From assembly GCA_903891095.1 (NCBI GenBank), contig CAITDI010000017.1, forward strand, positions 1-45,548: 45,548 nt of DNA. The letters are read 5' to 3'. The notes under the pieces are model-generated. The model made no database searches and had not been told where the DNA came from. It saw only the letters and a program-made list of their open reading frames with translations. The translations under genes and the position numbers were made by a program. Source of the DNA: an uncultured bacterium. GTDB lineage: Bacteria > Planctomycetota > Phycisphaerae > Phycisphaerales > SM1A02. This document shows, one piece after another, positions 1 through 45,548 of the stretch. The first letter of the stretch is position 1. Each line of letters opens with the position of its first letter.

Positions 1-1117
1 CCTGTCCCGCGAAGAACGCGAGCACGATGTAGGTGCCCATCGACGCCATCGACTCGGTCATGCGCGACGCGACGCAGCGGTCGGATCGGATCTCGCCGCT
101 CACAGCGCCGTACGCGACGCCGGGCGCGAGAAAGAGCACGAGGATCATCGGGATGATCGCCTCGCTCCACGCGGGGACCATCGCCGTCGAGCCGTGCCGC
201 TCGACCATGCCGTAGAGCGGCCAGCCCGGGATCAGCGCGAGCGCCGCGAAAAAGCCCGCCGTGATCAGGAACGCCGCGAGCGCCGCCCACAGGCCGCGAC
301 GCTCGGAGTGCGTGAGTTCAGGCGCGCCGCGGTCGATGCCCGACTGCGCGATCTGCGCGTCGACATCGGCGCGCGAGAACCGCGGCTCGACCACGCGCGC
401 GGTCACGATCCAACCGATGCCCGTCAGCACGAAGGTCGACGCGAGCATGAACCAGTAGTTCGAAGTCGGCTGCACCGACGCATTCGGGTCGACCAGCTGC
501 GCGGCCTGCTGCGTGAGGCTCGCGAGCAGCGGATCGAGGCTGGTGATCGCGAGGTTCGCGCTGTATCCGCCGGCGATTCCAAAGGTCGCCGCCGCGATGC
601 CGACGAGCGGCGATCGCCCGACCATCGCGAACACGCCCGCCGCGAGCGGCGGAAGCACGACGAATCCCGCATCGGCCGCGGCGCTCGCGTTGACGCCGAT
701 GAAGACGATCATCGGGGTGAGCAGCACGCCTGGCGTGACCGACACCAGCAGCTTGAGCAGCGACGGAAAGAGCCCCGTGCGTTCAGCGACGCCGATCCCG
801 AGCATCGCGACGAGCACGATCGCCAGCGGCGGGAAATCGAGGAAGTTCTGCAGCGCGTTGGTGAAGATCGCGCGGATGCCCTCGCTCGTGAGCAGGTTGA
901 CGACGCCGAGCGTCTTGCTGGTGTCGCGCGGATCGGCGATCGACCAGCCGAGCTTCGTGCCGACGAAGCTCATGATCAGCACGACCACGCCGAGCAGTAT
1001 GAACAGCGTCGCGGGATCGGGAAGCCTGTTGCCCGCGCGCTCGACGGAGCCGAGCGTGCGTGCGATCCAACCCGATCCCTTGCGCGGCGCCTGGTGGCGC
1101 GTCTCGCCGTTCTGCAT
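1..1117 (-). CDS. AbgT-family transporter, C-terminus beyond window
   Basis: Multi-spanning inner-membrane protein of the AbgT (p-aminobenzoyl-glutamate transporter / sulfonamide exporter) family. About 372 codons are present; the family is usually about 500 residues, so the C-terminus lies left of base 1. The N-terminus has a short cytosolic lead and then the family-typical 'RxPDPATLF' first helix. Further on come the conserved 'VGVNASAAADAGFVVLPPLAA'-like stretch (here starting FIGVNASAAADAGF), 'GYSANLAITSLDPLLA' and a run of hydrophobic segments. The ATG at 1117 lies 3 bases after the stop of the asparaginase-like gene, so the two are probably co-transcribed. Substrate is unknown: family members import p-aminobenzoyl-glutamate or export antimetabolites. 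The family call is firm, the substrate is not. Confidence 0.88.
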   Translation of the reverse strand, partial: MQNGETRHQAPRKGSGWIARTLGSVERAGNRLPDPATLFILLGVVVLIMSFVGTKLGWSIADPRDTSKTLGVVNLLTSEGIRAIFTNALQNFLDFPPLAIVLVAMLGIGVAERTGLFPSLLKLLVSVTPGVLLTPMIVFIGVNASAAADAGFVVLPPLAAGVFAMVGRSPLVGIAAATFGIAGGYSANLAITSLDPLLASLTQQAAQLVDPNASVQPTSNYWFMLASTFVLTGIGWIVTARVVEPRFSRADVDAQIAQSGIDRGAPELTHSERRGLWAALAAFLITAGFFAALALIPGWPLYGMVERHGSTAMVPAWSEAIIPMILVLFLAPGVAYGAVSGEIRSDRCVASRMTESMASMGTYIVLAFFAGQ

Positions 1118-1120
1118 GTT

Positions 1121-1711
1121 TCACGCCCTCACAAAGGTCCCCAGCTTCGGATCCTTGACGACTCCGGGGAACTGCAGCACGCGATTGTGCATCGCGACAT
1201 ACACGCCAGGCGGCAGAAGCTGCACGGCGGTCAGTGCCTCGGTCACGTTCTGCGTCGCGTCGGTGCGGCGCATTTCATAGGGGCGCATCGCGCCGGTCAG
1301 GACGACGGCCTTCTTGGCGCCGCCCTTCTGCGCGAGTCGCTCGTGGATGCGGTCGCCCGACTTGGCCAGGCGATCGGTGCCGTGCACGATGATCACGCCG
1401 TCGTGGTTGCGCGACATGATCTCGGCGGTGTCGGCGATGAGGTCGTGGTCGGCCTCGCTCATCTCGAGCGAGTCCTTGTTCATGAGCGGAACGCGGTCGA
1501 TGGTCACGCCGCGCAGTTCGAGCGTCGCGAGCAGCAGGTCGAGCACGCTCAGCTTGTTCGAGAGCACGCCGCCGAGCTCGTCGTAGGTCTTCTCGATGGT
1601 GCCGCCCGTCGAGATGAGGGCGATGCGGAAGGGAGCGTCGTTCGTGCGAGGTGCCATGCCGAGATGTTGCCGGGGTTGGGAATGCGTGGCGGGAGCTTGG
1701 GCGGTGAGCAT
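1121..1711 (-). CDS. Small asparaginase-domain protein
   Basis: Protein of about 196 residues matching only the N-terminal, catalytic half of L-asparaginases. It carries the first catalytic-threonine motif TGGTIEKTY (about residues 35-43), the second motif HGTDRLA and the lysine-region equivalent VLTGAMRPY. Full-length asparaginases are about 330 residues, so this belongs to the short single-domain class whose substrate is undefined. Amide hydrolysis is the expected chemistry. Two starts are possible. ATG 1711 has a GAGG ribosome-binding site and begins 10 bases after the DUF255 stop. ATG 1657 gives a more standard N-terminus (178 aa). I chose 1711 because of the site and the spacing. The gene sits between a DUF255 thioredoxin-fold gene and an AbgT transporter. 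Confidence 0.85.
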   Translation of the reverse strand: MLTAQAPATHSQPRQHLGMAPRTNDAPFRIALISTGGTIEKTYDELGGVLSNKLSVLDLLLATLELRGVTIDRVPLMNKDSLEMSEADHDLIADTAEIMSRNHDGVIIVHGTDRLAKSGDRIHERLAQKGGAKKAVVLTGAMRPYEMRRTDATQNVTEALTAVQLLPPGVYVAMHNRVLQFPGVVKDPKLGTFVRA

Positions 1712-1721
1712 ATCGGCATCC

Positions 1722-3794
1722 TCAGATCGAGAAGCGGATGTCGACAGGTGCAAGGCAACGGCTTGAATCGCAGGGCTGAAGGCGCAGCGTGCCTGCGCGC
1801 GCGCCGCGGGCAACGCGCAGCGCGAGGCGCGTCTCGCCGGCGCAGCGCGCGGTCGCGGGAGTGAGCGCAAGACCAGCGCCGCGAACGGTCGGCGACTCGT
1901 CCGCGTGCCAGTCGCCCGCGAATCGCAGCACGAGCGTGCGGTCGCTGCCGATGCCTTCGACGCGCAGGTCGGCGAGGAACTCGGGCAACCGCGCGACATG
2001 CGCGCGATGCGCCGCGAGCAGCGTGCGCGCGGACTCGGTCGGCGCGTCGAGCACGGCAGGCTCGGCGGCGTCGAGCGTGCGCGAGAGGAGTTCGCGCGCG
2101 CCGCATTGCTCGAGCACGAGCGCGATGGTCCCCGCGCCGCCCGGCACCGCGCCGTCCTGCAGGCTCTTGCCGCGAAGGCCCCACTCGTCCTGCGCGGGAC
2201 GCTCGCACCAGCGGTCGTCGGTCGCGTCGAGGTGCGTGCGCTCGGCGAACGCGATGAGCTCGCGCGCGCGCGCCGCGAATCGCGCCTCGCCCGTCGCACG
2301 CGAGAGCGCCGTCGCCGCGTGCGCGAGGCACGCGACATCCTCGAGCTGCGCCGCGTACGGCTCGAGCCCCGCGCGCCGCACGCGCCAGACGCGCGCGATT
2401 CGCGCGGCGACGCCATCACCGCCCGTCTCGACAAACCGCGACCACGCCGCGTCAAAGCTCGCGGCCGCCTGCGCGACGAGCGCAGCGTCGCCGAGCGAGC
2501 GCCCCGCTTCGGCAAACGCGCGGATCGCGAGCGCGTTCCACGAGAGAATCGCCTTGTCATCCGTGCGCGGCTGCTTGCGCGTCGCGCGCGCAGCAAGCAG
2601 CGCGTCGCTCACGCGATCGAGCCGCGGCCAGTCGCTTTCGACGGGAATCTCCGCGAGAAACAGCACGTTCGCCGCGGGCGCATCGCGGTGATGCGGATCC
2701 TGAAAGTTCGCACCCGCGTCGAGGCCGAACACGCGCGTCGCCCACGCAGCGTCGTCGGGCGCGAGCACCGCGCGCATTTCCGCGGGCGTCCACAGGAAGT
2801 TGAGCCCCTCGCGGCCGTCGACCTCGGCGTCCTGCGCGGCGTGAAACAACTGGTCCGCGCGCAGCATCTCGCGCGACATCCAACCGAGTGCGCGCCGCGC
2901 CGCACGCTCAAGCCACGCGTCGCCCGACGCAGCCATCAGCGGCACGAGCTGCGCCGAGTCGTAGAGCATCTTCTCGAAGTGCGGCACGCGCCACAGCCGG
3001 TCGACCGCGTAGCGATGGAACCCGCCGCCGAGATGATCGTGGATCCCGCCGAGCGAGATCGCGCGCAGCGCGCGCATGAGCATCTCACGCGCGCCGGGGA
3101 CATCACCGGCAAGACCATCCATCAGCTCAAGCCACGACGGCTGCGGAAACTTCGGCGCACCGCCAAAGCCACCGTTGTCCTTGTCCTCGTACTGCTGCAG
3201 CGCGGCGGCCGTGCGCGCGGCGATCTCGGCGAGCGAAATGTCCGCGGATGATGTCGCGGCAGGCTTCGCATCGACCGACGCCTGTACCGCCGCAAAGATC
3301 GCATCGGCCTGCTTGCGCACCGCGTCGGGCCGCTCGCGCCACGCGTCGCTGATCGCCTCGAGCAACTCGGGAAACGCCATCCGCCCGTGCGCGGGTTTCG
3401 GCGGAAAGTACGTCCCCGCGAAGAACGGCCTGAGCGTGTCCGGATCGAGGAACACCGTCAACGGCCAGCCGCCGCTCGCGCGTCCCTCGGTCATCGTGGT
3501 GTACGCCTGGCACGCGGCCATCATCACGTCGTCGATGTCGGGGCGTTCCTCGCGGTCGACCTTGACCGACACGAAGTCGCGCGCGAGCTGCGCGGCGATC
3601 GCCTCGCTCTCGAAGCTCTCGCGCTCCATCACATGGCACCAGTAGCAGGTCGAGTAGCCGACCGAGACAAACAGCGGCTTGCGCTCGGCGCGCGCCTTCG
3701 CGATCGCCTCGTCGCACCACGCGAACCAATCCACGGGATTGTGTGCGTGCTGTCGGAGATACGGGCTGGTCTCGCGCGCGAGGCGATTCGTCAT
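1722..3794 (-). CDS. DUF255 thioredoxin-domain protein (YyaL/SPATA20-like)
   Basis: 690-residue soluble protein. The N-terminal DUF255 thioredoxin-like domain (about residues 1-160) starts with the family signature around '[20 protein letters not shown]' and carries a CYWC redox motif at residues 50-53. It continues with '[12 protein letters not shown]' and '[11 protein letters not shown]'. The rest is an (alpha/alpha)6-barrel-like glycosidase fold with the '[17 protein letters not shown]' and 'HFEKMLYD' motifs, although no glycosidase activity is established for the family. Length matches the family (about 680). ATG 3794 directly precedes the conserved start and has a TACCCT -10-like hexamer 9 bases upstream. 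It probably heads the operon with the asparaginase-like and AbgT genes. Exact biochemical role is unknown. Confidence 0.9.
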
Positions 3795-3814
3795 GATCGC
3801 CGCAGGGTAGCGCG

Positions 3815-4918
3815 TCAGAGCACGCGTTCGGCGCGGGGATAGCTGCCGAGCACCGAAAGCCGCGCGCAGTGCGAGCGCGCATCGGACAGCGCGCGCTGCA
3901 TCGCGGCGTCCTCCTGATGCGCGAGCGCGTCGATGAAGAACAGGTAGTCCCAGTGCGCGTCGCCGCTCGGGCGCTTCTCGATGTGCGAGAGATTGATGCC
4001 CTCGCGGCGGAACGCGTCGAGCACGTTCACCAGCGCGCCCGCGCGGTCCGAGAGCGCGAACCACATCGTGGTCTTGTCGTTGCCGGTCGGCGGAGCCGAC
4101 TCGCGGCCAATCACGAGGAAGCGCGTGACGTTGCCCGCGCGGTCCTCGATGCCGTCGAAGAGCGTCCGCACGCCGTGCAGCTTTCCGGCGAACTCCGACG
4201 CGATGGCGGCGCTGCCCGGCTCGTCGCGCGCGCGAATGACCGCGGCGCTGGTGCTTGCTTCAGGCACGAGCTCCGCGTGCGGCAGCACGCGCGCGCACCA
4301 CTGCCGGCACTGCGCGAACGCCTGCGGCTTGGAGTACACGCGGCGAATGTCGCTCGGCGCGCAGTTCGAGAGCAACGCGAGCCGCACGGCGACGAGCGCC
4401 TCGGAGCGGATCGAGACCTGCTGCGCGAGCAACGCGTCGAGCGTCTCGTGGATCGAGCCAGCGGAAGAGTTCTCGTACGGCACCAACCCGTGGTCGCAGC
4501 GGCCCGCGGCGACCTCGACCACGACGTCCTCGATCGACGGCACGAACGCCGTCTCGACGCTCGAGCCGAAATGCCGCACGGTCGCGAGATGGCTGAAGCT
4601 GCCTTCGGGTCCGAGCGCGGCGACGCGCAGCGGGCGCTCGAGCGCGAACGAGCCCGACATGATCTCGCGAAAGACTGCCTCGATCGTGCGCGCCCCGAGC
4701 GGTCCAGGATTGCGTGCGACCGCCCGTTCGATCACCGCGCGCTCGCGGCTCGGCGCGTAGACCGGGACCTGTTCGTGGCGCTTCGCCTGCCCGACCTCGA
4801 CCACCAGGCGCGCGCGCTCGGCGAGGAGCGCGACCAAACGCTCGTCGACGGAGTCGATAAGTGCTCGAAGCTCCGAAAGAGGCCTTGGATTTGGCGAGGG
4901 ATTTGGTGCGTCGGCCAC
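3815..4918 (-). CDS. pheA: Bifunctional chorismate mutase / prephenate dehydratase
   Basis: 367-residue P-protein that converts chorismate to prephenate and then to phenylpyruvate in phenylalanine synthesis. The order is an AroQ-type chorismate mutase (about residues 12-95, with the 'LRxxIDxVDxRLVALLxERA' helix and 'YxPxRE'), the prephenate dehydratase domain (about 97-280, with '[12 protein letters not shown]', '[11 protein letters not shown]' and the catalytic TRF in NVTRFLVIG), and a C-terminal ACT domain. The ACT domain keeps the GALV motif (DRAGALV), but the phenylalanine-binding ESRP motif reads EKRP. The start ATG 4918 gives a short Pro-rich tail before the mutase. It is divergent from the membrane-protein gene at 4988 and 20 bases upstream of the DUF255 gene. 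Confidence 0.95.
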
Positions 4919-4987
4919 AGGAATTCCGATGAAGGCGGGCCCTCGCTATCGGCACGGCCGCGCCCTGCCATCAGGGATCTCCCCATC

Positions 4988-5896
4988 ATGGTCGGCCAAA
5001 TCACCTTGTTGTCATTCCAACCGCCGTCCGCGCTCGTGCCATCCATGTCGCCCTCCACGTTGTCGTCCTCTACGTGGTCCTCCACGTTGTCGTCCACGTC
5101 CGCCGCGGCGACGCTCGATTCGCTGGCGCAGCAGTTCCAGCAACTGCCGGTTGCGAGCCTCGCGCCCGCGGTGATCCTGCTCCTCGGCGGACTGCTGCTG
5201 CTGATCGCGGGCCGTCATTTCCTGCGGCCAGTGATGGTGGTGACGACCGTCCTCCTCTGCGCGATGCTCGGTCCGTCGGTGCTCGGCATCTGGATCCCGA
5301 GCGCGGGCGGCATGGTGCTTGCGCTCCTCGGCGGCTTGCTCGGACTCGTCCTCGCGGCGCTCGGCTGGCGGCTCGTGCTCGGCGCGGCGACGGGCGTGGT
5401 CGCGGCGTTCGCGTGCGCGTTCCTGATGATGCTGGTCGTCGACCAAGGCTGGCTCGATGCGCGCAAGCCGGGATCGGCCATCGCGCCAGCGACCGCCTCC
5501 GCCGACGCCAAGACCCACGACCAGATCGTCGGCCACACGCCTGAGCTCATCCATCCGCTCGTCGAGTGGGCCGACAACCGCTGGCGCGCCGAAGACCCAC
5601 AGGTACGAACGCTCCTCGGCGCCGCCGCTGCAGGCGGCGGATTCGTCGGCGTCGTGTTCGGCGCGTGGATGACCGAGTCGTCGGCGGCGCTTCTCACGAG
5701 CCTGGTCGGGGCGATCTTCACACTGGTCGGCGCGATGCCCTTCATCGCCAAGGTCTCCGACCGCGCGGCGCAGGGCGCGCATCCGGTCGGCTGGCTGCTG
5801 CTGTGGATCGCGCTGTCGCTCGCGGGCTGGATGTTCCAGACGCGAAAGCCCGGCTCGCGCGACGCCGCCGCCAAACACGCGCGCGAAACCCGCTAG
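4988..5896 (+). CDS. Polytopic membrane protein, unknown function
   Basis: 302-residue integral membrane protein with a Ser/Thr-rich N-terminal segment (about residues 18-42, encoded by imperfect TCC-ACG-TTG-TCG type repeats at 5045-5100). Several Gly/Leu/Val-rich helices follow: about residues 56-75, 78-96, 98-118, 121-142, and after a roughly 60-residue polar loop, 3 more. It resembles the general DUF4203/TMEM198-like arrangement of small hydrophobic helices, but I cannot assign a family. ATG 4988 is chosen; ATG 5045 in the same frame is possible and would drop the low-complexity start. It ends 9 bases before lysA, though lysA has its own -10-like element, so linkage is uncertain. Confidence 0.75.
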   Translation: MVGQITLLSFQPPSALVPSMSPSTLSSSTWSSTLSSTSAAATLDSLAQQFQQLPVASLAPAVILLLGGLLLLIAGRHFLRPVMVVTTVLLCAMLGPSVLGIWIPSAGGMVLALLGGLLGLVLAALGWRLVLGAATGVVAAFACAFLMMLVVDQGWLDARKPGSAIAPATASADAKTHDQIVGHTPELIHPLVEWADNRWRAEDPQVRTLLGAAAAGGGFVGVVFGAWMTESSAALLTSLVGAIFTLVGAMPFIAKVSDRAAQGAHPVGWLLLWIALSLAGWMFQTRKPGSRDAAAKHARETR

Positions 5897-5899
5897 CAT
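5894..5899 (+). promoter_or_regulatory. -10-like hexamer of lysA
   Basis: TAGCAT lies 6 bases before the lysA ATG. If used, transcription would start at or next to the start codon, giving a leaderless mRNA. The same arrangement recurs at many genes here. Confidence 0.45.
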
Positions 5900-5905
5900 C
5901 GCGGG

Positions 5906-7270
5906 ATGGACAGTTTCTCCTTCCGCAACGGCGAGTTGTTCGCCGAGAACGTTCCCGTCCGCGACATCGCTGCGCGCGCGGGCACGCCTTGCTTCGTCTA
6001 CTCGCGCGCGACGCTCGAGGACCACTACGACCGCCTGGTCCACGCGTTCCGCGCGATCGATCCGCTCGTCTGCTACTCGATCAAGAGCTGCCCGAACCTC
6101 GGCGTCCTGCGCGTGCTCGCCGAGCGCGGCGCGGGCATGGACGCGGTCTCGGGCGGCGAGCTCTTCCGCGCCAAGAGCGCGGGCGTGCCGCTCTCGAAGT
6201 GCGTGTACGCGGGCGTCGGCAAGACCGACGCGGAGATCCGCTACGCGATCGAGAACGGGCTCGGCGCCGCCGGCGGGCTCGGCCTCTTCAACTGCGAGAG
6301 CGAAGAGGAGTTCGAGAACATCGCGCGTATCGCGCGCGGGCTCAACGCCACCGTGCGCGTCGCGCTGCGCATCAATCCCGACGTCGACCCGAAGACCCAC
6401 CGCTACACCTCGACGGGCAAGAAGGAAACCAAGTTCGGCGTCGACCTCGAGCGCGCGCGGCGGTTCTTCGCGACCTACGGCCGCGATCCGCACGCGAGGC
6501 TCGAGGGCCTGCACCTCCACATCGGCTCGCCGATCTACACCGTCGACCCGTACCGCGAGGCGATGACCAAGACCGCGGCGCTCGTCGACGAACTCGCGCG
6601 CGACGGCTTCGAGATCCACTCGATCGACCTCGGCGGCGGATTCGGCGCCGACTACGAGAGCGCGCAGTCGCCGCCGCTCAAGGACTACGCCGACGCGATC
6701 GTGCCTCTCGCGAAGCCGCTCTACGACCGCGGCGTGCGCTTCATCCTCGAGCCGGGCCGCACGATCGTGGCGAATGCGGGCATCCTCGTGCTCAGCGTGC
6801 TCTACACCAAGACCTCGGGCGACAAGCGCTTCGTGATCTGCGACGCAGGCATGAACGCGCTGCTGCGTCCGTCGCACTACGGTAGCTTCCACTTCATGTG
6901 GCCGGTCGCGCCGGGCGTGGACATGACGCCTGCGCGACGCACGCTCGACCCCAAGCTGCCCGACACGATGGCGCAGGATGTCGTCGGGCCGCTGTGCGAA
7001 ACGGGAGATTTCCTCGCGCTCGACCGCGTGCTGCCCGCTTCCATCGGTCGCGGCGATCTTCTCGCCGTCTTCACCGCTGGCGCCTACGGCATGAGCATGG
7101 CGAGCCGCTACAACTCTTCGCCGCTCCCCGCGGAAGTGCTCGTCTCGGGCACCAGCGCGGAGATCGTGCGCCGCCGCGAGACGTTCGACACGCTCGTCGA
7201 GCACGAGCTCAAGCCGATCGCGCTCGAGTTGCCTGCGCACGAAGCACCGAAACTCGAGGCCGCGCGATGA
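5906..7270 (+). CDS. lysA: Diaminopimelate decarboxylase
   Basis: 454-residue PLP enzyme converting meso-diaminopimelate to L-lysine, the last step of lysine synthesis. Fold-III decarboxylase motifs are all present: the PLP lysine in YSIKSCPN (K60), HIGSPIYTVDPY, the glycine loop DLGGGFGADYE, EPGRTIVANAG, the catalytic-cysteine motif GPLCETGDFL and the C-terminal GAYGMSMASRYN. Length is slightly above the usual 420 because of a C-terminal tail. The ATG at 5906 directly precedes the conserved N-terminal 'F.ENVPVRDIA' segment. Its last codons overlap the start of the next gene (ATGA), implying translational coupling to a receiver-like protein and then an SRPBCC protein. Confidence 0.96.
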   Translation: MDSFSFRNGELFAENVPVRDIAARAGTPCFVYSRATLEDHYDRLVHAFRAIDPLVCYSIKSCPNLGVLRVLAERGAGMDAVSGGELFRAKSAGVPLSKCVYAGVGKTDAEIRYAIENGLGAAGGLGLFNCESEEEFENIARIARGLNATVRVALRINPDVDPKTHRYTSTGKKETKFGVDLERARRFFATYGRDPHARLEGLHLHIGSPIYTVDPYREAMTKTAALVDELARDGFEIHSIDLGGGFGADYESAQSPPLKDYADAIVPLAKPLYDRGVRFILEPGRTIVANAGILVLSVLYTKTSGDKRFVICDAGMNALLRPSHYGSFHFMWPVAPGVDMTPARRTLDPKLPDTMAQDVVGPLCETGDFLALDRVLPASIGRGDLLAVFTAGAYGMSMASRYNSSPLPAEVLVSGTSAEIVRRRETFDTLVEHELKPIALELPAHEAPKLEAAR

Positions 7271-7677
7271 TCCTCTTCACGAGCGACCTCCTGTTCGGCA
7301 GCAAGATCCTCGGCGCCGCCAAGTACGCGGGCGTCCGCGGCCAGGGCGTGCGCACGCGCGCGTCGCTCGCGCAGCACGCGCCGGGCGCGACGCACTTCTT
7401 CATCGATCTCGAGGCCGAGCTCGGCGACGGCGAGTCGCCCGAGGAACTGCTCGACGCGGCGCTCGGACATCCGCACCTGCGCGTGTTCGCGTTCGCGGGC
7501 CACATGCAGGCGGAGAAACTGCGCGCCGCGCAGGCGAAGCTCGCGGCTGCGGCCGCGCGCGCGCCAGCCACGAAGCACGAAGTCCACTCGCGCGGCTCGC
7601 TCAACTCGAACCTCGCGCTGATCCTTCCGCCCGCCAGCGCCCCGGCGGCCGCCCCGACGAGCAAGGAACCCGCCTAA
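7267..7677 (+). CDS. Receiver-like (pseudo-response-regulator) small protein
   Basis: 136-residue protein starting by ATGA overlap inside the lysA stop. It shows a degenerate CheY-like alternating pattern: an N-terminal strand/helix with 'LFTSDLLFGSKILGAAKYAG', a central 'THFFIDLEAE' where the phosphoacceptor strand would lie, 'VFAFAGHMQAEKLRAAQA' and then 'VHSRGSLNSNLALIL' near the end. This resembles planctomycete proteins in which a histidine-containing 'FGPHV' and 'VLSRSxF' replace the canonical receiver residues, so phosphorylation is unlikely. A Pro/Ala-rich tail follows. Its stop overlaps the next start (TAATG). The name is an inference from fold pattern only. Confidence 0.6.
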   Translation: MILFTSDLLFGSKILGAAKYAGVRGQGVRTRASLAQHAPGATHFFIDLEAELGDGESPEELLDAALGHPHLRVFAFAGHMQAEKLRAAQAKLAAAAARAPATKHEVHSRGSLNSNLALILPPASAPAAAPTSKEPA

Positions 7678-8174
7678 TGGTCGGCCGCGAGGACGACGGC
7701 GTCTGGATCACGCTCAAGGAGGAAATCCACGCCGCGCCCGCCGAAGTCGCTTCATGCGTCGCGAGCGCGTCGGGGCTGTGCCGCTGGTTCTCCGTGCTCG
7801 CCGAATACCCGCCCGAGGAAGGCGCGACGCTCGAACTCTCCTGGGACCGCGAGTGGTCGCGCACCGCCGACGCGCGCATCCTCGCCTACGACTGCGACCG
7901 GATGAACGACGGCTTCGCGCGTGTGAAATGGGACTGGCTCCCGTCGCCGCTGCATGAAGCGCCCGTTCCAGTCGAGATTTCGGTCACGCCGCTCCTCGAC
8001 CGAGGCGTCGGCTCGGGCGGCGCGCGCGTGATCATCCGCCACGGGCCCTTCCCGGCCGACGGCGACGCGCTCCTCGTGGTCGCCGACAGCGCCGAAAGCT
8101 GGCGCTGGTACCTCTGCAACCTCCGCAGCGTCCTCGAGGCCAAGCACGACATGCGGGCGATTCGCCCGCTTTGA
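7677..8174 (+). CDS. SRPBCC / AHSA1-like domain protein
   Basis: 165-residue cytosolic protein resembling the START-like ligand-binding (SRPBCC, Aha1-type) fold. It opens with 'ITLKEEIHAAPAEVASCVAS' (strand plus helix), then a Trp-rich 'CRWFSVLAEYPPEEGATLELSWD' strand region, and ends with the typical amphipathic helix ('ESWRWYLCNLRSVLE'). Length suits a single SRPBCC domain. The ATG overlaps the preceding stop in TAATG, so it is the third gene of a lysA-led operon. Ligand and role are unknown. The next gene is convergent, 30 bases away. Confidence 0.7.
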   Translation: MVGREDDGVWITLKEEIHAAPAEVASCVASASGLCRWFSVLAEYPPEEGATLELSWDREWSRTADARILAYDCDRMNDGFARVKWDWLPSPLHEAPVPVEISVTPLLDRGVGSGGARVIIRHGPFPADGDALLVVADSAESWRWYLCNLRSVLEAKHDMRAIRPL

Positions 8175-8204
8175 GCGCGCGTCTGCGCACGCCGACTGCA
8201 TGCG

Positions 8205-8630
8205 TCACTCGGGCAGGCGGCAGTTCGGCGGAAGTGCGCGCACCATGGCGTCAAGCACGCGCTCCGCGACCTTCAGCGCCTCGATCGCCTCACCGCGATC
8301 CATCGACGGCGCGTCGCCCGGATACCGAAATCGCCATGCAAACTCGGTCATGAGCGACGCCGTGCGCATCAGCTCTTCAAGCGAAGGCTCGAGCCGCGCG
8401 ACCGCTCCGCCGAGTTCCGTCAGGTTGTGGGTCTTGCGAAACGGCTGCTCGCGGTGGACCAGATAGGCCTTCATCGCCTTTTCCGCGCATTGCTGCGAGT
8501 GGAAGGCGACGTCGCTGAGAAGCGGCGGCGAGGCGGTCATGTCGTGCTTGCCGGCCCGGAGATCCTCGCTCGCTCGCAGCAGCCAGCCGCGAACCTCAAG
8601 CGTTCGGACGTCCGGCTCCTCAGCGGCCAT
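8205..8630 (-). CDS. HEPN-domain protein (putative toxin of HEPN/MNT pair)
   Basis: 141-residue protein of the PF05168-type HEPN family, with the diagnostic 'HSQQCAEKAMKAYLVH' helix, then 'FRKTHNLTEL' and the late 'YPGDAP' segment. HEPN proteins in such pairs are usually RNases or substrates controlled by a partner nucleotidyltransferase. Whether a catalytic Rx4-6H motif is intact here is unclear: the visible candidate is R-K-T-H, which has short spacing. ATG 8630 lies inside the 3' end of the upstream nucleotidyltransferase gene (11-base overlap), which points to coupled translation. Length is typical (about 130-145). Confidence 0.87.
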   Translation of the reverse strand: MAAEEPDVRTLEVRGWLLRASEDLRAGKHDMTASPPLLSDVAFHSQQCAEKAMKAYLVHREQPFRKTHNLTELGGAVARLEPSLEELMRTASLMTEFAWRFRYPGDAPSMDRGEAIEALKVAERVLDAMVRALPPNCRLPE

Positions 8631-8943
8631 GCAGCAACCTTCCCTCGCGCGAGATGGTCCACGGCAGCGACGCGACGACGGACTTGCGCGCCGCGAACTC
8701 GCTCTCCGTGAACACCACCACGTCAGCCCCGCGCTCGAGTCCCCAAAGCGCCTCGGCTGCCGCCCGCGACGATCGGCGCGCGGCATCGGCTGCGTCAGCG
8801 ACGATCACCGCGATGTCGAGATCACTGTCCTCGCCCGCGTCCCCGCGCGCCTCGGAGCCGAAGAGATAGATCCGCTCCGGGCGGTACACAGCCACGAGCC
8901 GACGGAGAATCTCGGGCAGGATGCTGGCGTTGGCAGACGTCAC
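8620..8943 (-). CDS. Minimal nucleotidyltransferase (MNT), partner of HEPN protein
   Basis: 107-residue nucleotidyltransferase with the pol-beta-fold core 'IYLFGSEARGDAGEDSDLDI': the GSxxxGD motif plus the DxD metal-binding aspartates, around residues 28-44. Single-domain MNT proteins commonly act as antitoxins that AMPylate the HEPN partner, or as the second half of a two-component nucleotidyltransferase. The start is GTG 8943, with a TAGAAT -10-like hexamer 8 bases upstream. The gene overlaps the HEPN gene by 11 bases. The pair stands alone between two housekeeping clusters, as expected for a toxin-antitoxin type insertion. Confidence 0.88.
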   Translation of the reverse strand: MTSANASILPEILRRLVAVYRPERIYLFGSEARGDAGEDSDLDIAVIVADAADAARRSSRAAAEALWGLERGADVVVFTESEFAARKSVVASLPWTISREGRLLHGR

Positions 8944-9005
8944 GGCGGGCGATTCTAACGGCGTCCGACCTCGGTTTCGTTCGGGGATTCGCGGGCTTTC
9001 TGCCC

Positions 9006-9011
9006 TATACT
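9006..9011 (+). promoter_or_regulatory. -10 hexamer TATACT of ffh
   Basis: Near-consensus TATACT 9 bases before the ffh ATG, giving a predicted leader of only a few nucleotides. Identical hexamers precede tRNA-Met, tRNA-Arg and the cobalamin riboswitch in this window. Confidence 0.6.
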
Positions 9012-9020
9012 CCCCGCCCC

Positions 9021-10517
9021 ATGTTCGATTCCCTCACCGACCGACTCTCGACCGCCTTCCGCAACATCTCCGGCCGCGGCGCAATCAGCGAGTCGAACGT
9101 GCGCGATGCGCTCGAGGAGATCCGGACCGCGCTGCTCGAGGCCGACGTCGAGCTCAACATCGCCAAGCAGTTCTGCGACGACGTCATGCAGAAGGCCGTC
9201 GGCCGCGACGTCACCAAGAGCCTCAAGCCCGGGCAGGAGCTCGTCGGCATCGTGCACGACGAGCTCGTCTCGCTCATGGGCCCCGAGGATTCGAAGCTCT
9301 TCCTCGTCGAGCCGGGACCGACCGTGATCATGCTCTGCGGCCTCCAGGGCTCGGGCAAGACGACCACCTGCGGCAAGCTCGCCGCGTACTTCAAGAAGAC
9401 CGGCCGCTCGTGCCTCGTCGCGGCGGCCGACCTCCAGCGCCCCGCCGCCGTCGAGCAGCTCAACCTCGTGATCGACGGCGTCGCGGCCGAAGCCAAGGGC
9501 GGCGCGCGCGTCGCGTTCTACGGCGAGCCCGACAAGTGCGCGGAGTACGGCAAGGCCGTCAACGCCGCCGTCGGCGTGTGCAAGCGCGCGGTCGACAAGG
9601 CGCGCGCCGACAAGTTCGACGTCGTGATCCTCGACACCGCCGGCCGACTGCACGTGAACGACGAGCTCATGAAGGAGCTCGAGGCCGTGCGCATGTCGGT
9701 CCAGCCGCACCAGATCCTGCTCGTCGTCGACGCGATGACCGGACAGGACGCGGTGCGCAGCGCGAAGGCGTTCCACGACCGCCTCAAGGTCGACGGCGTG
9801 ATCATCACCAAGCTCGACAGCGACACGCGCGGCGGCGCGGCGCTGACCGTGAAGAAGGTCACCGGCGCGCCGATCAAGTTCATCGGCACCGGCGAGAAGT
9901 TCGACGCGCTCGATGAATTCAGCCCCAAGCGCATGGCCGGCCGCATCCTCGGCATGGGCGACGTCGTCGCGCTCGTCGAGAAGGCGCGCGAGGAGGTCAG
10001 CGACGAAGAAGCCGAGAAGATGGCGGAGAAGCTCTCGAAGGGCCAGCTCACCATGGACGACTTCCTCTCGCAGATGAAGTCGCTGCGCCGCATGGGCCCG
10101 ATGAAGCAGCTGCTCGGCATGCTTCCCGGCGTCGGCAGCGCGCTCAAGGACGTCAACATCGACGACAAGCAGTTCGACCGCCTCGAGGGCATGGTCCACT
10201 CGATGACCGCCGCCGAGCGCAAGAACCTCAAGCTCTTCAACAAGGGCCGCGTGCGCCGCATCGCGCAGGGTTCGGGCACGACGCCCAACGAGGTCAACCG
10301 CCTCACCACGCAGTTCGAGATGGTGCAGAAGATGACCGCGAGCCTCGCGTCGGGCGGCATGGCCGGCCGCATGCAGGCCGCGCGCGAGATGGCCAAGTCG
10401 GGCGGAATGCCGGGAATCCCAGGAATGCCTGGCATGCCCGCGCTCCCAGGCCTCGGCTCCAAGGGCTCGAGCGCGACCGTCTCGCCCAAGGCCAAGTTCA
10501 AGCAGCGGAAGAAGTGA
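9021..10517 (+). CDS. ffh: Signal recognition particle protein Ffh (SRP54)
   Basis: 498-residue SRP GTPase that binds signal peptides of nascent membrane and secreted proteins together with 4.5S/SRP RNA and docks at FtsY. The order is the N-domain helical bundle (about residues 1-95, 'SESNVRDALEEIRTALLEADVE'), then the G-domain with the P-loop GLQGSGKTTT (about 108-117), 'DLQRPAAVEQL', DTAGR and TKLD. A Met-rich M-domain follows (about 325-440, 'DFLSQMKSLRRMGPMKQLLGMLPG' and 'TTPNEVNRL'). The C-terminus is unusual, with a Gly-Met-Pro-rich tail (GMPGIPGMPGMPALPG) and a basic end. The ATG directly precedes the canonical 'MFDSLTDRL'. queA follows after 7 bases. Confidence 0.97.
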   Translation: MFDSLTDRLSTAFRNISGRGAISESNVRDALEEIRTALLEADVELNIAKQFCDDVMQKAVGRDVTKSLKPGQELVGIVHDELVSLMGPEDSKLFLVEPGPTVIMLCGLQGSGKTTTCGKLAAYFKKTGRSCLVAAADLQRPAAVEQLNLVIDGVAAEAKGGARVAFYGEPDKCAEYGKAVNAAVGVCKRAVDKARADKFDVVILDTAGRLHVNDELMKELEAVRMSVQPHQILLVVDAMTGQDAVRSAKAFHDRLKVDGVIITKLDSDTRGGAALTVKKVTGAPIKFIGTGEKFDALDEFSPKRMAGRILGMGDVVALVEKAREEVSDEEAEKMAEKLSKGQLTMDDFLSQMKSLRRMGPMKQLLGMLPGVGSALKDVNIDDKQFDRLEGMVHSMTAAERKNLKLFNKGRVRRIAQGSGTTPNEVNRLTTQFEMVQKMTASLASGGMAGRMQAAREMAKSGGMPGIPGMPGMPALPGLGSKGSSATVSPKAKFKQRKK

Positions 10518-10524
10518 CGCGCGC

Positions 10525-11637
10525 ATGAAGACGCGCGAACTCGAGTACGACTTCGACCCGACGCTGGTCGCGACGGCGCCCGCATCGCCGCGCGATGCCG
10601 CGCGGCTGATGGTCGTCGACCGCGCGCGCGGATCGATCGCGCATCATTTCGTGCGCGATCTGCCTGCGCTGCTCGGTGCGGGCGACCAGTTGTTCGTGAA
10701 CGAGACCAGCGTGCTGCGCGCGCGTCTGTCGATCCATCGCCCGGCCGAGGCGGAAGGCGGCGCGTTCGACACCGAAGGGCTTGTGCTTGAGCCGAGTGCG
10801 GAGGCGGGCGCTTGGCGCCTGCTCGTGCGTCACGCGAAGCGCTTTCGCGCGGGCGAGCGGCTCGCGCTGCACGACGCGCATGGCCGCGATCACGGCGACG
10901 CGATCGAACTCGTGCGACGCGACGCGGAGGCGTGGGTGGCGCGCTTTCACGCGGGAGCCGCGGGCGGAGATATCGCGGAGATCCTCGAGCGCTCGGGTCT
11001 CACGCCGCTGCCGCCGTACATCCTCAAGGCGCGCAAGGACCGCGCCGAGACGATCGATGACGACGAGGACCGCGCGGAATACGAGACGGTCTACGCGCGC
11101 GCAAGCGAGCGCGGCTCGGTCGCGGCGCCGACGGCGGGGCTGCATTTCACAGACGAACTGCTGGCGAAGCTCGCCGCCCGCGGCGTCGCGCGCAGCGCGG
11201 TCACGCTGCATGTCGGCGCGGGGACGTTCAAGCCGGTCGAGGTCGACGAGCTCAAGGACCACGCGATGCACCGCGAGAGCTTCGCGGTTTCACGCGAGGC
11301 GCTTGCGACGCTGCGCACGCTGGAAACGGCGCGAAAGGCTGGCGCCGCGCGCATCGTCGCCGTCGGCACGACCACCGTGCGTGCGCTCGAAAGCCTGCCC
11401 GCGGATGCGCTCGCGCGCGACGCCGCGGTCAGCGCGACGACGAACATCCTGATCTCGCCGGGCTTCGCGTTCCGCTACACCGACGCGCTGCTGACGAACT
11501 TCCATCTGCCGCGCTCGACGCTGCTCGCGCTGGTCGGCGCGTTCGCCGGCATGGAGCTGATGCGCGATGCGTACGCGACGGCCGTGCGCGAGCGATACCG
11601 CTTCTACTCGTACGGCGACGCGATGCTGGTCGTCTGA
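10525..11637 (+). CDS. queA: S-adenosylmethionine:tRNA ribosyltransferase-isomerase
   Basis: 370-residue enzyme that transfers and isomerises the ribosyl group of SAM onto 7-aminomethyl-7-deazaguanine in tRNA, giving epoxyqueuosine (queuosine pathway). Clear motifs are YETVYA, GSVAAPTAGLHFT, TLHVGAGTFKPV, VGTTTVRALES, the C-terminal TNFHLPRSTLL and YRFYSYGDAMLV. The usually conserved N-terminal 'NxTRVxPARL' reads VNETSVLRARL, a divergent version. Length is normal for the family (about 345-370). It is 7 bases after ffh, so it is likely in the same operon. The repeat-rich region begins right after its stop. Confidence 0.95.
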   Translation: MKTRELEYDFDPTLVATAPASPRDAARLMVVDRARGSIAHHFVRDLPALLGAGDQLFVNETSVLRARLSIHRPAEAEGGAFDTEGLVLEPSAEAGAWRLLVRHAKRFRAGERLALHDAHGRDHGDAIELVRRDAEAWVARFHAGAAGGDIAEILERSGLTPLPPYILKARKDRAETIDDDEDRAEYETVYARASERGSVAAPTAGLHFTDELLAKLAARGVARSAVTLHVGAGTFKPVEVDELKDHAMHRESFAVSREALATLRTLETARKAGAARIVAVGTTTVRALESLPADALARDAAVSATTNILISPGFAFRYTDALLTNFHLPRSTLLALVGAFAGMELMRDAYATAVRERYRFYSYGDAMLVV

Positions 11638-12038
11638 GCGACGCGAGGCGTGAAGACCAGAGTTCGCGAGTGCCCCGTGGACGCGAAGTCCCGCACATCG
11701 TGAATGCCCGCAGACCGTGAACGCCCGCTGATCATGAATGCCCGCAGACGCAAGTCTGCGGAACACAGGACGTGGGAGTCCATCGACCCCCCACACAACC
11801 CGTTCCGCAGATTTCGGCTCAGCCTCATCTACGGGCATTCACGGTTCGCAACCACCAGAGGAAGCCGCCGCAGCGGCGACCGCTCAAAACTTGAATGCCC
11901 GCAGACGCAAGTCTGCGGAACACAGGACGTGGGAGTCGATCGAGCTTCCACACAACCCGTTCGCAGCTGTCGGCTTCGCCCCATCCACGGGCATTCACGG
12001 TTTGCGCGGAACACAGGTCGCGGGAGTCCACTCCCCGC
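11638..12038. other. Gene-free, repeat-filled interval after queA
   Basis: About 400 bases between queA and the convergent HExxH gene. I see no credible gene. The left part (11638-11735) has short fragments of the same repeat (GAATGCCCG at 11702; related 'ACGCCCGC' nearby). The rest is two full repeat units, described separately. Reading frames here are open only because the repeat is GC-rich and palindromic. Confidence 0.7.
11736..11997 (+). repeat. Two copies of a 105-bp element with terminal inverted repeats, 52-bp linker
   Basis: Copy 1 is 11736-11840 and copy 2 is 11893-11997, both exactly 105 bp. Each begins GAATGCCCG and ends CGGGCATTC (perfect 9-bp terminal inverted repeats). Just inside the left end is a strong palindrome, CCGCAGAC-GCAA-GTCTGCGG-like. 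The outer about 50 bases at each end are nearly identical between copies and the middle has diverged. The linker 11841-11892 (52 bp) contains its own hairpin (GCCGC-CGCA-GCGGC). The same linker, also 52 bp, occurs inverted at 33791-33842. The layout resembles MITE- or REP-type elements. No coding content is supported. Confidence 0.85.
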
Positions 12039-12656
12039 TCACCCCGCGAACGCCGCGACTTCCGCCGGCAACGCACGAATCCCGCGGCGCTTCGACTTGG
12101 CCACCGCGTACTGCATCGAGCGCTCGAAGCGCCGCTGCACGGTGCCGTCGGTCGGCACGCCGAGCTCGTTCATGCGGTCGATCGCGTAGCGCCACGCGTG
12201 GAACTCCTCCAGGCAGCGCGGGCGAAACACGCCGAGCCCGATCACATGGTGACCGACCTCGTGCAGGAAGATCGCGAGCCGCAGCGGGCTCGTCGGATAC
12301 GGCGATTCGATCGTTCGCTCCTGATGACCGTCGCGGAAGATCCGCAGCGTCGCGAGCCCCGAGAGCGAACGCCGCCAGCAGCGCACGCGCAGGCCGTTCG
12401 CGGAGAGAAACCGCTCGACGATCGCGTCGTACCGCTGCTGCACGGGACGGGCGTGGTCGATCCCGCGCGGCGGTTGCGGCATGACCTTCTTGCCGTCGAT
12501 CCGTTCGGAGACGAGCCGCAGCGCGGGACGCTGCGCGGTCCTCTTCTTCGCCGGCGCCGCAGGTCGAGCACGCACGCCGCGCGGACGCGGCATCTCTCGC
12601 GGCGACGCATGCATCGACGGAGGCGCGAACTCAAAGAGCAACTGCACGAACGGCAT
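12039..12656 (-). CDS. HExxH putative zinc metalloprotease-like protein
   Basis: 205-residue protein not assignable to a named family. The N-terminus (about 1-70) is Pro/Arg-rich and low complexity. The second half carries HEVGHHVIG (about residue 130) followed about 15 residues later by the acidic 'CLEEFHAWRYA'. This HExxH plus downstream Glu pattern is that of gluzincin-like metallopeptidases and of ImmA/IrrE-like domains, suggesting a zinc site. No signal peptide or membrane helix is seen, so it is probably cytosolic. It lies 43 bases after fmt on the same strand and may be the last gene of a def-fmt operon. Confidence 0.7.
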   Translation of the reverse strand: MPFVQLLFEFAPPSMHASPREMPRPRGVRARPAAPAKKRTAQRPALRLVSERIDGKKVMPQPPRGIDHARPVQQRYDAIVERFLSANGLRVRCWRRSLSGLATLRIFRDGHQERTIESPYPTSPLRLAIFLHEVGHHVIGLGVFRPRCLEEFHAWRYAIDRMNELGVPTDGTVQRRFERSMQYAVAKSKRRGIRALPAEVAAFAG

Positions 12657-12699
12657 CGCGCCGATCTATCGGCGTTTCCGGCTGCGCTGCTCGACTGCT

Positions 12700-13641
12700 T
12701 CAGGCGCCCGCGACGACCGGCCGCACCGCCGCGCCGACGAGGTTCCGCCGGCCGCGCACGAACTCCGCGAACGCCATGCGCTTGCCGCCGAGCGGCTGGA
12801 CCTCGACGATCTCGATCGCGCCGCCGGTGGTACCGTCGGCCGCGCGCACGCGACCATCCTCTCCCAGCACCCCCGCTGCGCCAGCACCCGCGTCGCTCGC
12901 CTCGCGCACGCGGAGCAGCTTCAGCTGCAGGTCGCCGACGACCACCGTGCAGCCAGGCCACGAGTTGAGCCCGTTGATGCGCGCGCGACACATGCGGGCG
13001 TCGAGCGCCGCGATATCCACGGTCGCCTCGGCCTTCGACAACTTGCGCGCGCGCGTCGCGCGCGACTCGTCCTGCACCGCGCCAACGAGCGTGCCCGCCG
13101 CGTGCTGCGCGAGCACGCTCTCGATCACCTCGGGCCCGAGCAAGGCGAGTGCGTCGTGCACATCGTCCGACGTCTCCTCCGCGCCGACCGCGCGCGAGCG
13201 CGTGGCGTACACCAGGCCCGCATCCATCCGCTCGGCGAGCGAGATCACGCTCACGCCCGTCTCCGCGCAGCCATCCATCACCGCGCGCTGGATCGGCGCG
13301 GCGCCGCGATACGCAGGCAGCAGCGAACCATGCAGATTCACCGCAAACACGCCGTCGAGGAGCTCGCGCGAGAGCTTCTGCCCGAACGCGATCACGACCC
13401 ATGCATCCGCGCGATGCGCGCGGACGGCGTCGCGCACGGCGGCCTCGTTGATGTCGGTCGGCTTGGTCACGGGGATGCCGAGTTCCGCCGCGCGCAGCGC
13501 GATCGGCGTCGGCGTGAGCAACTTGCCGCGGCCCGCGGGCTTGTCGGGCTGCGAGACGACTGCGACGACTTCATGTCGCGCGGCGAGCATCTCGAGCGTC
13601 GGAATCCCGAACGCACCCGAACCGAGGAACACGATCCGCAT
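12700..13641 (-). CDS. fmt: Methionyl-tRNA formyltransferase
   Basis: 313-residue enzyme that formylates initiator Met-tRNA using 10-formyl-tetrahydrofolate. It starts with the family signature 'MRIVFLGSGAFGIPTLEML' and carries 'VVSQPDKPAGRGK', the catalytic Asn/His region in 'AVNLHGSLLPAYRGAAPIQ' and the catalytic Asp in 'RMDAGLVY'. It ends with the OB-fold-like C-terminal domain beginning near 'RARINGLNSWPG'. Length is typical (about 310). It starts 3 bases after the def stop, the classic def-fmt pairing of formylation and deformylation. Confidence 0.96.
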   Translation of the reverse strand: MRIVFLGSGAFGIPTLEMLAARHEVVAVVSQPDKPAGRGKLLTPTPIALRAAELGIPVTKPTDINEAAVRDAVRAHRADAWVVIAFGQKLSRELLDGVFAVNLHGSLLPAYRGAAPIQRAVMDGCAETGVSVISLAERMDAGLVYATRSRAVGAEETSDDVHDALALLGPEVIESVLAQHAAGTLVGAVQDESRATRARKLSKAEATVDIAALDARMCRARINGLNSWPGCTVVVGDLQLKLLRVREASDAGAGAAGVLGEDGRVRAADGTTGGAIEIVEVQPLGGKRMAFAEFVRGRRNLVGAAVRPVVAGA

Positions 13642-13644
13642 GAA

Positions 13645-14223
13645 TCAGCGCCCCGTCGACCTAGGAGCCGAGGATTTCGGATCCGAGGACTTCGGAGCCG
13701 AGGACTTCGGAGCCGCGCGCTCGAGATCGCGGATCGCGCGGCGATTCGCGAGCTTGTCGAGCGGACGCATGCGGTCGATGATCAGCACGCCCTCGAGATG
13801 GTCGAACTCGTGCTGCCACACGCGCGCGTGGAAGTCGTCGCTCTCGAGCGTGAACTCCTTGCCGTCGACGCCCATCGCGGTGATGCGCGCCATCGGCGGA
13901 CGCATGATCTCGGCGCGGATGTCGGGCAGGCTCAGGCAGCCCTCGTCGTACGGGCAGATGTCGCCCTTGATCTCGATCTTCGGGTTGATGAAGACCCGCT
14001 CCGCCTCGTCCTCGCGCGCGCAGGTCAGGAAGATCCGCAGGCTCTCGCCGAGCTGCGGCGCGGCGATGCCGGCGCCGTCGAGCTCCAGCGCCACGCGGCG
14101 CATGTCTTCGATGAGTTCAAGGACGAATGCGTCGATCCGCTCGACGGGCTTCGCCTTCTGGCGGAGCACGGGATGCGGGTGAACGACGATCTCACGAGGC
14201 TTGCTGATACGCCCATTGGCCAT
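13645..14223 (-). CDS. def: Peptide deformylase
   Basis: 192-residue metalloenzyme that removes the N-formyl group from new proteins. All three motifs are present: GAGIAAPQL (motif 1), EGCLSLP with the metal-binding Cys (motif 2) and QHEFDHLEG with the metal-binding histidines (motif 3). The C-terminal about 22 residues are a low-complexity repeat of the type APKSS/DPKSS, encoded by just over three 15-bp repeats at 13664-13715; they look like a slippage-born tail. A TAGGAT -10-like hexamer lies 6 bases before ATG 14223. Operon partner of fmt. Confidence 0.96.
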   Translation of the reverse strand: MANGRISKPREIVVHPHPVLRQKAKPVERIDAFVLELIEDMRRVALELDGAGIAAPQLGESLRIFLTCAREDEAERVFINPKIEIKGDICPYDEGCLSLPDIRAEIMRPPMARITAMGVDGKEFTLESDDFHARVWQHEFDHLEGVLIIDRMRPLDKLANRRAIRDLERAAPKSSAPKSSDPKSSAPRSTGR

Positions 14224-14229
14224 CGGCGC

Positions 14230-14235
14230 ATCCTA
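14230..14235 (-). promoter_or_regulatory. -10-like hexamer of def
   Basis: TAGGAT on the minus strand, 6 bases before the def start codon, with no room for a ribosome-binding leader. This suggests a leaderless def-fmt message. Confidence 0.45.
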
Positions 14236-14434
14236 GCCTCCGCCGAGAACCGCCCGACCTCGGCCCACCTCCCGAACTGCCGCCCCAATTGCAACTCCGC
14301 GTTTGACCGAAACCCTCCCAAGGATGTACCCTGCTGAGTCCCCCCTCGGGCCCGTCGGGCTGGTCATCCAACCCCGCACGGCCAGAGGGATTCGCACCTC
14401 GGGATTCGCCTCTCGCGAAGCGCAGGAGCCTGGA

Positions 14435-15949
14435 TTGGGTCTGTTCTCGTTCGGCAAGAAGAAACCAACCGAAACCCCCGCGGACGCAGGCGCGCCCAGC
14501 GCGGGCGCAGGCTCGCCCAGCGGCGGCTTCGTCGCCCAGCCCGAGAAGGCGCGCAAGTTCTTCGACCACGCGAAGACGATCGCCGCCACCGGCAACTACG
14601 AATACGCGCTGATGCTGTACGCGAAGGGCTTCCGGTTCGACCCGAGCTCGCTCGACCAGCACAAGGCGATGTACCAGATCGCGCTGCTCTTCAACCAGGC
14701 GGGCGGCAAGCCGGCCTCGCGCGACAACATCAAGGAGCTCGACGGCCCGAGCCCGGTCGACAAGTTCGCGCTCGCTGAATACATGTGGGCGCGCGAGGTC
14801 CTCAACGCGGACCACCTGTTCCGCATGCTCGAGGCGACCGCCAAGATCGGCCTGTTCGAGTTCGGCGCGTTCATCGCGCCCAAGACGCTCGAGATCCTCC
14901 GCAAGCAGAAGAAGCAGAACAAGGCGCTCTGGCTCAAGGGCAAGACGATGCTCGCGGGCGTCGAGGCCTGGGGCGAAGCGCATCTCTGCGTCGAGGAGGC
15001 CGTCAAGGTCGACCCGAGCGACACGCAGCTCGCCGCCGATCTCAAGGACCTCACCGCGCGCCACGCGCTCAAGCAAGGCGGCTACAACAACGCCGACGCT
15101 GGCAAGACCGGCGGCTTCCGCGCGAACGTGCGCGACGCCGGCAAGCAGCAGCAGCTCGCCGACGCCAACGCGATCGTCCAGAGCGAGGAGACCGAGGCCC
15201 GCATCCTCGAGCGCGCGCGCAAGGACTTCGAAGAGAACCCGATGTCCCCCGACGCCGTGCAGAAGCTCGGCTCGATCCTCCGCAAGCAAGGCACGCCCGA
15301 GTCCGAGGAAGAGGCCATGTCGGTGCTCCTCACGGGCTTCGAGCGGACCAAGGAATACCGCTTCAAGATGGCCGCGGGCGAGATCCGCGTGAACCAGCTG
15401 CGCCGCAAGCTGCAGGCTGCGAACAAGGCCGTCGACGCGAACCCCGAGGACGAGGCGCTCAAGGCCGCGCAGGCCCAGGCCAAGGCGGAACTCCTCGACG
15501 TCGAGGCGCGCGAACTCCGCGAGCGCCAGAAGAACTACCCGACCGACCGCTCGATCAAGGCGGAGCTCGGTCGCATCGAGTTCGAGCTCGGCAACTTCCA
15601 GGAGGCCATGGGCGCGTTCCAGGCCTGCAAGGACGAGGCCAAGCTGCGCATCTTCGCGACCCACATGCTTGGTCGCTGCTTTGCCGCCGAAGGCTGGCAC
15701 AGCGAGGCCGCCAGCGAGTACCGCGAGGCGCTCCAGGGCCTCGGCGCCGGCGAGAGCGACCGCGAGTTGCCGATCAAGTACGACCTCATGGTCGCGCTGA
15801 TGGAGCTCGCCCGCAGCGAGAAGAACGGTTCCTACGCCCGCGAGGCCGGCGAGATCTGCTCGGCCATCGTGCGTCGCGACATCTCGTACCGCGACATCCG
15901 AGCCAAGCGCAAGGAGATCGACGGCCTGATGAAGGAACTCCCGGCGTGA
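14435..15949 (+). CDS. TPR-type repeat protein, TTG start
   Basis: 504-residue, largely helical, lysine/alanine-rich protein with TPR-like units: 'GNYEYALMLYAKGFRFDPSS' (about residues 50-70), 'AHLCVEEAVKVDPSD' and 'GNFQEAMGAFQACKDEAKLRIFATHMLGRCF'. A central charged coiled-coil region lies between them. No signal peptide or transmembrane helix is seen. I start it at TTG 14435, preceded by AGGAG at 6 bases, because this yields the natural N-terminus 'GLFSFGKKKP'. An upstream ATG at 14303 would add 44 residues with poor coding character. It probably acts as a scaffold, but no function can be assigned. Its stop overlaps the GTG of kdsB (GTGA). Confidence 0.82.
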   Translation: MGLFSFGKKKPTETPADAGAPSAGAGSPSGGFVAQPEKARKFFDHAKTIAATGNYEYALMLYAKGFRFDPSSLDQHKAMYQIALLFNQAGGKPASRDNIKELDGPSPVDKFALAEYMWAREVLNADHLFRMLEATAKIGLFEFGAFIAPKTLEILRKQKKQNKALWLKGKTMLAGVEAWGEAHLCVEEAVKVDPSDTQLAADLKDLTARHALKQGGYNNADAGKTGGFRANVRDAGKQQQLADANAIVQSEETEARILERARKDFEENPMSPDAVQKLGSILRKQGTPESEEEAMSVLLTGFERTKEYRFKMAAGEIRVNQLRRKLQAANKAVDANPEDEALKAAQAQAKAELLDVEARELRERQKNYPTDRSIKAELGRIEFELGNFQEAMGAFQACKDEAKLRIFATHMLGRCFAAEGWHSEAASEYREALQGLGAGESDRELPIKYDLMVALMELARSEKNGSYAREAGEICSAIVRRDISYRDIRAKRKEIDGLMKELPA

Positions 15950-16752
15950 CGACGGGGTCAAGCCCCGGGGAGAGCGATTCACGCACCGCGGGTTCGCGCC
16001 CGCGGACCGTCGGCGTCATCCCCGCGCGTCTCGCATCCTCCCGCTTTCCTGAGAAGGTCCTCGCCGCCGAAACCGGCAAGCCGCTGGTCGTGCATGTCCT
16101 CGAGCAGGCGCGCAAGGCCAAGTCGCTCGACGCGATCGTCGTCGCCGCCGACCACCCGCGCATCGTCGCGGCGGTCGAGGCTGCGGGCGGCATCGCGGTC
16201 CTGACCCGCGAGGACCATCCGAACGGCACCAGCCGCCTCTCCGAGGTCGCGACCAAGGTCCAGGCCGATGTCTTCGTCAACATCCAGGGTGACGAACCCG
16301 AGATCGAGCCCGAGATCATCGACGCCGCCGTCGAACTCCTCCACGCGTCGCCATGGGCGGATGTCGCGACCGTCGCCACGCCGTTTGCCGCGGGCGAGGA
16401 TCCGCGCGACCCGAACCTCGTCAAGGTCGTCCTCGGCCTCGGAGGACGGGCGCTGTACTTCTCGCGGGCGCCGATCCCGCTCCACCGCGACGCCGCCAAG
16501 GCCGAGCTGACCGGCACCGCGCCGCGCGCGACCCCCCTGCGCCATGTCGGGCTGTACGTCTACCGCACGAGCTTCCTCCCGACCTTCGTCTCGTGGCCGC
16601 CGTCGGCCCTCGAGGAAACGGAGAGCCTCGAGCAGCTGCGCGTCCTCGAGCACGGGCACGGGATCGCCGTCGCCGTCCGCCGCGTGACGAGCCAAGGCAT
16701 CGACACCCCGGAGCAGTACGCCGCGTTTGTCGATCGCATGCGGAAGCGATAA
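15946..16752 (+). CDS. kdsB: 3-deoxy-manno-octulosonate cytidylyltransferase
   Basis: 268-residue enzyme activating Kdo to CMP-Kdo for lipopolysaccharide core assembly. Motifs are 'VIPARLASSRFPEKVL' (the nucleotide-binding start, usually ...PGKxL, here PEKVL), 'VVAADHPRI', 'NIQGDEPEIEPEIID', 'YFSRAPIP' and 'HVGLYVYR'. It begins at GTG 15946, overlapping the upstream stop as GTGA, with a roughly 20-residue Ser/Arg-rich lead before the conserved core. Coupling to the TPR gene suggests the two are expressed together. It implies an outer membrane carrying Kdo-LPS. Confidence 0.94.
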   Translation: MTTGSSPGESDSRTAGSRPRTVGVIPARLASSRFPEKVLAAETGKPLVVHVLEQARKAKSLDAIVVAADHPRIVAAVEAAGGIAVLTREDHPNGTSRLSEVATKVQADVFVNIQGDEPEIEPEIIDAAVELLHASPWADVATVATPFAAGEDPRDPNLVKVVLGLGGRALYFSRAPIPLHRDAAKAELTGTAPRATPLRHVGLYVYRTSFLPTFVSWPPSALEETESLEQLRVLEHGHGIAVAVRRVTSQGIDTPEQYAAFVDRMRKR

Positions 16753-16928
16753 TCCCGCTTGCATTGGAGATCGATTTCGGGCTACATTCGGGAATGCCCC
16801 AATCGGACTCCTCCGACCACTCCGACAATCACGAAACCCCCGACAGCTGCGGCTTCCTCTCGCAATTTGGAAAGAGTGAAGAGAGCACGGAATGGCATTC
16901 GCCAGCTCCGGCCGGCTATCAGCGCGGC

Positions 16929-18644
16929 GTGACCAAGTTCGTGGTCGTCGTCGGCACCGTGATGAGCGGCCTCGGCAAGGGCATCTTCGCGAGCTCGCTC
17001 GCCAAGCTCATCAAGGACAAGGGCCTCTCCGTCGCGCCGATCAAGATGGAGGGCTACCTCAACATCGACTCGGGCACGCTCAATCCGTACCGCCACGGCG
17101 AGGTGTTCGTGCTCGCGGACGGCTGCGAGACCGACATGGATCTCGGCACGTACGAGCGCATCCTCGGCCAGGACCTCACGCGCAAGAACTTCGTCACCGC
17201 CGGCCAGATCTACACCGAGGTCCTCGAGCGCGAGCGCCGCGGCGGATACCTCGGCCGCGACGTGCAGATGATCCCGCACGTCACGGGCGTCGTGAAGATG
17301 CGCCTGCGTGAGCTCGCGATGACCGGCAACAACGGCAAGCAGGCCGATGTCGTCTTTGTCGAGGTCGGCGGCACCGCGGGCGACTACGAGAACGGCTTCT
17401 ACATCGAGGCGCTGCGCGAGCTCGCGTTTGAAGAGGGCCCCGAGTCGACGTGCTTCGTCGCGCTCACCTACATCCTCGAGCCGTCCATCCTCGGCGAGCA
17501 GAAGTCGAAGGCCGCGCAGCTCGGCATCAAGCGGCTCATGGAAGCGGGCATCCAGCCGCACATCGTCGCCTGCCGCGCCAAGAACCCCGTCACCGCCAAG
17601 GTGATGGAGAAGATCGCGATGTTCTCGAACGTGCCGCTGCGGCGCATCTTCTCGATGCACGACCGCGAGAGCGTGTACGCGATCCCCGAGGCGATGCGCG
17701 CCGCGGGCCTCGACCGCGAGATCCTCTCGATCCTCAACCTCCACGACCGCACCAATCCCGGCAAGGAGGACGTCGCGCGCGTCGAGTGGCTCGACTTCTC
17801 GCGCCGCATCTTCGCGCCGAAGAAGCACCACATCGAGCTTGGCATCACCGGCAAGTACGCCGCGCTGCGCGATGCGTACGCGTCGATCGACAAGGCCATC
17901 GAGCACTGCGCGACCCAGCTCTCGTGCGACATCCGCACGCGCTGGATCGACACGAGCGAACTGACGGACGACACGCTCACGGCCAAGGCGCTCGAGGGCG
18001 TGCAGGCCGTGATCGTCCCGGGCGGCTTCGGCCAGCGCGGCGTCGAGGGCAAGATCCGCTGCGTCAAGTGGGCGCGCACGAACAAGGTGCCGTTCCTCGG
18101 CATCTGCCTCGGCTTCCAGATGGCGGTGATCGAGTTCGGCCGCAACGTGCTCGGGCTCGCGGGCGCGAACTCGACCGAGTTCGAGCCGAACTGCGCGCAC
18201 CCGCTCATCGCCGAGCTCCCCGACCAGAAGAAGCTCGAGGGCCTCATGGGCGGCACCATGCGCCTCGGCGGCCAGGACGTGATGCTCGACGCGAACTCGC
18301 TCGCGAGCTTCCTCTACGGCAACAAGACGCAGATGACCGAGCGCTTCCGCCACCGCTACGAGGTCGAGCCGAAGTACGTCGCCAAGCTGCAGGAAAGCGG
18401 CATGCGCTTCAGCGGCCGCCATCCCAAGTTCCCGATCATGCAGATGCTCGAGCTCCCGCAGTCGATGCATCCGTACTTCGTGGGCGGACAGTTCCACCCC
18501 GAGCTCACGAGCCGCCCGCTCTCGCCGAACCCGATGTTCATGGGCCTCGTCGCCGCGGGCATCGCGAGCCGCGAGCCTGAGTTCGCCGCGACCGAGCTCG
18601 GCCGCCGCTGGGTGCGCAGCGCGCCCAAGCCGGTGACGGCGTAA
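16929..18644 (+). CDS. pyrG: CTP synthase, divergent form
   Basis: Glutamine-dependent UTP-to-CTP amidotransferase, 571 residues from GTG 16929. The synthetase domain opens 'TKFVVVVGTVMSGLGKGIFASSLAK', where most CTP synthases read '..FVTGGVVSSLGKG'. It continues with 'GYLNIDSGTLNPYRHGEVFV', the metal-binding ETDMDLG and VEVGGTAGDYENG (usually VGGTVGDIES). The glutaminase domain has the nucleophile in FLGICLGFQ and the His-Glu in GGQFHPELTSRP. I prefer GTG because it aligns with the usual 'MTKxxFV' start. An in-frame ATG at 16794 would add 45 polar residues with weaker codon bias, but a TACATT hexamer lies 5 bases before it, so it cannot be excluded. Confidence 0.93.
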   Translation: MTKFVVVVGTVMSGLGKGIFASSLAKLIKDKGLSVAPIKMEGYLNIDSGTLNPYRHGEVFVLADGCETDMDLGTYERILGQDLTRKNFVTAGQIYTEVLERERRGGYLGRDVQMIPHVTGVVKMRLRELAMTGNNGKQADVVFVEVGGTAGDYENGFYIEALRELAFEEGPESTCFVALTYILEPSILGEQKSKAAQLGIKRLMEAGIQPHIVACRAKNPVTAKVMEKIAMFSNVPLRRIFSMHDRESVYAIPEAMRAAGLDREILSILNLHDRTNPGKEDVARVEWLDFSRRIFAPKKHHIELGITGKYAALRDAYASIDKAIEHCATQLSCDIRTRWIDTSELTDDTLTAKALEGVQAVIVPGGFGQRGVEGKIRCVKWARTNKVPFLGICLGFQMAVIEFGRNVLGLAGANSTEFEPNCAHPLIAELPDQKKLEGLMGGTMRLGGQDVMLDANSLASFLYGNKTQMTERFRHRYEVEPKYVAKLQESGMRFSGRHPKFPIMQMLELPQSMHPYFVGGQFHPELTSRPLSPNPMFMGLVAAGIASREPEFAATELGRRWVRSAPKPVTA

Positions 18645-18659
18645 TCAGCGCCGAACCGT

Positions 18660-19076
18660 GTGGCCGACACGCTGACCAAGTCCGAGCGCAGCGCGCTCAT
18701 GTCCAGGATCCGCGGCACGAACACGAAGCCCGAGGTGCTCGTGCGTTCGGCGCTGCATCGCGCGGGCTTTCGCTTTCGCCTGTACACGCGCGCGCTGCCG
18801 GGGCGGCCCGACATCGTGCTCCCGAAGCACGGCGTGGTGATCTTCGTGCACGGCTGCTTCTGGCATCGCCACGGCTGCTCGCTGTCGAGCGAGCCGCGCA
18901 CGCGCGCGAAGTTCTGGCGCGAGAAGTTCGCGCGGAACGTGGCGCGCGACGCACGCAATGCGCGCGCGCTCCGCAAGCTCGGCTGGCGCGTGCTGACCGT
19001 GTGGGAGTGCGCGCTGCGCACGCAGGCCAAGCGCGAGCGCGCGATCGCGGGGTTGGTGCGGAAGATCGCGGGGTAG
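18660..19076 (+). CDS. vsr: Very short patch repair endonuclease
   Basis: 138-residue endonuclease of the Vsr family, which nicks 5' of T in T:G mismatches arising from 5-methylcytosine deamination. Features are 'SALMSRIRGTNTKPEVLVRSALHRAGFRFRLY', the metal-site aspartate in 'LPGRPDIVLPKH', 'VIFVHGCFWHRHGC' (zinc-site Cys/His) and 'LGWRVLTVWECAL'. Full length for the family (about 135-150). The start is GTG 18660, 15 bases after pyrG. Vsr genes usually sit next to a DNA cytosine methyltransferase; none is seen in this window. Confidence 0.94.
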   Translation: MADTLTKSERSALMSRIRGTNTKPEVLVRSALHRAGFRFRLYTRALPGRPDIVLPKHGVVIFVHGCFWHRHGCSLSSEPRTRAKFWREKFARNVARDARNARALRKLGWRVLTVWECALRTQAKRERAIAGLVRKIAG

Positions 19077-19201
19077 TGCGGGTAGTGCGGTTCTCGGGCG
19101 ACGCGCGGTCGGCGCATGGTCGACGCGCGGCGCTGGAGCCGCTTGTTTTGCGGCGGTTTTCAGCGGAGCGCGCAGTGGCTTGAGCGCACGGCGAGTTCCG
19201 C

Positions 19202-19207
19202 TATACT
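19202..19207 (+). promoter_or_regulatory. -10 hexamer TATACT of tRNA-Met
   Basis: TATACT ends 12 bases before the mature tRNA 5' end, a normal distance for a tRNA promoter. Confidence 0.6.
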
Positions 19208-19219
19208 CCGCGACCCTTC

Positions 19220-19294
19220 GCCGATGTAGCTCAGCTGGTTTAGAGCGTTGGATTCATAACCCGAAGGTCGGCGGTTCGAGTCCGCCCATCGGCA
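19220..19294 (+). tRNA. tRNA-Met (CAT), elongator type
   Basis: 75-nt cloverleaf. The acceptor stem is GCCGATG paired with CATCGGC, with discriminator A. The D-arm is GCTC...GAGC, the anticodon loop TTCATAA has CAT at 19255-19257, and the T-arm is GGCGG-TTCGAGT-CCGCC. The 1-72 pair is G-C and the stem lacks the three G-C pairs of initiator tRNA, so it is elongator-type. A lysidine-modified tRNA-Ile cannot be ruled out by anticodon alone. CCA is not encoded. Confidence 0.95.
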
Positions 19295-19350
19295 CTGCGA
19301 GAGGTCAGCGCGAACAGCGCGCGAGAACGAAGCGCAAGAATGAAGCAGAC

Positions 19351-19384
19351 GAGCGGTCGCGAGAGCGACCGCTCGGTGCGTTTT
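19351..19384 (+). terminator. Intrinsic terminator after tRNA-Met
   Basis: Perfect 10-bp stem (GAGCGGTCGC / GCGACCGCTC) with a GAGA loop, followed by GGTGCG and TTTT. It would release the tRNA-Met transcript about 60 bases after the tRNA. Confidence 0.7.
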
Positions 19385-19469
19385 GGCGGAGGCGCAACCC
19401 CCGTCAGAGCCCACGGGCGGCAGAGCCGCGGCACCCTTCACGCGTTACATCCCGCGCCTGACCCGCTAC

Positions 19470-19964
19470 TCAAGGATTGATGAGATTCAGCGGGCAATCC
19501 GACGGCGGGAACGGCACACGCGGGGCGTCGCCCCAGTTGCCGAGAATAGTTGCGAGATCCGCTCCGTTGATTTGCTGGTCGGAGTTGATGTCGGCAGCCG
19601 CCTTGAATCCCTGGGTCGGCGATGAAACGGGCCCCCACTCGCTCGCGCACGGGGGAGATCCAACCTGGCATGGATCGCTAGAACCACGAGGCTGGACCTT
19701 GATCATTTCAAGCGTGCCGTCGGACCATGCTCGGTACACGCGGTCGTACAGGATGGATGGAGCCGCGGCGGAGGCCACCCCGTACCACACCACCGTCGGC
19801 CCCGCCTGCGTATGCGTCGCCGCCGCAATAGCCGCAGCCGCGGCCGGCGGCATCCCACCCGCAGCGTGCGCCGAGTTCCCGTTCTGCATCATCAACGCCG
19901 CGCCGATCACGCACAGTCCGACTCCGCACAGCGTCACCGCTCCTGCCATCGCGTTCTTGCTCAT
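19470..19964 (-). CDS. Secreted/anchored protein with one dockerin-like unit
   Basis: 164-residue protein from ATG 19964, which has a good GGAG site about 6 bases upstream. An upstream in-frame ATG at 20015 lacks such support. The N-terminus has a hydrophobic signal/anchor segment (about residues 5-25, 'AGAVTLCGVGLCVIGAALMM'), an Ala-rich linker and a short middle with 'TVVWYG' and 'RVYRAWSDGTLEMIKV'. Near the end is one EF-hand/dockerin-like unit, 'DINSDQQINGADLATILGNWG'. Such units usually come in pairs; only one is present. I do not recognise the middle domain. Probably exported, function unknown. Confidence 0.8.
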   Translation of the reverse strand: MSKNAMAGAVTLCGVGLCVIGAALMMQNGNSAHAAGGMPPAAAAAIAAATHTQAGPTVVWYGVASAAAPSILYDRVYRAWSDGTLEMIKVQPRGSSDPCQVGSPPCASEWGPVSSPTQGFKAAADINSDQQINGADLATILGNWGDAPRVPFPPSDCPLNLINP

Positions 19965-20121
19965 GGGGATCTCCGCTTGATTCGAGCTACCGTCGCGACC
20001 GGCGGCGCCAGTCATCTCGCGACAGACTGACAGCCTAACGAAGCACCTCGCGCGTTCGAAATCAATTCATGCTTCGCCGCCCGTAAGGGGCTTTCGTAGC
20101 GCGCCCCAAGGCGAATGATCC

Positions 20122-21621
20122 TCACAACAACGCCGACAACAACCCCACCGCGTTCTCCACCAGCCGCTTCCACGCCGGCCGCGCGTGCCACGCGCGCGCG
20201 TCGATCCGCCGCGACTTCGCGAGATACCCCTCCTGCACCTTGCGGAGCCGCGCCGCGGTCGCGCTGTCGTACACGAGCAGGCTCGCCTCGAGGTTGAGCT
20301 CGAAGCTGCGGCGATCGAGGTTCGCGCTCGTCATCAGGCAGGTCTTTCCGTCGACGACGATGGTCTTGGCGTGCAGCATGCCGCCGCGGTACTGCCAGAT
20401 CTCGACGCCCGCGTCGAGGAGCTGCTGGAAGAACTTCCTGCTCGCAAGCGCGACAGGCAGCGAGTCGTTGTGCTCGGGCACGACCAGCACCGTGCGCACG
20501 CCGCGCCGCGCCGCGGTGAGGAGCGACGCGAGCGCAGGCTCGTCGGGCACGAAGTACGGCGTCGTCACCACGACCTCGTCCGACGCGAGGTGCAGCAGCG
20601 ACAGGATCACCTGCTGCATCGCGTTGTCGTAGGTCGCGGGGCCGGTGCCGATCACCTGCGCGATCGCGGGCTTCACGCCGTCGCGCACGCCTTGGCCGAC
20701 GAGCTGCCACAGCTCCTCGTCGGTCTCGAGGTACCAGTCCTCGACGAAGATCTTCTGCAGGTCGTTGACCGCCGCGCCCGAGACGCGCATCGTCGCGTCG
20801 ATCCACGGCGCGTACTTCTCCTTGACCTTGAAGTCCTTCGCCGCGAGGTTGTGGCTGCCGATGTAGCCGATGTGGCGGTCGATCACGACGACCTTGCGGT
20901 GGTTGCGCAGGTCGACGCGCCCAAAGCGGCGGCGCACGATGCCGACGGGCAGCGCCTCGACCACCCGCACGCCCGCGGCGCGGAGCTGCGAGTGCCGCTC
21001 GCTGCTCAGGAACGCGCGCGATCCGACGCCGTCGAGCAGCAGCCGGCACGCGACGCCGCGCTGCGCCGCGCGCTCGAGCGCCGCGAACACGCGCCCGCTC
21101 GTCGGGTCGTCGAGCGCGATGTAGAACTCGATGTGCACGTGCTGCGTGGCCGCGTCGATGTCGGCCGCGAGCCGTTCGAAGAGTTCGTCGGCCTCCTCGA
21201 AGATGTCGATGTCGTTCCCACCGAGCGGAAAGTCGCCCGAGATCGACGCGGCCTGCACGGCGAGATGCCGCTGGTCCTCGTCGAGCGCGCCAAACACCGC
21301 CTCGCGCGCGGTGCGCCGCGCGAGACCCGCGCCGCCGGCCTGGTCGCGCAGCCGCGCCTCGCGCCGTTCCTGCGCGGCCCTGCGGTACGAGGCCTCGCGT
21401 TTCCACGACAGCCAGGGCTTGCCGAAGATCCAGTAGATGATCGGCCCGACCAACGGCGCAACCGCGACCAACAGCACCCACGACAGCGCGCTCTGCGAAC
21501 GGCAACGACGGTCGAGAAGCACGGCGGCCACCGTCGCCAGCGAGAACGCCGCCGCGATCGCGACGAGGATCGGCGCCGACACGGGCCATTCGGAGAGAAG
21601 CTGCTTGAGGATCGGGAGCAT
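20122..21621 (-). CDS. cls: Cardiolipin synthase (PLD superfamily)
   Basis: 499-residue membrane-bound phospholipase-D-type enzyme condensing two phosphatidylglycerols into cardiolipin. Two N-terminal membrane helices (about residues 8-30 and 40-62, the second ending at 'PIIYWIFGKPW', typical of ClsA-type proteins) precede two PLD domains. Both HKD motifs are intact: NHRKVVVIDRHIGYIGSHN and LHAKTIVVDGKTCLMTSAN. ATG 21621 is chosen because it directly precedes the first helix; a longer in-frame start at 21714 runs through the divergent promoter region. It is divergent from a small membrane protein. Confidence 0.94.
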   Translation of the reverse strand: MLPILKQLLSEWPVSAPILVAIAAAFSLATVAAVLLDRRCRSQSALSWVLLVAVAPLVGPIIYWIFGKPWLSWKREASYRRAAQERREARLRDQAGGAGLARRTAREAVFGALDEDQRHLAVQAASISGDFPLGGNDIDIFEEADELFERLAADIDAATQHVHIEFYIALDDPTSGRVFAALERAAQRGVACRLLLDGVGSRAFLSSERHSQLRAAGVRVVEALPVGIVRRRFGRVDLRNHRKVVVIDRHIGYIGSHNLAAKDFKVKEKYAPWIDATMRVSGAAVNDLQKIFVEDWYLETDEELWQLVGQGVRDGVKPAIAQVIGTGPATYDNAMQQVILSLLHLASDEVVVTTPYFVPDEPALASLLTAARRGVRTVLVVPEHNDSLPVALASRKFFQQLLDAGVEIWQYRGGMLHAKTIVVDGKTCLMTSANLDRRSFELNLEASLLVYDSATAARLRKVQEGYLAKSRRIDARAWHARPAWKRLVENAVGLLSALL

Positions 21622-21680
21622 CGTGGGTCTTAAGGCGCGGTTCTTGAATGACCGCAGTTGAGACGTGTACTCTACGACCC

Positions 21681-22085
21681 ATGACGAATTCCCCGCACGG
21701 GCAACTCGATCCACTTGCGCCGCTGATCTCGCTCGCGGTGTTCGGCTACTACGGGTTCCTGAACTCGACGACGGCGGTCATCACCGACAACGCCGGCGAG
21801 ATCGTGCCGTTGTGGGTCGGTTCCCTGTGGATCCTGCGGGTGTGCGCGGTGCTGTTCGCGGCGTGCGCGGCGATGGCGCTCGTCAGGAAACCGTCGATCG
21901 CCCCTTGGGGGCTCCTCGTCTACGGCATCGCCGGCGCGTTCGCGACCCTTGGCCTTCTCGCGATCCTGGTCTGGGACCAGCTCGACCAGCAGTACTTCTT
22001 CGCCTGCCCACCGATCATCCTGCTGATCCTCGTGGTCTGGAACGGCTATTCCTCGGCCATGACGCTGCGCGACGCGCTCCGCTGA
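21681..22085 (+). CDS. Small four-helix membrane protein, unknown
   Basis: 134-residue hydrophobic protein with four predicted transmembrane segments, at about residues 12-30, 40-62, 68-92 and 97-118. There is no recognisable catalytic motif and no close family that I can name. ATG 21681 has a TACTCT -10-like hexamer 7 bases upstream. It is divergent from cls and ends just before the tRNA-Arg promoter. The strong codon bias and alternating hydrophobic blocks support it as a real gene. Confidence 0.72.
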   Translation: MTNSPHGQLDPLAPLISLAVFGYYGFLNSTTAVITDNAGEIVPLWVGSLWILRVCAVLFAACAAMALVRKPSIAPWGLLVYGIAGAFATLGLLAILVWDQLDQQYFFACPPIILLILVVWNGYSSAMTLRDALR

Positions 22086-22090
22086 AACCG

Positions 22091-22096
22091 TATACT
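22091..22096 (+). promoter_or_regulatory. -10 hexamer TATACT of tRNA-Arg
   Basis: TATACT ends 12 bases before the tRNA-Arg 5' end, the same spacing as at tRNA-Met. Confidence 0.6.
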
Positions 22097-22108
22097 GCCG
22101 CCCCCGGT

Positions 22109-22182
22109 GCCCTCCTAGCTCAGCTGGATAGAGCAGCGCTTTCCTAAAGCGCAGGTCGCAGGTTCGAATCCCGCGGGGGGCG
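22109..22182 (+). tRNA. tRNA-Arg (CCT)
   Basis: 74-nt cloverleaf. The acceptor stem is GCCCTCC with GGGGGGC (one T-G pair), discriminator G, D-arm GCTC...GAGC, anticodon stem GCGCTTT-CCT-AAAGCGC, and T-loop TTCGAAT. Anticodon CCT reads the Arg codon AGG. The T-stem has one A-C mismatch (GCAGG against CCCGC). CCA is not encoded. Confidence 0.94.
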
Positions 22183-22211
22183 CTTCCCATTCTGCCGATA
22201 GGATCCCAGCC

Positions 22212-22355
22212 ATGATGCCAGTCCTCTTCTCGAATCTCCTTTGGCTCGTCGTCTGCACCGTCTGGTGCCTGCTCTGCGTTGGTCAGGCCAAGGCCGACCG
22301 CGCGAAGGGCGCTGGCTTCCAGCGTCCCGCCTCGAAGGAAGAGATCGAGCGCTGA
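22212..22355 (+). CDS. 47-residue single-helix membrane mini-protein
   Basis: Short open frame with one strongly hydrophobic N-terminal helix (about residues 4-24, Leu/Val/Cys/Trp-rich) and a charged tail ending 'KEEIER'. A TAGGAT -10-like hexamer lies 7 bases before its ATG, and the trmL GTG follows its stop by only 5 bases, so it is probably the first gene of a trmL operon. No homologue is recognised. The evidence is its position, the amphipathic layout and the codon bias. Confidence 0.55.
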   Translation: MMPVLFSNLLWLVVCTVWCLLCVGQAKADRAKGAGFQRPASKEEIER

Positions 22356-22360
22356 ACGCG

Positions 22361-22870
22361 GTGACGGACTCCGCGTCCAAACCGCCGTTCGGGCCACCGC
22401 TCTTCAACATCGTTCTGCTCAACCCCGAGATCCCGAACAACACGGGAAACATCGGGCGCACCGCTGCGGCGCTTGGTTGCCGCCTGCACATCGTGCATCC
22501 CATCGGCTTTGACATGGACGAGAAGGCGCGCCGCCGCGCGGGGCTCGACTATTGGCATCTCGTCGATTGCCGCGAACATGCGTCGTGGGAGGCGTTCCTC
22601 GCGTCGGAGCGCCCTGCTCGGCTGTGGCTCTTCACGGCGCGCACCGAGGCGACGTACTTCTCGGCGACCTTCCAGCGCGGCGACTACCTGCTGTTTGGCA
22701 AGGAGTCGTCGGGCGTCGGACCCGATGTCACCGAGTGGGTCGAGCGCACGTTCGGTGCGGGCCACGCCGTCTCGATCCCCATGCCCGCGACCGACGGCGT
22801 CCGCAGCCTGAACCTCGCGACCGCGGTCGCGATCGCGGCCTACGAGGGACTTCGGCAGGTTTCCCGGTAA
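22361..22870 (+). CDS. trmL: tRNA (cytidine(34)-2'-O)-methyltransferase
   Basis: 169-residue SPOUT-class methyltransferase that 2'-O-methylates the wobble base of certain tRNA-Leu. Diagnostic segments are 'VLLNPEIPNNTGNIGRTAA', 'LGCRLHIVHPIGF', the knot motif 'YLLFGKESSGVGPDV' and 'SIPMPATDGVRSLNLATAVAIAAYE'. GTG 22361 is chosen: it sits 5 bases after the mini-protein stop and yields a short lead before the conserved start. Length matches the family (about 155-170). Confidence 0.93.
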   Translation: MTDSASKPPFGPPLFNIVLLNPEIPNNTGNIGRTAAALGCRLHIVHPIGFDMDEKARRRAGLDYWHLVDCREHASWEAFLASERPARLWLFTARTEATYFSATFQRGDYLLFGKESSGVGPDVTEWVERTFGAGHAVSIPMPATDGVRSLNLATAVAIAAYEGLRQVSR

Positions 22871-23029
22871 CCGGGCGCGCGCGGCAACCCCGCCGAACCA
22901 ACGAGTCCAATGTCGCCCAACCGCAGGAACCGCGGTCGTTTGCCGCGCGAATCCGTAATCATGCTCGGATCGCAGCGTGCGCTTTCGCCCGCTGTCGCCC
23001 GAAGATCGATCAAGGTAGGATTGCCCGCT

Positions 23030-24043
23030 ATGACCGACCGCAAGTCTGCAAACCGTGTTCGCCGCGCCTTCACGCTGACCGAGATGCTCGTCGTGATCGG
23101 CATCATCGCCCTGCTCATCGGCATCCTGCTGCCCGCGCTCAGCCGCGTGCAGGAGCGCGCGCGCAAGACGCAGACTGAGAACCTCATGCAGGAGTTCCTC
23201 AAGGCCTGCGAGACCTTCCAGCAGCAGTTCGGCTACTACCCCGGCATCGTGCCCGAGGCGATCCTCGCGGCCGATCCCAAGATCACCTCGACGGAGAACG
23301 CGATCCTCCACCTCTGCGGCGGCGCGATCCCGCAGGACGACCCCAACTACAACGTCGCCCCGTACTCGGGCTGGACCGAGATCACCTTCAACGGCGGCAC
23401 GGTCTACGGCACCTTCAAGATCCGCGTCAACGCGGCCAAGGTCGGCGAAGGTCCGCGCATCCGCGGCACGCAGTTCAAGTCGTTCTTCTCGCCCAAGGCG
23501 AGCGAGCTCGTCGCGGTCCCGGGCCAGGGCCTGCAGACGGTTCCCGCTGAGGATCCTTTCGCTGACGATCCGTACAAGCTGCCCGACCTGATCGACGCGT
23601 GGGGCCAGCCGGTGATCTACCTGCGCCAGCTGCGTCCGACCGCGTCGACGATGGTCGCCGGCGCGCAGCCGTCGGACGTGATGAGCGATTGCTTCTTCGC
23701 GTTCCAGGGGCTCAAGGGCTACCTCAACTCGAACGCCCTCGGCGAACTCGGCGCCTCGCAGGCCGACAGCATCCTGCGCGCCGCGGCGATCGGCAACCAG
23801 AACGCGACCCTCGCGCAGATCATCCGCAACGTGAGCTACGGCAAGCCCGATGCGCCGCAACAGGGCGCGCCGCGCGGAGCGATCGTGGCGATCTCGGCGG
23901 GACGCGACGGCGTGTTCTTCTCGAAGTACGACGGACGCGGCTCGCAGACCGCGCCGACGGCCGACATCATCTCGGCCGCGAACGCGACGGGGCCGTACGT
24001 CGTGGGCGACTACGACGACATCCGCGTGTTCAGCGGCGGTTGA
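23030..24043 (+). CDS. Type II pseudopilin-like protein
   Basis: 337-residue protein with a prepilin N-terminus: a short basic leader (MTDRKSANRVRRA) then 'FTLTEMLVVIGIIALL', with the processing site after Ala rather than the usual Gly and with Glu at mature position 5. The hydrophobic helix continues to about residue 40. The globular part is large (about 300 residues) and unrecognised, with 'WGQPVIYL' and, near the end, 'ISAGRDGVFF' as seen in planctomycete pseudopilins. It probably works in a type II-secretion/competence-like pseudopilus. A TAGGAT hexamer lies 9 bases before ATG 23030. A perfect terminator hairpin follows at 24081. Confidence 0.86.
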   Translation: MTDRKSANRVRRAFTLTEMLVVIGIIALLIGILLPALSRVQERARKTQTENLMQEFLKACETFQQQFGYYPGIVPEAILAADPKITSTENAILHLCGGAIPQDDPNYNVAPYSGWTEITFNGGTVYGTFKIRVNAAKVGEGPRIRGTQFKSFFSPKASELVAVPGQGLQTVPAEDPFADDPYKLPDLIDAWGQPVIYLRQLRPTASTMVAGAQPSDVMSDCFFAFQGLKGYLNSNALGELGASQADSILRAAAIGNQNATLAQIIRNVSYGKPDAPQQGAPRGAIVAISAGRDGVFFSKYDGRGSQTAPTADIISAANATGPYVVGDYDDIRVFSGG

Positions 24044-24080
24044 TGCGCGACGCGCGCTGATGACGACGCAGACCAGATTG

Positions 24081-24116
24081 CAACGGACCCCGCGATGGCG
24101 GGGTCCGTTGATTTTT
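24081..24116 (+). terminator. Strong intrinsic terminator after pseudopilin gene
   Basis: Perfect 13-bp inverted repeat (24081-24093 with 24098-24110), a GATG loop, then ATTTTT. It ends the plus-strand pseudopilin transcript. The opposite strand also faces it from the gene stopping at 24143, so it may act in both directions. Confidence 0.85.
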
Positions 24117-24142
24117 CGAGCGGTTTGTCCGTCCGCACGCGC

Positions 24143-24820
24143 TCACTTCGGCGCGTCGGGCTTCATCGCGGGCTCGGCCTTCTCCGGCTCAGCCTTCGCG
24201 TCGTCGGCCCGCTTCTGCTCCGCCTTCTTCTTGCGCTCGGCCTCGGCCTGGCGCGTCATCGCGTCGCGCGCGCGCTTCATCGCGGCGTCGTAGTTGGTCT
24301 TGAGCTGCGCGCGTTCCTCGGTGGTCAGCGTGGCGTCGATCTTCGCGCGGAGTTCGGCGACCTTCGGGCGCTTGGCCTCGAGCTCGTCCATGCCCTTCTT
24401 GAACTCATCGCTCGGCGGCGTGCCCGAGGCGGTGTTCTTGCGCTTGTCGAAGAGCGCCTTGCGCTGGTCCGCGGCGTCCTTCTCCCACGCGGCGACGGCG
24501 GCGACGAACTGGCTGCGCAGCTCGTTCACGCGCGCGAGCGTCTCGCCGCGCAGGCGGATCTCGTCGATCGCGACAAAGAGCACGCTCTGCTCGAGCATGG
24601 GCAGCGAGAACTTGCCGCTGCCGTCGGTCACGTTGATCGGCCGGTTGCCGCGCTCGGGGCGCAGCGCGGAATCGGGCACGGCTGGACCGCGCAGGATGTC
24701 GCCGCCCGGTGCTGATGGCGCGGCAGGCGGAGTGGCGCCGTCGTCCGCCCGCGCGCACGGAAGGCACGCCAGCGACGCGGCTGCTGCGAGAAGTGTGATC
24801 GTGTGCTTCATGGTCTTCAT
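24143..24820 (-). CDS. Exported Lys/Ala-rich coiled-coil protein
   Basis: 225-residue protein with a signal peptide ('MKTMKHTITLLAAAASLACLPCARA', cleavage near ARA-DD), a Pro/Ala-rich linker, a segment around 'PMLEQSVLFVAIDEIRLRG', and then a long charged helical region ('AELRAKIDATLTTEERAQLK') up to a Lys/Ala/Glu/Pro tail. The mid-helix pattern is reminiscent of Spy/CpxP-like periplasmic proteins ('LTxEQR/ERAQLK'), but I would not assign that. ATG 24820 has GAGG six bases upstream; an ATG nine bases downstream is also possible. Probably periplasmic. Confidence 0.78.
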   Translation of the reverse strand: MKTMKHTITLLAAAASLACLPCARADDGATPPAAPSAPGGDILRGPAVPDSALRPERGNRPINVTDGSGKFSLPMLEQSVLFVAIDEIRLRGETLARVNELRSQFVAAVAAWEKDAADQRKALFDKRKNTASGTPPSDEFKKGMDELEAKRPKVAELRAKIDATLTTEERAQLKTNYDAAMKRARDAMTRQAEAERKKKAEQKRADDAKAEPEKAEPAMKPDAPK

Positions 24821-24903
24821 GGAAACCTCGTTGCTGCGGCTGCATCTTTCGGCCACGCCCTGCGCGTGTCCAGCGAGAATCCCGCCAAGCGGCGAAATCG
24901 CGC

Positions 24904-24909
24904 TACCAT
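24904..24909 (+). promoter_or_regulatory. -10-like hexamer of mrp
   Basis: TACCAT, 10 bases before the mrp ATG, in the intergenic gap divergent from the exported coiled-coil gene. Confidence 0.4.
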
Positions 24910-24919
24910 CGCCCTCCCT

Positions 24920-26017
24920 ATGCCGCTCACGCCAGCCGACCTCACCGACGCCCTCCGCACCGTGCTCGACCCGGACATCCGCAAGGACCTGGTCACCCTC
25001 GGCATGGTCAAGGAAACCAAGGTCGAAGGCGACCGCGCCAAGGTCACCGTCGAGTTGACCACCCCCGCCTGTCCCATGAAGGACAAGATCCGCGGCGACA
25101 TCGAGGCCGCGATCAAGGCCAAGGCCACCGAGCGCGGCGCGCCGTACTCGGGCGTCGACGTGACTTTCACTGCCGATGTCCGCCGCGCCAACGACAAGAC
25201 CCGTGACGGCGCGAACCCGCTGCCGGGCGTCCGCCAGGTCATCGCGGTCGGCGCGGGCAAGGGCGGCGTCGGCAAGTCGACGGTGTCGGTCAACCTCGCC
25301 GTCGCGCTCGCGCGGATGGGCGCCAAGGTCGGCCTCCTCGACGGCGACATCTACGGACCGAGCGCGCCCACGATGCTCGGCCTCGAGGACGAAGCCACGC
25401 AGGCGCGCGGCAACATGCTGCTCCCGTTTGAGGTGCACGGCATCAAGGCGATGACCATCGGCAAGCTCGTCGACGCCGACAAGCCGCTCATCTGGCGCGG
25501 ACCGATGGCGCACGGCGCGTTCAAGCAGCTCGCCACGCAGACCGAATGGGGCGAGCTCGACTACATGATCGTCGACCTGCCGCCGGGCACGGGCGATGTG
25601 CCGCTCACGCTGTCGCAGCTCCTTCCGCTCTCGGGCGCGGTGATCGTGTGCACGCCGCAGATCGTCGCGCAGGACGACGCGCGCCGCGCCGCCAAGATGT
25701 TCGAGCAGCTCGGCGTGCCGGTGATCGGCGTCGTCGAGAACATGAGCTACTTCGTCGACGACACCGGCAAGGAGCACGATCTCTTCGGCCGCGGCGGCGC
25801 GGAGATCATGGCGCAGACGATGGGGCTCAACTTCCTCGGCTCGATCGCGATCCGCACCGCGCTGCGCGTCAACAGCGACCGCGGCACCCCGCTCGCCAAC
25901 TGGAACGACGCGCGCCTCGGCCAGGAGTTCGACACCGTCGCGCGCAACATCGCGTCGCGCGTCTCGATGCTCTCGATGCTCGGTCAGTTCGTGCAGCCGA
26001 CGATCAGCGTGCACTGA
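24920..26017 (+). CDS. mrp: Mrp/ApbC/NBP35-type Fe-S cluster carrier ATPase
   Basis: 365-residue P-loop ATPase that carries or inserts iron-sulfur clusters. An N-terminal MIP18/DUF59-like domain (about residues 1-95, 'ALRTVLDPDIRKDLVTLGMV', 'TTPACPMKD') is followed by the deviant Walker A 'AVGAGKGGVGKSTVSVNLA' (about 110-128), 'LLDGDIYGPSAP', the Walker B 'YMIVDLPPGTGD' and 'GVVENMSYF'. The usual CxxC cluster motif after ENMSYF (typically ENMSYFxCPxC) is replaced by ENMSYFVDDTGKEHDLFG, so the paired cysteines are missing. ATG 24920 directly precedes the DUF59 start. Convergent with the OlsF-like gene, 16 bases apart. Confidence 0.93.
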   Translation: MPLTPADLTDALRTVLDPDIRKDLVTLGMVKETKVEGDRAKVTVELTTPACPMKDKIRGDIEAAIKAKATERGAPYSGVDVTFTADVRRANDKTRDGANPLPGVRQVIAVGAGKGGVGKSTVSVNLAVALARMGAKVGLLDGDIYGPSAPTMLGLEDEATQARGNMLLPFEVHGIKAMTIGKLVDADKPLIWRGPMAHGAFKQLATQTEWGELDYMIVDLPPGTGDVPLTLSQLLPLSGAVIVCTPQIVAQDDARRAAKMFEQLGVPVIGVVENMSYFVDDTGKEHDLFGRGGAEIMAQTMGLNFLGSIAIRTALRVNSDRGTPLANWNDARLGQEFDTVARNIASRVSMLSMLGQFVQPTISVH

Positions 26018-26033
26018 ATCCGCGCGCGCGGCC

Positions 26034-27824
26034 TCACTCGCCGGCAAAGCGCTGCTTGAACTCCGCCATCGCGTCGTCGCCCACGTAGTGGCGCACGATG
26101 CGGTCGTCGATCTGCGCGATGTCGACGAGCATGAGCGCGTCGATCACGTCGCCAAAGTCCGCGTCGACGTTGAACGCGAGGAGCTTGGCGTTGAGGCGCA
26201 GGTACTGGCGCAGCAGCACGGGGACCGCGCGCTCGCCGCGCTCGATCTCCTCGATCAGCCGCTCGACGTTGAGAAGGTCCGCGGTCGCCTCGGCGCGCTC
26301 GCGCTCGGTCCAGCACGCGACGCCCTGCCGTGCGGGCGGATTGCGGGGCGACACGAGCTTGGCGAACGGCGTCGACATGCGGTGCCGCTCGAGGAACTCC
26401 ATGATGAGCTCCTTCGACATCGAGGTGTAGTCGTTGGAGATGCTCACCGGCCCGAACATGCGGCGGTGGCCGTTCATGAACATGAACACGCCGATGCCCT
26501 TCCACAGGAGCGAGAGCGGCATCGGCTGGCGCTGGTACTCGACGCGCACGAACGAGCGGCCGAGCTCGACGGCATCGCCGAGCTCGGCGAGGATGCGCGG
26601 CGAATACTCGAACAGCGTGCTCGTGTAGAGCCCGGAGACGCCCTTGTCCTTGGTGAGTTCCGCGACCACGCCCGCGCGGTAGCCGCCGACGATCTCGCGC
26701 TTCTCGCGGTGCCAGACGATCAGCTGCGTGTACGACGGATCGAACGCGTCGATGTCGATCGGCTTGCCGCTGCCCTCGCCGACGGCGCGGAACGCGATCT
26801 CGCGCAGGCGCCCGATCTCGGTCATCGCCTGCGGGATCGCCGACGCGCGCGTGGCGAACACGTCGAACGCGCCCTCCGAGAAGAGCCGCGCGCCCGCGGG
26901 CAGCGCCTTGAACTCGGCCTCGAGCTGCTCAGGCGTCGCGGCCTGCGCTGCGACGGGCGCGTGCGACTGCTGCGCCTGATGACCGCGCGTCGCGCGCGCG
27001 GTGCGGCGCAGGAGCTCCGAGCGACCGCGCACGAAGCGCGTGAGCTCCTCGGCGTCGAGCGAGCTGCCTTCGGTCGCGATCGCGCGGCCAAAGCGCATCT
27101 CGATGGTCTTGCCGCAGCGGGCGACGAACTCGTTCGGCAGCAGCGCCGTGCGGAGACGGGGATGCAGGAGACCCGCGGCGTGGAACACGCCACGATTGGT
27201 GCCCTCGACCCACGCAGGCACGACGCGCGCCTTGGCGGTCATGGCCAGACGAAAGGCAACGGTCGACCAGAGCGCGTCGTGCGGCGTCCACTCGCCCCAG
27301 CTCACCGCGCTGACTTCGCCCGCGGGGAACACGACCAGCACGTGGCCATCCTTGATCCAGCGCATCGCGTCGCGCAGCGCGAGGGCGTTGCGGCGCGGAG
27401 CATCGCCGCCGCCAAACGGATCGACGCCGATCGCGTGCTCGGAGAAGAACGGCAGGCGCATGACCATGCCGTTGACGAGCAGCTTGGCGTCGGGACGACG
27501 ACGCAGCACCGCCGCGAGCAGCGCGGCACCATCGGCACCGCCGAACGGGTGGTTCGACGCGACCATCACGGGACCCGTCGCGGGAATGCGCTCGAGCTCG
27601 CTCTTCGAGTACTGCGGGTGCAGGCTCATCGCGGTGATGACGCGCTCCATCACGGGGACGGACCGGTCGCCGTCCTCCACGGCGCGCGCGAACTCATCGA
27701 GCTGCGAAAGGCCAAGGGCCCGCTCGGCAACGCGGATCGGCCCCTCGACGACGGAGCGCAGCCAGCCCGCGCTCGGGCGGGGAAGCCCGATGATCTGCCG
27801 TGATGGAGCTCGCTCTGCGGACAT
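26034..27824 (-). CDS. Two-domain acyltransferase, OlsF-like (amino-acid lipid synthesis)
   Basis: 596-residue fusion. The N-terminal half is a PlsC-type acyltransferase with 'VASNHPFGGADGAALLAAV' (H92 with Asp six residues on, the variant found in OlsA/OlsF-type enzymes) and 'VVFPAGEVS'. The C-terminal half (about 330-596) is an OlsB/hemolysin-like GNAT domain with 'ARLFSEGAFDVFATRAS', 'IDIDAFDPSYTQLIVW', 'IVGGYRAG' and 'ELGRSFVRVEYQ'. In the known OlsF enzymes these halves N-acylate ornithine and then O-acylate it. That makes ornithine or another aminolipid the likely product, by inference. ATG 27824 gives a compact start; two upstream in-frame ATGs are possible. Confidence 0.82.
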   Translation of the reverse strand: MSAERAPSRQIIGLPRPSAGWLRSVVEGPIRVAERALGLSQLDEFARAVEDGDRSVPVMERVITAMSLHPQYSKSELERIPATGPVMVASNHPFGGADGAALLAAVLRRRPDAKLLVNGMVMRLPFFSEHAIGVDPFGGGDAPRRNALALRDAMRWIKDGHVLVVFPAGEVSAVSWGEWTPHDALWSTVAFRLAMTAKARVVPAWVEGTNRGVFHAAGLLHPRLRTALLPNEFVARCGKTIEMRFGRAIATEGSSLDAEELTRFVRGRSELLRRTARATRGHQAQQSHAPVAAQAATPEQLEAEFKALPAGARLFSEGAFDVFATRASAIPQAMTEIGRLREIAFRAVGEGSGKPIDIDAFDPSYTQLIVWHREKREIVGGYRAGVVAELTKDKGVSGLYTSTLFEYSPRILAELGDAVELGRSFVRVEYQRQPMPLSLLWKGIGVFMFMNGHRRMFGPVSISNDYTSMSKELIMEFLERHRMSTPFAKLVSPRNPPARQGVACWTERERAEATADLLNVERLIEEIERGERAVPVLLRQYLRLNAKLLAFNVDADFGDVIDALMLVDIAQIDDRIVRHYVGDDAMAEFKQRFAGE

Positions 27825-27949
27825 GGGTCGCATTCTCCGCCCTACCCGATGCTCCGCAAGCACCGCGGAGGCAGGTCCGAGCGGAATGAACGAAATCACG
27901 ACATGATTCTGCGGTCATCCTTACCTGAACTGCCGTGCAAGCCGCTCGA

Positions 27950-27986
27950 GGCAAAAGAAAACGCCGCCCGAACGAATCGGGCGGCG
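27950..27986 (-). terminator. Intrinsic terminator downstream of PEP-CTERM gene
   Basis: On the minus strand a 9-bp GC stem (27962-27970 with 27978-27986) with a 7-base loop is followed by TTTTCTTTT. It lies 30 bases after the stop of the gene at 28017 and before the OlsF-like gene. Confidence 0.85.
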
Positions 27987-28016
27987 GGAGCAACCTTCGC
28001 GGCGCTGGCTGGACGA

Positions 28017-28745
28017 CTAGCGGCGGCGGCGGGCTGCAAGGCCTCCGGCGATACCGAGCAGCGCGAACGCGCCCGGCGCGGGGACGACTCTGAACTGATC
28101 CTGCGCGGTCGGGCTGTCCCAACCTTCGGCTGCGATGGAGCGCCATCCGCCCTGTCCGAGCGAAGCGACCATGCTGCCGTAGATCTTCGCCGACTCGCCG
28201 GTGAGCGCGGCGCGGAACGCGCCGTTCGTCAGCGAGAGCCGCGACACGAGGGTGGCCTCGTCGACGCTGCCGAAGTTCTCGTGGATGATCTCCCAGCCGA
28301 GCGCGCAGAACGCGGCGCTGGCAGCCGAGCCAGTGCCCGCGGAAGCCACGACGCGGCTGTCCGACTCGAGCCAGCGCGACATCGCGTCGCGCAGCACGTT
28401 CGCCTTGACGATGCCCATCGGGCCCGGCGCCGGCGGCGTCTGCGGTGCGTTCTCGAGCGAGACCGGGTTAAACACGTAGGTCGTGCCCGAGGTCACGCCC
28501 TGGTAGAGCTGCGCGCACCAGGTGTAGACGGTCGAGCCGCCCACATCCCACTTGTGCTCCGCGAGCTTGAGGTTGAACGAGGTGATGGCGACGGACGAAT
28601 CCCACGCGAGCGAGCTGGAGTAGCCCACGGCGTGCGTTTCGAAATTGCCGTAGCCGACGTAGTTCGCGGAGAAACCCGCGGAGGCCACTGGCGTGACTGC
28701 AGCGACGGACAGACCGGTCGCGATGATCGCGTTACGAAACTTCAT
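28017..28745 (-). CDS. Secreted protein with PEP-CTERM-like sorting tail
   Basis: 242-residue exported protein. The signal peptide (MKFRNAIIATGLSVAAVTPVASA) is followed by a compact domain with two prominent Trp/Cys features ('YTWCAQLYQGV', 'FCALGWEIIHENF'). The C-terminus is a tripartite sorting signal: 'VVPAPGAFALLGIAGGLAARRRR', i.e. a P-A-P-G motif, a hydrophobic helix and an Arg cluster. This variant of PEP-CTERM is processed by an exosortase in other bacteria; no exosortase gene is in the window. ATG 28745 has an AGGAG site. It is monocistronic with its own terminator. The main domain is unrecognised. Confidence 0.88.
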   Translation of the reverse strand: MKFRNAIIATGLSVAAVTPVASAGFSANYVGYGNFETHAVGYSSSLAWDSSVAITSFNLKLAEHKWDVGGSTVYTWCAQLYQGVTSGTTYVFNPVSLENAPQTPPAPGPMGIVKANVLRDAMSRWLESDSRVVASAGTGSAASAAFCALGWEIIHENFGSVDEATLVSRLSLTNGAFRAALTGESAKIYGSMVASLGQGGWRSIAAEGWDSPTAQDQFRVVPAPGAFALLGIAGGLAARRRR

Positions 28746-29420
28746 CTCTTCTCCTGACGAATGCTGGAAACCCCTGGACGAGTGGAGGACAACACCTACC
28801 GATAGCGCCGTCCACCTCGGATCAGTCGTAAGATGTCTCCAGATATAGACTTAGGCAAACCAGCGCCCCCAAATCCGCTACAAATGTCACAATCGCGTTG
28901 CGTGATCATCCACAGGGGTGAAGAGTCGGATTTTTACGGGGCGCTCCCAGTCTGGTGCGCTGCGGGGCGCAGCTTGGCGCATCCGCGCCCAACCGGAGCC
29001 AGCGCAAAACAGCGCAAAAACACGATGGCCCCGCTGTACGCGGGGCCAACGAGGCTCCAGGTGTGACGAACTGGAGCGAGGAGTGAGACCTTCAAGCCTA
29101 CTGACCTGCCACCAGCTGCCCATGCGCAACTGGTACGCCGCGGATATCTCTTCACGACCGCCTGCCGAGGCAGGCGGTACGCCCGTGGAGCTGCGTTCAC
29201 CCACGGCCCTGCTTGCTTCCGCTTTCTCAATGCCCCTGCGACCTGACATGGTCCATCGAACAGGCCGCGAAACTGCGATCCTGACAGTGAACCACGGGAT
29301 ATGTACAACGGAAACCCTTGCGTGCAAGGAATTTGCGTTCAACACGCCGCGATCTTCGTAGACAAAGGCTGCAGAGCGAGTCCTCGCCGCCCGTGCCCTT
29401 GGTTTATTGACAATTCAACT
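28746..29420. other. 675-base interval without a supported gene
   Basis: Base composition is visibly less GC-rich than the flanking genes, with several A/T-rich stretches. It holds a perfect 20-bp palindrome at about 29159-29178 (CCGCCTGCC/GGCAGGCGG type) and a minus-strand terminator at 29015-29047. Overlapping open frames exist on both strands (for example 28918-29361 plus and 28887-29345 minus), but none shows the codon bias of the real genes or a recognisable domain. It could hold a kbl 3' UTR, a small RNA or decayed sequence. Confidence 0.5.
29015..29047 (-). terminator. Intrinsic terminator (minus strand) downstream of kbl
   Basis: 8-bp stem GGCCCCGC/GCGGGGCC with a 5-base loop (29027-29047), followed on the minus strand by ATCGTG and TTTTT. 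It is about 370 bases past the kbl stop, so either kbl has a long 3' UTR or another minus-strand transcript ends here. Confidence 0.65.
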
Positions 29421-30644
29421 TCACGCGAACTCTCGACGGAGCACCTTGAGCCCGTCGACAAGCTGGCGGATGTGGCCGGCCTCGTGCGCGGCCGAGATCT
29501 GCACGCGCAGACGCGCGTGACCCTCGGGAACCACGGGGAATCCGAAGCCGATCACGAACACGCCGAGCTCGAGCAGGCGCTTTGACATCGCGATCGCCTT
29601 GGCGGTGTCGTGCACGATGATCGGGCAGATCGCCGTCGGGCTGTTCAGGACCTCGAAGCCCGCTTCACGGATGCCCGCGCGCGCGGCGTCGACATTCGCG
29701 CGCAGCTTGGCCACGCGCTGCGGCTCGCGCATGAGGACCTCGATCGCCTTGTCGGCGCTGCAGGCGATGGTGCACGGCAGCGCGTTCGAGAACAGCGTCG
29801 GCCGACCGCGCTGGAGCAGCAGGTCGATCGCGCGCCTGGAGCCCGCGATGTAGCCGCCCGCGCCGCCGCCGAGCGCCTTGCCCAGCGTGCCGGTGATGTA
29901 GTCGATCTGCGTGCCCTTCATCCCCTGCGCCTCGTGCGTGCCGCGGCCGGTCGCGCCCATCACGCCCGTGCCGTGCGAATCGTCGACCACGAGGTACGCG
30001 CCGAACTCGTCGCAGAGCTTGCGCATGGCCGGCAGGTCCGCGATGTCGCCTTCCATCGAGAACACTCCGTCGGTGACGACCCAGATCGTGCCGGTCATCT
30101 CGGGGTTCGCGCGCGCCTCGACGAGCTTCGCGCGGAGCGACTCGAGGTTGTTGTGGCGATAGACGGTCTTGAGCAGGCCCTTCTTGATCACGGCGGCGAG
30201 ACGAACGCCGTCGATGATCGACGCGTGGTTGAGCTCGTCCGAGATGATGATGTCGCCCGGCTCGCAGAGCGTCGGGAAGATCGCCTCGTTGGCGTTCCAG
30301 CAGCTCGTGAAGGTGTACGACGCCTCGACGCCGTAGAACTCCGCGATGCGCGCCTCAAGCGTGTGGTGGCAGTCGAACGTGCCGCAGATGAACCGGACGC
30401 TCGCCGTGCCCGCGCCGTACTTGCGGATGCCCGCGATGCCCGCCTCGACGACCTCGGGGTGGTTCGCCAGGCCGAGGTAGTTGTTCGAGCAGAAGCACGC
30501 GACCTCGCCGTAGCCCTTGAGCTTGACGGTCGCGTCCATCGGGCCCTCGATCGTCTGGAGGTGCTTGAGCTGGCCGTTCTGGCGGAGCGTCTCGAGGATC
30601 TGCTGGGTGCGCGAAGGGAAGGTCGGGGCGGCGAGAGTCTGCAT
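29421..30644 (-). CDS. kbl: Glycine C-acetyltransferase (2-amino-3-ketobutyrate CoA ligase)
   Basis: 407-residue PLP enzyme of the alpha-oxoamine synthase family that cleaves 2-amino-3-ketobutyrate with CoA to glycine and acetyl-CoA, the second step of threonine degradation. Motifs are 'CFCSNNYLGLANHPEV', 'YGAGTASVRFICGTFDCHHTLE', 'DELNHASIIDG', 'VVDDSHGTGVMG' and the PLP lysine in 'TGTLGKALGGGAGGY'. A TAGACT hexamer lies 6 bases before ATG 30644. The matching SDR-type threonine dehydrogenase is two genes upstream on the same strand, which supports Kbl over BioF. Confidence 0.94.
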   Translation of the reverse strand: MQTLAAPTFPSRTQQILETLRQNGQLKHLQTIEGPMDATVKLKGYGEVACFCSNNYLGLANHPEVVEAGIAGIRKYGAGTASVRFICGTFDCHHTLEARIAEFYGVEASYTFTSCWNANEAIFPTLCEPGDIIISDELNHASIIDGVRLAAVIKKGLLKTVYRHNNLESLRAKLVEARANPEMTGTIWVVTDGVFSMEGDIADLPAMRKLCDEFGAYLVVDDSHGTGVMGATGRGTHEAQGMKGTQIDYITGTLGKALGGGAGGYIAGSRRAIDLLLQRGRPTLFSNALPCTIACSADKAIEVLMREPQRVAKLRANVDAARAGIREAGFEVLNSPTAICPIIVHDTAKAIAMSKRLLELGVFVIGFGFPVVPEGHARLRVQISAAHEAGHIRQLVDGLKVLRREFA

Positions 30645-30679
30645 CGCGGAAGTCTACAGGACCGCGCGAAGCCCGTCAG

Positions 30680-32014
30680 TCACTCCGCGAACGACACCCG
30701 CTCCGACTGCCGCTCGAGCCGCGTCGCCTCGAACATCGGGAACGCGCGCAGCCCCGCCAGCATCGCGAGCAGCATGTGCGGGAACCCCGCGATGCGCGCG
30801 TTGAACGCGGTCGCGATGCCGTTGTAGTAGGTCCGCGAAAGCGCGATACGGTTCTCGGTGCGCACGAGCTCCTCCTGCAGCTTGAGGAAGCCCTGCTGCG
30901 CGACGAGCTCCGGGTAGCGCTCCGCGAGCGCCGTGAAGAGCGGCGCGAGCCCCACCACGCGCGCGCCGCCGCCGCGGACATCGGTCGCCGCGAGCGCAGC
31001 CTGCGAGCGCAGCAGCGCGATGACCTTCTGCGTCTCCGCCTCGTGGTCGCGCAGGCCCTTCACGCTCGCCGCGAGGTTCGGCAGCAGGTCGCAGCGCCGC
31101 TTGAGCTCGACGTCGATGTTCGACCACGCGCGCCGCACGCGCTCGCGCAGCGTCGTGAGCGAGTTGTAGAGCGCCCAGGTCCAGAAGAACGCGTAGAGCG
31201 CGATGTACCCGACGACCGTCGCGATCGACCCGAGGAGCCGCGCGCCGTTGCTCAAGCTGTTCTCGTTCGCCAGGATCAGAAACGCGGCGAGCAGGATCAC
31301 GGCCCCGAAGATCCCCCACAGCCACGCACCCCACGCGTAGCCGCGGCCGATCTCGGCTTCCTTGCGCACCGAGATCAGGAAGATCCGCGCATCGCGGTCG
31401 GCCGCGATCTCCGCGGCGACCATGTCCTGCCGCTCGCGCGCGCGGCCCATCACGAAGATCTCGTGATGCAGCGGGATCGCCTCCTCGCGGAAGGTGCGGC
31501 GATGCGTCGAGTCCGCGATCGCGCCGCGCGGCCCCTTGCCGTAGTACAGCGGGTCGCCGGGCGAGCAGTACTCGCTGACCACGGTCACGGTCTCCACGCT
31601 CGCGCCATCAGGGCGGATCAGCACGTGCCCAGTGCCGTCGCTGAGATAGAACGGAAGCTGCTCGCCGCCCGAGGCGATCGTCGTCGAACCGCTCTCGGTG
31701 CGCGTGCGCGTGCGGGTGTTGCCCTTCTCATCTCTGTAGGTCTCGACGACGGTGCGCTCCCAGTGCTCGGACACCTCCCACGTGTAGTGCACGCAGGCGA
31801 TCTCCGCGAGGTAGCTGTGCACAGGCGTGTCGCTCTCGGCCGTGCCCTGCAGCTCGACGTCGCCGACGAAGACGCCTTCGCACTTCGAAGTCGGCGTATC
31901 GAGCATGTAGCGCCGCATGCGCGCCGCGCGCAGCGCCGCCCACATGCACAGGAGCACGAGCGCGCCACCGACCAGAAGAATGATGAAGAGATGTGGCTGC
32001 ATGTTTCCCTGCAT
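30680..32014 (-). CDS. GIDE-LemA fusion membrane protein
   Basis: 444-residue membrane protein. An N-terminal helix (about residues 8-28) leads into a GIDE/MULAN-type domain (about 40-210), marked by 'CEGVFVGDVELQGTAE', 'VHYTWEVSEHWER', an Arg/Thr-rich loop and 'YCSPGDPLYYGKGPRG'. Two helices follow (about 225-245 and 255-285), then a LemA domain (about 285-430) with 'LTTLRERVRRAWSNIDVELKRRCDLLPNLAASVKGL' and 'YYNGIATAFNARIAGFP'. LemA proteins usually have only one helix plus the LemA bundle, so the fusion is notable. ATG 32002 (preceded by AGGG) is an alternative start. It lies between tdh and kbl. Confidence 0.88.
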   Translation of the reverse strand: MQGNMQPHLFIILLVGGALVLLCMWAALRAARMRRYMLDTPTSKCEGVFVGDVELQGTAESDTPVHSYLAEIACVHYTWEVSEHWERTVVETYRDEKGNTRTRTRTESGSTTIASGGEQLPFYLSDGTGHVLIRPDGASVETVTVVSEYCSPGDPLYYGKGPRGAIADSTHRRTFREEAIPLHHEIFVMGRARERQDMVAAEIAADRDARIFLISVRKEAEIGRGYAWGAWLWGIFGAVILLAAFLILANENSLSNGARLLGSIATVVGYIALYAFFWTWALYNSLTTLRERVRRAWSNIDVELKRRCDLLPNLAASVKGLRDHEAETQKVIALLRSQAALAATDVRGGGARVVGLAPLFTALAERYPELVAQQGFLKLQEELVRTENRIALSRTYYNGIATAFNARIAGFPHMLLAMLAGLRAFPMFEATRLERQSERVSFAE

Positions 32015-32042
32015 GCGCGACGCGGTCCCGCCGACCGACGCG

Positions 32043-33116
32043 TCAGCAGCCGTACCGTGCCTTGATCTTCGGCACGATGTACTCCGCGAACGCGCGGTTG
32101 AAGTCGTGCTGCGGCTTCCAACCCCAGTCGCGGCGGGCGGCGGAGTCGTCGCAGTCCTCGGGCCACGAATCGATGATGCGCTGGCGCTCGAGCGTGGGCG
32201 CGTAGGTCGTGTCGGCCTTGGGGAAGAACTCGCGCACCTTGGCGGCGATCTCCTCGGCGCTCGGCGCGAACGCGCTCACGTTGTAGACGAGGCGCGACAG
32301 CTTGGCGCGCGGCGCGTCGGCGAGCTCCATGAGCGAACGCACGGCGTCGGGCATGGTCATGAACGGAATGCGCGAGTCGGGGCGCACGAAGCACGCGTAC
32401 GGCTTGCCCTGCGCGGCGGAGTGCAGCATCTCGGGGCCGTAGTCGCTGGTGCCGCCGCTCGGCACGGTGTCGGCCGAGATGATGCCCGGGAAGCGGATCG
32501 ACCGGAAGTCGACCGTGCACTCGGGGCGGTCGGCCGCGAGCAGGCGGTAGTGGCGCGCGTAGTAGCGGCCCATCTCCTCGACGGCGCGCTTGTTGACGCC
32601 GTACATCGTGATCGGCTCGAGGCAGTGGTCCTCGTCCACGCGGCCCGCGGCGCGCTTGTCGGCGAGCGTGGGCACGCCGTAGATCGCGATCGTCGACGGG
32701 AACATGAACTTGACGGGCGTGCCGCGGCGCACCGCGCTGTCGGCCGCGAGCTTGAGCAGGTTCGCGCTGCCCATCACGTTGACCTTGAGCGCGAGCTCGG
32801 GGCTCTTCTCGCCGCGGGTCGAGAGCAGCGCCGCGAGGTGCCACACCTCGGACACATCGTGCTTGAGGCCGATGTCGTCGATCGCGGCGGGATCGCTCAC
32901 GTCGCAGGCGTAGGCCTTGCTCGCGTGCGCAGCGCGGTCCTTGGGCAGCTCGCGCACGTCCATCGCGATGATCTCGCGCTTGCCGTGGTAGCGCTGCGCG
33001 AACGCCTCGAGAAGCGCGTGACCCATCTCGCCGCCGGCGCCTGAAACAAGAATGGCACCCGTGTCGGTGGATGCGGCGCGGCTCGACTTCGGCTCTGTCA
33101 TCGTGGCGTGGCTCAT
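32043..33116 (-). CDS. L-threonine 3-dehydrogenase, SDR type
   Basis: 357-residue NAD-dependent, epimerase-like short-chain dehydrogenase. It has the Rossmann glycine motif 'ILVSGAGGEMGHALLEAF' (about residues 22-39), 'VWHLAALLST', 'FPSTIAIYG', the catalytic 'YGVNKRAVE' and the substrate-loop signature 'DFRSIRFPGIISADTVPSGGTSDYGPEM'. 'FVRPDSRIPFMTMPDA' is characteristic of the SDR class of threonine dehydrogenases (as in trypanosomes and some bacteria), not the zinc-dependent MDR type. It oxidises threonine to 2-amino-3-ketobutyrate, the Kbl substrate. ATG 33116 is chosen; ATG 33101 is also possible. Confidence 0.88.
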   Translation of the reverse strand: MSHATMTEPKSSRAASTDTGAILVSGAGGEMGHALLEAFAQRYHGKREIIAMDVRELPKDRAAHASKAYACDVSDPAAIDDIGLKHDVSEVWHLAALLSTRGEKSPELALKVNVMGSANLLKLAADSAVRRGTPVKFMFPSTIAIYGVPTLADKRAAGRVDEDHCLEPITMYGVNKRAVEEMGRYYARHYRLLAADRPECTVDFRSIRFPGIISADTVPSGGTSDYGPEMLHSAAQGKPYACFVRPDSRIPFMTMPDAVRSLMELADAPRAKLSRLVYNVSAFAPSAEEIAAKVREFFPKADTTYAPTLERQRIIDSWPEDCDDSAARRDWGWKPQHDFNRAFAEYIVPKIKARYGC

Positions 33117-33170
33117 GATCGTTCTGTGGTCGTGTGGATCGGAGGATGCTGGCGCGGAACGCAGGCGGCG

Positions 33171-33180
33171 AGTATAGGTT
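33171..33180. promoter_or_regulatory. Overlapping divergent -10 elements between tdh and cupin
   Basis: The minus strand reads TATACT (33171-33176), about 55 bases before the threonine dehydrogenase start. The plus strand reads TAGGTT (33175-33180), 6 bases before the cupin ATG. The two promoters would compete for the same site. Confidence 0.45.
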
Positions 33181-33186
33181 GCGCCC

Positions 33187-33648
33187 ATGCCGCGACACAG
33201 CATTCCCCTGCCTCCGCGACCTGAATCGGCGGAGGAAATCATCAGGCTCCTCGACCTCAAGCCCCATCCCGAGGGCGGCTTCTACCGCGAGACTTGGCGG
33301 CATCACGCGACCGACGGATCGCGCGGCGCGGGCACCGCGATCTACTTCCTGCTGCCGAGTGATGTTGTGAACCGCTGGCATCGCGTCGATGCTGCGGAGA
33401 TCTGGCATTTCTACGCGGGGTCGCCCCTGGAGCTGTCGATCGCCGGGCATGGCCGCGCGCCCGAGACGCAGGTTCTCGGGACGGCGCTCTTCGACGGCGA
33501 ACGTCCGCAGATCGAGGTTCCCGCGAACGCATGGCAGCGCGCGCGCAGCCTCGGCCCGTGGACGCTGGCAGGATGCACCGTCGGTCCGGCGTTCGAGTTC
33601 TCGAGGTTCGAGATCGCGGGCGACGGCTTTGTGCCGCCGGCGTGCTAG
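33187..33648 (+). CDS. Cupin protein of the DUF985 family
   Basis: 153-residue single-domain cupin. Characteristic segments are 'LLDLKPHPEGGFYRETWR', 'AIYFLLPSDVVNRWHRVDAAEIWHFYAGSPLEL' (with the family's His/Glu positions), 'QIEVPANAWQRARSL' and 'GCTVGPAFEFSRFEI'. Length and order match YML079-like/DUF985 proteins, whose ligand is unknown but probably a small hydrophobic or sugar-like molecule. ATG 33187 precedes the core by about 12 residues. It is divergent from threonine dehydrogenase and followed by the repeat region. Confidence 0.9.
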   Translation: MPRHSIPLPPRPESAEEIIRLLDLKPHPEGGFYRETWRHHATDGSRGAGTAIYFLLPSDVVNRWHRVDAAEIWHFYAGSPLELSIAGHGRAPETQVLGTALFDGERPQIEVPANAWQRARSLGPWTLAGCTVGPAFEFSRFEIAGDGFVPPAC

Positions 33649-33689
33649 TGCGTGAGGCCAGGCCAGCTGCTTTGGAAACCGGTTGATGT

Positions 33690-33955
33690 GGGTGCCCGCG
33701 GATGCAGGCGAAGCCGGGAGCTGCGAGCGGGTTGCGTGAGGAGTTGACTCCTACGTCCAGCGTTCCGCAGACTTTCGTCTGCGGGCATTCAAAGTTTGAG
33801 CGGTCGCCGCTGCGGCGGCTTCCTCTGGTGTTTGCGAGCCGTGAATGCCCGTGGATGCAGGCGAAGCCGGGAGCTGCGAGCGGTCGGGCCACATCGTCGA
33901 TCCTGCCAACGGATGCAGCCGCCGCGGCGACCGCTCAAGTCACGCGACCGATCAG
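33690..33955 (-). repeat. Inverted copy of the 105-bp/52-bp repeat array, second unit truncated
   Basis: The reverse-complement form of the array at 11736-11997. A 101-bp element (33690-33790) ends in the palindrome and CGGGCATTC. The conserved 52-bp linker (33791-33842) comes next. A second element then begins GAATGCCCG at 33843 and breaks off near 33893, followed by a degenerate piece of linker to about 33955. The linker length (52) is identical to that at 11841-11892. This fills the gap between the cupin gene and the TIM-barrel gene; no gene is supported here. Confidence 0.82.
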
Positions 33956-33968
33956 ATCACGACGCCCG

Positions 33969-34910
33969 TCACGCCTCGCAGCCGAGGCGCTCGAGCAGTT
34001 TCTTGGTCGCGCGGATGCCGTCGGGCTCGCTCAGGCGCTTGCCTTCGTACTCGATGCCGACTGCGCCGGTGTACTTCGCGTTGCGGACGTGCTCCATGAT
34101 CTTCGGGTAGTCGAGCGTCGTCTCGTTGCCGGCCGCGTCGAAGTCGTAGCTCTTCGCGGAGACGCCCTTCGCGTACGGAACCACGAGGCCCACGTTCTTG
34201 ACGGGATCGTGCTGCACGCCGTTCGCGTCGCGCCAGTTGCCGAAGTCAGGCAGCGTGCCGCACGCGGGATCGTTGACCAGCTTCATCAGATCGACGACCC
34301 ACGAGCCTTCGGAGCTGAGGCCGCCGTGGTTCTCGACGATCACGTTGATGCCGTAGGGCTTGGCGCGCGCGAGGAGCCTGGTGAGTCCGTCGGCGCAGCG
34401 CTTGATCTGCTCGGACGCATCGCCTTCGCCGATCGCGTTCACGCGGATCGAGTGGCAGCCGAGCGCCTTGGCGAGCTCGATCCACTTGACATGGTTCTCC
34501 GCGAACTCGGCACGCGCCTTCTCATCGGCGGCGCCGGCGATACCCTCGCCGTCGCACATGATGAGGACGCTCTTCACGCCGAGGTCGTCGGCGCGCTTCT
34601 TCAGCTCGGCCGCGAGGGTCTTCTCGCCGATGCGCGGGCGGTAGAACGAGTTCACATACTCGACGCGCGAGATGCCGAACTCCTCCTTCGCGAACTTGGC
34701 AAAGTCCATCGGGTCGGCGACCTGCGCGGGGCGCTCCTCGGGCTTGCACAGGCCGAAGCGGCGATGCAGCGACCACTGGGCGAGCGAGATCGGGTTCTTT
34801 GGCGTGGCGTTCACCGCGGGCGGCTCCGTTGTGAGGCTTGCGATCGTGCGCGGCGTGACCGCTGCGAGGGAGGCGAGACCGAAGAGTTGAAGTGCGTCGC
34901 GGCGATTCAT
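33969..34910 (-). CDS. Sugar phosphate isomerase/epimerase-type TIM-barrel protein, Tat signal
   Basis: 313-residue protein of the xylose-isomerase-like (AP endonuclease 2) TIM-barrel family. It starts with a twin-arginine-type signal, 'MNRRDALQLFGLASLAAV', so it is probably exported folded. The barrel shows 'ISLAQWSLHRRF', 'VEYVNSFY', 'CHSIRVNAIG', the metal-site 'NVIVENHGGLSS', 'LPDFGNW' and 'VGIEYEG'. Such planctomycete proteins are usually annotated as sugar isomerases; the substrate is unknown. ATG 34910 directly gives the NRR motif. It lies downstream of the repeat array. Confidence 0.88.
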   Translation of the reverse strand: MNRRDALQLFGLASLAAVTPRTIASLTTEPPAVNATPKNPISLAQWSLHRRFGLCKPEERPAQVADPMDFAKFAKEEFGISRVEYVNSFYRPRIGEKTLAAELKKRADDLGVKSVLIMCDGEGIAGAADEKARAEFAENHVKWIELAKALGCHSIRVNAIGEGDASEQIKRCADGLTRLLARAKPYGINVIVENHGGLSSEGSWVVDLMKLVNDPACGTLPDFGNWRDANGVQHDPVKNVGLVVPYAKGVSAKSYDFDAAGNETTLDYPKIMEHVRNAKYTGAVGIEYEGKRLSEPDGIRATKKLLERLGCEA

Positions 34911-35036
34911 GTGGACCTCGAGTTCGAGCGCGTTCGGGCGCGATCCGGAGCGTGCACGCTACCGCAAAGCCCACGCGGATGGCATCGCCGAGGCGCGAAT
35001 TCGTACACTGCGACGCCCTCGCATCCGCCGCGTCCG

Positions 35037-35042
35037 TAGGAT
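35037..35042 (+). promoter_or_regulatory. -10-like hexamer of the acylase gene
   Basis: TAGGAT six bases before the ATG at 35049, a leaderless-type arrangement. Confidence 0.4.
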
Positions 35043-35048
35043 CACTCC

Positions 35049-37442
35049 ATGTCGCTGAATGTCGTCCTGATCTCGCTGGTTGCCTCGCACACGCTCGCGC
35101 TCGGGGCGCTGGCTTCGCCTGTTGCGGAGGTCGCCACAAGCAAGGCTGCGTTGCCGACGGTCTCTGCGCCGGTGGCAATCGATCTCGACATCGTCGACGT
35201 GCCCGCGATCCGCGCGGAATCCATCGACGACGCCGTGCGCGCCGAAGGCTGGATGCACGCGCGCGAGCGCTTCCTTCAGATGGATCTCGCGCGCCGACAG
35301 GCCGCGGGCGAGCTCGGATCGGTGTTTCCGCAGGCGGTCGCGAGCGATCGGCAGGCGCGCCCGCTCGGGCTCCGCAAGGTCGCGCAGCGCGCGCTTGCCG
35401 CGATGAAGCCCGACCACCGCGTGCTGCTCGAGCGCTACGCCGAGGGCGTCAACGCGTTCCTCGCGGCGAACACGCCGCTTGAATACCGCATGCTCAAGCT
35501 CGCGCCCGAGGCGTGGAAGCCCGAGGACTCGATGCTCGTGCAGCTCGGGATGGCGAAGTACCTGGACAGTTCAGGCGACACCGACGTCGAGCGTGCGGCG
35601 ATGTTCGCGAGCATGCCGGTGGAGGTCGCGCGGTTCCTGACCAGCAGTGCAGGCGTGCAGTCGATGTCGGTCGACGGATCGCCGCTGCCCGCGCCGCTCC
35701 CGCTGCCGACGGCGGCGCAGCTTGATCTGCATGCGCGCGCGGCTGCGGCCCAAAACGTGAGCCCGACCGCACCCAGCGAGGCTTCACCAGGCTCGAACGC
35801 GTTCGCCGTCGCCGGCACGCGCACCAAGGACCACCGCGCGATCGTCGGCAACGACATGCATCTCGCGCTCACCGCGCCGGGCATCTGGTACCGCGTCTCG
35901 CTCGAGTGGCCAAAGGGCAAGCTCGTCGGCCTCTCGCTCCCTGGCGTGCCGCTGATCGTGCAAGGCACCAACGGCGATGTCGCGTGGGGATTCACCAATC
36001 TCACCGCCGACCTCGCGGACATCGTGATCGTCGAGAAAGACCCGAAGGATCCCACGCGCTACCTCGTCGAAGGCGGCAGCGAGCCGTTCGTGACCGAGGA
36101 AGTACGCCTCGGCAAGGCGCCGAGCGAGGAGACGCTCACGCTGCGCTCGACGCGCTTTGGTCCGATCGTGAGCGAGCGCGCCGACGGCACGCTGGTCGCG
36201 ATGCACTGGGTTTGCCTTGAGGAAGGCGCGCTTGACTGCGGGCTCTTCGACATCTCGTTCGCGCGCGGCCTCGACGCCGCGCTCGATGGCGCGAGCAAGT
36301 GGCACGGTCCGCCGCAGAACGTGCTCGTCGCGTCGTCCGACGGCCGCATCGGCTGGACGATCGCGGGTTCGCTCCCGCGCCGCGCGCGCGCGACGCCCGC
36401 GCCAGTCTCGTGGCGCGATGCACCCAAGTGGTCGGGCCTGATCGCGCCCGAAGCCAAGCCGCGCATCGTCGATCCCAAGTCGGGCGTGCTCACGAGCGCG
36501 AACCAGCTCGCGATCGCGCCGAGCGGCGAGCTCGCCGCAGTGATCGGCTCCGACGAAGCCCCAGGCGACCGCGCGCGACGCATGCGCGAGCTGCTCGAGG
36601 CGCGCAGCGACTGGACCGAGCGCGAGCTCCACGCGGTGCAGCTCGACGTGCGTTCGGCGCGGCTCCTGCGCTGGCGCGACGCGCTGGTTGCGGCGCTGCC
36701 GAAGGAATCCGCCAACACGATGAACGCGATGACCGCCGCCGCGCGCGACGAACTCGCCGCGTGGAATGGCGAAGTCGGCACCGAGGCCTGCGCACCCGAG
36801 CTGATCGACGCCTGCCGCAAGGGCGTGCGCGCGGCGTTCGCGACGGCGCTGCCGAAGGGCGTGGCCAACGGCGTGTCCGACGAGGCGATGCTGCGCATCA
36901 TCGAGGCGCGCGCGCCGCACCTGCTGCCGACGACCGACGCCGACTGGGGCGCGCTCGTCGCGCGCGTGCTCGAGCAGGCCTCGAAGACCTGCTGCACCGT
37001 GCCTGTCGGCGCGAGCGACGCTCCTGGCGCGACGCCGACCTTCCGCACGCGCGGCGCCGCGAACATCTGCGCGATCCGCCACCCCGCCGCCGACGCGCTC
37101 GGCGCGGCGGCCGCGATGGCGGAGATGCCGCACACGCCGCTGCCCGGTCACCCGACCTGCGTGCGCGTGCAGACGCCGGGCTTTGGCGCGAGCGAGCGCT
37201 CGGTCGTCTCGCCGAACCATCTCGCCGACGCGATCCTGGTCACGCCGTGCGGACAGTCGGGGCTTCCGACCTCGCCCAATTTCCGCAGCCTGCAGGTGTA
37301 CTGGCAGAAAGGCGAGCCGTATCCGCTGCTGCCTGGCGCGAGCAAGCGTCGCGTGGAGCTGGTGCGCGCGTTGCCGGTCGCGCAACCCACCGCGCAACCC
37401 ACCGCTCAACCCACCGCGCCAGCCGCGCAACCCGCCAAGTGA
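35049..37442 (+). CDS. Penicillin acylase family (Ntn-hydrolase) protein
   Basis: 797-residue exported precursor. The signal peptide (about 1-22) is followed by an alpha-chain with 'AEGWMHARERFLQMDLARRQAAGELG'. The autocatalytic junction is SPGSNAF, with Ser249 the likely new N-terminal nucleophile of the beta-chain. Then come 'RAIVGNDMHLALTAPGIWYRVSLEWP' and 'GTNGDVAWGFTN'. Relatives cleave acyl-homoserine lactones or other amides as well as penicillins, so substrate is open and AHL or lipopeptide amidase is as likely as beta-lactam acylase. The C-terminus is a Gln-Pro-Thr-Ala repeat tail coded by a 12-bp repeat near 37381. ATG 35049 precedes the signal peptide. Confidence 0.91.
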   Translation: MSLNVVLISLVASHTLALGALASPVAEVATSKAALPTVSAPVAIDLDIVDVPAIRAESIDDAVRAEGWMHARERFLQMDLARRQAAGELGSVFPQAVASDRQARPLGLRKVAQRALAAMKPDHRVLLERYAEGVNAFLAANTPLEYRMLKLAPEAWKPEDSMLVQLGMAKYLDSSGDTDVERAAMFASMPVEVARFLTSSAGVQSMSVDGSPLPAPLPLPTAAQLDLHARAAAAQNVSPTAPSEASPGSNAFAVAGTRTKDHRAIVGNDMHLALTAPGIWYRVSLEWPKGKLVGLSLPGVPLIVQGTNGDVAWGFTNLTADLADIVIVEKDPKDPTRYLVEGGSEPFVTEEVRLGKAPSEETLTLRSTRFGPIVSERADGTLVAMHWVCLEEGALDCGLFDISFARGLDAALDGASKWHGPPQNVLVASSDGRIGWTIAGSLPRRARATPAPVSWRDAPKWSGLIAPEAKPRIVDPKSGVLTSANQLAIAPSGELAAVIGSDEAPGDRARRMRELLEARSDWTERELHAVQLDVRSARLLRWRDALVAALPKESANTMNAMTAAARDELAAWNGEVGTEACAPELIDACRKGVRAAFATALPKGVANGVSDEAMLRIIEARAPHLLPTTDADWGALVARVLEQASKTCCTVPVGASDAPGATPTFRTRGAANICAIRHPAADALGAAAAMAEMPHTPLPGHPTCVRVQTPGFGASERSVVSPNHLADAILVTPCGQSGLPTSPNFRSLQVYWQKGEPYPLLPGASKRRVELVRALPVAQPTAQPTAQPTAPAAQPAK

Positions 37443-37463
37443 CGCGCCACCGATCGCGCACGC

Positions 37464-38039
37464 TCACTCGGGCGCGTACGGCACGATGCGAAACTCCTCG
37501 CTCTCGGCGAAGGACTGTCCGTTGTCGTCGTCGTCCTCGCCGCGGCGCACGATCGACAGCGTCGCCGCGATCTGCTTGCCCATGATCGCGCGCATGAACG
37601 CCCCGCGCTGTCGGCGGCCTTCTTCGCTGCCCGGATGCGCGGTCGGCAAGCGCAGGCTCGCGACCGGCGGATCCGTGTCCGGCTCGATCAGGCTGTAGAG
37701 GACGCGCCTCCCGCCCGACGCGCGGATGATCTCGAGCTCATCGATCGGCTGCCCGAGGTTGAAGTCCGCGCGACGGAACGCGCGCACCGCGCGCTCGACG
37801 TCGGCAAACGGCACGAGGATCGACGCGCTCACCGCGCGACGCCGCACGCCGTCGCCGAGATCGAAGTCGGCGAGCACGGCGCTGCCCGTGACGATCGAGA
37901 GCGGGATCGACTCGGTCGCCAAGATCGCCGTCGCGGCGTCGAGCGAACGGCGGATCGCTCCCTGAGCCTCGCGAATGCGCGCGAGGATCACGGGGTCAGG
38001 CTGTGGATTCGATGCATGGTCCCCGCTCATCCCGTCCAA
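37464..38039 (-). CDS. Hypothetical protein coupled to metalloprotease gene
   Basis: 191-residue cytosolic-type protein without signal peptide or membrane helix. It begins (or begins nine bases later at ATG 38030) with 'DHASNPQPDPVILARIREAQGAIRRSLDAA', then has a beta-rich part with 'IPLSIVTGSAVLADFDLGDGVRRRAVSASILVPFAD', 'ELEIIRASGGRRVLYSL' and a short acidic DDDDN run near the end. I do not recognise a family. It starts 3 bases after the stop of the metalloprotease gene, so the two are very probably co-transcribed. Confidence 0.72.
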   Translation of the reverse strand: MDGMSGDHASNPQPDPVILARIREAQGAIRRSLDAATAILATESIPLSIVTGSAVLADFDLGDGVRRRAVSASILVPFADVERAVRAFRRADFNLGQPIDELEIIRASGGRRVLYSLIEPDTDPPVASLRLPTAHPGSEEGRRQRGAFMRAIMGKQIAATLSIVRRGEDDDDNGQSFAESEEFRIVPYAPE

Positions 38040-38042
38040 GCC

Positions 38043-40331
38043 TCAGCCTGTCCAGGCGAACAGGACCATCGTGAGGTCCGCGCCGCCGATCAGGCCGTCG
38101 CCCGTGAGGTCGTACGGCGAGTTGATCGAGCCCCAGTTGGCCAGCAGCACGGCGATGTCGAGCGCGTCGACGCGGCCGTCGTTGGTGAGGTCCTCGGGCG
38201 TGTTGCTTCCGCCGCGGGTGAACTGCGACGCGGGCACGACGGCCTTGACGCCATCGGGTCCGCGCCACGAGAGCACGAGCCCGCACGTGCCCGTGCGCTC
38301 GAAGTAGTCGACCTTGACCGGATGCGTGCCGGCCGCGAGCGCGATCGCGCCCGACTGCTCGGCGTATCCGTGGACGCCGTCGTTGTCGACGACGACCGAC
38401 GAGCCGATCGACAGGCGCGAGCCTTCGTCGCTCGCGGCGTACAGCGTCCACAGGCCGCCCTGCGGGACCGTGATCCAGCCCTGAAAGCGCGCGCCGACGA
38501 AGTCCGAGCGTCCGCTCGTCGCGAAGCTGTTGAAGGTCAGCGGGTAGTTGACATCGGTCACCGTGCCGATCGCATACGGCGTGCGCTGGTCGTAGTCGGG
38601 CAGGATGACCTCGCCGCCGATCGGGTAGTACGAGACGTCGAGCCCTGGCGTGGTGCGCACTGGATTCTCAGGTTCGCGCAGCGTGCCCACCGTGCCTGAC
38701 ACCGTCGCGGTCGCGGTCTGCCCGCTCGCATCGGTGATGACATAGCTAAACGAATCGGCGCCGAGCGCGCCCGAGTACGGCATCGAGTAGCGCAGCTGGT
38801 CGCGGCCGCCGGGGCCGGTGCCCACGCTGCGGGTGATCGACGCGCCCAGCGCGCTCTGCGCGGGGAACGAAGTGATCGTGATCGACTCGCAGTTGAACTG
38901 GACGTCGTTGGCAAGCACGTCGATCAACGCGGGAAGACCGCGGAACAGCTGCACCGAGTCGCTCGCGGCAACAGGCGCGCGCGCGGGCCCCGTGTAGTCG
39001 CACGCGAGGCCTGAGAGCGTGGTCTCCGCGAGCGCGACGCTCGCGGGATGGAACTCGAGCCGGATGTTCGAAAGGCCGCCCGCGCAAAGATGGCAGTACG
39101 ACATGATCGTGCCGCTGTCGGTGTCGGCGGCGCTGCAGTCCTGCGGCGACGACCCGCAGCCGTCGACGGGCGGGTTCATCGCATGCGTGTGCGGCATGCC
39201 GAAGTTGTGGCCGATCTCATGCGCGACGACGAAGATGTCCCAGTTCTGCGTCGCGTTGTTCACGAGCGGCGTCGGGAAGAACCCCGCGAGGTTCGCCGAC
39301 ACGCCGTAGCCGTACGTCGAGCAGAGGCCGGGCAGGTATGCGATGCCGCCGCCGAGGTTTCGCCCCGACAGCATGTGCGCGAGGTCGCGCGCGACGGCGC
39401 CCTGCGTCGACCACACGGTGCGGAACTGCGTGAGCTGCGCGGCCGTGGTCGCCGCGTCCCACGAGTCCTGCGTCTCGGGCCACAGGCGCAGGTACGAGGT
39501 CGAGAGGCGCGCGGAGAGGTCGCGCGAGTAGATCGAAGTGAGCGCGGCCGAGAGCGTGGCGACGTAGTCCGTCGCTGCCGTCACGTTGCCTGCGAACAGC
39601 TGGTAGAACTCATGGTCGGTCTCGAACGCCATGCGGATCTGACGGCAGGTTCCCGCGGCGCTTGCGACGGAGCCGTCGCCCGAGCCACCTGCCGGCGGCG
39701 CCGGCGGATCGATCGTGCCGCACGCCCACGGCGGAGTCTCGATGAGTCCCGGCGGAAGCGCCGTCAGGTCGTACGACGCGGTCGGAAGGCCGGAGCCCGC
39801 CGCGCCGCTCGAGATGATGAAGGTGTGCCCGTCGAACTCGACGTAGCCGAACGTTCCCGCCGCGCTGCTCGCGAGGAACGCGTGGGAGCCAGGCGCGCCT
39901 GCGACGGAACCGACGAGGAATGCGCCATCGCTGTGCAACTTCGACGAAGTGGCGGGCCGACGCGCGGTCCTCCCCGTCTCGAGCACTGCGTCATCGGTGA
40001 ACGGCTGCACCGGAACAAGCGAAAGCGTGACGTCGAGATGCGCGCCGAGCGGGAAGCGCTCGAGCAACCCGCCGCCCGCCGTCGCGAAGCGCGACAGAGC
40101 CGCGCGATCCACCGAGATGATCGAAGTGGAGGCGCGCGCGATGCGCGGGATCCGCGTCGCGTCGGGCACGCGCTGCACGAGCGCCGCCTGGGGCCGTGCC
40201 GAGGTCGCTGCGGCAATCTGAGCACGCGGAAGTCGAACCTGCGGAAGCACTGGTCCCGCGGTCAGGACCGCCGAGACGGCCAATGCTTGGAAAGCCGAAG
40301 CCTTCAGAAAGAGGGAGACGGGAGAGATCAT
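38043..40331 (-). CDS. Secreted M12-like zinc metalloprotease with PA14-like and dockerin-like C-terminus
   Basis: 762-residue exported protease. The signal peptide (about 1-28) is followed by a propeptide-like region. The catalytic domain carries HEIGHNFGMPHTH (H371; reprolysin/metzincin HExxHxxGxxH) and the Met-turn 'GTIMSYCH'. Next are an Ig/cadherin-like unit ('DVLANDVQFNCESITITSFP', 'DSFSYVITDASGQTATATVSGTVG') and a PA14-like unit ('FQGWITVPQGGLWTLYAASDEGSRLSIG', 'VKVDYFERTGTCGLVLSW'). The end is two dockerin/EF-hand-like units ('DLTNDGRVDALDIAVLLANWG', 'DLTGDGLIGGADLTMVLFAWT'). ATG 40331 has a GAGG site. Likely extracellular and calcium-dependent, and a candidate for polymer or protein degradation. 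Confidence 0.92.
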   Translation of the reverse strand: MISPVSLFLKASAFQALAVSAVLTAGPVLPQVRLPRAQIAAATSARPQAALVQRVPDATRIPRIARASTSIISVDRAALSRFATAGGGLLERFPLGAHLDVTLSLVPVQPFTDDAVLETGRTARRPATSSKLHSDGAFLVGSVAGAPGSHAFLASSAAGTFGYVEFDGHTFIISSGAAGSGLPTASYDLTALPPGLIETPPWACGTIDPPAPPAGGSGDGSVASAAGTCRQIRMAFETDHEFYQLFAGNVTAATDYVATLSAALTSIYSRDLSARLSTSYLRLWPETQDSWDAATTAAQLTQFRTVWSTQGAVARDLAHMLSGRNLGGGIAYLPGLCSTYGYGVSANLAGFFPTPLVNNATQNWDIFVVAHEIGHNFGMPHTHAMNPPVDGCGSSPQDCSAADTDSGTIMSYCHLCAGGLSNIRLEFHPASVALAETTLSGLACDYTGPARAPVAASDSVQLFRGLPALIDVLANDVQFNCESITITSFPAQSALGASITRSVGTGPGGRDQLRYSMPYSGALGADSFSYVITDASGQTATATVSGTVGTLREPENPVRTTPGLDVSYYPIGGEVILPDYDQRTPYAIGTVTDVNYPLTFNSFATSGRSDFVGARFQGWITVPQGGLWTLYAASDEGSRLSIGSSVVVDNDGVHGYAEQSGAIALAAGTHPVKVDYFERTGTCGLVLSWRGPDGVKAVVPASQFTRGGSNTPEDLTNDGRVDALDIAVLLANWGSINSPYDLTGDGLIGGADLTMVLFAWTG

Positions 40332-40587
40332 CGAACCTCGCATTTGAGGGACGGCCGAGGTGCCGGAACGGAAGGACCTTTTCGGCAATTCAACCCGCGG
40401 CACAGCCAAATCTCTCAGCCGTTCGGATCATGCACGCGCCATAACCCGCGGCAATCGAGCCGCTCGAACCGCCGTCCGCCTCGCCCAAAGGGACGCACTG
40501 GACGACCTCGCACGGTTGCGCGGGCGCCCTCATGCCCCGCTGCGGCAAAGCATTGGGAAAGAGGGTGACCACACCAGTGGTTTCGTG

Positions 40588-40593
40588 TATGCT
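40588..40593 (+). promoter_or_regulatory. -10 hexamer TATGCT of tRNA-Thr
   Basis: TATGCT ends 10 bases before the tRNA-Thr 5' end, the position matching TATACT at the other two tRNA genes. Confidence 0.5.
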
Positions 40594-40603
40594 CTCCGCC
40601 CCT

Positions 40604-40675
40604 GCCACCCTAGCTCAGCGGTAGAGCAGCGCTTTCGTAAAGCGCAGGTCGTGGGTTCAAATCCCATGGGTGGCT
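40604..40675 (+). tRNA. tRNA-Thr (CGT)
   Basis: 72-nt cloverleaf. The acceptor stem is GCCACCC with GGGTGGC, discriminator T, D-arm GCTC...GAGC, anticodon stem and loop GCGCTTT-CGT-AAAGCGC, and T-arm GTGGG-TTCAAAT-CCCAT with a terminal G-T pair. Anticodon CGT reads Thr ACG. CCA is not encoded. Confidence 0.94.
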
Positions 40676-40846
40676 TTGCCGCACGGCGGCAGCCAGCAGA
40701 GGCACTTCAGGCGACGTCTTGGCCGAGAAACCAGCCCCGCGAAAGCGGCGTGTTGTCGCATGGGGAGGAGCGCGTGGGCGAGAGCGCATGGGGAGGAGCG
40801 CGTGGGCTTCGCCCCGCCCGACCGCACCAAACACGCAAAAGAAACA
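40676..40846. other. Gene-free stretch between tRNA-Thr and terminator
   Basis: No gene seen. A 22-base segment beginning GCATGGGGAGGAGCGCGTGG occurs twice about 30 bases apart (near 40759 and 40788). It is on the likely 3' UTR side of the minus-strand HEAT gene terminator. Confidence 0.5.
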
Positions 40847-40867
40847 GCCCCGCGCCAAGCGCGGGGC
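40835..40867 (-). terminator. Intrinsic terminator of the HEAT/receiver-like gene
   Basis: 8-bp GC stem (40847-40854 with 40860-40867), a 5-base loop, then on the minus strand TGTTTCTTTTG. It lies about 215 bases past the gene stop at 41082, so the 80-bp tandem repeats fall inside the 3' UTR. Confidence 0.7.
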
Positions 40868-40886
40868 CGTGATTCAACCTTAGAAA

Positions 40887-41082
40887 GCACCAAAGGAAGC
40901 AGCCGCAGCTGCGCCCGCGCCATCACGTCGCGCTCGCGCCGTGCGCACGCTCGCTTTGGCGCGGAAGCACCAAAGGAAGCAGCCGCAGCTGCGCCCGCTC
41001 CATCACGTCGCGCTCGCGCCGTGCGCGCGCTCGCTTTGGCGCGGAAGCACCAAAGGAAGCAGCCGCAGCTGCGCCCGCTCAT
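40887..41082. repeat. 80-bp tandem repeat, about 2.4 copies
   Basis: Units start at 40887, 40967 and 41047, an exact 80-bp period. The third is cut off at the stop codon of the adjacent gene. Units 1 and 2 differ at only a few bases. Each begins GCACCAAAGGAAGCAGCCGC and contains the hairpin GCAGC-CGCA-GCTGC. This start resembles the 52-bp linker of the repeats at 11841 and 33791, with a matched base-pair change in the hairpin. Confidence 0.88.
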
Positions 41083-43265
41083 CACTGAGTGATGAGCTTC
41101 ACAGCCTGCGCCGTGCCCGCGTCGAGCGAACCGTAGAGGCGGCCAGCCGCGTCGGCGTTGGCGCCGGTCGACGAGCCGATCAGTTCGCGGAGCGCCGCGA
41201 GCTGGCGATCATCGGCCTTCGCGCCGGCGGAACGCGCGGCGAGCGCCGCGAGGTCGCACAGCGAGACCTGCTCCTCGCCCGTGGACGAGAGCGCAGCGTC
41301 GATGAGCGCACGCTGGCCGGCGGCCGACGCGTTGAGCGCGATGACCTCGGCGACCATCAGGCGGAGACCGCCCTGCTTCTGGCTGAGCGCGCGCAGGAGC
41401 GCGGGTTCGGCGTCGGCGACGGAGAAGACCTTGTTGCCGCTGAAGGCGATGCCGCGCAGCGACGCGCAGCAGCGAGCCGCGTAGTCGACCGACTCGGCCT
41501 CGTCCATCACGCCACCGGACATGTTCGACATCGCAGCGGTCGCCGCGTTGCGGAAGGTCTCGGCGGGCGCGCCTTCGGTCCACACCATCACCGAGCGATC
41601 GCCGTCGAAGGCGTGGCGCACGGTGGCTTCTTCGAGCGCGCCGGAGATGGCGACGATCGGGCTCGCAGCGGTGAGTCCGCTCGCGTGCACGCGGGCGACG
41701 CTGGCCTTGAGCTCATCGAGCGTGCCGCGCACGATCACGATGTCGACGCCGTCAGCCTTGACGACGTTGGTCTCGAGCTCTTCGAACTGGCCAGCGGACG
41801 CGACGGTCGCGAAGCCAGCGGTCTGGAGCTGCTCGCCGATCGCCTGGCGGTCGGCGTTGCTGCCGCCGAGGATCGCGGCGCGGCTCGAGCCGGTGTTCGA
41901 GATCGCGGAGGCGAGCGTGGGCACCACGCGGAAGTCGCCGGCGAAGCTCTGCTTGGGGCTGCTCGCGGCGATCGCGAGGGCGGCGTCGAGACGCACGCGG
42001 CGGTCGCTGTAGCCGAGCGCCTCGAGCATCGGAGTGCGGCCACCCGAAGCGACGAGCGCGTTGCCGCTCGCGGTGTTGGCGAGCGCGGCGATCGCGTCGC
42101 GGATGAGCGTGGTGTCCTTGGCATCGATCGCCATCGAGAGGACCTCGGAGCAAACCGAGGCGCCCGAGGCGGTCGCGAAGAACTGCGGGCTGTAGCGGCC
42201 GGGCTGCGCATCGGAGCCGAGCGTGTTCTCGCGGCGGAGATCCGACGCGATGAAGATCGCGAGAGCCGACGTGTTGGTCGGGTCGACCGCGAGCGCGCGG
42301 CGCGCAACGGCCATCGCCATCACATCGCAGTAGACGCCGGTCGCGACCTGCTCGGCAACGAGCGAGCCGAAGCCGCCGGAGCTGTCGTGGCTCCAGATGT
42401 TGTTGACGGCGTCGCCGCCGTACGGAACGAGCGACGACTCGCGGTCGAAGAACTTGCGGGCGAGCGCGGTGTACTGCGCGGTCACGTCGCGGGTCGTGCC
42501 ACCGAGCTGCGAGAACGCAGCGTCGCAGGCGGCGCGGACTTCAACCGGGGTCGACGGACGCGCGGCGAGGTCGACGATGAACGGCAGAGCCGTCGGCCAA
42601 CCGATCTCGGCGAGGACGCCGACGACCTTGCGCTGCGAGGTCGGGTCGAGCGAGGTGAGCGACATGCCGAGCGGGAGCACTGCGAAGCGCTTGAGCGCGA
42701 CGAGGTTCTTGGTGGCGGCGAGCTCGGACGCGGGGTCCTTGGCATCGACGACGACCTTGAGGAGCTGCGGCACGGCGTACTCGCCGGCGGCGGCGAGACG
42801 CTCTTCGCCGAGGCGCTGCTCGCGCAGCGTCTTGGAGAGCATGCCGATCGCCTGCGCGATGCGCTGCGGGTTGCGCGCGAGGGCGCGACGGCCGGCCTCG
42901 ACGCGGTTCTCGATCTTGGTGGAGAGGTCGGAGACCCCGCCCATCGCGCGGCTGCGCGCGATCGCCTTGCTCAGGCGGTCGCCGAGATCGGCGCCGTCGA
43001 CGACTTCAGCGAGGTCGGCGTCGGAGACCGAGGCCGAGAGGACTGCTTCGCCAGCGGCCTGCGCGAGGTCGGCCTTGCCGATCAGCACGTAGTGGACGAA
43101 ATCCTGGAAGCTCTTCGAGACGCCCGAGAGATCCTTCTTGGTCTCGGCGGCAGCCGCGTCCGACTGCGCGAACGTGGTCGGAGCCACCGTGAGAAGTGAC
43201 GTCGCGACGAGCATCGCCGACAACGGAAGACGGGCGCGGGAAACGATGAGCGCATGCAAGGACAT
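41082..43265 (-). CDS. Exported HEAT-repeat-like protein with receiver-like domain
   Basis: 727-residue protein. The signal peptide ('SAMLVATSLLTVAPTTFAQ', cleavage near TFA-Q) is followed by an all-helical region. Degenerate HEAT-type units include 'QLLKVVVDAKDPASELAATKNLVAL' and 'RRVRLDAALAIAASSPK'. A Rossmann/receiver-like segment at about 490-590 has 'RAAILGGSNADRQAIGEQLQTAGF', 'DGVDIVIVRGTLDEL' and 'ASPIVAISG'. More helical repeats close the protein. An AGGAG site precedes ATG 43265, and a good minus-strand promoter is at 43334-43363. It is divergent from the cobalamin riboswitch. Probably periplasmic scaffold; no enzyme motif is seen. Confidence 0.8.
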   Translation of the reverse strand: MSLHALIVSRARLPLSAMLVATSLLTVAPTTFAQSDAAAAETKKDLSGVSKSFQDFVHYVLIGKADLAQAAGEAVLSASVSDADLAEVVDGADLGDRLSKAIARSRAMGGVSDLSTKIENRVEAGRRALARNPQRIAQAIGMLSKTLREQRLGEERLAAAGEYAVPQLLKVVVDAKDPASELAATKNLVALKRFAVLPLGMSLTSLDPTSQRKVVGVLAEIGWPTALPFIVDLAARPSTPVEVRAACDAAFSQLGGTTRDVTAQYTALARKFFDRESSLVPYGGDAVNNIWSHDSSGGFGSLVAEQVATGVYCDVMAMAVARRALAVDPTNTSALAIFIASDLRRENTLGSDAQPGRYSPQFFATASGASVCSEVLSMAIDAKDTTLIRDAIAALANTASGNALVASGGRTPMLEALGYSDRRVRLDAALAIAASSPKQSFAGDFRVVPTLASAISNTGSSRAAILGGSNADRQAIGEQLQTAGFATVASAGQFEELETNVVKADGVDIVIVRGTLDELKASVARVHASGLTAASPIVAISGALEEATVRHAFDGDRSVMVWTEGAPAETFRNAATAAMSNMSGGVMDEAESVDYAARCCASLRGIAFSGNKVFSVADAEPALLRALSQKQGGLRLMVAEVIALNASAAGQRALIDAALSSTGEEQVSLCDLAALAARSAGAKADDRQLAALRELIGSSTGANADAAGRLYGSLDAGTAQAVKLITQ

Positions 43266-43333
43266 CGAGATCTCCTGAGGTGGTCCTGACGCGTGCCGAC
43301 CACCTGTACTTGGCGGCTCGACACGAAGGGGAC

Positions 43334-43363
43334 AATGTATCGGTTGGGGCTAGAAGCCGTCAA
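43334..43363 (-). promoter_or_regulatory. Sigma70-like promoter for the HEAT/receiver-like gene
   Basis: On the minus strand, TTGACG, an 18-base spacer, then TACATT. The predicted transcript starts near 43327, giving a leader of about 60 bases that contains the AGGAG site. Confidence 0.6.
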
Positions 43364-43376
43364 CTACAAGACTTCG

Positions 43377-43382
43377 TATACT
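43377..43382 (+). promoter_or_regulatory. -10 hexamer TATACT of the cobalamin riboswitch transcript
   Basis: TATACT places the transcription start at about 43389-43390, exactly where the riboswitch P1 strand begins. Confidence 0.65.
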
Positions 43383-43389
43383 CGCCCCC

Positions 43390-43661
43390 GCCTAGGTGCC
43401 CGAAGAGGATCTTCGGCGCCCGTTCGCGGAAAGCCGCATGCGGGTGAGGGAAGGCGGTGAAAATCCGCCGCGGTCGCGCCGCCGTGACAGGTTGGGAAAC
43501 GCGTCGAAAGACGCGGATCCCGCGAGAGATGGCCCGCTTGCGCGGGCAGCCACTGATCGGTTCGCCGGTCGGGAAGGCGTCGATCGTTCGCCGTGCCTCG
43601 CGCCTGAGCAGCATGCTCCGGAGCCAGACGCGGGACCTGGAGTCGGAAGACCTGCCTAGGC
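43390..43661 (+). promoter_or_regulatory. Cobalamin (adenosylcobalamin-type) riboswitch
   Basis: Long structured leader with the conserved cobalamin aptamer elements in order. The 5' P1 strand is GCCTAGG (43390-43396), followed by GGTGCC. The core is GAGGGAA (43446-43452), then GGCGGTGAAAATCCGCC and GCCGTGACAG. The 'GCCACTG...CGGGAAGGCG' arm is near 43550-43580. The B12 box GGAGTCGGAAGACCTGCC is at 43639-43656 (consensus ..AGTCAGGAGACCTGCC), and the closing P1 strand CCTAGGC is at 43655-43661. The length of about 270 nt is within the range for this class. It lies 88 bases before the ATG at 43750, whose GGAGGAG site sits in a self-complementary CTCC-CGGA-GGAG segment, suggesting control of translation. 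Confidence 0.93.
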
Positions 43662-43749
43662 AACGTCGGTGTCCAGTCGGATGCCGCTGCGCGCTCCCGG
43701 ACGGAGCGCATTTGCCCCCGGGCGCGAGCTCCCGGAGGAGTCTGATGTC

Positions 43750-44679
43750 ATGCGCACGGCGCGCGCGGTTCATTTCATCCTGCTGAGTGCGTGCACCGCG
43801 ACGTGCACCGCGACGAGCGCTCGCGCCGACTCGCCGTTTGCGGCGACGGTCGTCAGCTACGTCGCGGGCACTGGCGCTGCGAACGGCTTTACCAACGCGA
43901 GCGTCGCGCTCGGTTCGCCCGAGAGGTTCACGGGCGAAGGGTTGATCCCGCAGGCCGTGACGCCGTTCCAGCCCGCGTTCCGGCCGAATGAACTCGTGTC
44001 GCTCGGCGTCGGCGGGTCGCTCGTGGTTGCGTTCGACCACGATGTCGTCGACGACCCGCGCAATCCGTTCGGCATCGACCTGCTTGTCTTCGGCAATGCG
44101 TTCTTCACCGACAGCTCGTTTGGCGCGGGCGTGGTCGCGGGGCTTGCGTCCGAAGGCGGCACGATCGCGGTGAGCGCCGATGGCGTGAACTGGACGAGCG
44201 TTCCCGCGCTCGAGGCGGACGGGATGTTCCCCACGCTCGGATATCTCGATGTCGCGCCGTATGCGACGGTCGCGGGCACGGTGCTGAGCGACTTCACGCG
44301 GCCGGTCGATCCCACGATCACGATGAGCGAGCTCGTCGGCGTCGGCTATCGGGGACTGCTCGACGCGTACGCCGGTTCGGGCGGCGGCACGGGCATCGAC
44401 CTCGGCGCACTCGGGCTCAAGTCGATTCGCTACGTGCGCGTGAACGGCCCCGCTGCTTCGGGCATGTCGCCTGAGATCGACGCGTTTGCCGACGTCGCGC
44501 CTGCGCCTGCGAACCCCGACCTCGATGGCGACAGCATCGTCGGCGCGACCGACCTCGCGATGGTCCTCTCGGCGTGGGGCGCGGCAAACAGCCCCGCGGA
44601 TCTCGACGCCAGCGGAACGGTCGGCGCAGGCGACCTTGCGATGGTGCTCTCGGCATGGACCGTGGGAGCGCTCAAGTGA
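43750..44679 (+). CDS. B12-riboswitch-controlled secreted protein with paired dockerin-like tail
   Basis: 309-residue exported protein. The signal peptide ('VHFILLSACTATCTATSARA') is followed by a beta-rich ectodomain of about 220 residues with 'VVSYVAGTGAANGFTNASVALGSPERFTG', 'VSLGVGGSLVVAFDHDVVDDPRNPFGIDLLVFGNAFF', 'VSADGVNWTSVPAL' and 'SIRYVRVNGP', a discoidin/surface-binding-like pattern. Two dockerin/EF-hand units end it ('DLDGDSIVGATDLAMVLSAWG', 'DLDASGTVGAGDLAMVLSAWT'). The ATG has GGAGGAG nine bases upstream and lies directly after a cobalamin riboswitch. The next gene overlaps it by GTGA. I infer a role in corrinoid capture or a B12-responsive surface function; the domain itself is not one I can name. 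Confidence 0.85.
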   Translation: MRTARAVHFILLSACTATCTATSARADSPFAATVVSYVAGTGAANGFTNASVALGSPERFTGEGLIPQAVTPFQPAFRPNELVSLGVGGSLVVAFDHDVVDDPRNPFGIDLLVFGNAFFTDSSFGAGVVAGLASEGGTIAVSADGVNWTSVPALEADGMFPTLGYLDVAPYATVAGTVLSDFTRPVDPTITMSELVGVGYRGLLDAYAGSGGGTGIDLGALGLKSIRYVRVNGPAASGMSPEIDAFADVAPAPANPDLDGDSIVGATDLAMVLSAWGAANSPADLDASGTVGAGDLAMVLSAWTVGALK

Positions 44680-45464
44680 AGCGCACGCGCGGATTCACGG
44701 TCGTCGAGATGCTCGCGGTGATCGGCGTGATCGCCGTGCTGCTCTCGATCATGGTGCCGGCGATGTCGCACGTGCGCGCTTCGGCGCGCGCGGGCAGCTG
44801 CCAGTCGAACCTCAGGCAGATCGGCCTCGCTGCGTCGACCTACGCCGTGCAGAACAACGACCGCTATCCCGCGGCGATCCTCTACGAGATGACCGCCGCG
44901 GGACTCACGACGAAGGCGTGGGACTTCGACCAGCTGCCCGACGGCTCCGTGCGCGCGGGCGCGCTGTGGAACTACCTCTCGGGTCCCGAGCAGGTGCAGC
45001 AGTGCCCGGAGTTCGAGGGCGCGTCGACGTTCGGAAGCGACCCCTACACGGGCTACAACTACAACACGACCTACATCGGCGCCGAAGGAAGATTCCCCGA
45101 GCTCGATGCGAACGGCCAGTGGCTCGACGGCTGGCGCGTCGCGCGGCGCGGGCTCGCGTCGGGCCAGATGCGGCGCACGACGACCACCGCCGTCTTTGGC
45201 GACGGCGGCTGGAAGGGCGGCGCGAACAAGTTCATGCGCGCCCCTTCGAACTCGGTCGAGAACGACATCCAGACGGTGTACGCCGGCGCGCAGGCGTTCC
45301 GCCACGGCGGCTGCACGCATGCGTGCTACCTCGACGGCCATGTGGGTGGGACCTGCACCTGCTCCGAAGGCGAGCACGCGACGAGCGCGCTGCTCGACGG
45401 CGTGATGGGATTTCCGAAAAACGGCTTCCTTGCCGACGGCGACGCGCCTTACGATCCGCGCTGA
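44676..45464 (+). CDS. Type II pseudopilin with H-X9-DG motif, B12 operon
   Basis: 262-residue pseudopilin starting at GTG 44676, which overlaps the previous stop as GTGA. The leader VKRTRG is followed by 'FTVVEMLAVIGVIAVLLSIMVPAM', with Gly before the cleavage site and Glu at mature position 5. The soluble part has 'CQSNLRQIGLAASTYAVQNNDRYP', typical of DUF1559-like planctomycete pseudopilins. The H-X9-DG motif is 'HGGCTHACYLDGHVG', in an unusually Cys-rich context that also holds 'CTCSEG'. It probably assembles in a pseudopilus or works at the surface with the preceding secreted protein. It is under the same riboswitch. Confidence 0.88.
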   Translation: MKRTRGFTVVEMLAVIGVIAVLLSIMVPAMSHVRASARAGSCQSNLRQIGLAASTYAVQNNDRYPAAILYEMTAAGLTTKAWDFDQLPDGSVRAGALWNYLSGPEQVQQCPEFEGASTFGSDPYTGYNYNTTYIGAEGRFPELDANGQWLDGWRVARRGLASGQMRRTTTTAVFGDGGWKGGANKFMRAPSNSVENDIQTVYAGAQAFRHGGCTHACYLDGHVGGTCTCSEGEHATSALLDGVMGFPKNGFLADGDAPYDPR

Positions 45465-45484
45465 ACCGCCCGGTTCTCAACCGC

Positions 45485-45548
45485 ATGAGCAAGGCCATCG
45501 TCATCGACAGGTGCATCTGCTACGACCGTCGCTTCAGCGAGCTGAAGG
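45485..45548 (+). CDS. Start of a Cys-rich, probably (2Fe-2S)-type protein, truncated by window end
   Basis: Only 21 codons are visible: MSKAIVIDRCICYDRRFSEL and one more residue. The 'IDRCICYDRRFSELK' pattern (CxC followed by F.ELK) resembles the first half of small BFD-like (2Fe-2S)-binding proteins, in which a later CxxC completes the cluster site. It begins 20 bases after the pseudopilin stop and is the third gene of the riboswitch operon. With so little sequence the family call is tentative. Confidence 0.5.
   Translation, partial: MSKAIVIDRCICYDRRFSELK

Follow-up and report, generated by a model that had tools for sequence, protein, structure and literature searches.

An 80-nt tandem repeat behind a planctomycete stop codon as a local cluster of a REP-like dispersed element

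What is an 80-nt tandem repeat doing directly behind a stop codon? The question arises in the window analysed here, a 45,548-nt stretch of DNA from an uncultured planctomycete (GTDB lineage Phycisphaerales; SM1A02). A sequence-only reading had placed the repeat at 40887–41082, between the stop codon of a HEAT gene and its terminator, and had proposed that it reuses a local linker hairpin, with one compensatory base change, as a structured 3′ UTR. TRF recovered the array at 40885–41085 (period 80, 2.5 copies, 96% matches), with units at 40885–40964, 40965–41044 and 41045–41085, of which the two full ones are 98% identical; its score was 370, versus 90 for the next-best array in the window. The proposed position also stood: the stop codon of a minus-strand gene, called from codon usage at 41082–43214, occupies 41082–41084, and the array lies between it and a terminator-like hairpin of 12 pairs with the T tail TTCTTTTGCG, found by a simple scan on the minus strand at 40844–40870. 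The gene may encode HEAT repeats, an identity weakly supported by a Pfam HEAT_2 match of 17.9 bits, below the cut-off of 27.7; no family matched the gene at E up to 0.001. Rfam likewise gave no gathering-score match over the repeats, its four matches at E up to 1 within 40700–41300 all falling far under the gathering scores. Elsewhere in the window, a cobalamin riboswitch aptamer (51.4 bits) was found at 43377–43673 on the plus strand, upstream of a gene called at 43750.

The 80-nt unit extends beyond the hairpin. It comprises an element of about 36 nt, here called element A, whose sense strand in the array is the minus strand, and a related palindrome that runs the other way, element B. Three copies of element A were matched in a search of the window's own genome with R1, a covariance model built from 38 aligned copies: at 41047–41084 (minus strand, with the R1 match on the plus strand; 58.9 bits), adjoining the stop codon, and at 40967–41004 (minus; 59.1 bits) and 40887–40924 (minus; 54.7 bits). 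Common to all three is the plus-strand core GCAGC-CGCA-GCTGC, which reads as the hairpin GCAGC-TGCG-GCTGC in gene direction. Element B, found with a pattern allowing up to six mismatches, lies tail to tail with A at 40930–40959 and 41010–41039 (both plus), giving the layout A(−)B(+)A(−)B(+)A(−). Like a BIME (as defined in PMC2817692), the array alternates two REP-like units and repeats the pair in tandem; unlike in BIMEs, A and B are not E. coli REPs, and 39 of the 57 element A clusters in the own genome are single copies, 17 hold several copies on one strand and one is an opposite-strand pair (B uncounted). The same pattern found 26 B-like places in own-genome loci, and A and B adjoin each other at other loci too.

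The hairpin with which the array had been compared, GCCGC-CGCA-GCGGC, lies at 11864–11877 rather than at 11841, and does differ from the array hairpin by one compensated base pair. It is itself part of an element A copy at 11852–11889 (minus; R1 match on the plus strand, 60.6 bits) between two convergent gene ends. The window holds another copy of this GCCGC/GCGGC type at 33794–33831 (plus; R1 match on the minus strand, 60.7 bits), which is among the few copies not sense-oriented, and a degenerate copy at 33903–33940 (minus; 28.3 bits), which follows the called gene at 33969–34910 at a distance of 28 nt from its stop codon.

What had been taken for the reuse of a local linker proved instead to be a repeat dispersed throughout the genome. 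Searched as DNA against the own genome, the array returned 56 matches spread over many contigs, and R1 found 82 copies in its 3.6 Mb at E up to 0.001 and 93 at E up to 1. All 16 genus genomes examined carry element A, the copy number running from 3 in G079 to at least 150 in G077, in which 150 candidates were scored and all matched. A search of 181 genomes of the family, with stricter filters that lose weak matches, returned 18: the 16 of the genus and, among the 165 others, G016 and G177 with one copy each. The single match in G016 is weak and looks like chance. That in G177, a member of another genus, is strong (L100, 1501–1536) and lies by eye behind the 3′ end of a partial tRNA-Tyr; since such a fragment suggests the attachment site of an integrated element, an element of this kind may have carried element A across genera. 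In a named sequence collection the exact pattern occurred in ten stretches (four Planctomycetota bacterium, three Phycisphaera sp., one Planctomycetaceae bacterium and two uncultured bacterium), and in viral contigs it had no matches. Of 118 element matches in G083 and G078, 11 start less than 100 nt into a contig; the repeats may therefore interrupt these assemblies, and the copy numbers may be lower bounds.

PMC3733652 and PMC8266576 describe REPs as palindromes of 20–50 nt that carry a GTAG or CGTC tag and lie close to the 3′ ends of genes, the GTAG types being tied to RAYT transposases. In the former they are extragenic palindromes of 20–40 nt whose many copies lie mostly in convergent or codirectional gaps, some supplying a stop codon. 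Element A is a REP in this general sense, being an imperfect palindrome of about 36 nt with 82 copies in its own genome and with only 3 of 130 clusters, counted in four genomes, inside called genes. The array is best explained as a local cluster of a REP-like dispersed element. No earlier description of the element A family was found in one open-access library.

In the gene-sense strand, element A reads TTTGAGCGGTCGCnGC-TGCG-GCn′GCTTCCTYTGGYG, is preceded by a partly conserved CGTR, and mostly has its head TTTGAGCGG towards the gene. Since the GACCGCTCAAA end mostly faces a gene 3′ end, reading element A in gene direction means reverse-complementing the hairpin as first described. The proposal of a structured 3′ UTR fits the position, the copies lying close behind stop codons and tRNA genes and mostly sense; the strand needs correcting, as the minus strand is the relevant one in the window. 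Orientation was counted at loci of four genomes (G000, which is the own genome, G077, G083 and G078), with genes from a purpose-made codon-usage caller and tRNA genes from ARAGORN; these loci were picked for holding copies, so that the numbers describe the copies and not all genes. Among the 130 clusters, those in codirectional gaps were sense in 28 cases versus antisense in 3, and of those in convergent gaps 44 lay closer to the gene whose direction they share, versus 12 closer to the other gene. Of the remainder, 2 were in divergent gaps, 3 inside called genes and 38 had one side unknown. The preference for convergent and codirectional gaps near 3′ ends is thus that of REPs.

Taken by genome, the codirectional sense:antisense and convergent near:far counts were 18:2 and 20:6 in G000, 5:0 and 8:1 in G077, 2:0 and 9:2 in G083, and 3:1 and 7:3 in G078, with p below 0.05 in both tests in G000 and G077 only. 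The median distance from the upstream 3′ end was 11 nt in G000 (47 clusters), 19.5 nt in G077, 20.5 nt in G083 and 68 nt in G078. In G000, 26 of the 47 sense clusters, tRNA genes included, lie within 15 nt of the upstream gene 3′ end, and the TGA of the element's TGAGCGG is the stop codon of a called gene in 4 of 81 copies. Copies also lie behind five G000 tRNA genes (Tyr, Ala, Ser, Leu and Phe), the GAGCGG motif being 6 to 40 nt away.

The claim that the stem is maintained gained support from far more copies than those first compared. All five pairs are intact in 74 of 81 own-genome copies and in 78 of 87 other-genome rows, among which some places are shown twice. Uncompensated changes, which the sequence-only reading had named as evidence against such a stem, do occur, but in few copies (a non-standard pair in 7 of the 81 own-genome rows and in 9 of the 87 others), and most copies are fully paired. 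Double changes at the middle pair occur in 25 of the 76 distinct rows of the own genome and, elsewhere, in 25 of 64 distinct rows. In the fitted alignments 98% of cells pair and none of 500 shuffles reached the covariation score; the number of pairs with double changes and the number of pair types were not above the shuffles, because in these alignments double changes fall in only one pair.

Since the fitted alignments are shaped by the structure, we recounted the pairs on 252 ungapped 34-mers found by a weight matrix from A1. All four Watson–Crick types occur at the middle pair (C-G 126, A-T 82, G-C 30, T-A 3), alongside 4 G-T and 7 unpaired copies. Pair 11–18 is G-C in 241 copies, C-G in 10 and other in 1, and the outer pair 5–24 is G-C in 226, C-G in 12 and other in 14, while the positions between stem and outer pair are mostly mismatched (6–23 paired in 18% of copies, 7–22 in 15%). 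A looser search found six fully paired inner stems (GCCGC, GCAGC, GCGGC, GCGCC, GCTGC and GGCGC) in 169 of 197 matches, the other 28 including chance matches of the loose pattern. One-sided changes, counted over nine pairs in 170 distinct copies, were G-T in 98 cases versus A-C in 10; 87 of the 98 fall in the two outermost pairs, and the five inner pairs gave 7 versus 1. Such an excess of G-T over A-C favours the gene strand as the strand that would fold. In all of these counts the copies are related, and the changes are not independent events.

The loop reads TGCG in 241 of the 252 copies and is closed by a C-G pair in gene direction. Tetraloops of the UNCG motif have the form C(UNCG)G, which TGCG fits, but this identity was set aside, as one copy (TCCG) varies the free position and ten vary otherwise. 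We likewise rejected the double-stranded palindrome CGCAGCTGCG as the conserved feature, since the GCCGC and GCGGC types lose it yet keep the hairpin; integron attC sites and SECIS elements were considered and set aside. Folding energies do not decide between the readings: z-scores were modest, ranging from −0.12 to −3.86 in six single-copy folds on either strand, and the array gave −1.78, with 11 of 200 shuffles folding equally well. For L036, a commonest-type copy folded in gene direction, the optimal structure takes a register that differs from the covarying one.

Orthologous sites are occupied patchily. The gene at 41082–43214 has orthologues in all 16 genus genomes examined, and element A lies behind its stop codon in three species: G000 with three copies, G076 with two, whose stem is GGCGC-TGCG-GCGCC, and G085 with two, the second of which is degenerate and lies beyond a terminator-like hairpin. 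With up to four mismatches allowed, the pattern found no element within 260 nt behind the other 13 orthologues (only about 130 nt in G075, where the contig stops). The gene rlmN (Pfam RlmN_N and Radical_SAM) is followed within 140 nt by the element at 4 of 14 loci (G000, G077, G085 and G083), G076 and G086 having yielded only a paralogue; on the RlmN protein tree (14 rows), which has few supported forks, copy number bears no simple relation to clade. Behind a gene that we take from its C-terminus to be that for pyruvate phosphate dikinase (PPDK), the element is present at 3 of 9 readable loci (G000, G083 and G078; 2 of 11 loci were unreadable), with the stem GCGGC/GCCGC in G000 versus GCCGC/GCGGC in G083, and G084, G080 and G081 carry a relative whose head is TGAGCGCTCG and whose hairpin is a different one. 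At tRNA-Tyr (11 loci), G000, G079 and G083 share GGTCGCCGC-TGCG-GCGGCGACC; G084 has GGCTGCCGC-TGCG-GCGGCAGCC, two compensated pairs away from G000; in G087 one of these two pairs is compensated and the other broken; and G081 has a diverged form. No element was found behind tRNA-Tyr in G080, G088, G077 and G074, and the G085 locus is cut off. Stem differences at the same site may reflect replacement by another copy. The commonest stem type also differs between the loci of different genomes.

We consider it reasonably probable that element A is a REP-like element working as a structured 3′ UTR hairpin. Some activity would copy it in trans, although no enzyme that does so was found, and copies would persist where they come to lie in a 3′ untranslated stretch or a tRNA trailer, be transcribed with the gene and fold as a hairpin. 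Its most likely effect, and our first choice, would be that of a 3′ end structure hindering 3′-to-5′ exonucleases. Where the hairpin begins no more than about 15 nt behind a stop codon, it may in addition hold back the ribosome at termination: for E. coli REPs no more than 15 nt from a stop codon, ribosome stalling has been reported (as cited in PMC12306157). The stop-proximal sense clusters of G000 resemble these; unlike them, element A also occurs behind tRNA genes, where copies cannot act on ribosomes. In the window, A would have joined B tail to tail, and tandem duplication of the two together would have followed in a BIME-like manner. If the RNA reading is true, one planctomycete genus carries a varying set of 3′ UTR modules, and its occupied and empty orthologous sites are a natural experiment both on how a stop-proximal hairpin affects expression and on how REP-like elements spread without an adjoining RAYT gene, a matter that PMC3733652 leaves open for CGTC REPs, which have no dedicated transposase. 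The prevailing sense orientation, tRNA genes included, is a clue to the mechanism.

Retention of the stem for a reason at the DNA level would explain the covariation equally well. Element A could be a purely selfish palindrome, mobile DNA that is recognised as a folded single strand and whose stem is kept by the enzyme that copies it; the 3′ UTR position would then mark where insertions are harmless, which is compatible with the RNA reading. This possibility, the main rival and a real one though less probable than not, draws on the patchy sites (3 of 16 at the window gene, 4 of 14 at rlmN), the different prevailing stem types, the tandem and tail-to-tail arrays, and the range from 3 to at least 150 copies among species of one genus. 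However, harmlessness alone predicts neither the sense bias (28:3) nor the shift within convergent gaps (44:12), and none of the 19 Y1_Tnp transposase loci examined carries element A at E up to 0.001. Another account would join mobility to RNA function. Mobile sense-oriented 3′ end hairpins would insert just downstream of stop codons and of tRNA 3′ ends, oriented with transcription, and would do so by a transcription-coupled or RNA-level route without a RAYT; unrelated genes would thereby acquire one common RNA 3′ module, the stem then being kept by compensatory change. Taken as a whole, we regard this as improbable.

That the hairpin with its pyrimidine tail UUCCUUUGG ends transcription like an intrinsic terminator is quite improbable. 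Like intrinsic terminators, element A is a G+C-rich hairpin behind stop codons, and behind tRNAs as well, and the simple scan scored all three array copies as terminator-like on the minus strand. Unlike theirs, its tail, TTCCTTTGGT, has no real T run (none longer than 3). The stem has five perfect pairs. A stronger, T-tailed hairpin lies downstream of the elements in the window, and by eye 13 of 15 orthologues show a terminator-like hairpin in the 130 nt inspected, none being seen in G076 and G084. No sign was found that the element replaces terminators: T-tailed hairpins are as frequent at gene ends with it (9 of 38) as at those without (33 of 147).

Comparison with the GTAG and CGTC superfamilies, as described in PMC3733652, shows the same short extragenic palindromes near 3′ ends, some giving the stop codon. 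Unlike those, element A is mostly sense to the upstream gene or tRNA, is essentially confined to one genus, and has relatives in which different apical hairpins sit between the shared head and tail. Of 247 copies, 16 have GTAG in the 12 nt preceding GAGCGG (11 of them at −7 to −4), versus 0 in a control stretch; it is enriched, yet confined to a small minority and set off from the stem. GTGG, GTGA or GTAG stands at −7 to −4 in 71 of 247 copies, and by these counts the family may have a degenerate tag of the GTRR type at some distance from the stem. The partly conserved CGTR stands at −8 to −5 from GAGCGG in 78 of 247 copies, and counts within 12 nt, versus the control, were 18 versus 9 for CGTC, 87 versus 18 for CGTG and 24 versus 5 for CGTA. 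CGTC REPs are marked by a CGTC tag at the stem, a stem of 8–9 bp and a CCA tail; element A does not fit this description, given its CGTC counts and a 3′ tail that reads YTGGYG in gene direction.

Y1_Tnp (RAYT-like) genes number two in the own genome, and the family gave 28 matches in 13 of the 16 genus genomes. At the 19 loci examined among these 28, several of them cut by contig ends, no element A was found at E up to 0.001, the nearest approach being two weak matches (E = 0.056 and 0.46); the flanking of a RAYT gene by its element that characterises GTAG REPs and REPtrons was thus not seen. Three genomes that carry element A, one of them 96% complete, gave no Y1_Tnp match. Given the tag mismatch and this lack of association with Y1_Tnp, the element A family is REP-like without known tags. 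It is therefore very improbable that element A is a GTAG-type REP mobilised by the genus's own RAYT transposases, for all that such genes are common in the genus, that the size and conserved internal mismatch resemble those of E. coli REPs (PMC8266576) and that GTAG-like motifs are enriched, since the Y1_Tnp loci lack the element, the own Y1_Tnp genes adjoin other palindromes, carriers occur without a match, and exact GTAG is rare and separated from the stem. The palindromes beside the two own genes, L114 (G000:C117:6565–6897) and L115 (G000:C38:34573–34902), are unrelated to A and read CCGCGCAGTGCCAGGCACTGCGCGG and GGCACGTGCCATGAGGTGCC-like, respectively.

Other genomes hold 16 relatives, 33 to 76 nt long, that have a TTGAGCGCTCGC head and a CTCGCTYTGG-like tail in common and among which there are quite different apical hairpins. 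These relatives, among them L206 behind PPDK in G084, look like a frame with an exchangeable top. A second dispersed family, TGAATGCCCGCAGAC-loop-GTCTGCGGAACACAGG, has 48 own-genome matches at E up to 0.001, including three in the window, at 11735–11830, 11892–11985 and 33701–33791 (the last on the minus strand). By eye, its loops GCAA, GAAA, GAGA and GGAA fit GNRA, and some are a three-base GAA.
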